A stretch of DNA of 64,000 nt, taken from the NCBI RefSeq assembly GCF_028553805.1, contig NZ_CP067140.1, positions 1,860,001 through 1,924,000 on the forward strand, written 5' to 3'. The notes under the pieces were generated by a model. That model made no database searches. It worked only from the letters and a program-made list of their open reading frames with translations, and was not told where the DNA came from. Made by a program: the position numbers and the translations under genes. This document shows, in pieces, positions 1-64,000 of this stretch; the first letter of the stretch is position 1, and each line of letters starts with the position of its first letter. The DNA comes from Paracoccus saliphilus (GTDB lineage: Bacteria > Pseudomonadota > Alphaproteobacteria > Rhodobacterales > Rhodobacteraceae).

Positions 1-282
1 GGAGACAAGCACACCTCCGGTGAGAAGACGGTGTTTCGCGCTCTCCGGGGCATAGAAGTTATGCTCGACCCGGATGCGCTTCATCGATCCCAGGCGGCTC
101 AACTCCTCATGTCTGAAGTTGCAGCAACGGCCGGAACCGTCATCCATTTCCAGCAGCCAGCCTTCTTCGTTTCGACCGCAAGGCGCGGTTCTGTAGGCCG
201 TGCCCTCGATGGTCACGCGGTCATGCTTGCCGAAAGCATAGTGATGGCGGTCGGTGTCGAAGTCGAGATTGAACATATGCAT
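1..282 (-). CDS. TnsB/Mu-type integrase, 5' end only (partial, runs off the left edge)
   Basis: The reverse strand from 282 to the window edge is one open frame starting MHMFNLDFDTDRHHYAFGKH. It would be the N-terminal about 94 residues of a DDE integrase/transposase of the TnsB/Mu type; the catalytic core lies outside the window. The ATG overlaps the stop of the upstream TnsA-like gene by one base (TGATG), so the two are probably translationally coupled. The family call rests mainly on this coupling to a TnsA-like gene and on general resemblance of the N-terminus, so it is an inference. Confidence 0.5.
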   Translation of the reverse strand, partial: MHMFNLDFDTDRHHYAFGKHDRVTIEGTAYRTAPCGRNEEGWLLEMDDGSGRCCNFRHEELSRLGSMKRIRVEHNFYAPESAKHRLLTGGVLVS

Positions 283-992
283 CAGAGGTTGTTCCCTTTG
301 TAGACGGCGGTGGTCCGGGTGATCCGTTCAGCCCGGAGGAGGTGAAGGTGACCGCTGCGAACCAGCCGCAGCAGTGCACGGAAACCGGCGGCTCCGAAGC
401 CGGTCCGATCAGTGAGTTCGGCCAGGGTGGGGGTGCCGGACATTTCCGACAGGACCTGAGCGGCCATGGTATCGGCTTCCGGATCACCAGCGCGGATAGC
501 GTGCAGAAGCCATGCGTTGTGCAGTTCGACCGGATCGAGATCCGCATCGGTCAGCAGACGCAGATCATCGGCAAAGCGGCTTTCACGCAGCTGGGAGGCG
601 ATCTGTGGCATTTGCCGACCGAACCGGCCACCAACCCGGGCGGCGGGACGGACCGCACAAGCGATCCGGCTTCCATCCGTCCTGGTCACGAACAGATCGA
701 AGTAGTGGGTGCGGCGCACGCCGTCCTCGTCGAACCATTCGAAACCCACTTGCTCGCGCAGATCGGCAATGTCGGGGCGGATTGAGAGACAGAGGCACCA
801 GCAGAGTTCCAGATGGCTTTCCACCTGCACAATCCGGGCGGGGGAGCCGGAGACAGCGCCGCGACCTGAACCGTCACCGATCACGACATGGCCGCAAAAA
901 TGGGCCTTGGAGGTGACCGCGACGGAACGGTGCGCAGTGCTGGGGAGCGGCATGGCAAAGCCAGCCGGGTTTTCACCAGAAATATGAAGCAT
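282..992 (-). CDS. TnsA-like endonuclease (transposon component)
   Basis: A 236-residue protein. TnsA cuts the 5' ends of Tn7-like elements and works with a TnsB-like transposase, whose start overlaps this stop. Visible hallmarks of the TnsA N-terminal nuclease fold are the VESHLEL segment (Glu58), the HYFDL strand (Asp99) and the ACAVRP strand near residue 113. The last normally carries the catalytic Lys of the E-D-K triad but here has Arg115. The C-terminal third reads like a winged helix. I chose ATG 992; the frame extends further upstream but the extension looks non-coding and Cys-rich. If catalytic Lys is really absent, 5'-strand cleavage may be lost or altered. Confidence 0.6.
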   Translation of the reverse strand: MLHISGENPAGFAMPLPSTAHRSVAVTSKAHFCGHVVIGDGSGRGAVSGSPARIVQVESHLELCWCLCLSIRPDIADLREQVGFEWFDEDGVRRTHYFDLFVTRTDGSRIACAVRPAARVGGRFGRQMPQIASQLRESRFADDLRLLTDADLDPVELHNAWLLHAIRAGDPEADTMAAQVLSEMSGTPTLAELTDRTGFGAAGFRALLRLVRSGHLHLLRAERITRTTAVYKGNNL

Positions 993-1834
993 TTCTTTTT
1001 TCTCACAGAGGTTTAGACCCCGCCCGAAATCGGACGGTGGCAGGCTTGCACCAGAACAGCCTCGGGCTGATCCGGATGAACCGCTTTCTCGGAAAACGGG
1101 CATGAAGGGCCGGTCCCCGCCTCGCCGGATTCACGGTCGAGGTTGGGTGAGCCTGTCAGCCAGTCCTGGAAAAGGGCCTATGGGTGAGGAAAACCGCTGC
1201 CCATGCGGATCCCTTGCGTTAGGTCGCGGGATCTGCTATGGAAAAAGAGCATTGATAGGCGGGCTTCGGTCTGCCTCGAAACGATCACGCCGGGATGCAC
1301 CAACATTCCGGTGTTTTCGTATCTGCAGGGTCAGGTCTTCATCGTTGCGCCCCTTTCATTTTAGGTCCTTAAGCGAGTTGCACTGTATCGTAATGCTCGC
1401 GCTCGCGAAAGAAGTATAGCAATATCATTGTCTTACGTGAGAATTGGAATTTACTTTCTACTCTTGTGCGGACCATCAGGCAAAGGAGGGAAGGTCTTGT
1501 GGACCATGCCTTCAATGCCACGACAGACAGTTATCAGGTGCCGGTCAGGGCCGGTCTCGTATTTATGCGAAAACGGCATGCCGGATTCACAAATTTTTGC
1601 ACGAACCGATGGAAGATGCCGGTATTCTCACGCCGCACGACTCGAACAGCCGCGGTTTCTATCGGATGATTCGTTGATTGTCGCGACAGCCTGAGGAGCG
1701 AAAAGTTTGACGAACTTCGCGCCCGATCCGGATGGATCAGCGTATGAACCCGGACTGGGTGAGAGGGCAGTGAAGTTTCATTTGCCTAACTTCGGTCATG
1801 ATCTCTTACCATTTCTTCTTGTGGCAACGACCGG
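993..1834. other. Long intergenic stretch, no recognised gene
   Basis: About 840 bases lie between the TnsA-like gene and the next minus-strand gene. Short open frames exist (for example a Cys-rich plus-strand frame at 1444-1677), but none has a convincing ribosome site or family resemblance. Because tnsA genes usually sit just inside a transposon end, a terminal repeat could lie here, but I could not identify repeated TnsB-type binding sites by eye. Confidence 0.4.
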
Positions 1835-2476
1835 TCAACCGGGACGGATGATTTCCGCCAGCCGACGTATCAGCGCCTCGTCCAGTTTTACGCTACGCTC
1901 GAACACGGGACGTTCGGCATCATCGCCAACCGTCTGGTATTCGACCCGCAAAACCTCGCCGGGAACCCGGTAGACCAGTTTCGCGGTCGGTCCGACACTA
2001 TTCATCTGGACATTGATGGCGAAATCTTCCGCATTATCGAACTGTCCAGTTGCCATAGCATCTACCAGGGCGGCGATTCCCGTCCCGAAGTTCTCCGCTT
2101 CAATCAGATCCGCGCCAGCTTTGAAGCTGCCCAGGTCGGAAGGCTCGGCCGGATGCCGATCATATTGCTCCACCTGTTCCAACAGGGGCGGCAGATTTCC
2201 CAAAGCATCCGCATAGCGCTGCACATCGGTTTCCTGACGCGGCATCTGCGATACTTTTCGCACCACTCCGGGAGCGTCCTTCATTCCGACTCCATGCATC
2301 AGCGCAAAGCTCAGATTCACGACGTCCAGCCCGGACATCTTTGCTGCCGACCGGCCGCGTCCGCCTTTTCTTCGCAAGCCGGCGTCAGACAGGGCGCGGT
2401 CGATGCTTTCGACCGTCGCAGCGCTCACGCCGAACAGTTCGGCCGTAGCGGCGACCATTTCTCCCGACGTTGTCAT
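1835..2476 (-). CDS. Hypothetical protein with N-terminal helix-turn-helix
   Basis: A 213-residue protein of unknown function. The start at 2476 is chosen for its GGAG motif seven bases upstream and because the N-terminus MTTSGEMVAATAELFGVSAA then begins directly with a predicted HTH (about residues 5-40: VSAATVESIDRALSDAGLRR). A basic glycine-rich linker (KGGRGRSA) follows, then a mixed alpha/beta C-terminal domain. Similar HTH-first proteins occur in Mu-like phages and transposons of Rhodobacterales, but I do not recognise a named family. It is divergent from the large helicase gene, so a regulatory role there is possible but unproven. Confidence 0.55.
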   Translation of the reverse strand: MTTSGEMVAATAELFGVSAATVESIDRALSDAGLRRKGGRGRSAAKMSGLDVVNLSFALMHGVGMKDAPGVVRKVSQMPRQETDVQRYADALGNLPPLLEQVEQYDRHPAEPSDLGSFKAGADLIEAENFGTGIAALVDAMATGQFDNAEDFAINVQMNSVGPTAKLVYRVPGEVLRVEYQTVGDDAERPVFERSVKLDEALIRRLAEIIRPG

Positions 2477-2713
2477 CTGCCCACTCCATGCGGATAAAGT
2501 TCTTATGGAACCATATCGCAGGTTTCTTGAGGGCGTCAATGGTCATTCGAGAAAAATCCAGATGGAGGGTGGGGTGGGGCGGTGCCAACCTCAACCGGCG
2601 TTGTTCAGCCAGTGTGAATAGCGCTGTGTGACATCTTTGGCTTAAAAGAGCGACGTGGAAATGTTGGCGACAATGTCTGGAAATGCTTGCAATATCGCGC
2701 AATAAATTAAGTT

Positions 2714-5700
2714 GTGAGTTTCGACTCGTGCAGAACAAGTATTTTGAAGGCGACATCGGCGGAGGCTGTTTTGGATAAATTGAAAGTCGGTGTTGGTGAA
2801 TCTTCATATTCCGGCAATGGATCGGTTGCGGATAAATTAGACCGCGCAAGGACAGAACTTCTAGACCTTTCCGCCAGAAATCGCCTTCTAAATATGCCGA
2901 GATCAGGGAAGAGATCGAAGATCATCGAACTCGTCGATGAACTAAGCGGTGAGGTTTTCCGACTGTTGGTTGGCGAGAACAAGGCTTTCACCTTTGTTCC
3001 CGGCATGCCGTCCCGGAAGGCGTCATCCACGACCGACGATGTTATCGGCAATGACGACGGAAACAAAGCCCTGTCGGACGACGAAGACACCGATGTGATC
3101 AAGGATCTTGCCCTCCCGGAGGATGACGAGGTTGATTCTAGAGGCGTTGCTGGCCGACATTCAGATACGCGACTGCAGACACGATTTACCCCTGAAGGTC
3201 TGCAGAAACGTCTTTTGGATCTTTATTACGATGCACGCACCCTTGAGGATGAGCAGGGCGTCAACGTTTTATATCTGACCCTTGGAGCTCTTCGGTGGGT
3301 CGATCCCAATGATAAAAAGAACATCCGATACGCCCCTTTGCTGTTAATCCCGGTCACTCTGGAGCGCGGAACCGCCGGAGAACGCTTCCGCTTGCGAGCT
3401 CGGCCAGAGGATTTTGCAACAAACCTGTCTCTCGAAAATTTTCTTGATCGACTCCACGGTATTCGTCTGCCCGAAGTTGAGATCAGCGACGCCTTTGATC
3501 TTCCTTTTTATCTGGATGCAGTTGAAAAGGCAGTTGATAGTAAGGAAGGTTGGGGTGTCGAGCGTGACGTCATCGTGCTCGGATTCTTCTCGTTTGCCAA
3601 ATTCATGATGTATCGCGATCTCGATCCATCTAATTGGCCTACCAGCGCACCTATTGTTTCAAAGCCGCTATTGAAAGGGCTGCTTGCGGATGGCTTCGAG
3701 GGCACCGAGGAGTTGATCCCAGACGATGTCTCGATAGATCACATCATCCCGCCCTCGGACATGCTCCATATTCTCGATAGCGATAGCTCCCAGACCTTGG
3801 CTGTCCATGAAGTTCGCAAGGGCCGCAATCTGGTAATTCAGGGGCCTCCGGGAACCGGCAAAAGCCAGACGATCGCCAATTTGATCGCGGCCGCTGTAGC
3901 TGATGGGAAAACCGTATTGTTTGTTGCCGAGAAAATGGCGGCGCTTGAGGTGGTGAAACGGAGACTGGACGTTACTGGCGTCGGAGCCGCCTGCCTCGAA
4001 TTGCATAGTCACAAGGCCAACAAGAAAGCTGTCCTCGAAGAGATCCGTCGGACGTGGGAAAATGGGCCGCCGCGAACCGGTGACATCGGATCGCTCAATG
4101 CACGTCTCCGGGATTTACGGGACGAACTGAACTCTCATGCAACTCGAATGCATGAACGCCATCCCGTTTCGGACCTCAGCCCCTATCAAGTCATTGGACA
4201 ATTGGTGCGGTTGCGCGCGGCAGGAGAGCAGCCCAACGATATCAAGCTCGATACGCCAGAAAATTGGAACAAGGAAGGCTTTGACGAACGTCATAGCGTC
4301 CTGCGCGAACTCGTCGAGCGCGTGCTTGAGATTGGCAATCCGTCGACCCACCTTTGGCATGGAGTCGAACTTTCAACCGTGACGCCCATGGAGGTGGAAC
4401 GACTTACGGCACGCCTGAAGAGGGTTTCAAGCACAAGTGCCGAGCTCGAAACAAAGGTGATGAAGCTCGCTGAAGCTCTTGAAACCTCCGTGCCCGTGAG
4501 CTGGAGGGATGTGCCACCGCTGGTGAAACTCGCGCATCGTCTTAATTCAGCGCCGCTTCCTCCTGAGGTATTGGCAGCGCCACAGTGGAACGGTGATCGC
4601 ACAAAGCTGATTGGAGTTGTCGAGGCGGGTGAGGCGCTCACCAATATCAGGCAAACACTCTTCGGGCGCTTTCATGACGAAGCCTGGAAGAATGATTTTG
4701 CTGAGGCGCGTGGAGCGCTCGATGCGCTCTCCGCAACGACCACAGAAGCAGATTTCGAGGTAATCGGTGAACTGGCACGAATATTGCCAGACGCAATTGA
4801 AGTCTCCATCAGTCTCGCAGAGCAGCTGAGCGAGGCCAGCCCAGCTACTATCGATGACATGGTCAGGTTGACCCGAGTGGGCGAATGTATTGCGGTCGCA
4901 CCCTCCGTCTCGGGGGCTGCGCTCTCTGATCCGGTGTGGGAAGAAGATTCTCTCGTGCCGGCCGACGTGGTGGCGGCACTACGCAACTATCAGGCTGCCA
5001 GGGAAGAGCTAAGTGGAAAACTCGCAGATGCAGCTTGGTCCACCGACCTTGTCGCAGCACGCAGCACACTCGCTTCTCATGGCACGGGTTTACTTCGCGC
5101 GCTCAGCGGTGAGTGGCGCCGGGCAAACCGTCTGGTCCGGTCCTGTCTTGCCAGCCCGGATCAAGACCTCAATGCAACACTTGCTCAACTGGACCGCCTT
5201 CAACAGGGCAAGGCGGCACTTATGGAGACAAGCAAGGATGAGGCCATTGCACAGGCCGCGTTTGGAGGATTATGGCGCGGTGAGCGTTCGGATACCTCTC
5301 AACTTGAGACGGTTGTGGAGTGGATGGCAAAGCTCGGTGATGCAGGCTCTGACGTGCGCCAGATTATCGGTCGCAAACCTGATCGGAGTGCGGTGGCGAG
5401 ACTGTCTGGCCAACTCGAGAAAATATCTCGTATAAAAGAGTGTGCCGACCTTTTGTCGCGTCTGTTGCGAGAGCCAGTGGGAAGCACATCAACAGCCGAT
5501 ATTGCTGCAACGGCAGACAGATTGGCAGAGGCTGATCGCGTCACCAGAGCGATGTTTGTTCAATCTCCGCCCAGCCTTGGGGAACGTCTTAAACTTCTCG
5601 ATCTACTTGATGAGGGGCAGGTTACGACGCGCCGGATTGACGAATTAGCCGTGTTTGCTGGTGATGCCTTTGGCGCACTCTGGACAGGCATAAAATCTGA

Positions 5701-8350
5701 CTGGTCAGAACTGCGGAATGCAACGCAATGGGTGTCGGAGAATGTCGACATTCTCAATCTTGCCGGTCGCCTTGTGGAGAGAAAAGAAACAGCAGCGCTC
5801 GCGGCAGAAATCGAAGAAAAAGCTGAAGAGATCGGGAATGATATCGACAGCATCGCAGCTGATCTTCAATTGGATTTGACGAAAGCTTTTGGCAAAGCGT
5901 CAGAAGAAATTCCACTGGCTCGTGTCACCGAACGTCTTTTCGATTGGAGTGAGGCAGGGGAGAGCTTGTTTCAATGGACTGCCTACCGCGATCGTGCACA
6001 AAAGGGGCGAGCACTCGGTTGCAGAGATATTGTTGATCGATTGTCGGATGGAAGGCTTGCGCCAGATAGAGTCATCTCGGCCTTCGAGATGGCTTATTAT
6101 GAGGCGCTCTATGCGGAATTGGCCCGAATTGAACCGGAGATCGCTCGGTTTGACGGAACGCTTCACTCGAAAAAAGTCGCCGAATTCTCAGAACTTGATC
6201 TCTTGCGTATCCGCGTATCGGCAGATGAAACCGTGAAATCACATCATAACCAGATGCCTCCGCGTGACGGGGGCGCGATTGGTCCACTCGGTGTTTTGCG
6301 GAATGAGCTCCAGAAGCGTCGCGGACATATGCCGATACGGAAGCTGGTTGAGAGGGCAGGTCCCGCACTTCAGGCATTGAAGCCTGTGTTCATGATGAGT
6401 CCGCTTTCTGTGGCACAATTTCTGGCGCCTGGAGTCATGGAGTTCGATCTCCTGGTGATGGATGAGGCGAGTCAAATTCAGCCTGTCGATGCGCTTGGCG
6501 CAGTGGCACGGGCACGGCAGGTCGTGGTTGTGGGAGATCCGCGTCAGCTACCACCTACTTCGTTCTTCGCGCGAATGACGGGGGGAGGGGATGACGATGA
6601 AGATGATGGTGGCCGTGTTGCGGACATCGAGAGTATTCTAGGCCTCTTTACGGCCCGCGGATTGCCGATGCGAATGTTGCGGTGGCACTATCGTAGTCGC
6701 CATCAGTCCCTGATTGCCGTCAGCAATCGCCAGTTTTACGAAAGTAAGCTCTTCGTAGTCCCAAGTCCCTACACGGCCGAGGCGGGGATGGGGCTCAGGT
6801 TCCACCATATTCCCGACGGTATCTTCGATACAGGCGGAAAAAGATGCAACATCATTGAAGCTCGGGTCGTCGCGCGTGCGATCATTCAACACGCACTCGA
6901 ATTCCCTGAACTTTCGCTCGGCGTAGCCGCGTTCTCGGTGGCGCAGCGACGAGCTATCCTCGACGAACTCGAACTCCTTCGGCGCGCCCAACCGGAAACC
7001 GAAGGTTTCTTCCTCGCGCATCCTGCGGAGCCCTTCTTCGTCAAGAATCTCGAAAACGTGCAGGGCGATGAACGGGATGTGATTTTCATCTCGGTAGGCT
7101 ATGGCCCAACGGTTCCTGGTGGCCGGGTGCCCATGCGGTTTGGTCCGTTGGGCTCGGAGGGCGGCGAACGGCGGCTTAACGTGCTTATCAGCCGCGCGAA
7201 GCAGCGATGCGAGGTTTTTGCATCGCTGACCGATGAGGATATCGATCCGGATTTTGCACAGTCTCGCAAGGGTGTGTTCGCCTTCCGGATGTTTCTGCAA
7301 TTTGCTCGAACCGGGCGTTTAACCATGGCGGAGGCAACAGGACGAGATCATGACAGCGTCTTTGAGGAACAGGTTGCCAACGCGTTGCATGAGAAGGGCT
7401 ACCAGGTTCACCGGCAGGTCGGACTTGCCGGTTTCTTCATTGATCTTGCCGTTTCGGACCCGCAACGCCCAGGGCGCTATCTCCTGGGTATCGAATGCGA
7501 CGGGGCGTCCTATCACGACGCACTATCGGCCAGGGATCGGGATCGCCTGCGCCAATCTGTCCTTGAAAGCCATGGATGGCTGATCCACAGGATCTGGAGC
7601 ACCGATTGGTTCCAACGCCCTCAACAGGAACTATCCCGGGTAATCGAGGCCATCGAGGCTGCGAAGGCGGAAGATGAGACACGGGAGGCGAAGCGTCAAA
7701 AACCCGTAGTTACATTCACTTACGAGGATATGGGGGATATTACCCTTGTGGGAATGGAAGCCGGAGAGGCACATGAACTTACCCCAGAGCAAGGGGCTGT
7801 GAATCTCTACCAAGAGGCAGTTCTCGAGCGTGATGACCATGTTTCTGTTGAGTTACACGAAGTTCCGCGCGGTATTCTGATAGAGTATGTCGAGAAAGTA
7901 GTGGAGATCGAAGGGCCCGTGTGTTTCGACGAGGTGGTAACCAGGATACGAGAAGCTTGGGGGTTGAAGCGCGCGGGAGGCCGTATTCGCGATGCCATCG
8001 CAGCTGCTGTCGATTTGGCTGAGCGGAAGGGATCCATCAAACGCTCGGGAGATTTCGTTTCGATCGAGGGGCGACAACCAGTGCTGAGGAACCGATCCAG
8101 TGCCACATCGGCCGGCGTGCGCAAACCGGAAGCTGTTTCGCTCGAGGAAATAGTTGTAGGTGCATTAGCACTTGTGGAAGCAAATTTCGGTGCAACGTCC
8201 GAGCAACTCGTTACTGAGATATCACGTGGTCTAGGCTTTAAGGCGACCAGTGATGTTCTTCGACGACGGATTGTCGAAGGTATCGAGAAGGCGCGGAGTG
8301 ATGGGCACCTAATTGAAGAGAACGGGCTGCTTCAAGCCACATCTTCGTAG
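2714..8350 (+). CDS. DUF4011-helicase-nuclease giant protein (Hhe-like anti-phage defence)
   Basis: A 1878-residue single-protein system. Domains in order: a DUF4011-type N-terminus (about residues 38-60, KLDRARTELLDLSARNRLLN); an SF1/UPF1-like helicase with Walker A GPPGTGKS at 377-384, a long alpha-helical insertion (about 430-1170), Walker B-type DEAS at 1250-1253, GDPRQLPP just after, and the late motifs VQGDERDVIF and LNVLISRAKQR (about 1449-1495); a Vsr/REase-like nuclease (about 1545-1650) with Asp1577 and the GIECDG strand (Glu1594, Asp1596); and a C-terminal DUF3320-like winged domain (about 1805-1875). This order matches the DUF4011-helicase-Vsr protein called Hhe. The start is GTG with no good ribosome site; the conserved N-terminal motif requires a start upstream of about 2823. 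It sits among IS remnants and transposon genes, as defence genes usually do. Confidence 0.85.
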   Translation: MSFDSCRTSILKATSAEAVLDKLKVGVGESSYSGNGSVADKLDRARTELLDLSARNRLLNMPRSGKRSKIIELVDELSGEVFRLLVGENKAFTFVPGMPSRKASSTTDDVIGNDDGNKALSDDEDTDVIKDLALPEDDEVDSRGVAGRHSDTRLQTRFTPEGLQKRLLDLYYDARTLEDEQGVNVLYLTLGALRWVDPNDKKNIRYAPLLLIPVTLERGTAGERFRLRARPEDFATNLSLENFLDRLHGIRLPEVEISDAFDLPFYLDAVEKAVDSKEGWGVERDVIVLGFFSFAKFMMYRDLDPSNWPTSAPIVSKPLLKGLLADGFEGTEELIPDDVSIDHIIPPSDMLHILDSDSSQTLAVHEVRKGRNLVIQGPPGTGKSQTIANLIAAAVADGKTVLFVAEKMAALEVVKRRLDVTGVGAACLELHSHKANKKAVLEEIRRTWENGPPRTGDIGSLNARLRDLRDELNSHATRMHERHPVSDLSPYQVIGQLVRLRAAGEQPNDIKLDTPENWNKEGFDERHSVLRELVERVLEIGNPSTHLWHGVELSTVTPMEVERLTARLKRVSSTSAELETKVMKLAEALETSVPVSWRDVPPLVKLAHRLNSAPLPPEVLAAPQWNGDRTKLIGVVEAGEALTNIRQTLFGRFHDEAWKNDFAEARGALDALSATTTEADFEVIGELARILPDAIEVSISLAEQLSEASPATIDDMVRLTRVGECIAVAPSVSGAALSDPVWEEDSLVPADVVAALRNYQAAREELSGKLADAAWSTDLVAARSTLASHGTGLLRALSGEWRRANRLVRSCLASPDQDLNATLAQLDRLQQGKAALMETSKDEAIAQAAFGGLWRGERSDTSQLETVVEWMAKLGDAGSDVRQIIGRKPDRSAVARLSGQLEKISRIKECADLLSRLLREPVGSTSTADIAATADRLAEADRVTRAMFVQSPPSLGERLKLLDLLDEGQVTTRRIDELAVFAGDAFGALWTGIKSDWSELRNATQWVSENVDILNLAGRLVERKETAALAAEIEEKAEEIGNDIDSIAADLQLDLTKAFGKASEEIPLARVTERLFDWSEAGESLFQWTAYRDRAQKGRALGCRDIVDRLSDGRLAPDRVISAFEMAYYEALYAELARIEPEIARFDGTLHSKKVAEFSELDLLRIRVSADETVKSHHNQMPPRDGGAIGPLGVLRNELQKRRGHMPIRKLVERAGPALQALKPVFMMSPLSVAQFLAPGVMEFDLLVMDEASQIQPVDALGAVARARQVVVVGDPRQLPPTSFFARMTGGGDDDEDDGGRVADIESILGLFTARGLPMRMLRWHYRSRHQSLIAVSNRQFYESKLFVVPSPYTAEAGMGLRFHHIPDGIFDTGGKRCNIIEARVVARAIIQHALEFPELSLGVAAFSVAQRRAILDELELLRRAQPETEGFFLAHPAEPFFVKNLENVQGDERDVIFISVGYGPTVPGGRVPMRFGPLGSEGGERRLNVLISRAKQRCEVFASLTDEDIDPDFAQSRKGVFAFRMFLQFARTGRLTMAEATGRDHDSVFEEQVANALHEKGYQVHRQVGLAGFFIDLAVSDPQRPGRYLLGIECDGASYHDALSARDRDRLRQSVLESHGWLIHRIWSTDWFQRPQQELSRVIEAIEAAKAEDETREAKRQKPVVTFTYEDMGDITLVGMEAGEAHELTPEQGAVNLYQEAVLERDDHVSVELHEVPRGILIEYVEKVVEIEGPVCFDEVVTRIREAWGLKRAGGRIRDAIAAAVDLAERKGSIKRSGDFVSIEGRQPVLRNRSSATSAGVRKPEAVSLEEIVVGALALVEANFGATSEQLVTEISRGLGFKATSDVLRRRIVEGIEKARSDGHLIEENGLLQATSS

Positions 8351-8359
8351 GATTTTGGG

Positions 8360-8530
8360 TCATGTTGACAAATGTCGTAGCCATAGCCTGATGCTTGCGA
8401 TGTCGACAAAGCCCAGGAAACTGCTGGCGGTCTTGTCGAAACGCGTGGCGAGCCTGCGAGTGTTTTTGAGCTTGTTGAAGCAGCGCTCGACCATGCTACG
8501 TAGGGTGTAGACGGTCCAGCAAGTGGTCTC
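8360..8530 (-). mobile_element. IS5-family transposase C-terminal remnant
   Basis: The reverse strand reads MVERCFNKLKNSRRLATRFD (Thr for Ser at the RR junction here), then KTASSFLGFVDIASIRLWLR and a stop at 8360-8362. This is the conserved C-terminus of IS5-group (IS1031/IS427-like) transposases. Only about 50 codons remain, abutting the stop of the giant helicase gene by ten bases. The upstream part of the element is missing, so it is a relic. Confidence 0.8.
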
Positions 8531-8773
8531 ATTATAGAATCATATTGCAAAGAGCGGATCGAAAACATGGACAACGAAATTGGAGCGATCGGAACGAGAT
8601 GTCGAGCGGCTGCAAGGCAGACGTCGGATCAACAGGCATCCGGCTTGTCGGTGCTGACTCTCTGGGTGGCCGAACGGTCCGATCCAGATCATCTGCCATG
8701 ATCGCCATGGTGAACTCGCGAAAGGATGAAAAGACACCAACCTGCCAACCGGCACGCGGAACCGGCACGTCTC
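8531..8773. other. Unassigned spacer upstream of the Fic promoter
   Basis: Short frames are open on both strands but none has a ribosome site or a family resemblance that I recognise. It may be further IS debris. Its right end carries the first two copies of the AACCGGCACG repeat. Confidence 0.3.
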
Positions 8774-8857
8774 TTGTTTATGTGGCGGTAAAAAGCTATA
8801 ATAAAATAAGAAATTTAAACTTTGGAACCGGCACGAAATGGTCGAAACTCCGGCACG
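8747..8857 (+). repeat. AACCGGCACG direct repeats around the fic promoter
   Basis: Three exact copies of AACCGGCACG lie at 8747-8756, 8760-8769 and 8826-8835, and a shorter CCGGCACG lies at 8850-8857 inside the gene. The second copy ends just before the -35 box and the third overlaps the ribosome-binding region. That placement is what an autorepressor would need; the Fic protein has a C-terminal winged-helix region that could bind them (inference). Confidence 0.6.
8774..8802 (+). promoter_or_regulatory. Sigma-70-type promoter for fic
   Basis: TTGTTT at 8774-8779 and a perfect TATAAT at 8797-8802 are separated by 17 bases, followed 35 bases later by the fic ATG. The local sequence is AT-rich against a GC-rich background. 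Confidence 0.65.
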
Positions 8858-10064
8858 CATTGAACCTTGCGGCATCGAAGAAAACATCCCGGTCGCCTTG
8901 GGTGACCTCATGCTGACCATCCAGTCAGAGGCACAAGAGATCGGTCGGTTGCTTCATCCGGATAGCGCAGCAGAACTTCGTGCGATGATGCGGGTAATGA
9001 ACGCTTACTACTCGAACCTGATTGAAGGCCACAACACACGGCCCGCAGATATCGAGGCAGCACTCGCAGGTCGTATCGAGGAAATCGAGAACCGCCCCTT
9101 GGCCGAAGAAGCTGCAGCCCATGTCCGCGTTCAGGAATGGATCGACATGGAAGCACGCGCAGATCGCCTGCAAGTTCCCTTTTCCGTTGATTTCCTCAGG
9201 GAGATACATCGACGGTTCTATATGGAGATGCCCGAAGAATTTCGCTTCGTCGAACATGCAGGACGCAGGGAGCCCGTTGTGCCTGGTCAGTTTCGATTGG
9301 AGGGACAAGAAGTAGCAGTCGGACGCCACCTACCACCGTCGGCCAGCAGAATCGATGATTTTATGCGCCATTTCGAGACACGCTACTGGGGGTTGACGCG
9401 GGGACGAATCGGACGGCTCCTTTCGATTCCTGCCGCCCATCACCGGTTGAACTATATCCATCCATTTCTCGATGGGAATGGGCGTGTCAGCCGCCTGATG
9501 ACCCACGCCATGATCCAGAAAGCCGAGATCGGAGGCCATGGGCTGTGGTCAATCAGTCGGGGGTTGGCACGGGGGTTACACGAGCCGGGTGAATATATGC
9601 AGAGGATGGATGGGGCGGACCAGCCACGTCGTGGTGACCTTGATGGTCGTGGCAATCTTTCATTGGCCACTTTACAGCAATTCACAGCATGGTTTCTTTC
9701 CATCATGCTGGACCAGATCCGGTTTACGAATGCCATGCTGGATCTCCGCGACCTTCGGTCGCGCTATTCGGCATTGCTTGACGATCTGATGCCGGGACAG
9801 GTCCGATCAAAAATCTTGGTAGAGCACGTGTTGCGCTATGGAGAGATCAGCCGGGGCGACGTGCCGGGCATCGTTGGCGTAAAAGAGCGCGCAGCACGTA
9901 ACGATATTTCGGAACTCCTGAAATCGGGCTTTCTGAAATCCAGCGGTCACAGGGGCATGCTTCGCATCGGTTTTCCCCTTGCCTACCGCGAGCGCCTCTT
10001 TCCAAACTTGTTCACCCATGTCGAAATAACGCCCCCACCACCCCCAGAAATTCCCGTCCTGTAG
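8838..10064 (+). CDS. fic: Fic-family AMP-transferase with HTH domain (class II)
   Basis: A 408-residue Fic protein. Fic domains transfer AMP (or other phosphate-containing groups) to hydroxyl side chains of target proteins. The active-site motif HPFLDGNGR is intact (His208 to Arg216). An inhibitory helix motif (S/T)xxxE(G/N) is present before the Fic core as SNLIEG, residues 59-64; this marks class II, self-inhibited enzymes. The C-terminal region (about residues 320-385) contains a winged helix-turn-helix with DVPGIVGVKERAARNDISEL. The protein ends in a proline run. Class II Fic-HTH proteins are common accessory genes and can act as stand-alone toxin/regulator units. The monocistronic gene has its own promoter with repeat operators. 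Confidence 0.9.
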   Translation: MVETPARIEPCGIEENIPVALGDLMLTIQSEAQEIGRLLHPDSAAELRAMMRVMNAYYSNLIEGHNTRPADIEAALAGRIEEIENRPLAEEAAAHVRVQEWIDMEARADRLQVPFSVDFLREIHRRFYMEMPEEFRFVEHAGRREPVVPGQFRLEGQEVAVGRHLPPSASRIDDFMRHFETRYWGLTRGRIGRLLSIPAAHHRLNYIHPFLDGNGRVSRLMTHAMIQKAEIGGHGLWSISRGLARGLHEPGEYMQRMDGADQPRRGDLDGRGNLSLATLQQFTAWFLSIMLDQIRFTNAMLDLRDLRSRYSALLDDLMPGQVRSKILVEHVLRYGEISRGDVPGIVGVKERAARNDISELLKSGFLKSSGHRGMLRIGFPLAYRERLFPNLFTHVEITPPPPPEIPVL

Positions 10065-10075
10065 GTCACTGGATT

Positions 10076-10262
10076 GTATGCCTCCGGTGAGCGCCGCCTG
10101 AGCAAGTGATTGGATTTCGTTTAAGACCCTGAAGCTATGGCAGACCATAGCTTCATGTCCCGAGTGGAAGTCCTTTCGGTCACGGATACCGGCCGGCGCC
10201 GTCGATGGACGGATGCGGAGAAGATCCGGATCGTGGAGGAGAGTTTCTCGGCGCCGCGGATG
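10076..10262 (+). mobile_element. IS66-family left end and tnpA 5' fragment
   Basis: GTATGCCTCCGGTGAGCGCC at 10076 resembles an IS66 terminal repeat. From 10137 the frame reads MADHSFMSRVEVLSVTDTGR and RRRWTDAEKIRIVEESFSAP, the N-terminus of the IS66 accessory protein TnpA. Homology stops abruptly at about 10262 where a different sequence begins. Relic only. Confidence 0.75.
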
Positions 10263-10263
10263 G

Positions 10264-10528
10264 TTTTGCACACGGGCGATGAACGCGGCCATCAGGCGAT
10301 CGACCAGATTGTCGTCGTCGACCGCGACGAAACCCGCGAGTTCAAAGCTCACCAACCCCTTCCGGGCCTCCGAGATCTTGAGGTCCCGCGCGACATTGGC
10401 TTCAAATTCGGAGAAAGGCTCACCAAGCCGATACCAACGGCTGTAGGTGCGGGCCCAGCCTGCCTGGCGATCGAGAGCGATCAGCCGCGAGGTGGTGATC
10501 GTGCTCGCACCGATCCGGGGATGATCAC
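10264..10528 (-). pseudogene. Fragment of the DUF6634-like gene (second copy at 51.4 kb)
   Basis: The reverse strand encodes HPRIGASTITTSRLIALDRQ and on to about VDRLMAAFIARVQN, about 95% identical at DNA level to 51375-51640, where the gene is complete. Both gene ends are missing here: the 5' side is cut by an IstB fragment and the 3' side by the IS66 fragment. It is therefore a truncated, non-functional copy. Confidence 0.8.
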
Positions 10529-10815
10529 CAGCAATCTGCCTTTTGACGAATGGACCGAGACATTCGGCTCCGAACGCCTCACCGGCGCGCTTCTCGACAG
10601 GCTGACCCACCACGTCAGCATTCTCGAAATGAATGGCCAGAGCTATCGGCTGGCGCAAAGCCGCGCCCGAAAGACCAGCCGAAACCCCTGACAAAAAGGC
10701 GATACGCGCGTTGCCGAACAGCGCTCGGGCTACGCCCTCCCGCTGTTCGGCAACGCGCGCAAACTGGCCTGATTTTGCGCCGCCCAATGGCCGGTTTTTA
10801 CGCCGCCGTTGACAG
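10527..10815 (+). mobile_element. IS21-family istB 3' end and right terminus
   Basis: In frame from 10527 the sequence reads ITSNLPFDEWTETFGSERLT and continues through LTHHVSILEMNGQSYRL to a stop at 10691. This is the conserved C-terminus of the IS21 helper ATPase IstB. It is followed by GC-rich sequence with two short related blocks (GATTTTGCGCCGCC and GGTTTTTACGCCGCC), typical of an IS21 right end. The istA gene and the ATPase core are absent. Confidence 0.8.
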
Positions 10816-11010
10816 CGTGTTGAGTGATTCACACTGGTCATGAGCAAAAGAGACAAGCAATATTTCTGACTGAGCACGCAACAGATGCGGCGTATTCAAC
10901 CGTTCGTCAGAAAACAGTCCCCAGACTGTTTTCTGACGCTTCACATATGTCGCGACACGATTCGAGCGATGCGGTGATATCCTTCCTGAACGCCATCATC
11001 CTGGCCGCAA
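10692..11010. other. Spacer after the IS mosaic
   Basis: It holds the IS21 right end, a perfect 15-bp inverted repeat at 10905-10938 and the beginning of a possible 27-codon membrane peptide. Nothing else was recognised. Confidence 0.4.
10905..10938. repeat. Perfect 15-bp inverted repeat with 4-base loop
   Basis: CGTCAGAAAACAGTC at 10905-10919 and its exact complement at 10924-10938 are separated by CCCA. It could be a terminator-like hairpin or two head-to-head mobile-element ends. No T-run follows. Confidence 0.7.
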
Positions 11011-11030
11011 TCATGATCTTCTGGATCTAA
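10947..11030 (+). CDS. Possible 27-residue single-span membrane peptide
   Basis: ATG 10947 opens MSRHDSSDAVISFLNAIILA and ends AIMIFWI before TAA. A charged start and one hydrophobic helix fit a small membrane peptide. There is no clear ribosome site, and its end overlaps the end of the convergent methyltransferase gene by 20 bases. It could be chance. Confidence 0.25.
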   Translation: MSRHDSSDAVISFLNAIILAAIMIFWI

Positions 11031-11649
11031 AATTTATAGGGGTGGAGCCTAAGTAGGTGGTATTCTCAAGAACCATGAAGCTCCATCGAACATCATTTCG
11101 ACCGAGCATGTCCTCGCGCTCAACATTGAGGACGGAACGGAGACCGAAAGAGCTTGCCAACAACGTGGTTTCCGCCGCCGAAACCGCGAACATTTTTCGG
11201 CCATGTGGCACCGGACCATGTCGCAGGGACATGCTGACTCTTCCGCCTGGCTTGAGCAAACCGGCTATCGATGCCATGCTGTCGTATCGCTCAGCTTCGT
11301 TCAGGTGCATCCAGACCGCCGTCAAGAGAATAAGGTCAAAGGGCGCGTGATGCGCATGAATGTTCGTAAGATGCGGAAGTTGGTCATCAACCCAGTTGAT
11401 CGCTTTTCCCGCGTGAATTCGCATCCCTTCCTGTCGTAACTCGGCTGTAGGTTCGACGGCTACAACTGTATTCCCGTCAGCGGCAAGTGCAGCTGCATCG
11501 CGACCAGACCCGGCACCAACGTCAAGGACACGAAAGGGAGATTGAGGAAATAAGTGAAGGACATCTCGGTGTATGTCGAAGAACGTGATGCTTTCATACT
11601 GTTCCGCCAGCTTCTTCGCATTATGACCATAGCCCATCATACCCGTCAT
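11011..11649 (-). CDS. Class I SAM-dependent methyltransferase
   Basis: About 212 residues from ATG 11649; an alternative ATG lies at 11676. The SAM-binding motif I is VLDVGAGSGRDAAALA, followed by the acidic VVAVEPT strand, FDLILLTAVWMHL (motif II) and LLKPGGRVSMSL (motif III). The substrate is not predictable. The protein contains no cysteine at all, so it is not the arsenite methyltransferase ArsM despite the arsenic-rich neighbourhood. It follows the His-rich metal-binding gene on the same strand after about 120 bases. Confidence 0.8.
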   Translation of the reverse strand: MTGMMGYGHNAKKLAEQYESITFFDIHRDVLHLFPQSPFRVLDVGAGSGRDAAALAADGNTVVAVEPTAELRQEGMRIHAGKAINWVDDQLPHLTNIHAHHAPFDLILLTAVWMHLNEAERYDSMASIAGLLKPGGRVSMSLRHGPVPHGRKMFAVSAAETTLLASSFGLRSVLNVEREDMLGRNDVRWSFMVLENTTYLGSTPINFRSRRS

Positions 11650-11771
11650 CGTCTCACTCGCATTTCGGCCTGCCATATCACCTTGTGCTCGGTTTCGAGA
11701 GAAGCTCACACGTTATGCGCTTCAATCAGGACAACACCACGGTATCGGAACCACCAAATCTCGTCCATCGG

Positions 11772-12266
11772 CTAGTGTTGATGGCCCATGTGGCTGTGCT
11801 GTATCGCCGTGGCGGAATGCACTTCGACTACGATTTCCAGTTGCGGGCCGGCCAGATTCAGTGTCACCGGGAACGTGTCATGTTCCTCGAGTCGCTGCGT
11901 CAGACCTTTCAACTGGATGGCCAACTCATTCGGGGCGAATGTCATCCTGGTTCCCGGCGCGATTGGCATCTGCTGGATTGGTTCGAACCGCAGTTTGCCA
12001 CCACTGTTCGACAGGCCCACGATGCGGGCAGACGACGCGATATCTGTGCTGGCGCTGGTCAGGGTCACTGGCTCGTCTGAGGTGTTTTCCAGGTCCAGAT
12101 AGACCATCGCCTCGGAGGCGGCGGTCGCGTTCACCCAAGCATGGACAGCTCGGATACCGGCAGCCTCGGCAACATGTTCGTGTTCGTCTTGGTCATGGCG
12201 ATGATCGTCATGCGCCAGCGCGGGCGCCGACAGTATGATCAGGGTCAGCAGGGTGGTGCGGAGCAT
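11772..12266 (-). CDS. His-rich PCu(A)C-like periplasmic protein with altered metal site
   Basis: 164 residues with a signal peptide (cleavage after ALA near residue 18), then a His/Asp-rich tract HDDHRHDQDEHEH and a His-rich C-terminus HSHMGHQH. The middle (VHAWVNATAASEAMVYLDLE, FEPIQQMPIAPGTRMTF, AIQLKGLTQ) matches the PCu(A)C beta-sandwich. PCu(A)C proteins normally bind Cu(I) through a His-Met...His-x-Met set. Here the H-E/M segment reads ARIVGLS and the HVML position reads LAIQ, so the classical copper ligands are not seen. The tails may hold the metal instead, perhaps zinc. It is the last gene of a five-gene minus-strand run with an FtsX-type permease, an ABC ATPase and a CxxC protein. 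Confidence 0.75.
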   Translation of the reverse strand: MLRTTLLTLIILSAPALAHDDHRHDQDEHEHVAEAAGIRAVHAWVNATAASEAMVYLDLENTSDEPVTLTSASTDIASSARIVGLSNSGGKLRFEPIQQMPIAPGTRMTFAPNELAIQLKGLTQRLEEHDTFPVTLNLAGPQLEIVVEVHSATAIQHSHMGHQH

Positions 12267-12283
12267 CGGGATACCTTTTGGGA

Positions 12284-13612
12284 TTAGTTACGTAGATCGG
12301 CCACGACAGGTCGTGAGAGGGCGATGGCGGCAGGGATCAGCGCCAGAAGGACGGTGACGCTGACAAAGGCCGCGACAAGTTGGAATTCGGACCAAGAGAG
12401 GGTTGCGTTCACCAGTATGTCGGTGCGAGCGGTCACGATTCGTGAGATGACCGCGGCGGCGACAAAGCCCACAGCGATCCCCGCCGCCGCGCCAAGGAAG
12501 ATCAGCGTGGCAGTATAGGACCAGACGATGGCAAAGACGAACCGCGCCGGAGCGCCAAGCGCACGCAGGAGGGCTAAGCGGCGCGCAAAGAGCCGTGTCA
12601 GCGTGACCAACCCGACCATCATGCCGATGGTGACCAGGATCTGCGTGACAATGGCCATGAGACTCATGACCTGTCGCACGTCGCCCATCACAGAATGCAG
12701 GCTGGCAAGGATCGAGCCGGGGAAGAAAGCCATTGTCTCGGCGGTCGTGAACTCGGCGCGCAGGGCATAATTGGCGTAAAGCTGCTCGGCCGAGACGAGG
12801 ATCGCAGGCGTGCCGGGAAAATAGCCGGGATCGAAGGGCGGGCCAAGCTGATCCGCGTTGTCAGGCGCGTGGCCGGTGGGCAGGACGTGGATCTCCCATA
12901 CGGATTCGACGGGCACGACAATGGCCCGGTCCCAAGGGGAGCCCGTGGGCTGCATCCGGCCCACAACCCGGTATTCTGCGCCACCATGGGCATCATGTTC
13001 GGCGGCATCGCCCACGCCGTGCGCTGGCTCGAAAACGTCACCGACTGACAGATCGACGCGGGCGCCGACGACAGCGCCCCAATAATTGTCGAAGAGCCGG
13101 CCCTCAGCCAATTGCGGCGACATATGGGTGACGAACTCGGCGGTTGAGCCAACGATGGGATGCGAGTTGTAGCTGTCGCCAAAGGCGATCGGTGCGGCCA
13201 GCGACACATTCTCGGCGCTGGCTACGTGGTCATAGACCTCGCCGGAGAGCAGGGGCACGTCCGAAGGGCGCAGATAGACAGCGGCAAACAGCATCGTGAT
13301 CTCGCTGCCCGGTGCGGCGACGATCAGATCAAACGGATCGGCGGCGCGGGCCGTGCCTTGACGCAGCCCGCGTTCCTGCGCGATCAGTGCAACCCCGATG
13401 CCGATGGAAACGGCGATTAGCGACATGAAGATCAGGTTCGTCCAGCGGAAGCGCCACAGCATCGCCCGGACCAGCATGTAGGGGCGAAATCCGGCCAGCA
13501 CAAACGCGCCGACAATTAACGCGGGCAACAGAAGTGCGAATAGCACAGCGATATCCTGCCAAAGGACCGGCATCCATTCGACGGCGCGGAACAGGGGGGC
13601 AAGCGGGCTCAT
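12284..13612 (-). CDS. FtsX/MacB-type ABC transporter permease
   Basis: 442 residues. Membrane segments lie near the N-terminus (two, about residues 18-75), followed by a large periplasmic domain (about 95-310) and three to four C-terminal segments in a FtsX-like arrangement (VTQILVTIGMMVGLVTLTRL... LLALIPAAIAL). The start ATG 13612 overlaps the stop of the ATPase gene (ATGA), showing coupling. Permeases of this class act as dimers with a LolD/MacB-type ATPase and move or release envelope substrates rather than acting as classic importers. The periplasmic loop contains GVGDAAEHDAHGGAEY, a possible metal contact. Confidence 0.85.
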   Translation of the reverse strand: MSPLAPLFRAVEWMPVLWQDIAVLFALLLPALIVGAFVLAGFRPYMLVRAMLWRFRWTNLIFMSLIAVSIGIGVALIAQERGLRQGTARAADPFDLIVAAPGSEITMLFAAVYLRPSDVPLLSGEVYDHVASAENVSLAAPIAFGDSYNSHPIVGSTAEFVTHMSPQLAEGRLFDNYWGAVVGARVDLSVGDVFEPAHGVGDAAEHDAHGGAEYRVVGRMQPTGSPWDRAIVVPVESVWEIHVLPTGHAPDNADQLGPPFDPGYFPGTPAILVSAEQLYANYALRAEFTTAETMAFFPGSILASLHSVMGDVRQVMSLMAIVTQILVTIGMMVGLVTLTRLFARRLALLRALGAPARFVFAIVWSYTATLIFLGAAAGIAVGFVAAAVISRIVTARTDILVNATLSWSEFQLVAAFVSVTVLLALIPAAIALSRPVVADLRN

Positions 13613-14289
13613 GCGGCGGCCCTGTCCTGACTGATACGCCCGTCCACAATGTCGATGACACGATCCATGCACGCATGGAGCGCCGGATCGTGGCTGACGG
13701 CTATCAGGGTCTTTCCTTCCTCGCGCACCAACCCTAGAAGATCGTCTGTCAGCCGGTCCGCCGCTGTGCGATCAAGACTGGCGGTGGGCTCATCCGCCAG
13801 GATGATAGCCGGATCGCCGGCCAGCGCGCGGGCTACTGCGACGCGCTGACGCTCGCCGCCCGAAAAGCTGTCCACGGTGCGCGCTCCGTGGGTGATGCCG
13901 AGCTTTTGCAGCAGCACATCGGCACGGCCGCGGATGCCGCGCTGGCGGGTGCGGCTGGCATAGGCGCCGGGCAGGGCGGCGTTAGCGGCGGCCGACAGTT
14001 CCTCGAATAGCAGGAAGTCCTGGAAAATCAGCCCCATCCTCTGGCGGCGAAATCGGGCACGGGCAGGGGCTGACATGGCCAGCAAATCATCATCGCCCCA
14101 GGTGACACGGCCTGACATGGCTTCGATCAGGCCGGCAATCGTTAAGAGAAAGGTCGATTTGCCAGCGCCCGAGGGGCCGCGCAGACCGATGCAGGTGCCG
14201 GGTGCGAAGTCCAGCGCCTCCACGTCCAGAAGGATGCGCCCTGAGGGGGCCGAGACGCGCAATCCAGAGATGCTCAGGCCAAGAGTCAT
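13609..14289 (-). CDS. ABC transporter ATP-binding protein (LolD/MacB type)
   Basis: 226 residues from ATG 14289. Walker A is GPSGAGKST, the Q-loop is in GLIFQDFLLFEEL, the signature is SFSGGERQRVAVARAL, Walker B is [13 protein letters not shown] and the switch His is in IAVSHD. It energises the permease encoded just downstream, whose start overlaps this stop. The gap to the upstream CxxC-protein gene is four bases. Confidence 0.9.
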   Translation of the reverse strand: MTLGLSISGLRVSAPSGRILLDVEALDFAPGTCIGLRGPSGAGKSTFLLTIAGLIEAMSGRVTWGDDDLLAMSAPARARFRRQRMGLIFQDFLLFEELSAAANAALPGAYASRTRQRGIRGRADVLLQKLGITHGARTVDSFSGGERQRVAVARALAGDPAIILADEPTASLDRTAADRLTDDLLGLVREEGKTLIAVSHDPALHACMDRVIDIVDGRISQDRAAA

Positions 14290-14293
14290 GAGG

Positions 14294-14725
14294 TCAGGCG
14301 CGCACTTGCACGGCATCGACGATGCGGACGCGGCTGACGAAGCCCAGTTCGGGGTCCGTATGGGTGCCCAGTTCAAGTGTCCCGCGGGTGACGATCTTGA
14401 CGTTGAAGGGAATCACGTCGACGATGCGCTGGGCATAGACGGCCAGGATATCGTTCGGCCATTCGGCTTCGGACGAGCAGAAAGGGCAGACGGCCATCGG
14501 GCGGTTCGTTAGCACATAAAAGTTACTTTCGGCCTTCAGCGGGGGTGCCATAAACCCCTCGATGGCGACGCGCTTGCCCTCGTTCGAGGTGGCGAACTCG
14601 GTGAAGCTCATGTCCTTGTTATAGAGCTCGCGCAGCCGGACCTGCGGCTCATCTGCAAAAGCGCGGGTTGTCAGGGTGGGCGCGGCCAGGGCGAGGGCAA
14701 GAAAATTGCGTCGTTGCATCGTCAT
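14294..14725 (-). CDS. Exported CxxC protein of the ABC operon (DUF3299-like)
   Basis: 143 residues from ATG 14725. The N-terminus MTMQRRNFLALALAAPTLTT ending at AFA is a Tat-like or Sec signal. The mature part has KRVAIEGFMAPPLKAESNFY, a CPFC pair and a strand-rich OB-like C-terminus. It resembles DUF3299-type proteins found beside ABC transporters of the zinc-related zrg type. Its role is unknown; the CxxC could bind metal or act in redox. The family call is from memory and moderate. Confidence 0.55.
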   Translation of the reverse strand: MTMQRRNFLALALAAPTLTTRAFADEPQVRLRELYNKDMSFTEFATSNEGKRVAIEGFMAPPLKAESNFYVLTNRPMAVCPFCSSEAEWPNDILAVYAQRIVDVIPFNVKIVTRGTLELGTHTDPELGFVSRVRIVDAVQVRA

Positions 14726-14786
14726 TCTCCGTTCAGCTGATACAGGTCGCATAGTAGTTGCCGGTCTTGCCTGTGTTGCAGCCATG

Positions 14787-14815
14787 CGAAAGGTCCAGGT
14801 TCCCCGGACCTTTCG
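14787..14815. terminator. Perfect 10-bp stem between phoA and the ABC operon
   Basis: CGAAAGGTCC at 14787-14796 pairs exactly with GGACCTTTCG at 14806-14815 across a 9-base loop. It lies just after the phoA stop on the minus strand. No T-run follows, so termination may be partial or factor-assisted. Confidence 0.5.
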
Positions 14816-14833
14816 TGTTCATGTGATTGGTCG

Positions 14834-16321
14834 TTACTCAGTCTGGCCGAAGACTGCGTGATTCATCACGTGGAAGATGGCTTCCTGATCCATCGTGCCA
14901 CCGAACAAATGCGCCCAGGGGCCCTGCGCCCACAGTGCCACATCTACACCCGAATGGCTTTCCGACGAGGCAGGGATAAGTGCCTGCTGCAGGTAGTCAG
15001 GGTCCAGCACCTCTTCCTGCGTAAGATCGGGACGGGAACCGCTGAATGTGCCGTCTTCCTGCTCGATCAGGATCGAGCCGGGGCCGTTGCCGAAGGTAAC
15101 GACGGTGAATGGCTTGTTGTCGCTGCCCATCACCAACTCGTCCGAATGCGCGACCTGACCCGAAGCGATGTCATGGCAAAGCCCGGTGATCGGCGTGCCG
15201 CGGCCGCAATATCCATTGAAGACGATGGCATGTTCGTGATCGGCGGTAACGATGATCAGCGTTTCTTCCGGGTCGGTCGTGTCGATGGCGGTCTGGATCG
15301 CCTCGACGAAGGCCACGCCGTCGGTGAAGGTGCGGTGCGCGTTGCCGTCATGGTTGGCGTGATCGACGCGGCCAGCCTCGACCTCCAGATAGAAGCCATC
15401 CTCGTTCTTGCCCAGGTATTCGATGGCCTTGCCGGTCATGTCGGCCAGCGACAACTCACTTTCTGGGCGGTCATGTTCATAGGCCATATGGCTGCCGGCA
15501 AAGAGACCAATTACCGGCGCATCGATCGTCAGATCGATGGCGTTTGCCTCTTCCATGCTGGTGGCGACCGAAACGTCCAGATCACGGGCCCGGGCGATCA
15601 GGTCCACGTCGTCTGATCGACTTCCGATCAGGCCATTGCCGATATCTGCCCCCTCGGGAGCGAAGGCCCGGGCGCCGCCGCCCATGACGAAGTCGACGGT
15701 GCCGGCCTCGACCGCGTCAATCATCTGAGTGGCGATGTCGCTGCAACCCTCGGGAGCTTCGGCCTCCCAGTTACGGCTTTGCGTCTTGGCATAGGCGGCG
15801 GCGGGGGTGGCGTGAGTGACACGCGCGGTCGAGATGACGCCGACCGACTTACCCTCTTCGGACACCATCTCGGCGAAGGTCGTCAAGGGCGTGCCGGTGC
15901 CGCATTGATCAACCAGAACGTCTTCGGTCATATTGATGGTATTGAAGACCTGCTTGACGCCGGTGTTGAACGCGCCGGCGGTCGGTGCAGAGTCCGGGGT
16001 CTGGGCGTTAATGTTGTAGGTCTTGATCAGCGATGAATGCGGGAACAGGTCATGGGGCAGGTTGTATTCCTCACCCAGCCCGCCTTCCTGTTGGCCCTTG
16101 TAAAGGCGGATGCCATAATTGGTGCCCACGCCCATGCCGTCGGCGACGAAGAGGATGACATTCCTAGCCTTGTTCGTGTTCGGCTGCAGTGCCACGCGCT
16201 CGGCGATCAGGTCCCTGCCTGCTGTAAAATACTCACTTTGCTCCTGCGGCAGAACCTGAGACCAGGCCGTGCCGGTGCAGAGCGCCATGGCGATGGAAGA
16301 TGTAAGAGTTAGACGAAACAT
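14834..16321 (-). CDS. phoA: Alkaline phosphatase (PhoA family)
   Basis: 495 residues with a Sec signal peptide (cleaved after about AWS, residue 21), so periplasmic. It releases phosphate from phosphomonoesters using two Zn and one Mg. The first metal-binding Asp61 is in FVADGMG and the nucleophile Ser111 in TPDSAPTAGA (usual form DSAxTATA). Further ligand motifs are EAGRVDHANHDGN, TADHEH and a late SESHSGVDV. The gene is single, divergent from the Na/Pi symporter, and preceded by a Pho-box-like repeat. Its zinc need may explain the neighbouring metal-type ABC operon (inference). Confidence 0.95.
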   Translation of the reverse strand: MFRLTLTSSIAMALCTGTAWSQVLPQEQSEYFTAGRDLIAERVALQPNTNKARNVILFVADGMGVGTNYGIRLYKGQQEGGLGEEYNLPHDLFPHSSLIKTYNINAQTPDSAPTAGAFNTGVKQVFNTINMTEDVLVDQCGTGTPLTTFAEMVSEEGKSVGVISTARVTHATPAAAYAKTQSRNWEAEAPEGCSDIATQMIDAVEAGTVDFVMGGGARAFAPEGADIGNGLIGSRSDDVDLIARARDLDVSVATSMEEANAIDLTIDAPVIGLFAGSHMAYEHDRPESELSLADMTGKAIEYLGKNEDGFYLEVEAGRVDHANHDGNAHRTFTDGVAFVEAIQTAIDTTDPEETLIIVTADHEHAIVFNGYCGRGTPITGLCHDIASGQVAHSDELVMGSDNKPFTVVTFGNGPGSILIEQEDGTFSGSRPDLTQEEVLDPDYLQQALIPASSESHSGVDVALWAQGPWAHLFGGTMDQEAIFHVMNHAVFGQTE

Positions 16322-16386
16322 ATAAGCCCCCAGTTTGATATGGGGCGATGACTAGTCCGCGAGATTATCATTTCTGCGACAACCTG

Positions 16387-16402
16387 ATGGCCCTTGTGTG
16401 AC
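16387..16402 (-). promoter_or_regulatory. Pho-box-like repeat upstream of phoA
   Basis: On the minus strand GTCAC and GCCAT start 11 bases apart, close to the PhoB repeat GTCAT-N6-GTCAT. It lies 66-81 bases before the phoA start. Confidence 0.45.
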
Positions 16403-16597
16403 GCTTTGTGAATCGTCGTGGTAACTCCGTCCATGAGTTGGGCTACTATATGGCCGACAATGACTTTCCCGAGCGCATTGCCCCTGCAAGCAAGACGTTA
16501 TTCTTGCGTTTTCGTGATCCATTTCACGATTGCATCTTGGCTCGGTTGATGACGCAGCTACCCCCTCCCGACGGCACCACACCATGAAACGAGGCCC

Positions 16598-16613
16598 GTC
16601 ACACCATCGTCAT
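16598..16613 (+). promoter_or_regulatory. Pho-box-like repeat upstream of the Na/Pi symporter
   Basis: GTCAC at 16598 and GTCAT at 16609 lie exactly 11 bases apart on the plus strand, 45 bases before the chosen ATG. This matches the PhoB half-site and spacing. Confidence 0.6.
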
Positions 16614-16657
16614 TGTTCGCCCCTAGCGTGAAACGGCACAAGCTAGGCGAGGGAACA

Positions 16658-17812
16658 ATGTCGCAGGTTGAGTCGGTTGAACGTGAAGCTGCTCCAGGAA
16701 CAGGCCGCTTCCTGCAATGGATGGCAGTCATCGCGCTCATCTATGTGCTGATCTGCGCCGTCAGTCTAATCGGCAGCGGATTCAAGTCCGCGACAGGTGG
16801 GCAGGCGCAGGAACTGTTCTCGTTTGCGTCCAATCCTTTCGTTGCACTGGTTATCGGTATTGTCGCCACGGCATTGATTCAGTCATCCTCCACCGTGTCC
16901 TCCCTGATCGTCGGGATGGTGGCGGGCGGGCTTCCGGTCGCGATTGCCGTGCCGATGATCATGGGCTCGAACATTGGGACCACGGTGACCAATACCCTGG
17001 TCAGCCTTGGCCATGTCCGAGACAAGAGCGAATTTCGCCGCGCGTTTTCCGCGGCCACGGTCCATGACTTCTTCAACCTGATCGCGGTCGCCATCTTCCT
17101 GCCGCTGGAAATCCTGTTTCACCCGCTTGAGCGGGCCGGTGAAGCGACCGCCGGGCTGTTCCTGGGTGACGCTGATATGTCCATGTCCGGCATGAACTTC
17201 ATGAAAACGCTGACACAGCCGCTGGTCGAAACACTCGAAGGTGTGGCCGGGGTGCTTCCCGGTATCTTTGCCGGGCTGGCCATGGTGCTGATCGGGCTGG
17301 CCCTGATTTTCCTTGCCATCAGCTATATCGGCAAGCTGCTCAAGGTCCTGATGATCGGCAAGGCGAAGGCCGTCCTTCATGCCGCCATCGGGCGCGGCCC
17401 GATAACGGGCATCGGGTCAGGGGCGCTGGTGACGATCCTCGTGCAGTCGTCATCCACCACGACCAGTCTGATGGTCCCACTCGTCGGTGCCGGCACCTTT
17501 ACCACCAAGCAGGTCTATCCGTTCATGTTGGGGGCAAATATTGGCACCTGTGTCACAGCCTTGCTCGCGGCAACTGCGGTTTCCGGCGCGGTGGCGATTC
17601 ATGCATTGGAAATCGCCTTTGTCCACCTCATATTCAATATCGCCGCAGTGGTCCTGATCTTCGGTCTTCCGTTTTTACGCAATCTGCCGCTGATCGGTGC
17701 CGACTGGCTGGCCGGATTGGCCGCCGAGAACAAAATCTATGCGGCCGCCTGGGTGCTGGGCATGTTCATCATCTTGCCGCTGCTACTGGTTGGCATCACG
17801 TCGCTTTTCTGA
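16658..17812 (+). CDS. Na/Pi cotransporter family protein
   Basis: 384 residues, nearly all membrane. The diagnostic inverted duplication is present: QSSSTVSSLIVGMVAGG in the first half and QSSSTTTSLMVPLVGAG in the second, each followed by a GSNIGTTVTN or GANIGTCVTA loop. Such proteins carry phosphate with sodium, usually inward. ATG 16658 is preferred over an upstream in-frame start because GCGAGGGA precedes it. It is followed after nine bases by a small coiled-coil protein and then a PstS-like protein, and headed by a Pho-box-like site. Confidence 0.9.
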   Translation: MSQVESVEREAAPGTGRFLQWMAVIALIYVLICAVSLIGSGFKSATGGQAQELFSFASNPFVALVIGIVATALIQSSSTVSSLIVGMVAGGLPVAIAVPMIMGSNIGTTVTNTLVSLGHVRDKSEFRRAFSAATVHDFFNLIAVAIFLPLEILFHPLERAGEATAGLFLGDADMSMSGMNFMKTLTQPLVETLEGVAGVLPGIFAGLAMVLIGLALIFLAISYIGKLLKVLMIGKAKAVLHAAIGRGPITGIGSGALVTILVQSSSTTTSLMVPLVGAGTFTTKQVYPFMLGANIGTCVTALLAATAVSGAVAIHALEIAFVHLIFNIAAVVLIFGLPFLRNLPLIGADWLAGLAAENKIYAAAWVLGMFIILPLLLVGITSLF

Positions 17813-17821
17813 GGAACCGCC

Positions 17822-18046
17822 ATGACAAATCTCAGCCGCATGACAAAACAGGAATTGAAAGATATTCTCGACGACACCGAGGCGAATATCGCGAATATTC
17901 GGGATGAGCTTGAACAGCGTGAGCAACGCGAACAGCATGAAGCGATCGACGCACTCGAACTGCATCTCGAACGCTCTCAGGTTGATTGGGGGGAGGTCAA
18001 AGCCTTTTTCCAGCAGGTGCTGACAGAGCTTCGGGGTAAGAACTGA
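17822..18046 (+). CDS. Small coiled-coil protein of the symporter operon
   Basis: 74 residues, very rich in Glu, Gln and Arg (DELEQREQREQHEAIDALEL) and predicted all-helical. No signal or membrane segment. It ends VDWGEVKAFFQQVLTELRG. Function unknown. The stop overlaps the next start by one base (TGATG), so it is part of the operon and may be a cytoplasmic partner of the symporter. Confidence 0.65.
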   Translation: MTNLSRMTKQELKDILDDTEANIANIRDELEQREQREQHEAIDALELHLERSQVDWGEVKAFFQQVLTELRGKN

Positions 18047-19032
18047 TGTTCAAAGTGGTCTTCTCGAATGGTCCGGCAGCGAAAGCCCCGCTTGCTGCGA
18101 CAGTAGCTGTCATTGGTGCTATCTCTGCCGGTGAGATGCATGCACAGCAGATCACGGCAGATGGCTCGAGCACCGTCTATCCGATTACGCTCGAAGCCAC
18201 CCGACGTGCCGGGATAGACGCGGATATCAATTTCTCCGGCACGACGGGCGGCTTCCGGCGTTTCTGTGCTGGCGAAACCGATATCAGCAACGCCTCGCGT
18301 CCGATCAATGCCGAGGAAATTGTGACCTGCGCCGAAGCCGGTATCGATTATATCGAACTCCCCATTGCCTTCGACGCTCTTGCCGTCGTCGTCCATGCGG
18401 AAAATGATTGGGCGGATTCGATCACAATCGAAGAGCTGCGCAAGCTTTGGGAACCGGCGGCCGAGGGCACGATCACAACCTGGCAGCACATTCGCGAGGA
18501 CTGGCCGGATCGTCCGGTAGTTCTTTTCGGTCGCGGCCAGGATTCGGGCACCTATGACTATTTCACCAATGTCGTGGTGGGCGAGACCCGCGCCAGCCGA
18601 AGCGATTACACGGCCAGCGAAGACGAAGAAGAGCTGGCCAGCGGCATTGCCGCCGATCCGGGTGCCTTGGGTTTCTTCGGCGTGGGTGCCTATTTCCGGC
18701 ACTGGGAAGAACTCAAGGATCTGGGCGTCGATACAGACGACGGGCCAGTCCACCCATCATTGCGCGAAGTTCTGGCAGGTCGCTATCAGCCACTCGCCCG
18801 GCCGCTGTTTCTTTATGTCAACGTGACCTCTCTCGACGGCAAGCCTGAACTGGCGGGGTTTCTGCGCGATTATCTGGGAGAGCTGCAGAATTGGGTGCAT
18901 TTCACCGGCTACATGCCACTCTCACCCGAAGCTTACGAGCAGGCCATCACAAGGCTGGAGGCAAGGACCACGGGTTCTCGTTTCGACGGTGAGTTGCAGG
19001 TGGGCATTGGTATCGACGACCTATACAATTAG
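18046..19032 (+). CDS. PstS-family phosphate-binding protein (orphan)
   Basis: 328 residues with a signal peptide ending near MHAQ (residue 34). The phosphate-site motifs are visible: DGSSTVYP, a TTGGF loop, ISNASRPI and FGRGQDSGTYDYF. It is a periplasmic binding protein but has no ABC permease or ATPase next to it; its partners are an Na/Pi symporter and a coiled-coil protein. It may hand phosphate to the PstCAB system encoded at 26.8 kb, or help the symporter. Compared with the main PstS at 25.7 kb it differs strongly, so it is not a recent duplicate. Confidence 0.85.
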   Translation: MFKVVFSNGPAAKAPLAATVAVIGAISAGEMHAQQITADGSSTVYPITLEATRRAGIDADINFSGTTGGFRRFCAGETDISNASRPINAEEIVTCAEAGIDYIELPIAFDALAVVVHAENDWADSITIEELRKLWEPAAEGTITTWQHIREDWPDRPVVLFGRGQDSGTYDYFTNVVVGETRASRSDYTASEDEEELASGIAADPGALGFFGVGAYFRHWEELKDLGVDTDDGPVHPSLREVLAGRYQPLARPLFLYVNVTSLDGKPELAGFLRDYLGELQNWVHFTGYMPLSPEAYEQAITRLEARTTGSRFDGELQVGIGIDDLYN

Positions 19033-19058
19033 CCGGCGAGGAACTGGGATCAGATCAA

Positions 19059-19098
19059 CCGACTCCGACAAGAAAGGTCAGATGTCGGCTCCAAGCCT
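19059..19098 (+). repeat. Dispersed intergenic hairpin repeat, copy 1
   Basis: Contains CCGACA, a 12-base loop with AGAAAGGTC, then TGTCGG, followed by CTCCAAGCC. Two related copies lie at 20786 and 22276. This copy sits in the convergent gap between the PstS-like and cupin-regulator genes. Confidence 0.6.
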
Positions 19099-19129
19099 TT
19101 CCACGACATTCACGATAGAAAACCATCAA

Positions 19130-19738
19130 TCAGTAGTGCGGCGGCGTCACGCTCCAAACGACAACTGTGCGTTGATCGGAGGGATTGCCGTAGCCATGCG
19201 GGCGCTTGCAATCGAAATGAAAGCTGTCTCCCGCGTTCAAAAGGTAGGTTTCGTCATCAATCCGAAGCTCAAGCTGCCCCTCGCTGACATAGCCGGCCTC
19301 TTCCCCATCATGAGCATATAGCTCGCCGGAACTTGCGCCGGGTTCGAAGGTGCAAAGCAACATTTCCAGGTTTCCGCCAAGCGACGGGCACAAGAGCTCG
19401 TCCCGGATGCCAGACTCGAACCTGAGCGCAGAGCGTCGGGCGGCGCGGACGATGATCGTGGCTTCCGGATCGGCCCTGCGCTCAGGGTCGAGAAAGAACC
19501 AGCTGATGTTCACGCCGAGGGAGCGGGAGATCGTGTTCAGGGCGCGGATTGAAGGCACGGCCTGTTCGCGCTCCAGTTGGCTAAGATAGCCGACTGACAG
19601 CTCGGTTGTTCCTGCAAGTTGTTGCAGGGTCATCCCCTTGGCCTTGCGAAGCTCGCGCATGCGCGCCCCGACGATCTCGTGCGTGTCGCGCACTCCCCCG
19701 CTCGGCGCGTTGCTGTCCTTGTTCCGCGGTTGACTCAT
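19130..19738 (-). CDS. XRE-cupin transcriptional regulator (PuuR-like)
   Basis: 202 residues from ATG 19738. The HTH (about residues 22-78) reads VGARMRELRKAKGMTLQQLA ... LSVGYLSQLEREQAVPSIRAL. The C-terminal cupin (about 125-195) has GELYAHDGEEAGYVSEG, LNAGDSFHFDCKRPHGYGNP. Such proteins are small-molecule-responsive repressors. It is divergent from a DMT exporter 52 bases away, with an inverted repeat between, so it probably controls that exporter. Confidence 0.85.
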   Translation of the reverse strand: MSQPRNKDSNAPSGGVRDTHEIVGARMRELRKAKGMTLQQLAGTTELSVGYLSQLEREQAVPSIRALNTISRSLGVNISWFFLDPERRADPEATIIVRAARRSALRFESGIRDELLCPSLGGNLEMLLCTFEPGASSGELYAHDGEEAGYVSEGQLELRIDDETYLLNAGDSFHFDCKRPHGYGNPSDQRTVVVWSVTPPHY

Positions 19739-19745
19739 CTGAATT

Positions 19746-19788
19746 TTAAGTCCATTTTTTTGATGAAAACTATATTCTCTGGACCTAA
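19746..19788. promoter_or_regulatory. Inverted repeat between cupin regulator and DMT exporter
   Basis: TTAAGTCCA at 19746-19754 and TGGACCTAA at 19780-19788 form a near-perfect inverted pair spanning the short divergent promoter region. A likely operator of the XRE-cupin protein. Confidence 0.5.
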
Positions 19789-19790
19789 TT

Positions 19791-20726
19791 ATGCTGAATG
19801 CGATCCGAAATGTCACGGGGACCGCTCCCGATCTCTCTCGTCTGGGAGGCCCGGCGGCGATCCTGTGTGCCACGATGCTGATGGCCTTACAGGATGCACT
19901 GGTGAAGCTGTTGAGTGCAGGGCTGCCCCTCTGGCAGTTTTTTCTCCTGCGCTCGCTTCTGATCCTGCCACTGCTCGCAGCGTTAATTGCTCGGACCGGT
20001 TGTGATCGGCTGCGTCCGGCATTGAACAGGTGGGTGTTGTTGCGGTCCACATTGATCGTGGCGATGTATGTCTTCTTTTATGCAGCACTGCCGGTTCTGG
20101 AGCTGCCAGTGGTTTCCGCCGTCTATTACACGGGACCACTGTTTATTGTCCTGTTCACCGGCTTGCTTTTGCGTGAGCCTGTTTTGCTCGCCCAATGGGG
20201 CGCAGTGATCGTTGCCTTTATCGGCGTCCTGATAGTGCTGAGACCGGCGGGGGACGATTTCTCGCTGTTCGCCCTGATCCCGCTTGCCTCAGCGCTTTGC
20301 TATGCGTTGGCAATGATCGCAACGCGGGGAAGGATGGGCGACGTGGATCCTTGGGTGCTGACCTTTTCCCTGAACCTCGTCTTCGCTGCCACCGGTCTTG
20401 CCGGGATTGGTCTCTCGGCACTCATCGCAAGTCCGGAGATCTATCCGTTCCTCCTAACAGCCTGGGCACCGCTCGACTCGGACAATACGACGGTAGTTGC
20501 GCTTCTGGCGGTCATCTCCATCGTGATCCACGTGCTGTTGGCGCAGGCCTATCAGCTCGGACCGACTGTCGTCGTGGCAGGGCTCGATTTCTTGTATCTC
20601 GGGTTCGCCACAGTTTGGGCCGCGCTTTTCTTCGGGACGTTTCCCGGCTTGCCGGTTATTCTGGGCACTTGCCTGATCGGTGTTGCTGGACTTTTGGGGG
20701 TGCTGAGCCGGCCGAGCAGACGCTGA
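19791..20726 (+). CDS. DMT-superfamily (EamA) transporter
   Basis: 311 residues with about ten hydrophobic segments in two EamA halves. Typical features are AILCATMLMALQDALVKLL at the start, PVVSAVYYTGPLFIVLFTGLLLREP ending the first half, and QLGPTVVVAGLDFLYLGFATVWAALFF near the end. Members export metabolites or amino-acid-like compounds. The substrate is unknown. The divergent cupin regulator suggests induction by a small molecule. Confidence 0.85.
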   Translation: MLNAIRNVTGTAPDLSRLGGPAAILCATMLMALQDALVKLLSAGLPLWQFFLLRSLLILPLLAALIARTGCDRLRPALNRWVLLRSTLIVAMYVFFYAALPVLELPVVSAVYYTGPLFIVLFTGLLLREPVLLAQWGAVIVAFIGVLIVLRPAGDDFSLFALIPLASALCYALAMIATRGRMGDVDPWVLTFSLNLVFAATGLAGIGLSALIASPEIYPFLLTAWAPLDSDNTTVVALLAVISIVIHVLLAQAYQLGPTVVVAGLDFLYLGFATVWAALFFGTFPGLPVILGTCLIGVAGLLGVLSRPSRR

Positions 20727-20785
20727 CGGGTGCAAATGAGTGAAAGCCAGCCTCGTCCGTGCTGCCGCCGCTCGTATATGTTAGG

Positions 20786-20828
20786 GCCTGTCCGCCCCGA
20801 CAATAAAGTTCGGATGACGGCTTCGAGC
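20786..20828 (+). repeat. Dispersed intergenic hairpin repeat, copy 2
   Basis: GCCTGTCCGCCCCGACAATAAAG... with the second arm changed to TGACGG, so the stem is imperfect. It lies in the convergent gap between the DMT exporter and the tautomerase. Confidence 0.55.
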
Positions 20829-20869
20829 CCTGAGCCGTCTTAGCCGTCGGCTCTCAATTGGATCGCAGC

Positions 20870-21250
20870 TCAGGCATATTGTGCGAGTCCATTGCCGAGG
20901 GACCAATTTTCTTTCACGCCCTCAACAATGTTCACAAACACGTCCTCCGATCGGATACCCGGTTTCTCGCCGAGACATTCGGCGATCCGTCGGTATAGGG
21001 CCCTTTTTTGCTCTGAGGTGCGGGTGTTCATGGCGCTAATCTGGATGAACACCACATCGGCGCTGCGCTCGATTCCGAGATAGGACGCACCATAGCGGAC
21101 ATTTGCAGGGTCATGCTCAGCGATGGTCATGAACTGATCGTCTTCAGGCACGTTGAACGTGTCACGCATGGCCTGATAGATGCCGTCGAAGATGGCCTGC
21201 CGGTAGCTTTCCGGCTTTCCGGTCTGCAGTGAGATGGTGACGAGGGGCAT
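20870..21250 (-). CDS. Tautomerase-family protein
   Basis: 126 residues starting MPLVTISLQTGKPESYRQAI; Pro2 after Met removal is the catalytic base of the tautomerase superfamily. The two-repeat beta-alpha-beta length and the FVNIVEGVKENWSLGNGLAQ end fit the longer Tautomerase_2 type. The substrate is unknown. It is divergent from a LysR regulator 86 bases away that probably controls it. Confidence 0.85.
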   Translation of the reverse strand: MPLVTISLQTGKPESYRQAIFDGIYQAMRDTFNVPEDDQFMTIAEHDPANVRYGASYLGIERSADVVFIQISAMNTRTSEQKRALYRRIAECLGEKPGIRSEDVFVNIVEGVKENWSLGNGLAQYA

Positions 21251-21307
21251 CGCGTGTCCTTTTGGGTGGTGGTTCGCTGCGACGCTATAGCATTTCGTTT
21301 CTTTATG

Positions 21308-21319
21308 GCTATGAATAGC
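21308..21319. promoter_or_regulatory. LysR-type palindrome
   Basis: GCTATGAATAGC is a perfect 5-base-arm palindrome in the 86-base gap between the tautomerase and the LysR gene, with further AT-rich symmetry around it. Plausible LysR recognition site. Confidence 0.4.
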
Positions 21320-21336
21320 TGTGATATGAAATACAA

Positions 21337-22194
21337 ATGATTGACCGTCCTCTCGATCTGGATTCCGTCCGAGCCTTCGTTCGCATTGCCGAACTTGGCA
21401 ACTTCACGCGCGCGGCAGAGGCCACGCAGACAACGCAGTCGGCAGTGAGTTTGAAACTGAAGCGTCTCGAAGAGCGCCTGAACTGCCGCTTGATCGACAG
21501 AACGCCGCGTCATGTGGCGCTTTCGGCGCAGGGTGTGGCGTTCCTTGAGCATGCGCGCACGCTCCTGAGCGCGCATGACCGCGCGATCAATGTGCTTTCC
21601 CAAGCCCGGCAGCGTCTGACGATCGGCATCAGTGATCATGTTGCCGGGCCGGAACTGCCCATGCTGATCGCGCGCATGAATGCGCAGGACCCACGATTGC
21701 TGATAGACATTCGGATCGGTTCCTCGGACGATTTGTTGCGCAGCTTCGATCGGCGGGAATGCGACACGGTAATCGTGCGTCAGCATCATGGGCGGGACGA
21801 TGGGGAGGTGATCGCGGAGGAAAAATTCGGCTGGTTCGCCGCACCGGAATGGCAGCATCGCGCCGGTGAGCCGCTGCCCCTCGCGACGATGCCGGAACCT
21901 TGCGGAGTGCGTCTGATGGCCGGGCAACTGCTCGACGAGGCCGATGTGCCTTGGGTCGAAGCGTTCACGGGCGGGGGTGTCATGGCCGTTTCTGCCGCAG
22001 TCATGGCCGGTCTTGGCGTTTCAGCGCTGGCCCGCCGCATGCTGCCATTCGGAGCGGTCGATGTCGGGCCCAGGCTCGGACTTCCCAAACTGCCGCGCCT
22101 GCCGGTGGTGCTTCATTCGAGGGGCGGCAATCACCGCTCGCGCGAAGCGTTGGTCGCTCTGTCAGCTGCTTTCAGGAACGCGGTGCTGGACTAA
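21337..22194 (+). CDS. LysR-family transcriptional regulator
   Basis: 285 residues. The N-terminal HTH is LDLDSVRAFVRIAELGNFTR ... TTQSAVSLKLKRLEERL (residues about 6-66). The effector-binding domain follows with LTIGISDHVAGPELPMLIAR and GGGVMAVSAAVMAGLGVSAL. It likely regulates the divergent tautomerase gene. Confidence 0.9.
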   Translation: MIDRPLDLDSVRAFVRIAELGNFTRAAEATQTTQSAVSLKLKRLEERLNCRLIDRTPRHVALSAQGVAFLEHARTLLSAHDRAINVLSQARQRLTIGISDHVAGPELPMLIARMNAQDPRLLIDIRIGSSDDLLRSFDRRECDTVIVRQHHGRDDGEVIAEEKFGWFAAPEWQHRAGEPLPLATMPEPCGVRLMAGQLLDEADVPWVEAFTGGGVMAVSAAVMAGLGVSALARRMLPFGAVDVGPRLGLPKLPRLPVVLHSRGGNHRSREALVALSAAFRNAVLD

Positions 22195-22275
22195 CACCCC
22201 AGCATAGAGCCAAAGGCGCAAGCTTATATCCTAAAGTCTCCCTCGTCCCGCACAGCCGGCGCTCGTGTCAGTTGG

Positions 22276-22322
22276 GGCTGTCCGCCCCGACAAGAAAGGT
22301 CCGATGTCGGCTCCGAGCCTTT
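22276..22322 (+). repeat. Dispersed intergenic hairpin repeat, copy 3
   Basis: GGCTGTCCGCCCCGACAAGA begins the best-formed copy: CCGACA and TGTCGG arms, then CTCCGAGCC. It lies between the LysR and PhzF genes. Confidence 0.6.
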
Positions 22323-22393
22323 TGTGGACCTTGATGGGCTAGCCTTGGGGGCATGCATAACGCTACGATGAGCCTATCATCTAAGGAGTTCTC

Positions 22394-23182
22394 ATGCGCA
22401 TATATCAGGTCGATGCCTTCACTGACCGGCTCTTTACTGGGAATCCCGCCGCTGTTCTGGTGCTTGAAGATTGGTTGCCGGACGATCTTATGCAGGCGAT
22501 CGCGCAGGAGAACAACCTTGCTGCATCGGCTTTTGTCAATCCTCGCGCGGACGGGACTTGGGATTTACGCTGGTTCTCTCCGACACAGGAGCTCGATTTC
22601 TGTGGCCACGCCTCTCTCGCTACGGCGCATATTCTGTTCACCAACTTTGGGGCGTCTGCCGCAATCGTATTCCATACTCAAGCTGGACAACTGCGCGCGT
22701 CGAAAGATGCCAGTAGATACCAACTTGATATTCCTAGCATGCCGCCAGAGGTTATTGATGCATTGCCGCCAGAGTTGAAAGGAATGTTTTCTTCGGCACC
22801 GGCAAAGGTATTCCGCAACTTTAAGAACATATTTGCCGATCTCGGCAGCGCGGATGCCGTGTGCAGCTTTGTTCCCGACTTTGCTGCAATTACCCAGATT
22901 GACCCACTCGGCCTTGTCGTGACCGGGCAGGAAGTCGAGAGCGCGAAGGCGGATTTCGTCTCTCGCTGCTTTGCTCCTAGTGCGGGTATTCCAGAAGATC
23001 CGGTTACAGGTTCAACCCACGCGACTCTCGTGCCCTATTGGGCAGGGCAATTAGGCCGTGACAAGCTCGTAGGTCATCAGGCCTCAAAACGAGGGGGATG
23101 GCTCACCTGTGAGCTAACCAATGATCGCGTCCTTCTGGGGGGAAATGCTGTGACCTATATGGAAGCCGAGATATCGCTATGA
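22394..23182 (+). CDS. PhzF-family isomerase
   Basis: 262 residues with the family's two similar halves. Visible motifs: FTGNPAAV near the start, ENNLAASAFV with the catalytic Glu, LDFCGHASLATAHILF, and IPEDPVTGSTHATLVPYWAG. PhzF-like enzymes catalyse proton shifts on small acids; the physiological substrate is not predictable. A ribosome site TAAGGAG precedes ATG. The gene appears monocistronic within a small accessory patch. Confidence 0.9.
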   Translation: MRIYQVDAFTDRLFTGNPAAVLVLEDWLPDDLMQAIAQENNLAASAFVNPRADGTWDLRWFSPTQELDFCGHASLATAHILFTNFGASAAIVFHTQAGQLRASKDASRYQLDIPSMPPEVIDALPPELKGMFSSAPAKVFRNFKNIFADLGSADAVCSFVPDFAAITQIDPLGLVVTGQEVESAKADFVSRCFAPSAGIPEDPVTGSTHATLVPYWAGQLGRDKLVGHQASKRGGWLTCELTNDRVLLGGNAVTYMEAEISL

Positions 23183-23359
23183 ATTGCCCCATGTTTCTTG
23201 GATGCCTCCCTCGCTAATTTTGTGGTAAGGAGGCCATGATGGACACATTTTGGCGAATTCATTCACACCGTTTGTCAGGAAGCGATGGTGTGGACGCCCC
23301 GGCAGCATTTAATGTGCCAAGGTAGCGGGTGTTGAAACACCTCTACGAGGAGAGCGTCC

Positions 23360-23461
23360 ATGGACGATGTTAGCATCATCGGCCTAGATTTGGCCAAGAA
23401 CGTATTTCAGGCGCATGGGGCCGGGTCCGACGGATCGGTTGTATTCCGGCGTAAGCTGTCG
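23360..23461 (+). mobile_element. IS110-family transposase N-terminal fragment
   Basis: ATG 23360 opens MDDVSIIGLDLAKNVFQAHG and then SDGSVVFRRKLS, the conserved DEDD-transposase start of IS110 elements (Asp10 of the RuvC-like site). After 34 codons the frame switches without a break into an MFS permease fragment. The remaining about 300 codons of the transposase are missing. Confidence 0.8.
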
Positions 23462-23704
23462 TGTGCGCTGCCGCCGGTCGTGACCGAAGAAACGAATGTC
23501 GCGCGCTTGACGGGCGGGATCACGTTCGTAGGCTACCTTGTCGCATTCGCATTGCCACTGCTGGGCGGCCTACTGTCCGATGCCGTCGACGGTGTCGGGG
23601 CGGTGTTCATCCCGACGGCCGTTCTCGCTCTCGCTCTCGCAAGCTTTGGCCACAGAGGCGACAGATACCAGGATCGGATTTTTCACGGTCGGGACGACGT
23701 ATAG
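23462..23704 (+). pseudogene. MFS permease C-terminal fragment (CynX/NimT-like)
   Basis: Read in frame with the IS110 start, this stretch gives ARLTGGITFVGYLVAFALPL and LGGLLSDAVDGVGAVFIPTA, the last two membrane helices of a CynX/NimT-type permease. The rest of the permease is absent. The fused frame of 114 codons is probably an accident of recombination. Confidence 0.6.
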
Positions 23705-23876
23705 GGTTGGTGGTCAGCTTGATGTGTCTTGGTTCACGGCTGTGCCGATCAGATTAGCTCGAATTGACCGCAGTAGATAATCACTCGCTGACTGAGGAGT
23801 GAGGCCAGCAATGCGACGCGTTTGGAGAGGGTAAAGATGTTCAGGAAGTAACCTCGCTGAATGATCAGGAAGCGAA

Positions 23877-24533
23877 CTAACCGGATACCAAATTTTCAGT
23901 TATGCCCGCCCAAACCAACGCCGCCATCAAACTATCGGCTTCATGATGGGCAGCGCCCTCTTGCGAGGGCACCAGGTCGGGAATCTGAACAACCCTCATC
24001 CCGGCGGCCAGAGCGGCGCGCACCCCCACGTCGCTGTCTTCAAGGGCGAGGCAGACCGAAGGCTCTTTGCCTAAAAGGCTGGCCGCAAACACATAGACGT
24101 GCGGCAAGGGCTTGGAGCCACCTGCCATATCTCGGCCGACAACAGCATCGAAACGACCTTCCAGACCAGCTTTCTCGAGCTTCCATAGAGCATCATCCGT
24201 CTTGCTGTTGGTCGCAACGGCACAAGGAAAATTAAGGTCATCAAGCAAATTCAGCGTATCCTTTACCCTTGGCCGCAACGGGATGCCTGTTGCCATCATG
24301 GATAGGAAGGCGTCATCCCAAGGCTTGTAGATGTCATCATAGGGCAGTTCCTTCTCAAGCCAGCCACAGATGAGCTTGTGACCCGCTTTATCGTCCAATC
24401 CGATCACCCCTTGGAGGACGGACAGAGGCACGGGGTGTCCCAGAGCGGCCAGAGCCTCCACCCCGGTTTCCAAAGCAAGGCGCTCCGTATCCAAGAGCAG
24501 ACCATCGAGATCGAAAATCACAGCTTCTATCAT
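23877..24533 (-). CDS. HAD-family hydrolase (beta-phosphoglucomutase/phosphatase type)
   Basis: 218 residues starting MIEAVIFDLDGLLLDTERLA, with motif I DLDGLLLDT, motif II AVATNSK, the conserved Lys in SKPLPHVYVFAA and motif III LALEDSDVGVRAALAAGM. The helical cap between residues 18 and 85 is of the C1 type seen in sugar-phosphate phosphatases and mutases. Substrate unknown. No operon partner. Confidence 0.85.
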   Translation of the reverse strand: MIEAVIFDLDGLLLDTERLALETGVEALAALGHPVPLSVLQGVIGLDDKAGHKLICGWLEKELPYDDIYKPWDDAFLSMMATGIPLRPRVKDTLNLLDDLNFPCAVATNSKTDDALWKLEKAGLEGRFDAVVGRDMAGGSKPLPHVYVFAASLLGKEPSVCLALEDSDVGVRAALAAGMRVVQIPDLVPSQEGAAHHEADSLMAALVWAGITENLVSG

Positions 24534-24707
24534 GCATCGGTTCCCATGCCAGATCGTGGCGACGTTTTCAGAAAGTCCCTATGTCTGCCCCATTCGCTGG
24601 TTGTTTTTTTGCGTCACACTAATGCAAGCGTCTTTCGACGCAGGGCAACTAACACGCAACGTTCTTCGATTGTGCAACAACGCCTGATGGAGGGCAACTC
24701 GATGTGC

Positions 24708-25472
24708 CTAATTTGACGCGTCTAAGGGAGAGATCCAAAAGCGTGTTCCCGTCTCCGATAACGTTTTTAATTTTGACAAAGCTTCCGGCCAGCGATTAAA
24801 GAAGAGTCTGAGCAGATCATTATTTGTCTCTGGACATTCAAGAGATATTTCAAGCTTTGTTGCATAATCCCCAATCGGGCGAAATTTCCAAACGATATTT
24901 GGAGATATCTTCTGTTCTTGTATGTCCTTGATATCGGATGTATCAATTTCATATGAGAATTCTCTGTTCGTATTGTTTTTAGTAATTCGACCTGTAAAAG
25001 CAACAGCATCCCCAGTCTTGAATTTGATGGACTTTTCCACTGTTTCAGTGCTCAATTCCAATTGCAACCAAAGCTTGGTTCTTCGATCATCTGTCATTTG
25101 GATCCAAACAATCCTTGGCGTGGCGCGTATGTATATCGTGTAATGTCTTTTGATTGATTGTTCGTCGCTAAAGATGGGCAATTCGTCTTCGCACCCTTCG
25201 CTTTCGACAAACTTGCGGATCCACTGCTCATTCATAATCCTGAACGCAGTAGGATTCACGTAGTAACGTGGTCTGGTTATATTCCCCATGGAGATTACAA
25301 CACTCGAATTTGCGAGTGTTCTTAGATGCCCTGTAAGTGTGTTTTGGTTGAGATCGAGTTCCGCTTCTATTTCTGCCCTTGAAGCTCCGTCGTTTCTTAA
25401 TAGAAAATCTAATATTGCTCGACGGGTTGGGTTCGAGATTGCGGAAAATATGGGTTCGAGATGCCTGTCCAT
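24708..25472 (-). CDS. ArsR-type HTH fused to an SRPBCC (AHSA1-like) domain
   Basis: 254 residues. Residues about 5-75 form an ArsR winged helix (ISNPTRRAILDFLLRNDGAS ... NQNTLTGHLRTLANSSVV). From about 108 on, YTIYIRATPRIVWIQMTD and the later TKLEISLECPETNNDLLRLF resemble an AHSA1/SRPBCC ligand-binding fold. Only two cysteines (in EGCEDE and LECPET) are present and not as an ArsR metal motif, so a hydrophobic ligand is more likely than arsenic. The gene is clearly AT-richer than its neighbours, suggesting recent transfer. It is divergent from pstS. Confidence 0.75.
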   Translation of the reverse strand: MDRHLEPIFSAISNPTRRAILDFLLRNDGASRAEIEAELDLNQNTLTGHLRTLANSSVVISMGNITRPRYYVNPTAFRIMNEQWIRKFVESEGCEDELPIFSDEQSIKRHYTIYIRATPRIVWIQMTDDRRTKLWLQLELSTETVEKSIKFKTGDAVAFTGRITKNNTNREFSYEIDTSDIKDIQEQKISPNIVWKFRPIGDYATKLEISLECPETNNDLLRLFFNRWPEALSKLKTLSETGTRFWISPLDASN

Positions 25473-25609
25473 TTTCTACTTGTAGCCCTTTTCATTATCA
25501 GACGCTTTGGAGCGATCACAATCATATTGGACGAACTTTCCTAAAGTATAGACCTTCATTGTGCTCTGGTCCTCGCGTAGCTGCGCGAGTTGCATGAATA
25601 CCAAGAGCC

Positions 25610-25647
25610 TTCACAAAAGTGACATAATATAGTTGCGCTACTGTCAC
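25610..25647 (+). promoter_or_regulatory. Tandem Pho-box array upstream of pstS
   Basis: Four half-sites start exactly 11 bases apart: TTCAC 25610, GACAT 25621, GTTGC 25632 and GTCAC 25643. The consensus half-site is GTCAT. The phased spacing over one face of the helix fits cooperative PhoB binding. It lies 62-99 bases before the pstS ATG. Confidence 0.6.
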
Positions 25648-25708
25648 ATTGCCGGGGTAATCAGCGACTCGCTAGGTCTTTTTTACACTCAACTCAGGGA
25701 GCATCCCT

Positions 25709-26758
25709 ATGAAATCCATCGGCCTCACGGCAACTGCCTTGTCCGTCATCGCATTGTCCGCGACCGCTGCCGCGGCTCGTGACCAGATCCGCATCGTCGG
25801 ATCGTCTACTGTTTTCCCATATACGCAAGCAGTGGCAGAGGAATTCGCCAACCAAACCGGCGCGCCGGCTCCGATCGTCGAATCCACCGGCACTGGCGGC
25901 GGTATGCAGATTTTCTGTGAAGGTATCGGCGAAGATACCGCAGACCTGACCGGCGCGTCGCGCGCTATGAAAAAATCCGAATTTGATCTGTGCGTCGAAA
26001 ATGGCGTCACCGATATCAGCGAAGCGATGATCGGCTATGACGGGTTGTCGCTGGCCGTCAGCCGCGAGAACGAAACCGACTGGAATCTGACGCTTGGTCA
26101 GGTGTTCCTGGCGCTCGCTGCCGAAGTTCCTCAAGACGGTGAGATGGTGGCCAACCCCTATACCAAATGGTCGGAAATCGATGAATCGCTGCCCGACACC
26201 GAGATCGTCGTTCTTGGACCGCCCCCGACCTCGGGCACCCGCGACGCCTTTGTCGAACTTGCCATGCATGCCGGTTGTGAATCGCTTGAGGAAGTCACCG
26301 CGATTGCTGAAGAATCCGGCAATGAGGACTGGGTTGACGAGAACTGCTCGCGCATGCGGACCGACGGCCCCTTCATCGAAGCGGGTGAGAACGACAACCT
26401 GATCGTGCAGCGCCTGAATTCGGATCCGAATGCGCTCGGCATCTTTGGCTATTCCTTCCTGTATGAAAATCAGGATACGCTGAAAGATGTAAAGCTGAAC
26501 GACGTTCAGGCGGAAATGGACACCATCGCATCGGGTGAATACCCGTTGTCGCGTCCGCTGTTCTTCTACGTCAAGAATGCGCATCGCGGCGTGATCCCGA
26601 ATCTGCAGGAATTCGTCGACGAATACATGTCCGAGAACGCGCTGGCTCCGGGTGGCTATCTGGAAGAGCGCGGCCTGGTCGCCCTCGGCGATGACGAGCG
26701 CGCTAAGCTTCAGGAAGCCGTTACGACCGGTTCGGTAAAGCTGGAAGTTACCGAGTAA
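25709..26758 (+). CDS. pstS: Phosphate ABC transporter substrate-binding protein PstS
   Basis: 349 residues with a Sec signal ending at AAAA near residue 23. Phosphate-site motifs: VGSSTVFPYTQAV, STGTGGGMQIF, LTGASRAM and PPPTSGTRDAF. It delivers phosphate to PstCA in the inner membrane. It is first of six collinear genes ending in phoB and carries its own phased Pho-box array; a strong stem-loop separates it from pstC, as is usual where the binding protein is made in excess. Confidence 0.95.
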   Translation: MKSIGLTATALSVIALSATAAAARDQIRIVGSSTVFPYTQAVAEEFANQTGAPAPIVESTGTGGGMQIFCEGIGEDTADLTGASRAMKKSEFDLCVENGVTDISEAMIGYDGLSLAVSRENETDWNLTLGQVFLALAAEVPQDGEMVANPYTKWSEIDESLPDTEIVVLGPPPTSGTRDAFVELAMHAGCESLEEVTAIAEESGNEDWVDENCSRMRTDGPFIEAGENDNLIVQRLNSDPNALGIFGYSFLYENQDTLKDVKLNDVQAEMDTIASGEYPLSRPLFFYVKNAHRGVIPNLQEFVDEYMSENALAPGGYLEERGLVALGDDERAKLQEAVTTGSVKLEVTE

Positions 26759-26773
26759 CATTTATCTCTACAC

Positions 26774-26800
26774 GCCCGTCCGGGATCAATCCGGGCGGGC
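26774..26800 (+). terminator. Stem-loop between pstS and pstC (attenuator)
   Basis: GCCCGTCCGG at 26774-26783 pairs with CCGGGCGGGC at 26791-26800 (nine Watson-Crick pairs and one G-U) around GATCAAT. A short CTCCTTTT follows. It probably lowers read-through into pstC or protects the pstS 3' end. Confidence 0.7.
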
Positions 26801-26822
26801 GGCTCCTTTTGCGAGGTTGGGC

Positions 26823-28199
26823 ATGACTGGAATCGCCTTTGCGTTGCTGCTGACAGCGGCACTCGCAGGATACATGATGAACCGGCAGGCGGCAGTGACA
26901 TTGCGGGATGGTGGCCAGCGGCTTCATTCGCTTGGTATGTTTCACGGACTCTACGCTCTGCTGACGGTGCTTGTGCCTGCAATCATCATCGTGCTCTTGT
27001 GGCTGGTGCTGCAATCCACGGTTATCAACAGGCTGGTGATGGCCGGCCTGCCCGACGGGGTTCTGGACAATCTCGGTTCCGGGGCGATCCAACTGATCAA
27101 GGCCGAGATCCATTCGATCTCGCAAGGACGAATTTTCGGCGAGCCTGAACAATGGAAGATGGATGCTGCAGAGCGCATGAATTCGCTGCGCGCGGCCTCG
27201 GGGTGGCTGATGCTGCTTGTCGTGGCGGCGGTGAGCGCCGCGGCGCTCTTCGTCACCCGCCGTAGCGTCAGGGCAGAATTCCGGGCGCGTCAGGCGGTCG
27301 AAGGCATCGTCACGGGGTTGCTGATCTCATGCTCGCTTGTGGCAATTTTCGTGACCGTCGGCATTGTCCTGTCGCTTGTTTTCGAATCAATCCGCTTCTT
27401 CCAGATGGTTCCGATCACCGACTTCCTGTTCGGAACGAGCTGGGAGCCGCAGATACCGATCCGCGAGGATCAGGTTGCGGCAGAAGGAGCCTTCGGATGG
27501 CTGCCGGTCATTCTGGGCACGCTGGTCATCACCTTTGTCGCCATAGTCGTTGCTGTGCCGGTCGGGTTGATGTCGGCAATTTACCTGAACGAGTTTGCCA
27601 GCAAGCGTTTCCGTGCCATCGCCAAGCCGGTGCTGGAGCTCCTCGCGGGCATTCCAACTGTGGTTTATGGCTTCTTTGCCATTCTGACGGTCGCTCCGGC
27701 AATCCGAGCCTGGGGGGCATCGCTCGGCCTTCCGATCGCACCGAACACAGCGCTTGCGGCAGGCAGCGTGATGGCAGTCATGCTTATCCCGTTCATTTCC
27801 TCATTCGCGGATGACGCGCTTTCGGCGGTTCCACGGTCACTTCGCGATGGCAGCATGGCGCTTGGCGCGACACGGGCCGAAACGGTCACGAAAGTCCTGT
27901 TTCCCGCAGCGATCCCCGGCATCGTCGGCGGCGTCCTGCTGGCCGTCAGCCGTGCAATCGGTGAGACGATGATTGTGGTGATGGCGGCGGGCCTGATCGC
28001 CAAGATGACCATCAACCCGCTGGACAGCGTCACGACCGTGACGGTGCAAATCGTGACACTGCTGATTGGCGACACCTCGTTTGACAGCCCGAAGACGCTG
28101 GCGGCATTCGCCCTGGGGCTGATGCTGTTCATCGTGACACTGCTTATCAACATCGTCGCCTTGCGCATCGTGCGCAAATACCGCGAACTTTACGACTGA
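26823..28199 (+). CDS. pstC: Phosphate ABC transporter permease PstC
   Basis: 458 residues from ATG 26823 (GCGAGG lies before it; an in-frame TTG six bases earlier is too close to that site). The N-terminal half is extended with extra membrane segments and a periplasmic part, as is usual in alphaproteobacterial PstC. The ABC-permease core (about residues 215-445) includes LLAGIPTVVYGFFAI and the EAA-type loop LRDGSMALGATRAETVTKVL. It pairs with PstA. Confidence 0.93.
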   Translation: MTGIAFALLLTAALAGYMMNRQAAVTLRDGGQRLHSLGMFHGLYALLTVLVPAIIIVLLWLVLQSTVINRLVMAGLPDGVLDNLGSGAIQLIKAEIHSISQGRIFGEPEQWKMDAAERMNSLRAASGWLMLLVVAAVSAAALFVTRRSVRAEFRARQAVEGIVTGLLISCSLVAIFVTVGIVLSLVFESIRFFQMVPITDFLFGTSWEPQIPIREDQVAAEGAFGWLPVILGTLVITFVAIVVAVPVGLMSAIYLNEFASKRFRAIAKPVLELLAGIPTVVYGFFAILTVAPAIRAWGASLGLPIAPNTALAAGSVMAVMLIPFISSFADDALSAVPRSLRDGSMALGATRAETVTKVLFPAAIPGIVGGVLLAVSRAIGETMIVVMAAGLIAKMTINPLDSVTTVTVQIVTLLIGDTSFDSPKTLAAFALGLMLFIVTLLINIVALRIVRKYRELYD

Positions 28200-28208
28200 G
28201 GCCCGGAC

Positions 28209-29501
28209 ATGACCGATCAGACGAACGACGCGCCTCAAGCCTCCCATGGCTGGGCTTCACCGGAATTCCAAAACAGACTCTCGCGTCGTCGCCGGAGCGA
28301 GGCGATCCTGAAAGGGGTTGGACTGGGCGCGATCCTCTTTGCCTTCCTGATGCTGGGTATCCTGCTCTGGACGCTGATTTCGGGAGGGACGCAGGCATTT
28401 CGGCAAACGCATATCACGCTTGACGTGCCAATCTCGGCCGAGCTGGTAGATTCCGAGGACCCGTCTCGCGGCAATTATCGCAACGTCATGAACGAGGCGA
28501 TGCAAGTTACTTTTCCGGATGCGGAAGAGGGTGATTTGCGCGCTCTGTCAGGGATTGTGTCGAATGCTGCCCAGTTTGAGGTGCGGGATCGTGTTGTGGC
28601 CGATCCTTCGCTGATCGGCCAGACCATTACCATAAATGTGCCGGTCTCGGACCCGTATGATCAATTGAACAAGGGCAATGTCGATACCGAGTCGGATGAA
28701 ACCATGCGGCGGCTGAACGATGCCGCGATCGGCTGGTTCCAGCAATTGCAGGATGAAGGACGGATCTCGAAACCAATCAACTGGGCTTTGCTCACCAACG
28801 CTGATTCACGCTTCCCCGAACTGGCCGGGCTGAAGGGCGCTATCATCGGGTCGTTCTATGCTCTGCTGGTTTGTTTCCTGATCTCGTTTCCACTGGGCAT
28901 CGGCGCTGCAATCTACCTGGAGGAATTCGCGCCCAAGAACCGCCTGAGCGACGTGATCGAAGTCAATATCAACAACCTCGCGGCGGTCCCCTCGGTGGTG
29001 TTTGGCCTGCTGGCCCTGGCGGTTTTTCTGGGCTGGTTTGGGATGCCGCGCTCGGCGCCCCTGGTCGGTGGGATGACGCTGGCGCTGATGACAATGCCGA
29101 CGATCATCATCGCCACCCGCGCCGCGCTGAAGGCGGTGCCACCGTCGATCCGCGAAGCGGCGCTTGGCGTCGGCGCGTCGAAGCAACAGGTTGTGTTCGG
29201 CCATGTGCTGCCGCTGGCCATGCCCGGCATTCTGACCGGCACGATCATCGGGCTGGCGCAAGCTCTCGGAGAAACCGCGCCACTGTTGCTGATCGGCATG
29301 AATGCCTTCGTGACGGCTGCGCCGTCAACGCCGATGGACGCCGCGACCGCGCTGCCGACACAGATTTTTATCTGGGCGGACAGCCCCGAACGCGGCTTTG
29401 TCAGCCGGACATCCGCCGCAATTCTCGTGCTGCTGGGGTTCCTCGTCATGATGAACGCCCTAGCCATCTTCCTGCGCAACCGTTTTGAACGCCGTTGGTG
29501 A
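28209..29501 (+). CDS. pstA: Phosphate ABC transporter permease PstA
   Basis: 430 residues. One membrane helix near residues 35-60 is followed by a periplasmic insertion (about 65-210), then the six-helix permease core starting [20 protein letters not shown]. The coupling loop is [20 protein letters not shown]. This long form with an inserted domain is typical of alphaproteobacteria. It begins nine bases after pstC. Confidence 0.93.
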
Positions 29502-29524
29502 TACGGTCGAAGGAGCCTAGAATA

Positions 29525-30322
29525 ATGTATGACATCAACCGAGCGGAGAGTGCCGTGACCCAGCAGGATATCAAGATCTCGGCCAAGAATGTGCAGGTCT
29601 ATTATGGCGACACCCATGCCATCAAGGATGTGAATGTCGAGATCCTCGACAAGACCGTGACCGCCTTCATCGGCCCGTCGGGCTGCGGAAAATCGACCTT
29701 CCTGCGCTGTATCAACCGGATGAACGACAGTATCGACATCGCGCGCATCAAAGGCCAGATCCGACTGGATGGACAGGACATTTATGACCGCAAAGTCGAT
29801 CCGGTGCAGCTGAGGGCCCGCGTTGGGATGGTGTTCCAGAAGCCGAATCCGTTCCCCAAGTCGATCTATGACAACGTGGCCTACGGCCCGAAAATCCACG
29901 GCCTGGCCCGCAACAAGGCAGAGCTGGACGAGATCGTCGAGAAATCGCTGCGCGGATCGGCGCTGTGGAACGAGGTCAAGGACCGCTTGCAGGAACCCGG
30001 CACCGGTTTGTCAGGCGGTCAGCAACAGCGCCTCTGCATCGCCCGTGCCGTGGCGACCGCGCCCGAGGTGCTGCTGATGGATGAGCCCTGCTCGGCGCTT
30101 GATCCGATTGCAACCGGGCAGGTCGAGGAACTGATCGAACAGCTGCGCTCGAAGTTCTCGGTCGTCATCGTGACGCATTCGATGCAGCAGGCCGCCCGCG
30201 TCAGCCAGAAGACAGCCTTTTTCCACCTGGGCAACCTGGTCGAATATGGCGAAACCGACGACATTTTCACGAAACCGCAGGATTCGCGCACGGAATCCTA
30301 CATCTCGGGCCGTATCGGCTGA
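29525..30322 (+). CDS. pstB: Phosphate ABC transporter ATP-binding protein PstB
   Basis: 265 residues from ATG 29525 (AGGAGCC upstream). Walker [15 protein letters not shown]-loop [20 protein letters not shown], signature [15 protein letters not shown], Walker [21 protein letters not shown], switch [12 protein letters not shown]. The ending [18 protein letters not shown] is diagnostic of PstB. It powers PstCA. Confidence 0.97.
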
Positions 30323-30339
30323 CCCTGGAGGAGACAGGA

Positions 30340-31068
30340 ATGATGAATCGCGACAAACATATATCCTCCGCGTTCGACCGCGACCTGGAGACGATCCAGG
30401 CGCAGGTCGTCAAGATGGGCGGCATGGTCGAAGTCGCCATCTCGGATGCCGCGACGGCACTGGATACTCGGGACGAGGACTTGGCCGAAGAGGTTCGCCG
30501 CCGGGACAAGGCAATCGATACGCTGGAATTGCAGATCAACGAGGATGCGGCGCGGCTGATTGCCCTGCGCGCGCCCACGGCCACCGATCTGCGCATGGTG
30601 CTGGCAGTGATGAAGATCGCCGCCTCGCTGGAGCGCGTGGGCGATTACGCCAAGAACATGGCCAAGCGGACCGATGTGCTGACGCAGATGCCGGTGATCG
30701 ATGGCTCTGGCATGGCGATCCGCCGCATGTCGCGGGCGGTCAGCAAGATGCTGCAGGACGCGCTGGACAGCTATATCCGCCGCGATGGCGAATTGGCCGA
30801 GGATGTCCGCCAGCGCGACCTGGAAGTGGACCAGATGTATAACGCTTTGTTCCGCGAGTTCCTGACCCATATGATGGAGGACCCGCGCAACATCACCGCC
30901 TGCATGCATCTGCATTTCATCGCCAAGAATGTCGAGCGGATGGGTGACCACGCAACCTCGATTGCCGAGCAGGTGATCTACCTGGTGACCGGAGAATTGC
31001 CGGATGACAGCCGGCCCAAGGCCAGCAGCGTGTCGAGCGATGCGGGATCCGCTAGCAATGAGGGATAA
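30340..31068 (+). CDS. phoU: Phosphate signalling protein PhoU
   Basis: 242 residues, all helical, with two similar PhoU repeats: LETIQAQVVKMGGMVEVAIS ... ERVGDYAKNMAKRT in the first and DLEVDQMYNALFREFLTHMM ... VERMGDHATSIAEQV in the second. The E/D-x3-D metal-cluster motifs (RVGDYAKN, RMGDHATS) are intact. PhoU links Pst activity to the sensor kinase and dampens PhoB. Start ATG follows GGAGGAGACAGGA. Confidence 0.96.
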   Translation: MMNRDKHISSAFDRDLETIQAQVVKMGGMVEVAISDAATALDTRDEDLAEEVRRRDKAIDTLELQINEDAARLIALRAPTATDLRMVLAVMKIAASLERVGDYAKNMAKRTDVLTQMPVIDGSGMAIRRMSRAVSKMLQDALDSYIRRDGELAEDVRQRDLEVDQMYNALFREFLTHMMEDPRNITACMHLHFIAKNVERMGDHATSIAEQVIYLVTGELPDDSRPKASSVSSDAGSASNEG

Positions 31069-31071
31069 GAG

Positions 31072-31761
31072 ATGACGATTCAGGCCCCTTGCGTATTGGT
31101 TGTCGAAGACGAAAACGCGCAGCGTGAGGTCCTGCAATACAATCTCGAGGCCGAGGGCTTCGAGGTCGTGGTCGCCGATAATGGCGAGGACGCCTTGCTG
31201 CTGGTGCAGGAGGAGCAGCCCGATTTGCTGGTGCTGGACTGGATGCTGCCCAAGGTTTCCGGGATCGAGGTCTGCCGCCAGGTCAAGGCCGATCCGGCAA
31301 CCCGCGGGATTCCGATCATCATGCTCTCGGCACGTAGCGAAGAGACGGACCGGGTGCGCGGGCTGGAAACCGGGGCGGACGATTATGTCGTCAAGCCTTA
31401 TTCCGTGGTCGAGCTGATGGCCCGGCTGCGCACACAGTTGCGCCGCACCCGCCCCTCGACCATGGGCGAGAGGCTGAGTTTCGGCGATATCATCCTGGAT
31501 GCGGCCGAGCACCGGGTCTTTCGCGCCGGACAGCCCCTGCATCTGGGTCCGACCGAGTTTCGGCTGCTGTCCACGCTGATGGAAAAACCGGGCCGGGTCT
31601 GGACACGCGAGCAGTTGCTGGATCGGGTCTGGGGGCGTGATATCTATGTCGATACCCGCACCATCGACGTGCATGTCGGGCGGCTGCGCAAAGCGCTGAT
31701 GACCAATGGCGGTGACAATCCGGTGCGCACCGTGCGCGGCACCGGTTACGCGCTTGGCTGA
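31072..31761 (+). CDS. phoB: Phosphate response regulator PhoB
   Basis: 229 residues, starting four bases after phoU. Receiver: VVEDENAQREVLQYN acidic pocket, LVLDWMLPKVSG phospho-Asp, MLSAR and VVKPYSV. The C-terminal OmpR-type winged helix contains LGPTEFRLLSTLMEKPGRVW and VDVHVGRLRKAL-like recognition elements. It activates Pho-box promoters such as those seen here before pstS, phoA, the symporter and phnD. A PhoR kinase gene is not in this window. Confidence 0.95.
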   Translation: MTIQAPCVLVVEDENAQREVLQYNLEAEGFEVVVADNGEDALLLVQEEQPDLLVLDWMLPKVSGIEVCRQVKADPATRGIPIIMLSARSEETDRVRGLETGADDYVVKPYSVVELMARLRTQLRRTRPSTMGERLSFGDIILDAAEHRVFRAGQPLHLGPTEFRLLSTLMEKPGRVWTREQLLDRVWGRDIYVDTRTIDVHVGRLRKALMTNGGDNPVRTVRGTGYALG

Positions 31762-31789
31762 CAGCCTGCCCGGTTGAACGGGCAGGCTG
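31762..31789. terminator. Bidirectional stem-loop between phoB and aioA
   Basis: CAGCCTGCCCG at 31762-31772 and CGGGCAGGCTG at 31779-31789 are perfect complements around GTTGAA. It lies between two convergent operons, where a shared terminator is expected. Confidence 0.75.
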
Positions 31790-31810
31790 GGCTACTGCGG
31801 TAAAGGCCGG

Positions 31811-34336
31811 TCAGAACCGGAACTCCTTCGACTTGAACGAAATATGCCGTGCGGCTTCCGGGACGTCCGCTATTTTGCGAATGTCCGCCCATGTCTGCTT
31901 ATAGACGGGGATCACCAATTCGTTCACACCTTTGCTGACGATATTGCCCTGGGTTCCCCGCGGCGAACCGAACAGCATGAAGGTTTCACCTCGCGTGGCC
32001 GTCTCGGTCGGGTAGGCTATCGCCTGCGTGGCACCGTTTCCATTGAAGACTTCCACCAGGTCCCCCGGCTCGATGCCGTTCTCCGCCATGTCCTCGGGGT
32101 TCATCTCAATGAACGGATAGGGCCAGCGGTCGGTGACAAAGTCATTCTCCTGGTCCAGGAACCAGTTCTGCCAGTTGAGATTTGAGCGACCGTTATTGAT
32201 CAGGAACGTGTAGGATTCGCTCTCTTCCTGTTTTCCGGGAGTAACCAGGCCACGCCATGGCCCAGCCATGAAGCGCGCGAGCCCGTCATCGGTAGAGAAC
32301 TTACCGTCCTTGTAAAGCCGGTCTGTGCCGATGATAGTTTCGCCGTCCAGCCCTTGGGGAGGCTCCTGAAAACCATTCGTCCCCATTCCCCGCAGCCGTT
32401 CATAGGTGACATCGGGATGGGCGGATTGATAGCCGTCGCGGAAGGCGTCTTCTTCGTTTTTCCAGTCATAGCCCTGGAAATTGGCGGCATAGTCGCTGTT
32501 GCCCGCCTCGGAGAGCACGCGCTCCATATGCTGGGCGATTCCTGCCGCGATGAGGCAATCGGGCATCGCGTGACCCGGTGGGTCCATGTATTTCTCGGCC
32601 AGCCGCATGCGCCTCTCTCCATTCATGGAAGTCAGGTTCATCTCGCCCTGCTGGGCGGCGGGCAGGACGACATGCGCCTGACTACCCATCTCGTTCTGGA
32701 TGATATCCACGTTCACCGCGAAGAGCCCACCCTCGGCAATCGCGCCGACAATGGCATCGACCAGGGCGTCTCGCCCCTGTCCTGCAACCGAATCCATGGC
32801 CTCTTTCACCATATTGGTGCGGTGGTTGTAGATCCGCTTGAACTCGGTGGCGTTCAAAGTGGTTCGGTAATGGTTACAGGCCCAGATATGATGCACACCC
32901 CCTTTGCCATCGATGATGAGTTGATCAACATAGGCCGCGGGCCGTCCCACATGACCTTCACTCGGGCGGAAATAGCCCTCCTGATGGCCTCCCATCCGGA
33001 CGCAACCTCCGCCCAAATGCCCGATATTCCTGGTTGCCAGAGAGATATTCACGATAGCGCCATTGGTGCGGTAATTATCGTTGCCCCAGATGATCCCCTT
33101 TTCATAGCCAATCATCATGCGACGACGGGCACCGCCTTCTTTCGGCTCGGCCATCCATTCGGCGGCCTTGCGGATATCGTCAGCCGGAACGCCGCAGATT
33201 TCAGCGGCCTCCTCCAGTGACATCCGGTTCGTCTCGACGGCATCCTCGAAGCTGGTCAGCAGGCCAGGATTTGCGTCTGATGCGCCCTTCGCCGGGAACT
33301 CTGCCGGGTGTTCGGCGGCTTCGCGCAACGTGTGAGCGTCGATGAAATCCTGATCATGCCAGCCTTGTTCGACGATATGCGTGAAGATCGCGTTCGCCAG
33401 TGCCAGATCGGTTCCCGAATTGATTGGCAAATGCAGAACGTTATCGGTCCCTGCGGCTTGCTCTGCCGCATTGACCGAGACGTTTCTGCGCGGGTCGATA
33501 AAGATGATCTTGGCGGGCTCATGCGGTTCGTCCGGCAGCAATTCGGCTTTCTTGTCCGACGTGATGCCCTGCAGGTTCGGCACCCAGTGGTTGAGGAAGT
33601 AGTTCGTCTGGCACTCCAGAGGATTGCATCCCCAGGCAACCAGTGTGTCGGTGAGTTCGGCGTCCTCATAGGCGTTGTTCAATTCGCCAACACCCATATC
33701 TCGCGTGGCATGAACCTCGGAATTATATGCGGGGCGGTTGTGAATGCGGACATTCTTGACCTTCATGCTCTCGAAATACAGCTTCCCGGTGCCCCAGGTG
33801 TTTTCATAGCCACCACCCGAGCCGCCATGATCGAACATTGATACGATCAGATCGTCCTCGGACCCGTCCGTCACGATCCGCGCTGTCACCCTTGCAACCA
33901 GATCGAATGCATCCTCCCAGCTTGTCTGCTGATATGTTCCGTAACGCCAGGTCAGCGGATCGGTCAGCCGATGTCCTTGGGTGCCGGTAACGGTCGAGGG
34001 GTGGTTCTCGGCCATGCGCGCGCCGCGCACCGAGCCGAGACCGGAATTTACCACGCAGTTCACATCGGGCTTGATGACCAGTTGAACGTCTCGGCCGTCC
34101 TGTTTCACAATGTTATACATCGAGGGCGCATACCATGCTTCAGTGTCCTGAGGTTGCTGCTCACTCAGATCCACGCCAAAGACGTTTTGCGATGGATCAG
34201 TGCCGCCTTGCCGGTTGATCGGCCAAGTGTAAGCCTTGTAGCCGCAGCCGACGATGCAATAATGGCAAACCGCATTTTGAACTTTTGCGTCCGCCGGGAT
34301 GATCGGCAGGCGGTCGATATGTCTCTTGTAAGCCAT
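31811..34336 (-). CDS. aioA: Arsenite oxidase large subunit AioA (molybdopterin enzyme)
   Basis: 841 residues, the normal AioA length. It oxidises As(III) to As(V) in the periplasm with a bis-pyranopterin Mo centre and a 3Fe-4S cluster; the cluster ligands C24, C27 and C31 are in AVCHYCIVGCGY. Other family stretches are HNRPAYNSEVHATRDMGVGE, GGGCVRMGGHQEGYFRPSEG and WACNHYRTTLNATEFKRIYN. ATG 34336 gives the canonical MAYKRHIDRLPIIP start. No signal peptide: it is exported bound to the Tat-bearing AioB, encoded 13 bases upstream. Electrons pass through the AioB Rieske centre to a cytochrome not encoded here. Confidence 0.97.
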   Translation of the reverse strand: MAYKRHIDRLPIIPADAKVQNAVCHYCIVGCGYKAYTWPINRQGGTDPSQNVFGVDLSEQQPQDTEAWYAPSMYNIVKQDGRDVQLVIKPDVNCVVNSGLGSVRGARMAENHPSTVTGTQGHRLTDPLTWRYGTYQQTSWEDAFDLVARVTARIVTDGSEDDLIVSMFDHGGSGGGYENTWGTGKLYFESMKVKNVRIHNRPAYNSEVHATRDMGVGELNNAYEDAELTDTLVAWGCNPLECQTNYFLNHWVPNLQGITSDKKAELLPDEPHEPAKIIFIDPRRNVSVNAAEQAAGTDNVLHLPINSGTDLALANAIFTHIVEQGWHDQDFIDAHTLREAAEHPAEFPAKGASDANPGLLTSFEDAVETNRMSLEEAAEICGVPADDIRKAAEWMAEPKEGGARRRMMIGYEKGIIWGNDNYRTNGAIVNISLATRNIGHLGGGCVRMGGHQEGYFRPSEGHVGRPAAYVDQLIIDGKGGVHHIWACNHYRTTLNATEFKRIYNHRTNMVKEAMDSVAGQGRDALVDAIVGAIAEGGLFAVNVDIIQNEMGSQAHVVLPAAQQGEMNLTSMNGERRMRLAEKYMDPPGHAMPDCLIAAGIAQHMERVLSEAGNSDYAANFQGYDWKNEEDAFRDGYQSAHPDVTYERLRGMGTNGFQEPPQGLDGETIIGTDRLYKDGKFSTDDGLARFMAGPWRGLVTPGKQEESESYTFLINNGRSNLNWQNWFLDQENDFVTDRWPYPFIEMNPEDMAENGIEPGDLVEVFNGNGATQAIAYPTETATRGETFMLFGSPRGTQGNIVSKGVNELVIPVYKQTWADIRKIADVPEAARHISFKSKEFRF

Positions 34337-34349
34337 GATCCGTTCTCCT

Positions 34350-34874
34350 TCAGAGCGTATTGGACAGGCGGCCAAAGATCAGCTCGTCCACGCCTTCGGC
34401 ATAGATCTCGCCGTCATCATCGACGCGCAGATTGAATTGCGGCAGGTTGCTGGTGGCATGCCCCCAGACCTGCTGCCCGCCCGCTTCTGCATCGAAACGC
34501 GAATAATGGCCGGGGCAATTGAAGGTCCGGTCATCAGCGTTATAACCCAGATACCAGCCCTTGTGCGGGCACAGGACGGAGAAGCCGACGATATCCCCAT
34601 CTGGCCCGGCGCCGCCTTCCACCGCATGCCCAAGCTTGAGCAACACTCCGGGGCTGTCATCATCTGGGTAACTGACGTCGAGCGGTTCGTTTTCGGTCAG
34701 GTCGGCCACGTTGCCGAGCCGGTTCGCCGGATATTCAACCCGCGCGAGCGCAGCCTGCGCCTTGGCCTCTTGCGTTCCGGCAAATGTCGTCGCGGCCGCA
34801 CCCGCGGTGGCCATCATCCCGCCTCGCAGGAACTGGCGGCGCCCGGCATCGATCAAGCGATTGCATTTTGTCAT
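34350..34874 (-). CDS. aioB: Arsenite oxidase small subunit AioB (Rieske protein)
   Basis: 174 residues. A Tat signal (GRRQFLRGGMMATAGAAA) is followed by the Rieske domain with the 2Fe-2S ligands C102 and H104 in LCPHKGW and C120 and H123 in NCPGHYS. It takes electrons from AioA and carries both subunits through the Tat system. First gene of the aioBA unit; the 160 bases upstream hold a strong palindrome but no clear -24/-12 promoter. Confidence 0.96.
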   Translation of the reverse strand: MTKCNRLIDAGRRQFLRGGMMATAGAAATTFAGTQEAKAQAALARVEYPANRLGNVADLTENEPLDVSYPDDDSPGVLLKLGHAVEGGAGPDGDIVGFSVLCPHKGWYLGYNADDRTFNCPGHYSRFDAEAGGQQVWGHATSNLPQFNLRVDDDGEIYAEGVDELIFGRLSNTL

Positions 34875-35036
34875 CTGGCTTGGTTCTCCCCTCGCTGGTT
34901 GAGAAGAGTATAGCGTGTTCTCGTGGCAATCTTATGGCGGCATCGCGCAAGAAAATTCTACTAATAAATTGTAATAATTTGCATTTTCTTGATGTTCGGT
35001 TTCCCGAACATTAACCGCGAAAGCCAAGGGAAATAA
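34875..35036 (-). promoter_or_regulatory. aioBA upstream region with ATGTTCGG palindrome
   Basis: A perfect 8-base-arm inverted repeat ATGTTCGG/CCGAACAT lies at 34992-35011. On the minus-strand transcript the loop is GAAA, so it can also act as a stable hairpin at the aioR 3' end. AT-rich sequence (34965-34990) separates it from aioB. I did not find a good TGGCAC-N5-TTGC element. The palindrome may be an AioR site or a terminator of aioXSR. Confidence 0.5.
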
Positions 35037-36266
35037 TCAGGAAAGCCCGAATTTCTGCATCTTTTCCCATAATGTCGTCCGGGCGATCCGCAATAGTTTT
35101 GCGGTCTTGCCAAGATGTCCGCCGGTCTGTTCCAGCGCTGCGATAATCTGCGACCGCTCTGCCGCATCACGTGCTTCTGCCAGGGACAGGAACCAGTCAC
35201 CTTCGGCAAGTCTCTCGGGAAAAAGATCTGCGGGCTGTATCCAGCCGTCTCGCGCGGTCTGAAACGCCCGTGTCAGACGGGTCCGAATTTCCCGACCGCC
35301 ACCGGAGAGATCGTGGCCGCGCAGGGCCTGTTCGGCCAGGGCGCTGATGCCGCGCAATGGGGGATCGTGTTTTGCATTCAGTTGGTCGAAGAGACGATTC
35401 ATCAGCCATACCGCATCTTCAGGCCGTTGACGAAAAGGCGGGACCGGAATTTCGACCTCGGAGAGTTGAGCAAACAGATCGGCGCGGAACGACCCCGATG
35501 CAACCTCGTCCTCGATTGTCGGGTCGGTGGTCGAAATGATGCGGCCGGAAAAATCCCGATCGAGCGACGTGAGCAAACGATCTTGTAACGCTTCGCTCAT
35601 CCGATCGATGGATTGCAGGCAAAGGATGCCCTCTCCAACAGCGTCCATTGCGCCGCCTGCTGCGAACAGCGCTTGCTCGACCTTTTGGTCCCTCGCGAAA
35701 TTTACGGTCAAGAAAGGTGCAGAGCAGCGGTCGGAAAGTTCGTGTAGTCGCTTAGCAATCGAGATTTTTCCGGTGCCCGGACCACCAAGAATCGTGACAT
35801 GGCCGTTACGGTTGGCGGCCTGCTCCACCAGTTCTTCGACTCTCTGCGCTGCAGGCGAAATACCCACCAGAGGAGGCATTTCAAGTGCATTGCGTGGTTT
35901 CATCAGCAATGCCAACCGATCCAGAAACACCGACATGTCGAAAGGCTTCGTTACGTAATCCACGGCGCCGGACTGCATGAGGCGAACCGCCTGGGCGATG
36001 CTTCCCTGCCCTGTGATGAACAAAAATGGGGGTGGAGTAGAGGTTCGGCATAGCGTTGCGAACAAATCCTCGCCAGTGCCGTCCGGCAGGATGATGTCGC
36101 AGATCACCGCGTCAATGGGCGCGCGCGGGGTGCGAATTGCGCCCAGTGCCCGAACCATCTGTTTATACCAGATGATCTCGGCTCCTTCCAATTTCAGTCT
36201 CTGCGCGATTGAGCCGCCCATGATTTCGTCATCTTCGATTAGAGCAATGCGGCGTTGATTTAGCAT
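35037..36266 (-). CDS. aioR: Arsenite response regulator AioR (NtrC-type, degenerate AAA domain)
   Basis: 409 residues. Receiver domain (1-120) with phospho-Asp57 in ICDIILPDGTG and Lys107 in VTKPFD. AAA domain (about 135-340): Walker A GGPGTGKIS (161-169) is present and the Arg finger region FRADLFAQLSEVEIP is recognisable. However, the GAFTGA sigma-54 contact loop is missing: the stretch after VEQALFAAGG runs directly into GEGILCLQSIDRM, and the Walker B LFLDE is replaced by LCLQS. The C-terminal Fis-type HTH (LEQTGGHLGKTAKLLRIART) is intact. Such a protein may activate through sigma-70 polymerase, as described for NtrC of Rhodobacter capsulatus. It overlaps aioS by seven bases. Confidence 0.9.
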   Translation of the reverse strand: MLNQRRIALIEDDEIMGGSIAQRLKLEGAEIIWYKQMVRALGAIRTPRAPIDAVICDIILPDGTGEDLFATLCRTSTPPPFLFITGQGSIAQAVRLMQSGAVDYVTKPFDMSVFLDRLALLMKPRNALEMPPLVGISPAAQRVEELVEQAANRNGHVTILGGPGTGKISIAKRLHELSDRCSAPFLTVNFARDQKVEQALFAAGGAMDAVGEGILCLQSIDRMSEALQDRLLTSLDRDFSGRIISTTDPTIEDEVASGSFRADLFAQLSEVEIPVPPFRQRPEDAVWLMNRLFDQLNAKHDPPLRGISALAEQALRGHDLSGGGREIRTRLTRAFQTARDGWIQPADLFPERLAEGDWFLSLAEARDAAERSQIIAALEQTGGHLGKTAKLLRIARTTLWEKMQKFGLS

Positions 36267-37696
36267 GATTGGCTGGCCGGAGTTGGTGGATTACATGGAA
36301 GTGAGATGATGATCCGGGTGCCGCCATCCGGTGGGGCTAAATGTGTGATGGTTCCGGCCAGCATTCCCACAAGTTCTCGCACCATTCGCAATCCGACCCC
36401 TTCGCCGGGCAAAATCGGCTCCGAACCTTGCAGGCGCCGTAGGGCAGGGGCGGGCATTCCGGGTCCATTATCGAAAATTTCGAACCGCAATGCATCTCCG
36501 GCCAGATACGCATGCAACCCAACTTTTCCCCCATGCTTTGCTGCGTTTGATGCGTTCAGCAGCAGGTTGAGCAGAATCTGCCGAAGCATTCCTGCATCGT
36601 GACCCGATAAATTTTTCGGGTCGAGTTCGATCCGCCAATCGAGCCGTTGCTCGTGCCTGGTAATTTCAGGGCCGATCAGCAGGCGCAGATCTGCCAGATC
36701 ATCCAGCGACATATCCGCGCCATCTTGATCTATCCGGTTTTGCTCGAGTGTGGCGTGAGTCACGTCCCGCAAATGTTTTAATCCGCGCTCGAGCAATTCA
36801 GCCGATTGCCGAACCACATCCGGCCGGTCGGCAAAGCGGCGGATGGTGTCGGTCGCATTTATCAGACCGCCCAGGGGATTGTTGATCTCGTGGGCGAGCG
36901 AGGAAGAAAGCTGTCCGAGACTCACAAACCGCTCACGTTCAGCCAATTGGCGTTCGGCCTCGCTGCGCGCCTCAATGGCTTCGGCCATCGCATTGTAGGT
37001 CTGAAAGAGGCGTGCAACTTCCGAATCTCCGCGCGGAACCTGGACAGCGGGAATTGGAATGGGCTGCCCGATTGTCGCATCCATCCGTCGCGCCAGTTGC
37101 GTTACGGGGCGCAGCATTCGCCGAACCGCAAGATATCCGGCAAGTGCCATTGCAGTAGTTAACAGCGTATTGCCAATAATCAGCAAAAGTTCCGCGCGCC
37201 GACGCTCGGCACTCATGTCTCTGACATCGAGATCCGCTACGATTTTTCCGACATCGCGCCCCTGGTAAACCAATGGGGCACGAACCCTGACATGCGAGGA
37301 ATTTCTTGCAAATGTAATCGCGTCGAGGCGTTGAGCCTCCTCCGCTAATGCATCGATTGAGGTGTCGATCGGGACTCGCCGAGGATCCGTCGCTGCCAGG
37401 ACCTTCCCGGTTTCGTCGGCAACGACAGTCAGAAGCATTCTGCGCGAACTTCCCGTAGAACTGGCCCGGTCGAGCGTGTCGTAAACCTCCCAGATATCTT
37501 TTCGTAGAACAGAGGGACCAAGCGCCAGTGACAGACCTTCAATATGAAGCCGGGCAAGCTCACGAAGTCTGTTGTCCTGCACTCGATCAAGCGTCGAAAG
37601 CACCTGATGCGACGCAATCACACCTACCAATATCATCAACACTGCTGCCAAAAGTGGAACACGAAGCGAGAGGGGGAGATAAAGGAAGGGGCCCAT
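36260..37696 (-). CDS. aioS: Arsenite sensor histidine kinase AioS
   Basis: 478 residues. Two membrane helices (about 13-33 and 172-193) enclose a periplasmic domain of about 140 residues with IVADLDVRDMSAER before the second. A HAMP linker follows, then the H-box LSSSLAHEINNPLGG, N-box LLNLLLNASNAAKHGG, and G-boxes FDNGPGMPAP and GEGVGLRMV. It autophosphorylates on arsenite signals received through AioX and passes phosphate to AioR. The gene overlaps aioR and is joined to aioX by a one-base overlap. Confidence 0.95.
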   Translation of the reverse strand: MGPFLYLPLSLRVPLLAAVLMILVGVIASHQVLSTLDRVQDNRLRELARLHIEGLSLALGPSVLRKDIWEVYDTLDRASSTGSSRRMLLTVVADETGKVLAATDPRRVPIDTSIDALAEEAQRLDAITFARNSSHVRVRAPLVYQGRDVGKIVADLDVRDMSAERRRAELLLIIGNTLLTTAMALAGYLAVRRMLRPVTQLARRMDATIGQPIPIPAVQVPRGDSEVARLFQTYNAMAEAIEARSEAERQLAERERFVSLGQLSSSLAHEINNPLGGLINATDTIRRFADRPDVVRQSAELLERGLKHLRDVTHATLEQNRIDQDGADMSLDDLADLRLLIGPEITRHEQRLDWRIELDPKNLSGHDAGMLRQILLNLLLNASNAAKHGGKVGLHAYLAGDALRFEIFDNGPGMPAPALRRLQGSEPILPGEGVGLRMVRELVGMLAGTITHLAPPDGGTRIIISLPCNPPTPASQSC

Positions 37697-38544
37697 CAGT
37701 GATGTCCAGCGAGATCCTGCATCCGGGTGAGGATACCATCGAACAAGGCCACTTCTCCCCGAATCATTCCGTCCAGTTGCAACAGCGTCAAGGCATCTCG
37801 CCCTCGCTCGGACTCGGTCATCTGTAGCAAGGCCGCCTGAAATACGGCAAGATCGGGTTCGCCGATCCGGTCTGTCCTTGCGCAGAACGGCGGAAAGCCC
37901 AGAGGTTCGGATCGGGAAATGACCCGGGTGCGATCAGTAAGTTCTGGTTCCACCTTCGTGAGTGCTTCCCAGACATATCCATCCACGCTGCCCGATCTGA
38001 CAAGGCCGCCCGCCACTGCCCTGACGACATTCCTGTGCCCGTAAGTGAAAATGATACGAGAGAAAAATTGCTCCGGCCTCAGATTGTTGCGAGCGAGATC
38101 GGAGGCTGTTACGAGATATCCGGAATTCGAATTAGGATCTGAGAATGCGTGTGCTCCGCCTCTAAGGTCGGTCAGGCCCGATGCCTGATCTTCTTTAGAA
38201 GTGATCAGGTAGGACCGATAGGTCGGCGTGCCTTGCCAGAGCGGGACAGCGACCAGGGAAAGCTCATCCCGATGTTGGAGGAATGGATAGCCACACAACC
38301 ACGCCGCATCCACACCGCCTTCGAGCAGTAATCCGGTTACCTCCTGGTATGTGCGTTTCTGGACCAGGGTGACCGGCATGCCCGCCGCATAGCTCAGAGA
38401 TGTGCGCAGGCGATCGATGGTTTCGGAGTCATTGTCGAGAAACACCGGCGTTAGCCCTAATCGAAAGCTCGTTTGTGCGTCGGCTTGTCGACTTAGAAAA
38501 CCGAGCGTTGCTGCGCCGATAGAAAACATCCGCCTGCTCAACAT
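37696..38544 (-). CDS. aioX: Periplasmic arsenite-binding sensor AioX
   Basis: 282 residues with a Tat/Sec-like signal (MLSRRMFSIGAATLGFLSRQ, cleaved near ADA). The mature part is a PhnD-type binding fold: FRLGLTPVFLDNDSETIDRL, then AAWLCGYPFLQH holding Cys84, the position expected for the arsenite-binding cysteine, and later SDPNSNSGYLVTASDL. It presents arsenite to AioS. It heads the aioXSR unit; the stop overlaps the aioS start by one base. Confidence 0.94.
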   Translation of the reverse strand: MLSRRMFSIGAATLGFLSRQADAQTSFRLGLTPVFLDNDSETIDRLRTSLSYAAGMPVTLVQKRTYQEVTGLLLEGGVDAAWLCGYPFLQHRDELSLVAVPLWQGTPTYRSYLITSKEDQASGLTDLRGGAHAFSDPNSNSGYLVTASDLARNNLRPEQFFSRIIFTYGHRNVVRAVAGGLVRSGSVDGYVWEALTKVEPELTDRTRVISRSEPLGFPPFCARTDRIGEPDLAVFQAALLQMTESERGRDALTLLQLDGMIRGEVALFDGILTRMQDLAGHH

Positions 38545-38823
38545 GGGCGTTCCTATGGTAAATTTCTCAATGCATCACCGATACTGGGCTATAATTTTTG
38601 TTAAAGCCATAGTGCGTTATGGTCATGAAAACAGTTCTTTATGGTGAAAGGCGTTTGGTCGGGTGGCTATATTCCCGGCCGATATGGCGCAGGTTCAAGG
38701 CGCACTACATTTATCGCCTATGGTCGTCTCTTACCAGCACATCATGCCAATGAGTCAAGATCCTCAAGGGAGCGTGGTGCAGATAACACTTGCCGATTCT
38801 AATATATCGTCTATTCTCGAAAT
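38545..38823. other. Divergent aioX / arsR-arsC control region
   Basis: 279 bases without a gene. It holds repeated TTATGGT...GAAA blocks (about 38613-38650) toward aioX and the ArsR-type dyad at the arsR end. Confidence 0.45.
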
Positions 38824-38827
38824 ATGG
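38801..38827 (+). promoter_or_regulatory. Putative ArsR operator overlapping the start codon
   Basis: AATATATCGTCTATTCTCGA and then AATATGG has the AT-rich ATAT...CGA symmetry typical of ArsR boxes. The ATG at 38824 lies inside its right edge, so repressor binding would cover the translation start, and the transcript may have a very short leader. Confidence 0.45.
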
Positions 38828-39663
38828 ATACGAATCGCATAGATCAACTCGCCTCGCTCGCCCATCCGCAACGGTTGGCCCTGTTTCGGCTGCTAGTGCG
38901 GCGCTATCCGGACCGGGTTTCCGCCGGAGAGCTGGCCGAGGCAATCGATGCGCGACAGAACACCCTGTCATCCTACCTGACCTCGCTGCGCGCGGCCGGG
39001 TTGATCTCGCAGGCCCGCGAGGGCCGATCATTGCTTTACCGTGCCGAGATCGAGCAATCCGCGGCGCTGATCGGCTACCTTGTCGCCGATTGCTGCCGTG
39101 GCCGCCCCGACCTTTGCCAGCCATTCATTCAACCCACCCCTTCCGGAGAAAGACCCATGTCCGATCGGAAATACAATGTCCTGTTCATCTGCACGGGCAA
39201 TTCCGCCCGCTCGATCTTTGGCGAATCAATCCTGCGCTTCGAGGCCGGGGACCGCTTTAACGCCTATTCCGCCGGCACATATCCCTATTCCGAACTGAAC
39301 CCGTTCGCTGTCGAGATGCTCGATCACAAGGGGCATGACATCAGCGCCCTGCGGGCCAAGAATATCGCCGAGTTCCAGGGCCCCGACGCGCCAGTCATGG
39401 ATTTCGTGTTCACCGTCTGCGACCGCGCCGCGAATGAGGAATGCCCGGCATGGGCAGGCCAGCCGATCAGCGCGCATTGGGGGATGCCCGATCCGGTGAA
39501 GGCAGAGGGGACCGAGGCAGAGAAGAAACTGGCCTTCCAGCAGGCCTATGCCGGTTTACGCAACCGTATCCTCGCCTTTACCGCATTGCCGCTGGACAGC
39601 CTTGATCGCATTTCGCTGCAACATCGCGTGGACGACATCGCCCGCGACCTGGAGGCACAATGA
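38824..39663 (+). CDS. ArsR-ArsC fusion: arsenic repressor plus arsenate reductase
   Basis: 279 residues. Residues 1-105 are an ArsR winged helix ([35 protein letters not shown]) with Cys90, Cys91 and Cys98 at its end as possible As(III) ligands. Residues 112-279 are a low-molecular-weight phosphatase-type ArsC with the P-loop [10 protein letters not shown] (Cys123) and [12 protein letters not shown]. An internal ATG at 39157 is preceded by GGAGAAAGACCC, so free ArsC may also be made. First gene of an operon with GAPDH and arsJ. Confidence 0.93.
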
Positions 39664-40661
39664 CCGTCACCTATGCGCTGAACGGGCTTGGCCGGATCGG
39701 CAAGCTGGCGCTGCGGCCACTGCTGGAAAGCGGGGCAGAGATCGCCTGGATCAACGATGCGACAGGCGATCCCGAGATGCACGCCCATCTGCTGGAATTC
39801 GACAGTGTGCATGGCCGCTGGCCCGCCGAGTTCAGCCACGATGCGAAGAGTATCAGCGTCAATGGCACCCGCCTGCCGGTGCATAACGTGAAGCGCATCG
39901 AGGATTTGCCATTGGGTGGGGTCGATGTGGTGATCGATTGCACCGGGGTGTTCAAGAGCGAGGCGAAACTCGCCCCCTATTTCGCCGCCGGGGTGAAGAA
40001 GGTGATTGTCAGCGCGCCGGTCAAGGATGGGCCGGTCGCAAATATCGTGTATGGCGTCAATCACGCGACCTACGACCCCGCCCGGCATGACATCGTCACG
40101 GCGGCAAGCTGCACGACGAACTGCCTGGCCCCGGTGGTCAAGGTCATCCATGAGGGGCTGGGTATCCGCCACGGCTCGATCACCACGATCCATGATGTGA
40201 CCAATACACAAACCATCGTGGACCGCCCGGCCAAGGATCTACGGCGTGCCCGCTCGGCGTTGAATTCGTTGATCCCGACCACGACCGGCTCGGCCACGGC
40301 GATCACGCTGATCTATCCCGAGCTCAAGGGGCGGTTGAACGGTCATGCGGTGCGGGTGCCGCTGCTCAACGCTTCGCTGACCGATTGCGTGTTCGAGGTG
40401 GCCCGCGAGACCAGCGCCGAAGAGGTCAACGCGATGTTGCGCGCCGCCGCCGAGGGGCCGCTGCAAGGCATCCTTGGCTTCGAGGACCGCCCGCTGGTCT
40501 CGGCCGATTACGTGAATGACACAAGGTCGAGCATCGTGGACGGGCCGTCGACGATGGTTGTCGCGGGGACGCAGGTCAAGATTTACGCGTGGTATGACAA
40601 CGAGATGGGCTATGCCCATAGGCTGGTCGATGTCGCGCGCATGGTCGGGGCGTCGCTGTGA
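39660..40661 (+). CDS. Glyceraldehyde-3-phosphate dehydrogenase of the ars operon
   Basis: 333 residues. NAD site [17 protein letters not shown], catalytic cysteine in [11 protein letters not shown], and the conserved [13 protein letters not shown] end. Operon-borne GAPDH uses arsenate in place of phosphate to make unstable 1-arseno-3-phosphoglycerate, which ArsJ exports. The ATG overlaps the stop of the arsR-arsC gene, and its own stop overlaps the arsJ start, so stoichiometric expression is likely. A housekeeping GAPDH is expected elsewhere. Confidence 0.94.
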
Positions 40662-41911
40662 GTGCCGCAGCCCGGCCCGAGGGGCTTACCGCCTATATCA
40701 CCGTGACCGCCGCCTATTGGGCCTTCATGCTGACCGATGGCGCCCTGCGGATGCTGGTGCTGCTGCATTTCCATACGCTCGGTTTCTCGCCGGTGCAGCT
40801 GGCCTACCTGTTCCTGCTTTATGAGCTGGCGGGCATCGTCACCAATCTCTCGGCGGGCTGGATCGCCGCGCGTTTCGGCCTGACCTCGACGCTTTATGCG
40901 GGGCTGGGCATCCAGGTGCTGGCGCTTCTGGCGCTGGCGGCGCTCGATCCGGGCTGGAGCCTTTGGGCCTCGGTCGTCTATGTCATGGCGGTGCAGGGTG
41001 CGTCGGGCGTCGCCAAGGACCTGTCCAAGATGAGCGCGAAAAGCGCCGTCAAGCTGCTTGCCCCCTCGGGCGAGGGCGGGTTGTTTTGGTGGGTGGCGCT
41101 GCTGACCGGCTCCAAGAACGCGGTGAAGGGGGCGGGCTTCCTGCTTGGGGCGGTGCTGTTGGCCGTTCTGGGCTTCGTGCCCGCGATCCTGGCGATGGCC
41201 CTGGTGCTGGCGCTGATCCTGCTTGCGGTCCTGCTGAAGATGCCGGCGGGGCTGCCGCAGGGCAGGAAAGGCGCGAAGTTCCGCGAAGTGTTTTCCAAGG
41301 ACCGGAATATCAACCGCCTGTCGGCAGCGCGGCTGTTCCTGTTCGGCGCCCGCGATGTCTGGTTCGTCGTCGGCATCCCGATCTATTTCTACGCGGTGCT
41401 GTCCGACGGGTCGGAAGAGGGCAACCGCGCTGCCTTCTTCATGATCGGCACATTCATGGCGGTCTGGACCATCCTTTATGGGGCGGTGCAGGCGGCTGCG
41501 CCGCGCCTGCTTGGGGCCGCCAAGCGCCCCGAGGCGGAATTGATCCGGGAAGCCCGGCGTTGGGCCGGGTTCCTGTTCCTCGTCCCGGCGGCTTTGGCCG
41601 TGCTGATCTGGAGCGTGGGCGCACCGGGTGCGGGACTGACCGCCGCGATCGTGATCGGCCTGCTGGTCTTTGGTGCCATCTTCGCGGTCAACTCCTCGCT
41701 GCATTCCTACCTGATCCTCGCCTTCTCGACCTCCGGGCGGGTGACGATGGATGTGGGGTTTTACTACATGGCCAATGCCGCCGGCCGGTTACTGGGCACG
41801 CTGTTGTCGGGGCTCAGTTATCAGCTTGGGGGGCTGGCGCTTTGCCTCGCGAGCGCCGCCTTGCTGATTGCCCTCAGTTGGGCGGGGGCAGGGCGGTTGC
41901 GGTCGGCGTGA
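40658..41911 (+). CDS. arsJ: ArsJ, MFS exporter of 1-arseno-3-phosphoglycerate
   Basis: 417 residues with about twelve membrane helices. It starts at GTG 40658, overlapping the GAPDH stop (GTGA). Family features include [40 protein letters not shown] and [18 protein letters not shown]. It exports the arseno-sugar-acid made by the neighbouring GAPDH; after release the product breaks down to arsenate. Confidence 0.95.
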
Positions 41912-42028
41912 TAGCGGATGGTCGTCAGATTAACCCGAACTTGTCTCAGCAGATGGAATACGACTTCGGTCACTCAATCAGTGCTTGTATCTTATCCTGA
42001 TCATTGGGGCCAGCGGAAGGAGAGAACC

Positions 42029-42214
42029 ATGCTGCCAGCTCGCTTAGCCTATATCGGCTTCTTGATTTGCGTCACCACAATGCTACCGCAAGCTGCGGCG
42101 GCTGTTATCGCGCCGGATCGCCAGTTGCTCGTCCCAGCAGGGATATTTGCGGCCGGACAAGTTGTGGGAGCGCTCCTTTGTTTGCCCCAACTCTTCTTTG
42201 CCGCGCGCCAATAG
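42029..42214 (+). CDS. Small two-helix membrane protein downstream of arsJ
   Basis: 61 residues starting MLPARLAYIGFLICVTTMLP, with a second hydrophobic stretch IFAAGQVVGALLCLPQLFFA. A very good ribosome site (GAAGGAGAGAACC) precedes the ATG. No family recognised. A 28-base part of its coding sequence is repeated at 45842, on the other side of the phn operon. Confidence 0.65.
   Translation: MLPARLAYIGFLICVTTMLPQAAAAVIAPDRQLLVPAGIFAAGQVVGALLCLPQLFFAARQ
42154..42181 (+). repeat. 28-bp direct repeat flanking the phn operon, left copy
   Basis: CGGACAAGTTGTGGGAGCGC continuing CTCCTTTGT-like sequence matches 45842-45869 at 25 of 28 bases, same orientation. It lies inside the small membrane-protein gene. 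Confidence 0.6.
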
Positions 42215-42290
42215 GTTCAAAGGGCCATTAAATATACGGTGCCACCACTCCATGAACTGGGCAGTTTAGGCGGTCTGCGAACCTGCTCGA

Positions 42291-43103
42291 TCAGAGGATA
42301 GCGTGGCGTATCCGAGCCGAAACCCATTCGCTCAGCACGACCGTGGCAAGGATCAAAAGCAGGATCACCGTTACCTGGCTCCATGCGAGGGTATTAAGCG
42401 AAGCTTGGAGTTTCAGGCCGATGCCCCCTGCTCCCACAAGGCCTAGGATTGTGCTTTCCCGGATGTTGATATCCCAGCGAAAGACAGTGATTCCCCAGAA
42501 GGCTGGCATGATTTGCGGGACGATCCCGTAGTTGAGAACCTGTGCACTGCTGGCGCCCGTAGCCTCGATCGCCTCGATCTGGGTGACATCGGTTTCCTCG
42601 ATCGCCTCGTAGAGCAGCTTGCCGACGAAACCGATGGAGCGCAGCGCGATGGCAACGATTCCAGCTAGCAGGCCTGGCCCGATGATGGCCACCAGCAGCA
42701 GCGCCCAGATCAGCGAGTTGATCGAGCGCGAGGCCACGATGATGAAAAGCGCAAGGGGCCGCAGGATCGTGGCCGAGGGCGTGGTATTGCGGGCCGCCAT
42801 GAAGGCGACCGGCACTGCCATGATCACCCCCCCGATGGTGCCCAATGTGGCGATGTTGATCGTGTCCCAGAGCGGTTGCATCAGCTCGGGCAGGTAGCTC
42901 CAGCGCGGAGGGATCATGCGGCTGCCGATGTCGGCGGCCTGCTTGGGTGCATCGGCCACGAAAAACCAGATTGTGTCTGCTGTCATCAACTTCCAGCACC
43001 AGACGAAGAGCGCGACGAGGGCCAGCCACCCGACCCAGAGCATCAGTCGCCCGCGCGGGCTACGATGGGACCAGACCTGACTATAGTGGGATATCTCGGT
43101 CAT
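42291..43103 (-). CDS. phnE: Phosphonate-type ABC transporter permease PhnE (second copy)
   Basis: 270 residues, about six membrane segments after a cytoplasmic start. The permease coupling loop is EAIEATGASSAQVLNYGIVP and the downstream FRWDINIRESTILGLVGAGG is diagnostic for PhnE. It overlaps the first permease gene by four bases, and the two probably form a heterodimer in the inner membrane. Confidence 0.93.
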   Translation of the reverse strand: MTEISHYSQVWSHRSPRGRLMLWVGWLALVALFVWCWKLMTADTIWFFVADAPKQAADIGSRMIPPRWSYLPELMQPLWDTINIATLGTIGGVIMAVPVAFMAARNTTPSATILRPLALFIIVASRSINSLIWALLLVAIIGPGLLAGIVAIALRSIGFVGKLLYEAIEETDVTQIEAIEATGASSAQVLNYGIVPQIMPAFWGITVFRWDINIRESTILGLVGAGGIGLKLQASLNTLAWSQVTVILLLILATVVLSEWVSARIRHAIL

Positions 43104-43906
43104 TGCAGGAACTTCCGCAAGTAGCTGGAGCTGTATTCGGCTACCATAACAATGGCGATGACGATGAGCAGGATCGCTCCGGCGCTGTCATATTCATAGC
43201 GGTCAATGGCGGTGTTGAGTGTGGCGCCGATGCCTCCCGCCCCGACGATGCCGATCACCGCGCTTTCGCGGAAATTGATATCGAGCCGGTAGAGCGAAAG
43301 ACCGATCAGCCGTGGCATCACCTGTGGCTGCACCGCGTAGTTGACGAGTTGCCACCAAGAAGCCCCGGTGGAGCGGATCGACTCGGCCTGGGCGGCGTCG
43401 ATCTCTTCGATATCATCGGCCAGCAACTTGGCGATGAAGCCGATGGTGGCGAAAGACAGGGTGATGAAGCCCGCAAAGGGACCGAAGCCGAACATCGCTA
43501 CGAAGAAAATCGCAATGATTATCTCCTGCAAGGCCCGGCTGGTGGCGATGATCGCGCGGCAGAAATAGTAGATCCAGCGCGGTGTGAGGTTGCGTGCAGC
43601 GCCGATCCCGATGGGAATGGATATCAAAACACCGACGACCGTGGAGGTCAGCGTCATCGTCAGGCTCTCGACAAGTCCCTGGCTGATGTCCTTCCAGCGG
43701 CTGGTGAAATCGGGCTGAAGGAAACCCATGATGAAGCGCTGCCCGCGCTCCAACCCTTCGTAGACGCGGGCCCAGTTCACATCCACAGTGCTCACTGCCA
43801 GCACGAGGTAAACAAGGATGCCGACCTGCAAAGCGAGGCGCCAGTGGTGGTTCTTAATAATCTGCGGCGGGCGTCGCCAGGTTGTGGGGTAGGCTTGTGT
43901 GGTCAT
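43100..43906 (-). CDS. phnE: Phosphonate-type ABC transporter permease PhnE (first copy)
   Basis: 268 residues. Same architecture as the neighbour: [20 protein letters not shown] and the coupling loop [24 protein letters not shown] overlap with phnC. Having two PhnE genes is common in phnCDEE operons for phosphite, methylphosphonate or phosphonate uptake. Confidence 0.93.
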
Positions 43907-44724
43907 TGGGCGAGGGCTTCCATCCGCTCGCGGGCGTCGGCTTCCGCCTTGGCCTGCTCCTCGTCGCCTCGGCGCATCTCGTTCCAGTCCTCCTCTCCAT
44001 AAATCGTGGTAAGCGTTGCCTCGGTCAATTCATCGGGCGATCCGTCGAAGACGACACGCCCCGCGCGCAGCCCGACGATCCGCTGCATGAACTGCTGGGC
44101 CAGTGGCACGTCATGGATGTTGACGATGGCCGGAAGGCCACGCTCGGCACAGATTTCTGTTAGAAGGCGCATGATTTGTCGGCTCGTCTTGGGGTCGAGA
44201 CTCGCGGTCGGTTCATCGACCAGAAGTAGTTCTGGATCCTGAGCGAGGGCTCGGGCGATACCGACCCTCTGGCGCTGCCCACCGGATAGAGCGTCGGCAC
44301 GCTTGTCGGCGTGATCGATCAGCCCGATGCGGTCGAGAAGCTGATAGGCACGCTGGATATCAGCACCCGGATACTTTCGCAGAAAGCTGCGCCAGAACGG
44401 AACGTAGCCGAGGCGCCCGGAAATTACGTTTTCCATCACGGTCAGCCGTTCGACCAATGCGTATTCCTGGAAAATCATGCCAATGCGGCGTCTCTGCCGT
44501 CGTAGCTCCGACTTGCCGAGGCCCACGAGGTTCACTTTACCCAGCGTGACTTCTCCCGCGGTCGGCTCGACAAGCCGGTTGATACAACGGATGAGCGTGG
44601 ACTTACCTGCACCAGAGGGGCCGATCAGGCCGAGTATCTGGCCCTCGGGCACGGTCAGGGTAACATCGGCGAGGGCGGTATCGCCAGTTTTGTAAGTTTT
44701 GGAAAGGCCCGAGAGAGTCAGCAT
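43903..44724 (-). CDS. phnC: Phosphonate-type ABC transporter ATP-binding protein PhnC
   Basis: 273 residues. Walker [19 protein letters not shown]-loop [20 protein letters not shown], signature [20 protein letters not shown], Walker [14 protein letters not shown], then a His switch in [12 protein letters not shown]. The ending [20 protein letters not shown] is PhnC-like. A stem-loop lies in the 68-base gap after phnD. Confidence 0.93.
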
Positions 44725-44745
44725 TCAATTGGTCTCGCACGAATA

Positions 44746-44770
44746 CACGGGCAACGTGCGGCCGCCCGTG
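44746..44770 (-). terminator. Stem-loop between phnD and phnC
   Basis: CACGGGC at 44746-44752 pairs with GCCCGTG at 44764-44770. As in pst, it separates the binding-protein gene from the transporter genes and may reduce downstream expression. Confidence 0.5.
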
Positions 44771-44792
44771 GATGTCAGAATTTGCCGGAGAC

Positions 44793-45743
44793 TCAGTTAC
44801 ATTCGTAGGCGACGCCGTTGGCCTCGTCGATGGTCCGGATCACGGCCCAGTCTTCTTGGAAAGTGATCGGAATGAACTTGGCCTCGCCCGATTTGCTGAA
44901 CTCTTCCAGCAGCGCGGATCCTTTCCAATCGAAACTGAAGAAAGCCTCTTGAATTTTCTCCTGGAGCTCGGGGGTCAGGTTGTGCGCCGTGCCATAGCCC
45001 GTCGTCGGGAAAGTCTGCGAGGTGTAGATTGTCACCAGTTGGTCTTCGGTCACCACGTCACGTTCGAACATACGGCCTTTGACCGAGTTCGCAATGGCGG
45101 CGGCCGGGTAGTCCTTGTTGGCTACGCCGAGGATCGAGCTGTCATGCGCCCCCGAAAACACCGGCTCGAAATTTTCACCGGCTTCCATCCCGAATTCCGC
45201 CGAAAGAATCGCGGAAGGCGCCTTGAAGCCCGAATTCGAGGTCTCAGAGGTGAAGGCCATCTTCTTGCCAGCGATATCCTCTACCTTTTCGATGCCGGAA
45301 TCCGGGTAGGTGATGATCTCCATCTCGTATCCGAATGAGCCGTCCTCGGCGGCCATCATGGTGAAGGGGCGAAAGCCTGCGCAGGCCACGGCTAGTGGGT
45401 TCGATCCGGTGTTGAAGCCGGCGACGTGCAGGCGCCCTGCGCGCATCGCCTCGATCTGAGCGGCGTTCGACTGGACCGGGAAGAATTGAACCTCCTTACC
45501 GGTCACTTCGACCATATGGTCGAGGAAGCCTTGCCAGACCTCGGCGTATACGGCGGGATCCTCGACCGGGGTGTAGGCAAAAATCAGTGTTGACGGATCG
45601 ATCAGCTGTGACGCATCAGTCGGGATGTCTGCGATTAGGTCGCCGTCGGCGTCCGCGAAGCGGCTGTCTAGTTTGAATTCGGCATAGGCGGGCACAGCGG
45701 TAAGAATCGCAGCTACAGCAGTCAGATTAGTCAGAGTTTTCAT
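44793..45743 (-). CDS. phnD: Phosphonate/phosphite-type periplasmic binding protein PhnD
   Basis: 316 residues from ATG 45743; the signal peptide ends at AYA (residue 20). Family features: LIFAYTPVEDPAVYAEVWQG, HVAGFNTGSNPLAVACAGFR and FTSETSNSGFKAPSAIL. The ligand could be phosphite, methylphosphonate or another phosphate-like oxyanion. No C-P lyase or phosphite dehydrogenase gene is in the window, so the metabolic purpose is open. A Pho-box lies 49-66 bases upstream. Confidence 0.9.
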   Translation of the reverse strand: MKTLTNLTAVAAILTAVPAYAEFKLDSRFADADGDLIADIPTDASQLIDPSTLIFAYTPVEDPAVYAEVWQGFLDHMVEVTGKEVQFFPVQSNAAQIEAMRAGRLHVAGFNTGSNPLAVACAGFRPFTMMAAEDGSFGYEMEIITYPDSGIEKVEDIAGKKMAFTSETSNSGFKAPSAILSAEFGMEAGENFEPVFSGAHDSSILGVANKDYPAAAIANSVKGRMFERDVVTEDQLVTIYTSQTFPTTGYGTAHNLTPELQEKIQEAFFSFDWKGSALLEEFSKSGEAKFIPITFQEDWAVIRTIDEANGVAYECN

Positions 45744-45791
45744 CTTGTTCCCCAAGGTGATATGAATTTCTGCTGGAACTAGCGGTTTACT

Positions 45792-45809
45792 GTGACAGTG
45801 AGGTGACGC
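45792..45809 (-). promoter_or_regulatory. Pho-box upstream of phnD
   Basis: On the minus strand GCGTCACCTCACTGTCAC has GTCAC twice, starting exactly 11 bases apart, a close match to the PhoB repeat. Confidence 0.65.
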
Positions 45810-45841
45810 CAGTTGTTTGTCCCGATAGTGACTTATGCAAT

Positions 45842-45869
45842 CGGACAAGCTGTGGGAATGCTCCTTTGT
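45842..45869 (+). repeat. 28-bp direct repeat flanking the phn operon, right copy
   Basis: CGGACAAGCTGTGGGAATGC and the following bases match 42154-42181 at 25 of 28 positions. No start codon or complete gene accompanies this copy; it is a remnant. Confidence 0.6.
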
Positions 45870-45960
45870 GCCGTTGCACGGCCCCTCTGTCATTTGAGAT
45901 TAATTATATGCGTAGTCACGTTGGTTGACGCCTCGACGGGCAAGGTATACACCTAGCAAC

Positions 45961-46395
45961 ATGTCTCGCAACCCGAAACCCATCCGCTCTATTCCTCGCC
46001 AATCTCCGGATTATGCCGATCCGGCCTATTGGAGGGGAACGATCAAGATGTCGCTCTCCAAGTTTTTCGTGCTTTGTGTGCTTCATCAGAAGCCCATGCA
46101 TGGCTATGAGGTCGTCCAAGCTGTTGAGCAAACGACCAAGGGATGCTGCAGCCCCACCGAGGGAACGGTCTATCCGATGTTGAACGAGTTTGAAGCAGGA
46201 GGCTATCTCACCTCGCATTTCGACGTTGTCCAGGGCCGAGAACGGAAGGTCTATACTCTGACAGAGAAGGGGGCTATCGCATTCCAGACCGCAGTGGATG
46301 CGTGGCTGGAGGCGACCGATTGCATCATTGCCAGCAAGGCGGCGGCGGGCGCACTTGCGGTTTCCCATGACGAGGTCGAAACGTCATGCGAGTGA
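45961..46395 (+). CDS. PadR-family transcriptional regulator
   Basis: 144 residues from ATG 45961. The winged helix is LSKFFVLCVLHQKPMHGYEV ... TEGTVYPMLNEFEAGGYLTS and REKVYTLTEKG-like strands follow. A vicinal Cys62-Cys63 pair (TKGCCSPTEG) stands at the recognition-helix start, and another Cys lies near the end, so thiol-reactive arsenicals could be sensed directly (inference). It is followed after 70 bases, with tandem palindromes, by an MFS-arsH operon. Confidence 0.85.
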   Translation: MSRNPKPIRSIPRQSPDYADPAYWRGTIKMSLSKFFVLCVLHQKPMHGYEVVQAVEQTTKGCCSPTEGTVYPMLNEFEAGGYLTSHFDVVQGRERKVYTLTEKGAIAFQTAVDAWLEATDCIIASKAAAGALAVSHDEVETSCE

Positions 46396-46410
46396 CGTTT
46401 TTTTACCTAT

Positions 46411-46454
46411 ATGCATCGATCATCGATGCATCGACTATCGATATGTATAGTCGA
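46411..46454. promoter_or_regulatory. Two tandem palindromes upstream of the MFS-arsH operon
   Basis: ATGCATCGA-TCA-TCGATGCAT at 46411-46431 has perfect 9-base arms. It is followed at once by TCGACTAT and ATAGTCGA (46431-46454), perfect 8-base arms around 8 bases. They lie just before the MFS start and are ideal PadR-dimer operators. Confidence 0.7.
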
Positions 46455-46465
46455 AAGCATGCGCC

Positions 46466-47653
46466 ATGATCATGCCAACGAAACAGACTCGGGTGATTGC
46501 CGCGCTCGGCAGTGCACAGACGCTGGCATGGGGCTCGACCTATTATTTACCTGCGATCCTGGCCGTGCCGATGGCACATGACCTTGACCTGTCGACCGGT
46601 ATGGTCTTCGCTGCCTTTTCGGCCGGACTGATGTTTTCTGCATGTCTTGGGCCACTGGTCGGCAGAAGGATTGACCGGTTCGGCGGTCGCGATGTGTTGG
46701 CGATCTCGAACCTGGTTTTCGCGACAGGTCTTGCGGTTCTCGGCGCAGCGCAAGGGGCGGGCATGCTGTTTACCGGCTGGCTGCTTATCGGCGCCGGCAT
46801 GGCCATGGGTTTGTATGAGGCGGCCTTTTCCACGCTCGCCGGTATTTATGGCCGCAATGCGCGCGGTGCGATTACCGGTATTACACTTATCGCTGGACTC
46901 GCGAGCACCATCTGCTGGCCAATCACCGCTTACCTCGAAGCTGAAGTCGGCTGGCGTATGGCCTGTTTCATCTGGGCAATGGCTCATCTGGTTATCGGCC
47001 TGCCGCTCAACCGCCTTGTAGTGCCATCGGGCAGTCAGTTGGTCGCAAGAGAATCACAGGACATGTCGCACACGCCCCCTGGACGCGGCGCTGAACGTCC
47101 AAGCCTTACGATGGCACTCCTTGCTTTTGTCTTCGCGGTGACGTGGTTTACGAGCACTGCGATGGCAACGCATCTCCCCTTGCTTTTACAGGAAGCGGGC
47201 GCTTCGCCAGCCGTGGCAATCGGGGCTGCCGCCCTGGTCGGGCCGGCGCAGGTGGCGGGGCGCCTTCTCGAATTCGGCTTACTCCAACGTTTCCATCCGT
47301 TGCTCTCGGCGCGACTCGCGATCATTGCCCATCCACTCGGAGGGCTCTTGATCATTGCATTCGGTGCTCCGGCCGCAATCATATTCGCCCTCCTGCACGG
47401 GGCAGGAAACGGCATTCTGACAATTGCCAAGGGAACGCTGCCGCTCGCGATCTTCGGTCCCTCCGGTTACGGATTTCGTCAGGGTCTTCTGATGGCCCCG
47501 GCACGTTTCTGTCAGGCTGGCGCCCCGTTTTTGTTCGCCCTCTTGATGGAGCGATACGGCGCCGCCGCATTACTCCTGTCGATTTTCCTTGGGCTTACCG
47601 GCCTTGCGACTCTCCTTACCCTCGCGTCCCCATCAAAGGTCGAACACGCATGA
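46466..47653 (+). CDS. MFS transporter of the arsH operon
   Basis: 395 residues with about twelve membrane helices. The N-terminal half has [20 protein letters not shown] and the loop [13 protein letters not shown], a typical MFS motif A region. It resembles the drug/organic-anion exporter type rather than ArsJ, ArsP or ArsK as I know them. Position in front of arsH suggests efflux of an oxidised organoarsenical or another ArsH product. The stop overlaps arsH (ATGA). Confidence 0.8.
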
Positions 47654-48417
47654 GACTCCGATCATTATCCAACCCTGACTGCCTGCCTTCGCTGGATAGG
47701 CGCTATGCACGGCGTGGACCCGCAACCGGCCTGGCCGCCGAGCCACAGCATTCGCCACGTATCCTGCTTTTGTATGGGTCGCTGCGTAACCGATCCTATT
47801 CGCGCCTGGTCGTCGAGGAAGCCGCCCGTCTCGTCCGTTATTTTGGTGGCGAACCGCGCATCTTTGATCCGTCAGACCTCCCGTTGCCGGACCAGGTTAC
47901 CGGCGACGATCATCCGGCGGTGCATGAACTGCGCGAACTTTCAATGTGGTCCGAGGGACAGATTTGGTGCAGCCCAGAGCGGCACGGCCAGATCACCGGC
48001 GTCATGAAGGCGCAAATCGACCACCTGCCGCTTAATATAGGCGGGATGAGGCCGACCCAGGGCCGGACACTGGCCGTCATGCAGGTTTCCGGGGGTTCGC
48101 AGTCTTTCAACGCGGTCAATACGCTGCGAATGCTTGGCCGCTGGATGCGGATGGTGACCGTCCCCAATCAGTCGAGTGTCGCGAAAGCGTTTCAGGAATT
48201 TGATGAGGCCGGACGCATGAAGCCATCAAGCTATTACGACCGTATTGTTGATGTCGTCGAGGAACTTGTCCGATTCACAGTGCTGCTGCGGCCCCATACC
48301 AGTCATCTGACTGATCGATACTCCGAACGAAAGGAGGCTGCGGGCGCAGAGCGAGATGCCGCGTCGGATCTTTCGGCAATCGCGATTGCCCCTCAAGTGA
48401 CGGGAGTGAGGCGATGA
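47650..48417 (+). CDS. arsH: ArsH, NADPH-dependent FMN reductase/organoarsenical oxidase
   Basis: 255 residues. FMN-binding [20 protein letters not shown], then [40 protein letters not shown] and [20 protein letters not shown], all classic ArsH stretches. ArsH oxidises trivalent organoarsenicals (for example methylarsenite) to less toxic pentavalent forms using NADPH. It is overlapped at both ends by its operon partners. Confidence 0.95.
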
Positions 48418-49181
48418 GGAAATTGGTCTGGCTGACCGATTTGCATCTGGTCGAACAGGGCCGAGATTGGCCACATGGAATTGATCCCTTGGCGAGGCTT
48501 CGGTATTGTCTCGACGAAATACGAGCGCTTCATTCCGATGCTGAGCGTCTTGTTATCTCCGGAGACCTTATCCAGATCGGAAATCCGGGGGCTTATGGTA
48601 TTCTGCGTTCAGAATTAGATCGAATGCCGATGCCTTATCACCTGCTGACCGGTAATCATGACAACCGCGCTGCGCTGCTTGCCAGTTTCCCAGAACTCAG
48701 TAGTGCCGAGGGGTTTATTCAGGGCGTCGAAGATCTCGGTGATATGCGTCTTCTATATCTCGATACGCTTGCTGCCGACGGCAAACACCATGGCGAGCTA
48801 TGTCCAATTCGAATGCGATGGGTCCGTGAGCAAATCAGATCAGCGGACGAAAGGCCGCTACTTATTTTCTTGCATCATCCTCCGTGCGACATCGGCGTGC
48901 CGGCGCTTGATCGCCTGAGACTCTTTAACAGCGAGGAACTGGGCGATCTGATCCGTGCCCGGAATGGGGCCACCCATCTCTTCTGCGGCCATGTGCATCG
49001 GAATGCTTCCGGACTTTGGGCTGGACATCCCTTTGCAACGTTGAAGAGCCTTCATGTTCAGTTCGACCTGGATGTGACTGGCTCCGGCCTCACTCGCAGC
49101 ATCGAACCGCCTGGTTACGGTATCATTTTCATTGGCCCGAACGAGATCATCTTGAATTATCGCGATATTCCCGCCTTGTAA
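48414..49181 (+). CDS. Metallophosphoesterase (CpdA/class III phosphodiesterase type)
   Basis: 255 residues. All five dimetal motifs are visible: TDLHL (Asp9, His11), [17 protein letters not shown] and FCGHVHRN. This set is shared by cAMP and glycerophosphodiester phosphodiesterases. ATGA overlap with arsH puts it firmly in the MFS-arsH operon, an unusual association; it may hydrolyse a phosphate- or arsenate-ester linked to the exported compound (speculative). Confidence 0.88.
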
Positions 49182-49509
49182 ACTTGAAGCTCTCATTCTA
49201 CCAAGTCTGCTGACCGTCGGAACGGGGCTGTCCACTCAATTTGATCACGCCGGTCATATCTGGATCCCCATTATCATTGCGACACTTGCCTTTGATGCCC
49301 AATAATAGCGCGCCATAGGGAACATGGATTATATGCATTTGGGTCGCGTGAATCATCTAGGACCGGTCGGGCGTGGACTTGCCACTTTCCCGTCCCGGCC
49401 CCATTTTGCACATACACGGCACGAGACGGGCAATCGGCAACCACCCGATATGATATGGACCACAGTGCCTATCCGAAGTAGATTGAAGGCAGAGACAGAG
49501 GAAAGACCG
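49182..49509. other. Spacer between the arsH operon and the Panacea pair
   Basis: 328 bases. A plus-strand frame ending at TAA near 49305 reads LPSLLTVGTGLSTQFDHAGH and IWIPIIIATLAFDAQ, perhaps the decayed tail of a membrane protein, but it has no start. The frame upstream of 49510 is open but does not look conserved. No other feature seen. Confidence 0.35.
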
Positions 49510-50022
49510 ATGGAAGCCCGCGAACGCGTTTCGAACATTCATGATGTGACCGATTACATCATTGGCCGGTTCGCAGATGATCCGGGCAGTCTCAACGTGC
49601 TGAAGCTACAGAAACTACTATACTACGTTCAGGCTTGGCATTTAGCGTTCGGCGCTGGAGTTCTATTTATTGGCGGTTTCCAGGCTTGGGTGCATGGACC
49701 GGCCAATCGCGAGATTTATGACCGTTTTAAGACCACACACACGATGTTCTCTGACGTGAATCGAGACCACATCCAGCCGACCTTCAGGGATGAAAATCTC
49801 TCCAAGGGGGCTCGCAGGCATATCGATGAGGTTCTGGAAGCTTACGGGGAGCTTTCTGGCATTCAGCTTGAACATATGACTCATGACGAACGTCCTTGGA
49901 TCGAGGCGCGTGGGGCTTTGAGATCATTCGAGCGTTGCGAGACTGTCATCAAGGAAAGTTCGATGGAAAGGTTTTATCGGGAACTGCTAGAGCAGGCTTC
50001 AGAAGACGATACTCCACACTGA
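49510..50022 (+). CDS. Panacea-domain (DUF4065/SocA-like) antitoxin
   Basis: 170 residues. NIHDVTDYIIGRF, VLKLQKLLYYVQAWHLAFGA, FQAWVHGPANREIYDRFKTT and VLEAYGELSGIQLEHMTHDE are the conserved Panacea stretches. Such proteins neutralise a wide range of toxins encoded next to them. ATG 49510 is chosen because the Panacea domain starts just after it. The stop overlaps the following gene by one base, the usual pairing in these systems. Confidence 0.85.
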   Translation: MEARERVSNIHDVTDYIIGRFADDPGSLNVLKLQKLLYYVQAWHLAFGAGVLFIGGFQAWVHGPANREIYDRFKTTHTMFSDVNRDHIQPTFRDENLSKGARRHIDEVLEAYGELSGIQLEHMTHDERPWIEARGALRSFERCETVIKESSMERFYRELLEQASEDDTPH

Positions 50023-50801
50023 TGTCCAAGTTGAAAAATGTTGTCGCGAAATCTCTGCATCGTGACGATAAAATCCGAGAAAAAGGCGACGTAAAGAAGG
50101 TTGTGCGATCGTCTCGGCGACCCGAAAAATGGCGTTGGAATTTTTCGCTGAGATACTGGACTCAAATGGAGTTCTTCGGCCTTGATACGGTAAATGCCAG
50201 GTGGTTTGTTTCCATGTTGGAGCGTCTGAGGCAGCTGTCGTCCGAAGAAGTGGATCGGATGCTCCGAGATCCGGCGGCCCAAGATCGTCTGCGTTATCAT
50301 CCGATCAACTGGGCTGCGAAAAACATACCTATTCGCAAGGATCAGTTGGAGTCGCTTCCGGCTCATTACCGGGACGACCCGGAATACGAACTTCATCAGT
50401 TCCAGGTTTCGACCGGGCAGGGCCGGGTTGTGGGATTCTTCGACGAGCACTGGATATTCAACGTCGTGCTTCTCGATCCGCTTCACAATCTTCAGCCTTC
50501 GCGGAACTTCGAATACAAGGTGGACCCATGCTCTCCGCTGAGCTGCGAGATCACGGCCCTGCGCGAAGGAATGCTTCAGGGACTTTCGCATTGCCAGCAA
50601 GCAGCTTGCGCCGCCGCGAGCCACTTCCGGCAGCTCGCTACCGCACAACAGGTGCACCTTGAGGCATTTGACATACTTATGGTGAAGATTAGTGATCCGG
50701 CCCTTCTGGGCACGGCTAAGGAGTTAGTGAAAAACGGTGACGCCGCATCACTTGCCGACATTTTCGAAACGGGTATCCTGGCCACCATGGCCCAAGGGTA
50801 A
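50022..50801 (+). CDS. Putative toxin paired with the Panacea antitoxin
   Basis: 259 residues. A basic N-terminus (about 35 residues) precedes WRWNFSLRYWTQMEFFGLDT, then YHPINWAAKNIPIRKDQLES, and GRVVGFFDEHWIFNVVLLDP followed by LHNLQPS. The last stretch resembles the strand-rich core of small ribonuclease-like toxins that end in ...WLDPxHxLYP, but I cannot name the family. The C-terminal about 80 residues are helical and Ala/Leu-rich. The role as toxin is inferred from one-base overlap with the antitoxin. Confidence 0.6.
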   Translation: MSKLKNVVAKSLHRDDKIREKGDVKKVVRSSRRPEKWRWNFSLRYWTQMEFFGLDTVNARWFVSMLERLRQLSSEEVDRMLRDPAAQDRLRYHPINWAAKNIPIRKDQLESLPAHYRDDPEYELHQFQVSTGQGRVVGFFDEHWIFNVVLLDPLHNLQPSRNFEYKVDPCSPLSCEITALREGMLQGLSHCQQAACAAASHFRQLATAQQVHLEAFDILMVKISDPALLGTAKELVKNGDAASLADIFETGILATMAQG

Positions 50802-50919
50802 AGCTTCTGAGCCGTCCTGTGTCGGCCGCACCTTGAGGAATGGAAATTAATGGTGCAGGAGAGGGCGCGTGCAGCGTCTGGACAGCCTTACCCCTCTTAC
50901 GTTAACGAGTTCATTCAAT

Positions 50920-51348
50920 TCACGGCGTCACGCCTGTTTCTATTCGAGTCAAAACATCCATTACCAACGAAAAACCCACACAGCTCTGTATTGCCATTAG
51001 AATCGGACGACCGTCCCGCAATGTCATATTCTTCCTGGCCATGAACTCTTCGGCGAGTTCTTCGGAGCCGAAGATCTCGGTCGATCGGACAAGAACGCAC
51101 GCGACCCGGATGAGTGCATCGCCCTCGAATGGTTGAAGAGTATGTTTCGACAATGTGCTCGCATGCGGATCGACATCGAATGCTTGCGTAAACAATTCAC
51201 GAGAGGGGGATGAAAGCCGGTTAGCCAGCCGGAAAACCGCCTCCTGCGGAATTCCGGCTCCAATCCAGTCGACAAGCTGGAACACCGAGGTCATCTCGAC
51301 TTCTGCTCCAAGGAGCCTTGCTGCTGCCAGCCAAGGATTTGTTGTCAA
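50920..51348 (-). CDS. ParS/MbcA/Xre-type antitoxin without a recognisable toxin
   Basis: 142 residues from a TTG start that overlaps the preceding stop. The C-terminal toxin-binding domain is clear: LIRVACVLVRSTEIFGSEEL, AEEFMARKNMTLRDGRPILM and a final DVLTRIETGV. In RES-Xre or Mbc pairs the toxin follows at once. Here only ATG plus four codons follow before a stop, and then the convergent Panacea toxin ends, so the partner is missing. It may have been lost by rearrangement. Confidence 0.7.
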   Translation of the reverse strand: MTTNPWLAAARLLGAEVEMTSVFQLVDWIGAGIPQEAVFRLANRLSSPSRELFTQAFDVDPHASTLSKHTLQPFEGDALIRVACVLVRSTEIFGSEELAEEFMARKNMTLRDGRPILMAIQSCVGFSLVMDVLTRIETGVTP

Positions 51349-51800
51349 TGTTTCACTCGATTTTCGATGGCGGCGTTTTGCACATGGGCGATGAACGCGG
51401 CCAACAGGCGATCGACCAGATTGTCATCGTCGACCGCGACGAATCCCGCGAGTTCAAAGCTCACCACCCCCTTCCGGGCTTCCGAGATCTTGAGGTCCCG
51501 CGCGACATTGGCTTCAAATTCGGAGAAAGGTTCACCAAGCCGATACCAACGGCTGTATGTGCGGGCCCAGCCTGCCTGGCGATCGAGAGCGATCAGTCGC
51601 GAGGTGGTGATCGTGCTCGCACCGATGCGGGGATGGCCGGTCACCTGGCCCCAGAGCACCACCGCCGCATGGATATTGGCCAGGGGACGCCAAAGCTCGA
51701 GAACTGGCGCGGCGGCCAAATCGTCGTCCGTGGGACCGGCTTCAGCGGCACGGATAGAAGCGAGTGCCCGATCGAGCTGGCTCTGCTGTTCAGTTTTCAT
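51345..51800 (-). CDS. DUF6634-like small protein (intact copy)
   Basis: 151 residues. The conserved core is WGQVTGHPRIGASTITTSRL and DRQAGWARTYSRWYRLGEPF, a pattern I associate with DUF6634 proteins of Rhodobacterales; function unknown. A truncated copy of about 265 bases lies at 10264-10528. It follows the AAA ATPase gene by 72 bases on the same strand and probably shares its transcript. Confidence 0.6.
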   Translation of the reverse strand: MKTEQQSQLDRALASIRAAEAGPTDDDLAAAPVLELWRPLANIHAAVVLWGQVTGHPRIGASTITTSRLIALDRQAGWARTYSRWYRLGEPFSEFEANVARDLKISEARKGVVSFELAGFVAVDDDNLVDRLLAAFIAHVQNAAIENRVKH

Positions 51801-51872
51801 GGAAATATCTCCGGAATGAAGGTTAAGGAGCCCGGCCGCGCATAGGCGGCGAAGGGGGAGGTGGCGGGGGGA

Positions 51873-52961
51873 TCAGTGAAGGAACGGCCTGCTCTCGAGA
51901 TCGGCGGCACGCTGAAGCATGCGGGAGGCCACACGCAGGCTCGGTTGGACATCGCGCAGCGAAGGATGTTCCAGCACCTCGACCAACGCCTCTGTCGCCA
52001 CTTCGGAAAGCCCTTTGCGGGCGCCTTCACGCCGAATGAACGTGGTCAGTTCCGCGACCGTGAGATGCCGCAGCGCAATCGGTGGGCAGCGGCTGAGTAG
52101 GGGGCCTGGCAACGACCGATGACTATTGGAGGTCAGCACCCAACCGATCCAGCTCATGTCGAACTTCACCTGATAATAGGGGCAGCTCCAACGGCGCGCC
52201 GTCATGGGTTCGAGAAGCGGGAGAAGTGCCTCGGCCAAACCGAAGGCTTGCCCCTTCGTCGAGACAGGCAGGCCCGCTTTCTCGATCTCATCGACCACGA
52301 TCAGCGGATTGGCGACGCGGTTCTGCAGGATGGTTTCGATGACACGGCCCGGACAGGAACCTCCCCATCCGCGCTGGCTACCGACCACGCCAAAGCTGGC
52401 GTTTTCTCCGGTGGCTTCGATGACGGCGGTCGGCACGGCGATGATGTCGCCGAGCCGGCGCGCCCAATAGCTCTTACCGATTCCGGGCGGGCCGTCGAGC
52501 AGCAAGGGCGGCAGGCGCAGGCCGGGCCAGCCTTCGCGGACCGACCGGCGCATGGCCTGCCAGACCGCTTCGGTCGCCGGTGCCATCCAGGGCATCTCCG
52601 TATGGAGCTCGGCCGCCATGACATCGGCGCGGTGCTCATCCGGGATCGCGATCAGGGCCGCGCCATTGCGCAGCAGCTCCAGCCGCTCTCGATCCTCGCG
52701 TCTCAGATGGCTCAAACCGGAGGCCAGTTTGCGCCGCTCCAGGATGCGCTCCGTGCGGCGGTTTATGGCACGAATATCCCGGGCATCGAGTATCGTATAG
52801 TATTCGTCGCTTTCCTTGTTAACGGCATCATCTTCTTGCTCGAAAGAGGGCAGGGTGGGGCTGCGAAGCTTGCGAAGATGCTCCGCGAAGCGGCGTGCTA
52901 TGACATCCACCGTCTCTTCCGGATCGAAAAATCGGGCCTCAATGAATGGAATGCGGGACAT
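51873..52961 (-). CDS. AAA ATPase (Lon/TniB-like), associated with the DUF6634 gene
   Basis: 362 residues from ATG 52961 (MSRIPFIEARFFDPEETVDV). Walker A is DGPPGIGKSYWARRL, Walker B PLIVVDEIEKAGLP, sensor 1 VLTSNSHRSLPGPLLSRCPP with the Arg finger. The helical N-terminal about 150 residues are unlike Lon protease. No protease domain is present. A role with the DUF6634 protein in a transposon or phage-related module is plausible, but there is no direct evidence. Confidence 0.75.
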   Translation of the reverse strand: MSRIPFIEARFFDPEETVDVIARRFAEHLRKLRSPTLPSFEQEDDAVNKESDEYYTILDARDIRAINRRTERILERRKLASGLSHLRREDRERLELLRNGAALIAIPDEHRADVMAAELHTEMPWMAPATEAVWQAMRRSVREGWPGLRLPPLLLDGPPGIGKSYWARRLGDIIAVPTAVIEATGENASFGVVGSQRGWGGSCPGRVIETILQNRVANPLIVVDEIEKAGLPVSTKGQAFGLAEALLPLLEPMTARRWSCPYYQVKFDMSWIGWVLTSNSHRSLPGPLLSRCPPIALRHLTVAELTTFIRREGARKGLSEVATEALVEVLEHPSLRDVQPSLRVASRMLQRAADLESRPFLH

Positions 52962-53704
52962 GGGTATGAAGTCTTTCGAACAGATCTCGGGCGTCGGCCG
53001 GAATGAGGTCCGGTCGCGTGTGGCAAAATCATAGAGTGGTTTTAGGGCGCGGTGCTGGTGTGCCTGGATGACCGGGAGTCTGGTCAAATCAGCTGGGCGA
53101 CCTGTCACATTTCATCTGATTGACCTGAGTGGTGCCGCGAGTCGACCAACCAACGGGGCAGGGGCCTCCTACTCCATTCTGAACCCGATCCGACGTAAGC
53201 GACCGGATCATGCAAAAAGCGAGCCGCGCTCAAACGCATCTGCTTCCCTGGTTGCTGCATGTTGACCTCCTTCGAGACATATCGCTGCCGTTCGGAAAAG
53301 CGGTGCTTTCTCGGCAGACCGGCGAAATTACGGAAACTCCGAAGTGATGACGATGTGAAGGCTCAGCCACATCCCGGAGCGAATACCGGGACACTGCCGA
53401 GCAACATCCTCTTCGTCAACGGCACCGGATTTCCCAGGAAACTTCGGTCGCGTGTTCTAGGGGTGAACCAGAATCAGAAGCAACATATTGACTTTATTCA
53501 ATTATATCTCATTCCCGAAAATGAGATGGTCACTAATTGCGTGTCCAAAGGTCAAAAATGGCGGGTGAGTGGCCACTTTTTCAGTTGTTATACAGGCGGT
53601 GCTGTATGATGATATCTATAATCGCGATAATCGGTATTATGGAACAATTATCGTATCGCATCGACACCCCCTTATGTTAGCCTCCGGATAAACTGGAGGT
53701 CACC
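52962..53704. other. Boundary region, no gene recognised
   Basis: 743 bases between the AAA ATPase and the MBL gene. The composition turns AT-rich from about 53480. A perfect 8-base-arm inverted repeat ATCTCATT/AATGAGAT lies at 53506-53527. The backbone-like genes begin just after, so an island edge could lie here, but I see no att site or tRNA. Confidence 0.45.
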
Positions 53705-54604
53705 ATGAAACTGAATCGTCGCCGAGTGTTGCAGTCCGCCGCCGCTCTGAGCTTGTTCGGAACGCGCAGCTGGGCCATCACTGAAGCCGAGTTTGATGAT
53801 TTCACCATTCGTAGCGTTTCGGATGGAAAGCTCGTCCTGCCTGTCGGGTTCTTCGTTGCCGAAGGCGCAGATCCGACCGAGGCCCAACCGATTCTGTCGG
53901 AAGCTGGTGTCACCGGTGATACATTCGACTCGCCGCTCAACCTGACACTGATGACGCGTGGCGATGAGACCATTCTGTTCGACGCAGGTTCCGGCCCGGA
54001 CTTCATGCCGACAGCCGGGAAGCTCCCCGAGGCGTTGGCCGCAATCGATATCTCTCCCGACCAGGTCACGCATGTCATTTTCACTCATGCTCATCCAGAT
54101 CATATCTGGGGCGTTCTGGACGATTTCGACGAACCGGCATTCGTGAATGCACGCTACATGATCGGACGGATCGAGCGTGACTACTGGCTTGATCCCACCA
54201 CGCCCGAGACAATCGATCCGGCACGGTTGAGTTTCGTCGCCGGAGCAAAGCGGCGGATCGAGACTCTGGGTGATTTGCTTGAAGTTTTCGAGGATGGCGA
54301 CGAAATATTACCGGGAATCAAGGCGATCATGACTCCCGGGCATACGCCAGGCCATACGAGCTTCGACCTGGCCGATCAGTTGTTTGTCGCCGGTGATGTC
54401 ATCACCAATCCGCATCTAGCGTTCCGCCGGCCCGATATTCTGTCCGGCAGCGATCAAGATCCGGAATTTTCTGCAGAAACGAGGCGTAACATATTGAATA
54501 TGCTTTCAGAATCAGATATGAAGATATTGGGATATCATCTCCCGAAGGGAGGGATCGGCAAGGTCCGGCGCGAGAACGACGGTTTTGCCTTCATATCCGG
54601 TTAA
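53705..54604 (+). CDS. Exported MBL-fold metallo-hydrolase
   Basis: 299 residues with an RRRVLQS Tat-like signal (cleavage near SWA, residue 24). The metal site is THAHPDHIWG, with the later ligands in TPGHTPGHTSF, FVAGDVI and the C-terminal LGYHLP. Such exported MBL proteins act on varied esters or lactones; the substrate is unknown. ATG follows CTGGAGGTCACC. Monocistronic. Confidence 0.85.
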   Translation: MKLNRRRVLQSAAALSLFGTRSWAITEAEFDDFTIRSVSDGKLVLPVGFFVAEGADPTEAQPILSEAGVTGDTFDSPLNLTLMTRGDETILFDAGSGPDFMPTAGKLPEALAAIDISPDQVTHVIFTHAHPDHIWGVLDDFDEPAFVNARYMIGRIERDYWLDPTTPETIDPARLSFVAGAKRRIETLGDLLEVFEDGDEILPGIKAIMTPGHTPGHTSFDLADQLFVAGDVITNPHLAFRRPDILSGSDQDPEFSAETRRNILNMLSESDMKILGYHLPKGGIGKVRRENDGFAFISG

Positions 54605-54709
54605 GTCTTGGCCAGGCATGAAATTGGCGCTGACCACCTGCGACCTTTACCCGCCTTGTTCCGATGGCAACGGTCGAAAAAATTCACGCAATCATGAAAG
54701 GAGCAACCA

Positions 54710-55264
54710 ATGGCTGTCACACCCCCCGTTTGCGATTTCGGCGCGCCATGGCATGATTTCACCCTGCCCGATCCGGATGGCCGCATGCATGGGCTTGACG
54801 AGATTAAAGGCCCGAAGGGCACACTGATCATGTTCATCTGCAATCACTGCCCCTATGTTCAATCCGTGATCGACCGGATCGTGCGTGATGCGAAAGCCCT
54901 GCAAGAGGCGGGTATCGGCGTCGTGGCCATTTCGGCCAATGATGTCGCGGAATATCCGCAGGATGGCCCGGAGCAAATGAAAGTCGAGGCCGCAAAACAT
55001 GGTTTTACCTTTCCCTATCTCTATGATGAGACGCAGGAAGTCGCGCGGGCCTATGGGGCCGAATGCACACCGGATTTCTTCGGCTACAATGCGGACGGAG
55101 AATTGCAATATCGCGGTCGCCTGGATGCCTCGCGCCGCAACGCTGCCCCCGCCGATGCCCCGAGGGAACTGTATGAAGCCATGCTCCAGATTTCCGTGAC
55201 CGGAAAAGGCCCGGAAGAACAGGTGCCTTCGATGGGATGCTCGATAAAGTGGAAGGCCGCATGA
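54710..55264 (+). CDS. Thioredoxin-like (AhpC/TSA-type) protein
   Basis: 184 residues. FGAPWHDFTLPDPDGRMHGL is a peroxiredoxin/TlpA-like start, and CNHCPYVQSVIDRI holds the CxxC of the family once described as thioredoxin-like resA relatives. No signal peptide, so cytoplasmic. Good ribosome site AAAGGAGCAACCA. The stop overlaps the start of the phosphoglycolate-phosphatase-like gene. Confidence 0.85.
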   Translation: MAVTPPVCDFGAPWHDFTLPDPDGRMHGLDEIKGPKGTLIMFICNHCPYVQSVIDRIVRDAKALQEAGIGVVAISANDVAEYPQDGPEQMKVEAAKHGFTFPYLYDETQEVARAYGAECTPDFFGYNADGELQYRGRLDASRRNAAPADAPRELYEAMLQISVTGKGPEEQVPSMGCSIKWKAA

Positions 55265-55947
55265 ACGTGTGCCTGGCCCCCTGCCCGATCGTTTTCGATC
55301 TTGACGGCACACTGATCGACAGCGCCCCCGATATCCATGCCTGCGTCAATGCGGTGCTGCGTGAGTTTCACATTTCGCCATTGAACCTGGATCAGGTGCG
55401 CAGCTTCATCGGAGGCGGCGTGGAGATTCTGTGGCGAAAGATCGGTGCGGCGACCGGAACGGGTCCTGCCGGACAGCGCGACATGCTTGCCTCTTTCATG
55501 ACGCGCTACCACGCTGCGACCTCGCTGACGCGATTGTTTCCCAATGTCGAGGAAACATTGGGTATCCTGGCGGATCGCGGGCATCCGCTCGGAATCTGTA
55601 CCAACAAGCCTCTACATCCAACCAAGGCTATTCTGGATCATTTCGGGATACGTGATCTCTTCGGGCACATCATCGGTGGCGACTCGCTGCCCGAGAAAAA
55701 GCCCGATCCCGCCCCGTTGCGGGCGGCGCTGGCAGGGCTTGGCGCTCATCCCGGGATGCCCCATGCGGTCTATGTCGGTGACAGCGAGTTCGACGCGACC
55801 TGTGCGGCGGCGGTCCCGGTGCCCTTCGTGATCTATAGCCGGGGATATCGACAAACCCCCATCGATCAGCTTCCCCATCATGCGGCCTTCGACGACTTCA
55901 CGGCTCTTCCGAGCCTTGTCGAGACGGCGAGTGCCTCTGTCGGGTGA
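55261..55947 (+). CDS. gph: Phosphoglycolate phosphatase (HAD family)
   Basis: 228 residues. Motif I FDLDGTLIDSAPDIHACVNA, cap with FIGGGVEILWRKI, motif II GICTNKPLHPTKAIL, Lys in EKKPDPAPLRAAL, motif III VYVGDSEFDATCAAAV. This set is typical of Gph, which removes 2-phosphoglycolate. ATG overlaps the thioredoxin-like stop (ATGA). Confidence 0.88.
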   Translation: MNVCLAPCPIVFDLDGTLIDSAPDIHACVNAVLREFHISPLNLDQVRSFIGGGVEILWRKIGAATGTGPAGQRDMLASFMTRYHAATSLTRLFPNVEETLGILADRGHPLGICTNKPLHPTKAILDHFGIRDLFGHIIGGDSLPEKKPDPAPLRAALAGLGAHPGMPHAVYVGDSEFDATCAAAVPVPFVIYSRGYRQTPIDQLPHHAAFDDFTALPSLVETASASVG

Positions 55948-56017
55948 ATGCTTGACATTGGGGCATCAAAAACGGCAATCCCAAGGCTGAACCGCAGCCA
56001 AACCGAAAGGGTCCAGC

Positions 56018-56446
56018 ATGGATCTGCGTCAGCTTAGCCCTGGCCTCGCCGTCTCTCCCCAGATCCAACCCGAGGAGGTATCCCAGCTTGCCGAGGCCGG
56101 GTTCAAGGTTCTGGTCAACAATCGCCCGGATGAGGAGATCGAGACCGAGATCGATCACGAGGCAATGGCCCGCGCGGCCGAGGCCGCGGGCATGAGCTAT
56201 CACTACCTGCCCTTCCATCCCGGCCAGATCACCCCGACTCTGATTTCGGATTTTGCGGCCGCGATTGCCGGGCAGGCTCCGGTCATTGCCTATTGCCGCT
56301 CGGGAAACCGCTGCACGGTGCTTTGGGCCTTGACGCAGGCAGGAAAACGGCCTGAAAGTGAAATCCTCGAGACGGCGGCGAAAGCGGGTTATGACCTGTC
56401 ATCGATCCGGCCGCTTCTGGCTTCATTGGCCAATCGCCCGGCTTGA
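56018..56446 (+). CDS. TIGR01244/Blh-type phosphatase or sulfurtransferase
   Basis: 142 residues. LSPGLAVSPQIQPEEVSQLA, FKVLVNNRPDEE and the catalytic loop AYCRSGNRCTVLWAL are typical of the dual-specificity phosphatase-like domain found in Blh. The C-x5-R loop (CRSGNR) fits a phosphatase more than a rhodanese. In other bacteria it is linked to sulfide and biofilm functions. It appears monocistronic. Confidence 0.8.
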   Translation: MDLRQLSPGLAVSPQIQPEEVSQLAEAGFKVLVNNRPDEEIETEIDHEAMARAAEAAGMSYHYLPFHPGQITPTLISDFAAAIAGQAPVIAYCRSGNRCTVLWALTQAGKRPESEILETAAKAGYDLSSIRPLLASLANRPA

Positions 56447-56606
56447 GCGGTTCCGGCTGTGCATTGTCATTCGTCTGCGCGCAACAACGGCCGGGGGCGC
56501 TGTTCCGTCACCGGCTGGTTCTCGAACCAGCAATGCCCCAACCGGCGCCCCGGGATATTTTTAGTGAAGAAGTAAAGGCGCAACTGGCCCTACGGAAGAT
56601 CGGCTT

Positions 56607-56951
56607 TTACGCAGGAACCCCGAGGGCGCGTTTGACATTGGCCGTCCACCCCAGCAGGCGATGATCTCCCGCGGCAATGGCCGGACGTTTCATCACACTG
56701 GGTTTCGCGCCCATCATATCCACCGGGTCGGCGGCACGCTCCTCTTCGGACATGCCGCGCCATGTCAGGCTCGCGCGGTTGATGATTTTCTCGCCCCATT
56801 GATCGGCAAGCGTCTTGCGCTCGGATTCCGAGAGCGGCTCTTTCTGGACATCGCGGAAATTGACTGTCCAGCCATGCTCTTCCAGCGCGGCTTGCGCCTT
56901 CTGGCAGGTCGAGCAGTGGGCTAGGCCGTAAAGCGTCAACTGTTTGGACAT
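56607..56951 (-). CDS. ArsC/Spx-family thioredoxin-fold protein (YffB-like)
   Basis: 114 residues from ATG 56951 (an in-frame GTG nine bases earlier overlaps the lipoprotein stop). It starts with LTLYGLAHCSTCQKAQAALE, the CxxC form of the family, and has the KPSVMKRPAI signature near residue 85. It is not a proven arsenate reductase; this chromosomal type usually has an unknown redox or regulatory role and is common in non-resistant strains. Confidence 0.82.
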   Translation of the reverse strand: MSKQLTLYGLAHCSTCQKAQAALEEHGWTVNFRDVQKEPLSESERKTLADQWGEKIINRASLTWRGMSEEERAADPVDMMGAKPSVMKRPAIAAGDHRLLGWTANVKRALGVPA

Positions 56952-56956
56952 GAAGC

Positions 56957-57031
56957 TCACACCAGCGGCACGAAGGGAACACCACAGGCGGAAAGGGCCA
57001 ATAATGCGGCGAGGGCGACGAATAGCTTCAT
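56957..57031 (-). CDS. 24-residue lipoprotein
   Basis: MKLFVALAALLALSACGVPF followed by VPLV and a stop. A perfect lipobox (LSAC) makes the mature peptide only nine residues, starting with acylated Cys. AAAGGATG precedes the ATG by five bases. Similar 'GVPFVPL' peptides occur in related bacteria as far as I recall. The stop touches the start region of the ArsC-like gene, so they are co-transcribed. Confidence 0.7.
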   Translation of the reverse strand: MKLFVALAALLALSACGVPFVPLV

Positions 57032-57090
57032 GGCATCATCCTTTGTTAACCAATGCTGGGGTTATCTCGCGTCAAACGGACAGCTGCAAC

Positions 57091-58404
57091 TCACAATTCA
57101 GCATCCGGGCGATCATGAGAATGATGCAGCCGTTGCTTGATGCGCCGCATGCTCCACCATACCGCCAGCACGGTGATCGGGGTCAAGGCGGCGGTCAGAT
57201 AAGGCTTGCCCAGCCCGATCCCCTGGGCCAGCGGGTAGAGCGCATATGACAGCAATCCCACAGCGTAATAACTGATGGCGACCACGGACAGCCCCTCGAC
57301 CGTATGCTGCAAGCGCAGTTGCAGATCGGCGCGGCGATCCATGCGTTCGAGCAGCATCTGGTTCTGGGCCGAGCGCTCGACATCCACCCTGGTACGCAAC
57401 AACTCTGCCGCGCGGTTGGCGCGCTCGATCATGCTTCGCAGCCGCTCTTCCGCCGATTTCACGGTTCGCATGGCGGGTCGGTAGCGACGGCGCATGAATT
57501 CGGTCAGCATCTGCCGTCCGGAAAGCCGGGTCTCACGCAGCGCGTTGATCCGGTCCATGACGATCGCCTCATAGGCCGAGGTTGCGCCGAAGCGGAAGGA
57601 ATGCTGCACAGCCTCGGTTTCCAGTTCGATCGAGACCGCCAGCAATTCCTGCAACACCTCGTCAGCCGGGCGACCGTCATCGCTCATGCCGTCAACGATG
57701 GCCGTGAGCCCCGGCTCGAGTTCGTTCAGGCGGCGGCTGAGGGATCGCGCGCGTCCCAATCCCAGCATCGACATGGCCCGGTAGGTCTCCAACTCGACCA
57801 GCCGGTGCACGATCCGGCCAATCCGGCCTTCCCCGACATCCGGGCGCACGAACACCGAAAAGCGCATCCAGCCATCGGAATCGATCCGGAAATCGCCCGC
57901 GATCATCGCGGCCTCTTCCAGCACCCAGACCGCAGTCAGGCTGTCCCGTGCGAACCAATCTCCGATCCGGTCCAGCGCCTCTTGCGGATCCTCGGGCAGG
58001 ATATCGATCTGCACGATCACCGCGGCGACACGTTTGCCCGGCGCATGTTGTTGCCATTCCTCGGGAAATATGGCCGCGGCACTGGGATCGAAGGGCCGGA
58101 TCGGCAGGCCGGGAGTCATCGCCATATAGGTGACGAACTCGGTATGGCTTTCCCATTTCAGGTCATGCCGCCCCAATCGTCCCTGGTAATGGCTGTCCTC
58201 CGGATCCGGGCGTGGCCCGCCATGTCGATCGGTCAGTTCGGTCAAATGGGCCATGTCCGCTTTGCGGTCGCGATTGGCCGCATCACGGGGTTCCTTGAAA
58301 GCCACGAAGACACAGGTGGCCGGTGCGCTCAGGCGTGGCGAAGGGCGGGCGTGAAGCTCGTTCACCAAAGCATAGCGCAAAGGATGTTCGGTTTCCGGGC
58401 TCAC
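57091..58404 (-). CDS. DUF3422-family membrane protein
   Basis: 437 residues. The family start HPLRYALVNELHARPSPRLS is followed by a large soluble domain, a coiled-coil segment (about 300-355), and two C-terminal membrane helices (VAISYYAVGLLSYALYPLAQ and TAALTPITVLAVWWSMR). Function is unknown; DUF3422 proteins are conserved in alphaproteobacteria. It is 13 bases downstream of the NCS1 permease gene. Confidence 0.88.
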   Translation of the reverse strand: MSPETEHPLRYALVNELHARPSPRLSAPATCVFVAFKEPRDAANRDRKADMAHLTELTDRHGGPRPDPEDSHYQGRLGRHDLKWESHTEFVTYMAMTPGLPIRPFDPSAAAIFPEEWQQHAPGKRVAAVIVQIDILPEDPQEALDRIGDWFARDSLTAVWVLEEAAMIAGDFRIDSDGWMRFSVFVRPDVGEGRIGRIVHRLVELETYRAMSMLGLGRARSLSRRLNELEPGLTAIVDGMSDDGRPADEVLQELLAVSIELETEAVQHSFRFGATSAYEAIVMDRINALRETRLSGRQMLTEFMRRRYRPAMRTVKSAEERLRSMIERANRAAELLRTRVDVERSAQNQMLLERMDRRADLQLRLQHTVEGLSVVAISYYAVGLLSYALYPLAQGIGLGKPYLTAALTPITVLAVWWSMRRIKQRLHHSHDRPDAEL

Positions 58405-58417
58405 GCCTGCCTCCAGT

Positions 58418-59854
58418 CTATTTGCGACCGCAAAGCAGGATATAGAGCACCCCGCCCAGAACCGCGCCGATCAGCCAGCCAAATCCTGCCAGCGCCTGCA
58501 ACGCGGGCAGCCACACCGTCCCGATCGAGAACAGTGCCGAGATCCCCACTGCCATGATTGCCCGCTTGTTCCAACCGCCATCATAGTAGTAACGGCCCGA
58601 AGGCTCTGCAGAGAAGAGCTGATCAACTACAAGCCGTCGCTTTTGCACCACGTAGTAATCGGCGATCAGGATGCCATAAAGCGGCGCGAGGATCGCCCCG
58701 AGCGTATCGACAAAACCCGCGATGCCGATCCTGGAGATCAGCGAGACCCATAGCGCGCCGATGACAAAGGCGATGGCCGCAGTGATCAACCCGCCGGTTT
58801 TTGCCGAGATCCTGGATGGCGACATATTGGCGATGTCATAGGCCGCCGGGATGAAATTGGCTACCAGGTTGATCCCCACGGTGGCGGCAAAGAAGGTCAC
58901 GGCGGCGATCAGCGTCAGGGCGAGGCTGTCCACCCGCTCGACAATCGCGGTGGGATCGGTCAGGCGCTCTCCGAACAGCACGACGGCACCCGCGGTGATG
59001 AACAGCGCAATGAAGGAAAAGAACGCCATCGACACCGGCAGGCCCCAGAAATTGCCGCGGCGCATCTGGCCTTCGGTTTTCACGAAGCGTGAGAAATCGC
59101 CGAAATTGATGATCACTGCGGCGAAATAGGCCACCATCGTGCCGACCACCGCGATGAATCCGGCCAATGTGCTTCGCTCGCTCTCCGCCGCGCCCTGGAA
59201 AATCGCTCCGATCTCGGACCAGATTCCGTTTCCGGCCTGCCACCAGATCATCAATGCGAGCGTGATCATCACCACATAGACAAAAGGTCCGGCCCAGTTC
59301 AGGAACTTGCCGACCCATTCGATGCCCATCAGGAAAAGCCCGATCTGGAAGCCAGCGACGATGATATAGGCGATCCAGTCCACCCCGGTCAGGCCAAGGA
59401 AGCCCCCTGCCCCGGCCTCGATCCCGAACAGCGCCCGGATTGCCAGCGCGACGGCGGTCGAGGCGAAATAGGTCTGCACCCCGTACCAGAAGATCGCGAC
59501 GATGCCGCGGACGAGTGCCGGAAAGCGCGCGCCGCGCACGCCCATCGAGGCCCGCGCCATCACCGCATAGGGAATGCCGTAACGAACCGAGGGACGTCCA
59601 GACAGGTTGACCAGCCACATCACCAGGAGCCCGGCAACGACGATGGCGGCAAAGGTCAACCAGCCGTTCAACCCATAGCTGAGAAACAGCGATGCGGCCA
59701 AGGTATAGCCGAACAGGCTCTGGATATCGTTGTTCCAGACATTGAATATCTCGAACGCGCCCCAATTCCGCCGTTCATGCGGGATCGGAGCCAGATCCTC
59801 GTTGTAAAGCGACGGATCGCCGCTGCCGATATGTGTGAATTCATCCGGTGCCAT
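58418..59854 (-). CDS. NCS1-family nucleobase/hydantoin permease
   Basis: 478 residues from ATG 59854. About twelve helices. The conserved NCS1 segments are NVWNNDIQSLFGYTLAASLF, GRPSVRYGIPYAVMARASMG and YDIANMSPSRISAKTGGLIT. Members import uracil, cytosine, allantoin or hydantoins with Na+ or H+. The exact substrate is not readable from sequence. Confidence 0.9.
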   Translation of the reverse strand: MAPDEFTHIGSGDPSLYNEDLAPIPHERRNWGAFEIFNVWNNDIQSLFGYTLAASLFLSYGLNGWLTFAAIVVAGLLVMWLVNLSGRPSVRYGIPYAVMARASMGVRGARFPALVRGIVAIFWYGVQTYFASTAVALAIRALFGIEAGAGGFLGLTGVDWIAYIIVAGFQIGLFLMGIEWVGKFLNWAGPFVYVVMITLALMIWWQAGNGIWSEIGAIFQGAAESERSTLAGFIAVVGTMVAYFAAVIINFGDFSRFVKTEGQMRRGNFWGLPVSMAFFSFIALFITAGAVVLFGERLTDPTAIVERVDSLALTLIAAVTFFAATVGINLVANFIPAAYDIANMSPSRISAKTGGLITAAIAFVIGALWVSLISRIGIAGFVDTLGAILAPLYGILIADYYVVQKRRLVVDQLFSAEPSGRYYYDGGWNKRAIMAVGISALFSIGTVWLPALQALAGFGWLIGAVLGGVLYILLCGRK

Positions 59855-60032
59855 TATGCAGTCCCCTCGCCCATATGTGACATGGCCATGACACTGCGAA
59901 CCGATGCGTTCAGGCAAGCACGCAATCGCCAGGACAACCTCTGGTCATATTGAAACTGTTTTCGGGACTTATTGCTAGTCTTACTGCCCAAGGCATTGGC
60001 AGTGGCGTTCCGAATCAATCAGGTAATTCGGA

Positions 60033-60060
60033 CCCGAGGGCGCTACAAGGCGCCCCCGGG
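60033..60060 (-). terminator. Stem-loop after pntB
   Basis: CCCGAGGGCGC at 60033-60043 pairs with GCGCCCCCGGG at 60050-60060 at 10 of 11 positions around TACAAG, immediately downstream of the pntB stop on the minus strand. Confidence 0.6.
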
Positions 60061-60068
60061 GCGGATCG

Positions 60069-61511
60069 TCAATCGATCATCGGCATGAGCTTGTTCACGG
60101 ATTCATTGGCATCTCCATAGAACATCCTGGTGTTCTCCTTGAAGAACAGCGGGTTCTCGATGCCGGAATAGCCGGTGCCCTGTCCGCGCTTGGACACGAA
60201 GACCTGCTTGGCCTTCCAGACCTCCAGCACCGGCATGCCGGCGATGGGGCTGTTGGGGTCCTCTTGCGCGGCCGGGTTCACGATGTCGTTCGAACCGATG
60301 ACGATCACCACATCCGTGGACGGGAAATCCTCGTTGATCTCCTCCATCTCCAGCACGATATCGTAAGGCACCCGCGCCTCGGCCAGCAGCACGTTCATAT
60401 GCCCCGGCAAGCGGCCTGCGACCGGGTGGATCGCGAAGCGAACCTCCTTGCCTGCGGCCCGCAGCTTGCGGGTCAGCTCGCTGACCGCGGCCTGCGCCTG
60501 CGCCACCGCCATGCCATAGCCCGGCACGATGATCACGCTGTCGGCCTCGTTCAGCGCGGCGGCCACGCCGTCGGCATCGATGGCGATCTGCTCGCCCTCG
60601 ATTTCCGCCGCCGGACCCTGTTCGCCGCCGAAGCCGCCAAGGATCACGCTGACGAAATGCCGATTCATCGCCTTGCACATGATATAGCTGAGGATCGCAC
60701 CCGAAGAGCCGACCAGCGCGCCGGTCACGATCAGCAGGTCATTGCCGAGCGTGAAGCCGATGGCCGCGGCCGCCCAACCAGAATAGCTGTTCAGCATCGA
60801 GACGACGACCGGCATATCGGCGCCGCCGATACCCATGATCAGGTGATAGCCGATGAAGAAGGCCAGAAGCGCGATCAGGATCAGCCAGAACACGCCGGAT
60901 CCGACCCCGGTGCAGTAGAGAATGCCGAACAGGATCGACAACCCCAAGGCACCCGCGTTCAGCATATGCCCGCCGGGCAGCTTCTTGGGCTTGCCATCAA
61001 CCTTGCCGGCAAGCTTGCCGAAGGCCACGACCGAGCCGGTGAAGGTGATGGCGCCGATGAAGATGCCCAGGAAAACCTCGATCTTCAGCATTGCCAGTTC
61101 GGCCGGTGTCTTGTGCGCCAGAACGGCGGCGAAGCCCTGGAACTCATGCGCCGCGTTCTCGGCCTTGATCCGCAACATGCGCGCCATTTCGATCTGGGCG
61201 TTGAAGCCCACGAAAACGGCGGCCAGCCCGACAAGGCTGTGCATCGCGGCAACCAGTTGCGGCATTTCGGTCATCTGGACGCGCTTGGCGACCACAAAAC
61301 CGACGGCGCCACCAATCGTGATCATCACGACCGACAGAAACCAGTTGCCCGCGCCGGGACCGAACAGCGTGGCCAGCACGGCCAGCGCCATGCCGGCGAT
61401 ACCGTACCAGATCGCGCGCTTGGCGCTTTCCTGACCCGAAAGCCCACCCAAAGACAGGATGAACAGGATCGCGGCGACCACATAAGCGGCAGTGGTGAAT
61501 CCGTATTCCAT
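60069..61511 (-). CDS. pntB: NAD(P) transhydrogenase subunit beta PntB
   Basis: 480 residues. Nine or so helices in the first 270 residues, then the NADP-binding domain III with [20 protein letters not shown] and [20 protein letters not shown]. It couples proton entry to transfer of hydride from NADH to NADP+. ATG 61511 sits five bases after AAGGAGGGG; a Met codon directly before it is also possible. The gene begins 10 bases downstream of the pntA stop. Confidence 0.96.
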
Positions 61512-61521
61512 CATCCCCTCC

Positions 61522-63096
61522 TTACGATTTCTGGAACATGGCGAGCATGCGGCGGGTGACGAGGAAGCCACCGACGATGTTGACCCCCGCCATCAGCACG
61601 GCAAGCGCCGCGAGGATCAGCACCCATGCCGAGCCCGAACCGATCTGCATCAACGCACCGAGAATGATGATCGACGAAATCGCGTTGGTCACGGCCATCA
61701 AGGGCGTGTGCAGCGAATGCGCGACATTCCAGATCACCCGGAAGCCCACGAAACAGGCCAGCACGAAGACGATGAAATGCGACATGAAGCTGGCAGGCGC
61801 GATCAGCCCGATCAGAAGCAACAGGATGCCGCCCCCGGCCAGCATCGTGACCTGCGACTTTGTTTCCGCCTTGAAGGCCGCGACCTCCTGCGCGCGGCGC
61901 TCTTCCGGGGTCAGCTCCTTCGGCTTTTCCTTGGGCTTCTGCGCCGCGATCGCCGCAACCTTGGGGGGAGGCGGCGGGAAGGTGATGTCGTGATCATGCG
62001 CGACGGTGGCGCCACGGATCACGTCATCCTCCATGTCATGCACGATCACACCGTCTTTCTTCGGTGTCAGGTCGGTCATGAAGTGACGGATATTGTTGCC
62101 ATAAAGCTCGGAGGACTGCGCCCCCATCCGGCTGGCAAAATCGGTATAACCGACGATGGTCACGCCGTTTTCCGTGACGATTCGCTCATCCGCGACGGTC
62201 AGTTCGCAATTGCCGCCCTTTTCCGCCGCAAGGTCAACGATGACGCTGCCCTGCTTCATCGCCTCGACCATGTCCTTGGTCCACAGGACCGGCGCATCCC
62301 GTCCGGGAATCAGCGCGGTGGTGATGACCACATCCATGTCGGGGGCAAGTTCGCGGAATTTCTCGAGCTGCTTTTCGCGGAATTCCGGGCTGGACGGCGC
62401 GGCATAGCCACCGGTCGCGGCCCCGTCCTGCGTCTGCTCCTCGAAATCGAGGAACACGAATTCGGCGCCCATCGATTCGATCTGTTCTGCCACCTCTGGG
62501 CGCACGTCGAAGGCGAAGACCCGCGCGCCAAGGCTGGTGGCAGTGCCGATGGCAGCCAGGCCGGCCACACCAGCGCCCACGACCAGCACCTTGGCTGGTG
62601 GCACCTTGCCCGCCGCCGTCACCTGCCCGGTGAAGAAGCGGCCGAAATTGTTCGCCGCCTCGATGACCGAGCGATATCCGGCGATATTCGCCATCGAGGA
62701 CAGCGCGTCCATCTTCTGGGCGCGGCTGATGCGCGGCACCATGTCCATGGCAATCGCGGTAATGCCCTGCTCTTTCGCCTTTTCAAGCAATTCAGCGTTC
62801 TGCGCCGGGTAAAAGAACGAAATCAGCGTCTGCCCCTCGCGCATCTGCCCGATCTCGGCATCCGCAGGCTCGCGCACCTTGGCCACGACATCAACGGCCT
62901 TGATCAGGTCGGCCACGGTTTGTGCGACAGTGACCCCGGCCTTCTCATAGTCGGAATTCGAAAAACCAGCCCGTACCCCGGCACCGGATTCGACGAAAAC
63001 CTCGTGTCCAAGCTTCTGGAGATGCGCTGCCGAAGACGGCGTGATCGCCACCCGTGCCTCGCCCTCGTAACTCTCCTTCAAAGCGCCAATCTTCAT
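61522..63096 (-). CDS. pntA: NAD(P) transhydrogenase subunit alpha PntA
   Basis: 524 residues, the undivided form. The N-terminal AlaDH/PNT domain starts [20 protein letters not shown], with the Rossmann motif [20 protein letters not shown] and [20 protein letters not shown]. Four C-terminal helices include [20 protein letters not shown]. It works with PntB to supply NADPH. First gene of the pntAB operon. Confidence 0.96.
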
Positions 63097-63264
63097 GGCG
63101 TTCTAGCCCCCCATTCTCTGATTTCGCAATCGAGCCTGCATAGCATCGCGCAACAATCTTTCACAAGTGCGCGAAGCGACGATATCTCATGAACATAACT
63201 GTTTCATGGACCTTCCATAGATTATCGCTCGTCCCGAACGATTCTGCCCGACCTTGCAAAAGTT

Positions 63265-63298
63265 AAAGGCCGCGCGGCAGTGCGCGCGACCCCTTTTT
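63265..63298. terminator. Terminator hairpin after the Ala/Asp/Glu-rich gene
   Basis: AAAGGCCGCGCG and CGCGCGACCCCTTT form a GC-rich stem with A- and T-runs on both sides, between the Ala-rich gene and pntA. Confidence 0.65.
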
Positions 63299-63324
63299 TC
63301 AAATATTCCACCGAAAGGTTGGTA

Positions 63325-64000
63325 TCAGTTCCCGGTCGGCTCGTCCGCGGCGGGCTCTTCTTCGATGGTGATCGCATTATCGAGCGCTTCAGCGGCGTCA
63401 TTCGCGGCGCCTTCGACAGCGGATGCAGCATCCGAAGCCGCGTCAGCCGCAGCATCGCCTGCATCCTGCATCGCATCGGCTGCGCCGCTTTCCTCAGCGG
63501 CCGCTTCTTCGTCGGTTCCAGCCGCCGCGTCGTCAGTTGCCCCTTCTTCTGTGTCCGCAGCCGCATCGTCGGCTGCGCCTTCCTCGGCACCTGCAGCCGC
63601 CTCATCGGTGGCTTCGTCGGTTGCAGCAGCCGCGTCATCCATGGCTTCATCAGTTGCAGCCGCCGCATCGTCCGCAGCTTCTTCCGTCGCAGCGGCCGCG
63701 TCATCAACGGCGTCCTCCGTCGCGGCAGCCGCATCATCTGCGGTCGCTTCGGCCTCGGCGGCGGCGTTATCCGCAGCCGCTTCCGCTTCGCTGGCGGCGT
63801 CATCGACAGCAGCCTCTGCATCCGCAGCCGCATCGTCAGCCGGAGCTTCCTCGGTGGTCGTCACGGTGGTCGTGTCGCCTTCGGTCGCGGCCGTGTCATC
63901 ACCCATGAACTGCTGCAGCACGAAATAGGCCAGCGCCAACGCCACCAGCACACCGAGGATCAACGGCAGCGGCGACGAGCGACGCTCGACCGGCTCGACA
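63325..64000 (-). CDS. Ala/Asp/Glu-rich repetitive membrane-anchored protein (partial, start beyond right edge)
   Basis: The visible 225 residues begin at the window edge with VEPVERRSSPLP, then one membrane helix LILGVLVALALAYFVLQQFM, then about 180 residues of degenerate Ala/Asp/Glu/Thr repeats (for example DDAAAATEEA repeated with changes). The tail is expected to be periplasmic, highly acidic and either helical or disordered. The coding strand stays open to the edge, so the true start is outside the window. No known function; composition resembles LEA-like or apolipoprotein-like proteins. Confidence 0.75.
   Translation of the reverse strand, partial: VEPVERRSSPLPLILGVLVALALAYFVLQQFMGDDTAATEGDTTTVTTTEEAPADDAAADAEAAVDDAASEAEAAADNAAAEAEATADDAAAATEDAVDDAAAATEEAADDAAAATDEAMDDAAAATDEATDEAAAGAEEGAADDAAADTEEGATDDAAAGTDEEAAAEESGAADAMQDAGDAAADAASDAASAVEGAANDAAEALDNAITIEEEPAADEPTGN

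Follow-up and report, generated by a model that had tools for sequence, protein, structure and literature searches.

Control of arsenite oxidase by the AioXSR system has been described as σ54-dependent (PMC7533571, PMC3834237), and all 12 aioXSR operons studied in PMC3834237, according to the available part of its text, have two palindromes and a -24/-12 promoter. Rhodobacter sp. SW2 is among the arsenic islands considered there. The L1/GAFTGA loop is missing from the NtrC proteins of Rhodobacter capsulatus and other members of its order, and action through σ70 has been reported for R. capsulatus NtrC (preprint PMC10274813, in excerpt). HupR, VpsR, TyrR, DhaR, and Caulobacter NtrC are likewise NtrC-type proteins without GAFTGA or without σ54 contact, as stated in the accessible portions of PMC3162934 and PMC10274813. 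Loopless NtrC-type proteins that are reported or thought to use σ70 are, going by these excerpts, already known. A literature search for AioR together with GAFTGA gave no match, and a search by title and start of the abstract showed no σ54-independent AioR among the matches listed.

We analyzed a 64,000-nucleotide stretch of the Paracoccus saliphilus genome, referred to as the window, which contains an arsenite oxidase locus with the gene order aioX-aioS-aioR-aioB-aioA. The order is identical in loci L016–L018, L022, and L023, and the regulator of the window is a true AioR ortholog of the AioXSR system. The features of the locus are:

31811..34375, minus strand: aioA, molybdopterin large subunit, target gene (TIGR02693, 1223 bits)
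34350..34874, minus strand: aioB, Rieske small subunit, target gene (TIGR02694)
34907..34912, minus strand: predicted -10 element TATACT, 92 bp from the operator (centre to centre), without a good -35
34962..34974, minus strand: weak IHF-like site TTACAATTTATTA, which differs from the consensus WATCAANNNNTTR at two positions; many relatives have better sites
34994..35009, no strand assigned: predicted AioR operator, GTTCGGGAAACCGAAC on the minus strand, exact GTTCGGN4CCGAAC, the only one in the genome
35037..36266, minus strand: aioR, response regulator of 409 aa with ATG start; receiver, AAA+ domain without GAFTGA, Fis HTH
35049..35165, minus strand: Fis-type HTH, residues 368–406 (Pfam match)
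35610..35624, minus strand: degenerate Walker B LCLQS, residues 215–219 (alignment)
35634..35690, minus strand: position of the deleted L1/GAFTGA loop, residues 193–211 (alignment with relatives)
35766..35786, minus strand: Walker A GGPGTGK, residues 161–167 (alignment)
36096..36098, minus strand: Asp57, receiver phospho-acceptor (role by homology)
36260..37696, minus strand: aioS, sensor kinase (domain match; same position in annotated plasmids)
37696..38544, minus strand: aioX, periplasmic PhnD-like arsenite sensor (PF12974; same position in annotated plasmids)

The window also contains, on the plus strand, a single ORF resembling a fusion of an ArsR-type regulator with an ArsC-type arsenate reductase (38824–39663), and a GAPDH-like gene followed by an MFS-like gene (39660–41911), by resemblance an ArsJ-type pair as annotated in L017.

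The locus resembles those of the σ54-dependent Rhizobiaceae AioR (Pseudorhizobium NT-26, Agrobacterium) in its aioXSR-aioBA order, receiver, HTH, and operator, and the regulators share 43% identity. However, the Rhizobiaceae systems have GAFTGA, LFLDEI, and a -24/-12 promoter, none of which is found in the window, and most loop-type loci have two operators, whereas the window has one. The L1/GAFTGA loop is deleted as in NtrC of R. capsulatus and other Rhodobacterales (PMC10274813, in excerpt), although that protein differs from AioR in regulator type, signal, and operator. The comparison with R. capsulatus NtrC made in the preliminary description is apt, as the available text of PMC10274813 reports both the missing loop and the action through σ70. 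HupR, VpsR, TyrR, DhaR, and Caulobacter NtrC are also other regulators that respond to other signals. Unlike the R. capsulatus NtrC case, AioR offers a σ54-type ortholog and its promoter for comparison. A single operator is used at this locus.

AioR is composed of a receiver (residues 7–118), a Sigma54_activ_2 domain (134–277), an AAA lid (279–352), and a Fis-type HTH_8 domain (368–406), which bears out its initial assignment as a protein with the receiver and HTH of an NtrC-type activator. Asp57 is invariant in 40/40 aligned rows including the window, E11, D12, D13, and K107 of the receiver are also conserved, and many positions of the HTH are invariant in the alignment, as are the receiver residues. 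In an alignment of the window protein with nine relatives from annotated plasmids, ELFGHEKGAFTGAHQLHRG of the NT-26 and A. tumefaciens proteins corresponds to ALFAAG-(12-column gap)-GAMD, and their LFLDEI corresponds to LCLQSI (215–220). The absence of GAFTGA and the replacement of Walker B by LCLQS, both claimed in the preliminary description, are thus confirmed. GAFTGA is present in AioR of NT-26, A. tumefaciens, and Acuticoccus, GSFSGA in that of Bosea, and LFLDEI in all four. The gap and the lack of a DE pair are common to the window, Rhodobacter CZR27, Paracoccus seriniphilus, Neotabrizicola, Cereibacter, and Pseudosulfitobacter. None of the best 120 of 1528 homologues has a GAFTGA-like motif. 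In the 121 rows formed by these homologues and the window protein, the Walker A Lys is kept in all, the first residue of the Walker B pair is N, H, or Q in 112, and the second is A, S, or G in 120.

Walker A had been described as retained and is so. The same claim for the Arg-finger region stands for the first Arg of the FRxDLFxRL finger (R261) and falls for the second, which is Gln (Q267); the finger positions are those of E. coli NtrC. We infer that the AAA+ domain can bind nucleotide through Walker A. It very probably neither hydrolyzes ATP nor remodels the polymerase, because GAFTGA, the acid pair of Walker B, and the second Arg finger are missing. An AlphaFold model has the AAA+ fold, with a mean pLDDT of 85 and values mostly above 90 in the AAA+ blocks; its pTM is 0.56, and the domain arrangement is unreliable. 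The best matches of the model among solved folds are Brucella NtrX and Aquifex-type NtrC1, and VpsR is also among the matches. Compared with σ54 activators (bEBPs) of group I, AioR has Walker A and lacks the GAFTGA loop and Walker B, and there is neither σ54 in the genome nor a -24/-12 element at the target. The NtrC architecture, the lost L1 loop, and the present Walker A are those of loopless NtrC-type proteins of the R. capsulatus NtrC kind.

A 97%-identical protein of 409 aa from a separate source (P0001) and the AioR of Paracoccus onubensis (L027) have the same loopless form, and an assembly error in aioR is therefore unlikely. The dN/dS ratio between the window aioR and that of L027 is 0.055 for the whole gene and 0.062 for the AAA+ part; the gene is therefore under purifying selection. 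Together with the conserved Walker A Lys and the same form in relatives, this led us to reject a pseudogene. It is very improbable that AioR is a decaying relic and that aioBA is constitutive or regulated otherwise. The lost motifs, the long branches of L032 and L051 in the AioR tree, and an aioR gene split over frames in L174 would fit such decay, but dN/dS ranges from 0.055 to 0.355 in the seven pairs tested (as high as 0.459 for the AAA+ part), operator and -10 element stay in register across the clade, and the receiver residues and much of the HTH are invariant. Since the operator, the sensor genes, and purifying selection are all present, we regard AioR as a working regulator.

The source genome comprises 4.62 Mb in two contigs and is 99.99% complete. 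It has no match to any of the three σ54 domain families PF04552, PF00309, and PF04963, and each search was positive for 4 of 14 control genomes, namely E. coli, B. subtilis, Caulobacter, and Bacteroides. The RpoN-independent activation of the aio genes suggested in the preliminary description is supported, and at the level of the genome it is close to settled. PF00158 matches 15 times in the genome, and eight of the matches are NtrC-type proteins, none with GAFTGA. A DctD-like protein (L001) has GAFAGA, and two others (L002, L003) have GAFPGA. The loop is missing from five proteins named by resemblance as NtrX (L004), DctD (L005), AioR (L006), AcoR-like (L007), and NtrC (L008); the name of L001 also rests on resemblance. 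The other PF00158 hits comprise a further stretch each of L007 and L008, Clp-like proteins (L009, L011, L013), and MoxR-like proteins (L014, L015). The entire NtrC-type set of the genome seems to have left σ54, as judged from its motifs. The GAFPGA response regulators L002 (C1:3746624-3750124) and L003 (C1:4216831-4220331) differ in 1 residue over 458 and lie ~470 kb apart, and represent either a recent duplication or an assembly repeat.

The upstream region of aioB was searched with -24/-12, -10, and -35 matrices and an IHF consensus that are approximate. The best -24/-12 score before aioB of the window is -2.7, as compared to 9.3–20.7 in loop-type loci, in line with the earlier remark that no clear promoter of this type precedes the gene. 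The σ54 route is disfavoured here, because the loop and catalytic residues, rpoN, and the -24/-12 element are all missing. That σ54 was overlooked, or that AioR uses it without GAFTGA, is hardly credible. The presence of rpoN in 16 of 33 related loopless genomes would speak for it, but the three domain families have no match in the source genome while four controls are positive, no -24/-12 element precedes aioB, and AioR has no Walker B for hydrolysis.

The operator sequence GTTCGG-N4-CCGAAC was DNase I-footprinted for AioR of A. tumefaciens GW4 before mcp (PMC5335332, in excerpt). Its occurrence as a single exact site in the source genome is not strong evidence alone, because the reversed pattern has one occurrence as well; its position between aioR and aioB is strong evidence. 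With the -10 element at 34907–34912, transcription of aioB is expected to start near 34900. The promoter agrees with R. capsulatus NtrC-type promoters in its σ70-like -10 and lack of -24/-12, as far as sequence can tell.

To place the locus among its relatives, we collected aio loci from several samples. Of 501 loci confirmed in a scan with an AioA alignment, the best 80 were used; their titles are nearly all alphaproteobacterial. Together with the window and 11 plasmid loci they make 92, of which 71 contain a full AioR-like gene, that of L019 being beside arx. Among 390 sampled genomes of the order, 24, including that of the window, encode AioA above 1000 bits. All 22 other genomes with AioR on the contig are loopless, and the remaining contig (L117) is too short. 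A second AioA-like group in this sample, 20 genomes with 390–443 bits to TIGR02693, is above the cut-off but far weaker. We guess that this group is perhaps iodate-reductase-like. From 95 loci with an AioR match we removed L021 (split aioR), L019 and L026 (both without aioB), and the duplicates L140 and L144, which left 90 unique loci with AioR and AioB.

The 90 loci divide into 51 loop-type and 39 loopless ones, the latter being 37 Rhodobacterales loci, L032, and L051. The motifs of the loop type are GAFTGA (44), GAFSGA (3), GSFSGA (3), and GAFTSA (1). A -24/-12 score of at least 9 was found in 51/51 loop-type loci as opposed to 1/39 loopless loci (Fisher p 1e-24, kinship ignored). The sole loopless exception, L153, has a -24/-12-like match of 14.1 at -39, outside the loop-type range of -69 to -49, alongside a loopless layout. 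L100 (8.7) and L150 (8.1) have weak -24/-12-like matches at -56 and -60, where a σ54 promoter would sit. Both L051, which has no loop, and L032, with GIASGS and a Walker B of LYLDEV, have rpoN but lack -24/-12.

In the AioR tree, calculated by a quick method with the loop columns left out and rooted at the midpoint, the 38 Rhodobacterales loopless proteins form one group (SH-aLRT 100); L019, L029, and L020/L142 fall outside the main part of this group. Two long branches, L032 and L051, lie among the loop-type proteins. Three loop-state changes are needed, one for the large clade and one each for L032 and L051, and the coupling of loop and promoter therefore rests on few independent events. The tree contains one independent pair on supported branches and three on all branches, too few to reach significance. 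Loopless AioR marks a Rhodobacterales clade whose predicted aioB promoter changed along with the protein.

The distribution of rpoN is less strict. PF04552 matches 116 of the 390 Rhodobacterales genomes (106 above the cut-off) and is absent from 274. Among the genomes carrying aio loci, rpoN was detected in 45/47 of the loop type versus 16/33 loopless Rhodobacterales; these whole-genome tests left out eight loci known from plasmid records. The loop-type genomes with no rpoN match are those of L048 (a 2.0-Mb assembly) and L081 (a draft). In the order sample, rpoN is present in 12 of the 22 genomes besides the window's with AioR on the contig, or 13 counting G317. Its absence from MAGs (e.g. L028, L077) is weak evidence. 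A per-genome rule by which absence of rpoN entails loss of the loop was rejected, as the 16/33 genomes and those of L032 and L051 have rpoN; loss of rpoN is therefore not a condition for looplessness.

The operator is common to loop-type and loopless loci. It occurs with at most one mismatch in 35/51 loop-type and 37/39 loopless loci; when two mismatches are allowed, the numbers rise to 50 and 38. Of the loopless Rhodobacterales loci, 36 have an operator with no more than one mismatch, and 34 of these contain a TANNNT hexamer whose centre is 92–96 bp from that operator. Shuffled sequences gave a mean of 1.9 such loci (maximum 6 over 300), loop-type loci gave 1/35, and other 5-bp intervals in the 36 loci contain the hexamer in a mean of 3.9% of loci (maximum 22%). 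Where the operator lies ~15 bp farther from aioB (L017, L138), the -10 element is shifted farther as well. The two misses were examined post hoc: in L142, TAACCT lies 94 bp from a second operator, and in L093 the candidate TAGACT is at 83, shorter than 92–96 by roughly a helical turn. In L020, also examined post hoc, no operator occurs within 260 bp; one located upstream of an IS3 gene has TACGCT at a distance of 93 bp. This IS3-family transposase gene (L020, 7469-8556; Pseudosulfitobacter pseudonitzschiae) lies between the predicted aioB promoter and aioB. L019, the loopless arx locus of Cereibacter, contains two operators, the proximal of which is 93 bp from TACCAT.

A second operator (at most 3 mismatches) 29–33 bp away, about 3 helical turns, is present in 33/35 loop-type versus 2/36 loopless Rhodobacterales loci (L054, L142), the shuffle expectation for the latter being about 2.4; the count is restricted to loci with a best operator of no more than one mismatch, by which 16/51 loop-type loci drop out. 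Four clusters of operator-to-promoter distance are an artefact of which tandem operator was picked and were not used as evidence. IHF-like sites with at most one mismatch occur at +32 to +35 in 12/36 loopless loci (shuffles 0.06, maximum 1) and are missing in 24/36. In 13/36 loopless loci and no loop-type locus, a second inverted repeat, e.g. TGCCGC-N3-GCGG, starts 38–39 bp from the operator centre (L016, L029, L076, L079, L138, L139, L141, L143, L145–L148, L152); the window lacks it.

The hexamer has C at its fifth position in 73%, with T, A, and T fixed by the search pattern. Reading of the aioB promoter by an alternative sigma factor, ECF or other, in place of the housekeeping one is unlikely. 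The -35 region is not TTGACA and the operator-anchored profile has a weak CG near +69/+70, which would suit such a factor, but TANNNT with this C fits a σ70 -10. Moreover, activated promoters usually have a poor -35. The same layout bears on a function of AioR as a repressor or anti-repressor, with the promoter driven by another activator or by σ70 alone. Loopless Caulobacter NtrC has repressed targets (PMC10274813, in excerpt), the ArsR-type AioF co-regulates in Thiomonas (review PMC7533571, in excerpt), and the ArsR-like gene at 38824–39663 is close by. However, an operator ~90 bp upstream of the -10, at a distance locked in 34/36 loci and combined with a poor -35, is an activator layout, and we consider repression quite unlikely. 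An operator near -104 leaves the promoter uncovered; activation is therefore favoured over repression by occlusion.

Predictions on loop state, operator, and -10 were written down before new loci were fetched. In a sample of 394 genomes of the family, 30 have AioA, 17 of them new; 16 were fetched and G644, whose contig starts at the gene, was omitted. L162 has no AioR. The prediction that all new loci are loopless held for 14 of the other 15 and failed for L163, where GAFTGA, rpoN, a -24/-12 element (13.8), and a pair of operators spaced by 29 bp make up the complete σ54 layout. All 14 new loopless loci have an operator with at most one mismatch, TANNNT at 92–95, and no second operator. Thirteen have no -24/-12 score of at least 9; the exception, L160, reaches 12.0 at -17, over the ribosome-binding region. 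L166 repeats L165 and L167 repeats L018, which leaves 12 unique new loopless loci. In one of these, L174 (genome G532), aioR is divided between two frames and aioA contains one TAG, due to either decay of the locus or sequencing errors.

We consider it likely that AioR is a phosphorylation-gated, non-remodelling activator of a σ70-type promoter, which arose by joint change of protein and promoter. Its partner is predicted to be the σ70 polymerase, and its predicted target of activation is aioB. By analogy with orthologs, arsenite-bound AioX would make AioS phosphorylate AioR at Asp57. AioR dimers would then bind the single operator at 34994–35009, ~101–104 bp upstream of the expected start, and help RNA polymerase at the TATACT promoter, which has no good -35, by touching it from a constant face of the DNA helix. 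The DNA between operator and polymerase would probably be bent; many relatives have IHF-like sites there. Contact from a fixed position is suggested because the operator-to--10 spacing is rigid and replaces the tandem enhancers. Class I activators act at helical intervals, e.g. -61.5 to about -103.5.

With less than even confidence, we speculate that an AAA+ σ54 remodeller turned, within one ortholog, into a single-dimer activator of the housekeeping polymerase fixed at about -104, that ATP is possibly a ligand and not a fuel, and that the loop and promoter changed first and the distal operator was lost later. Two operators are retained in L019 and L142, near the base of the clade, and in L054, whose place in the tree is unresolved. 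Loss of the distal operator would have been repeated, because only a single operator is present in L020 and L029, which likewise branch near the base. Loss of -24/-12 accompanies the two further loop losses in L032 and L051.

Relative to the literature searched, the new element is a Rhodobacterales AioR that appears to have turned loopless, with its promoter changed to match and the second operator gone. The clade departs from the rule of two palindromes and -24/-12 given in the available text of PMC3834237. It provides an ortholog-level record of a regulator and promoter that would have switched sigma factor jointly, a change whose traces can be read in the number and spacing of operators, and the σ70 mechanism of loopless NtrC-type proteins becomes directly testable. 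The label "sigma-54-dependent transcriptional regulator", carried by several such proteins, misleads, and predictions of arsenite oxidation built on RpoN would fail in this group of Rhodobacterales.
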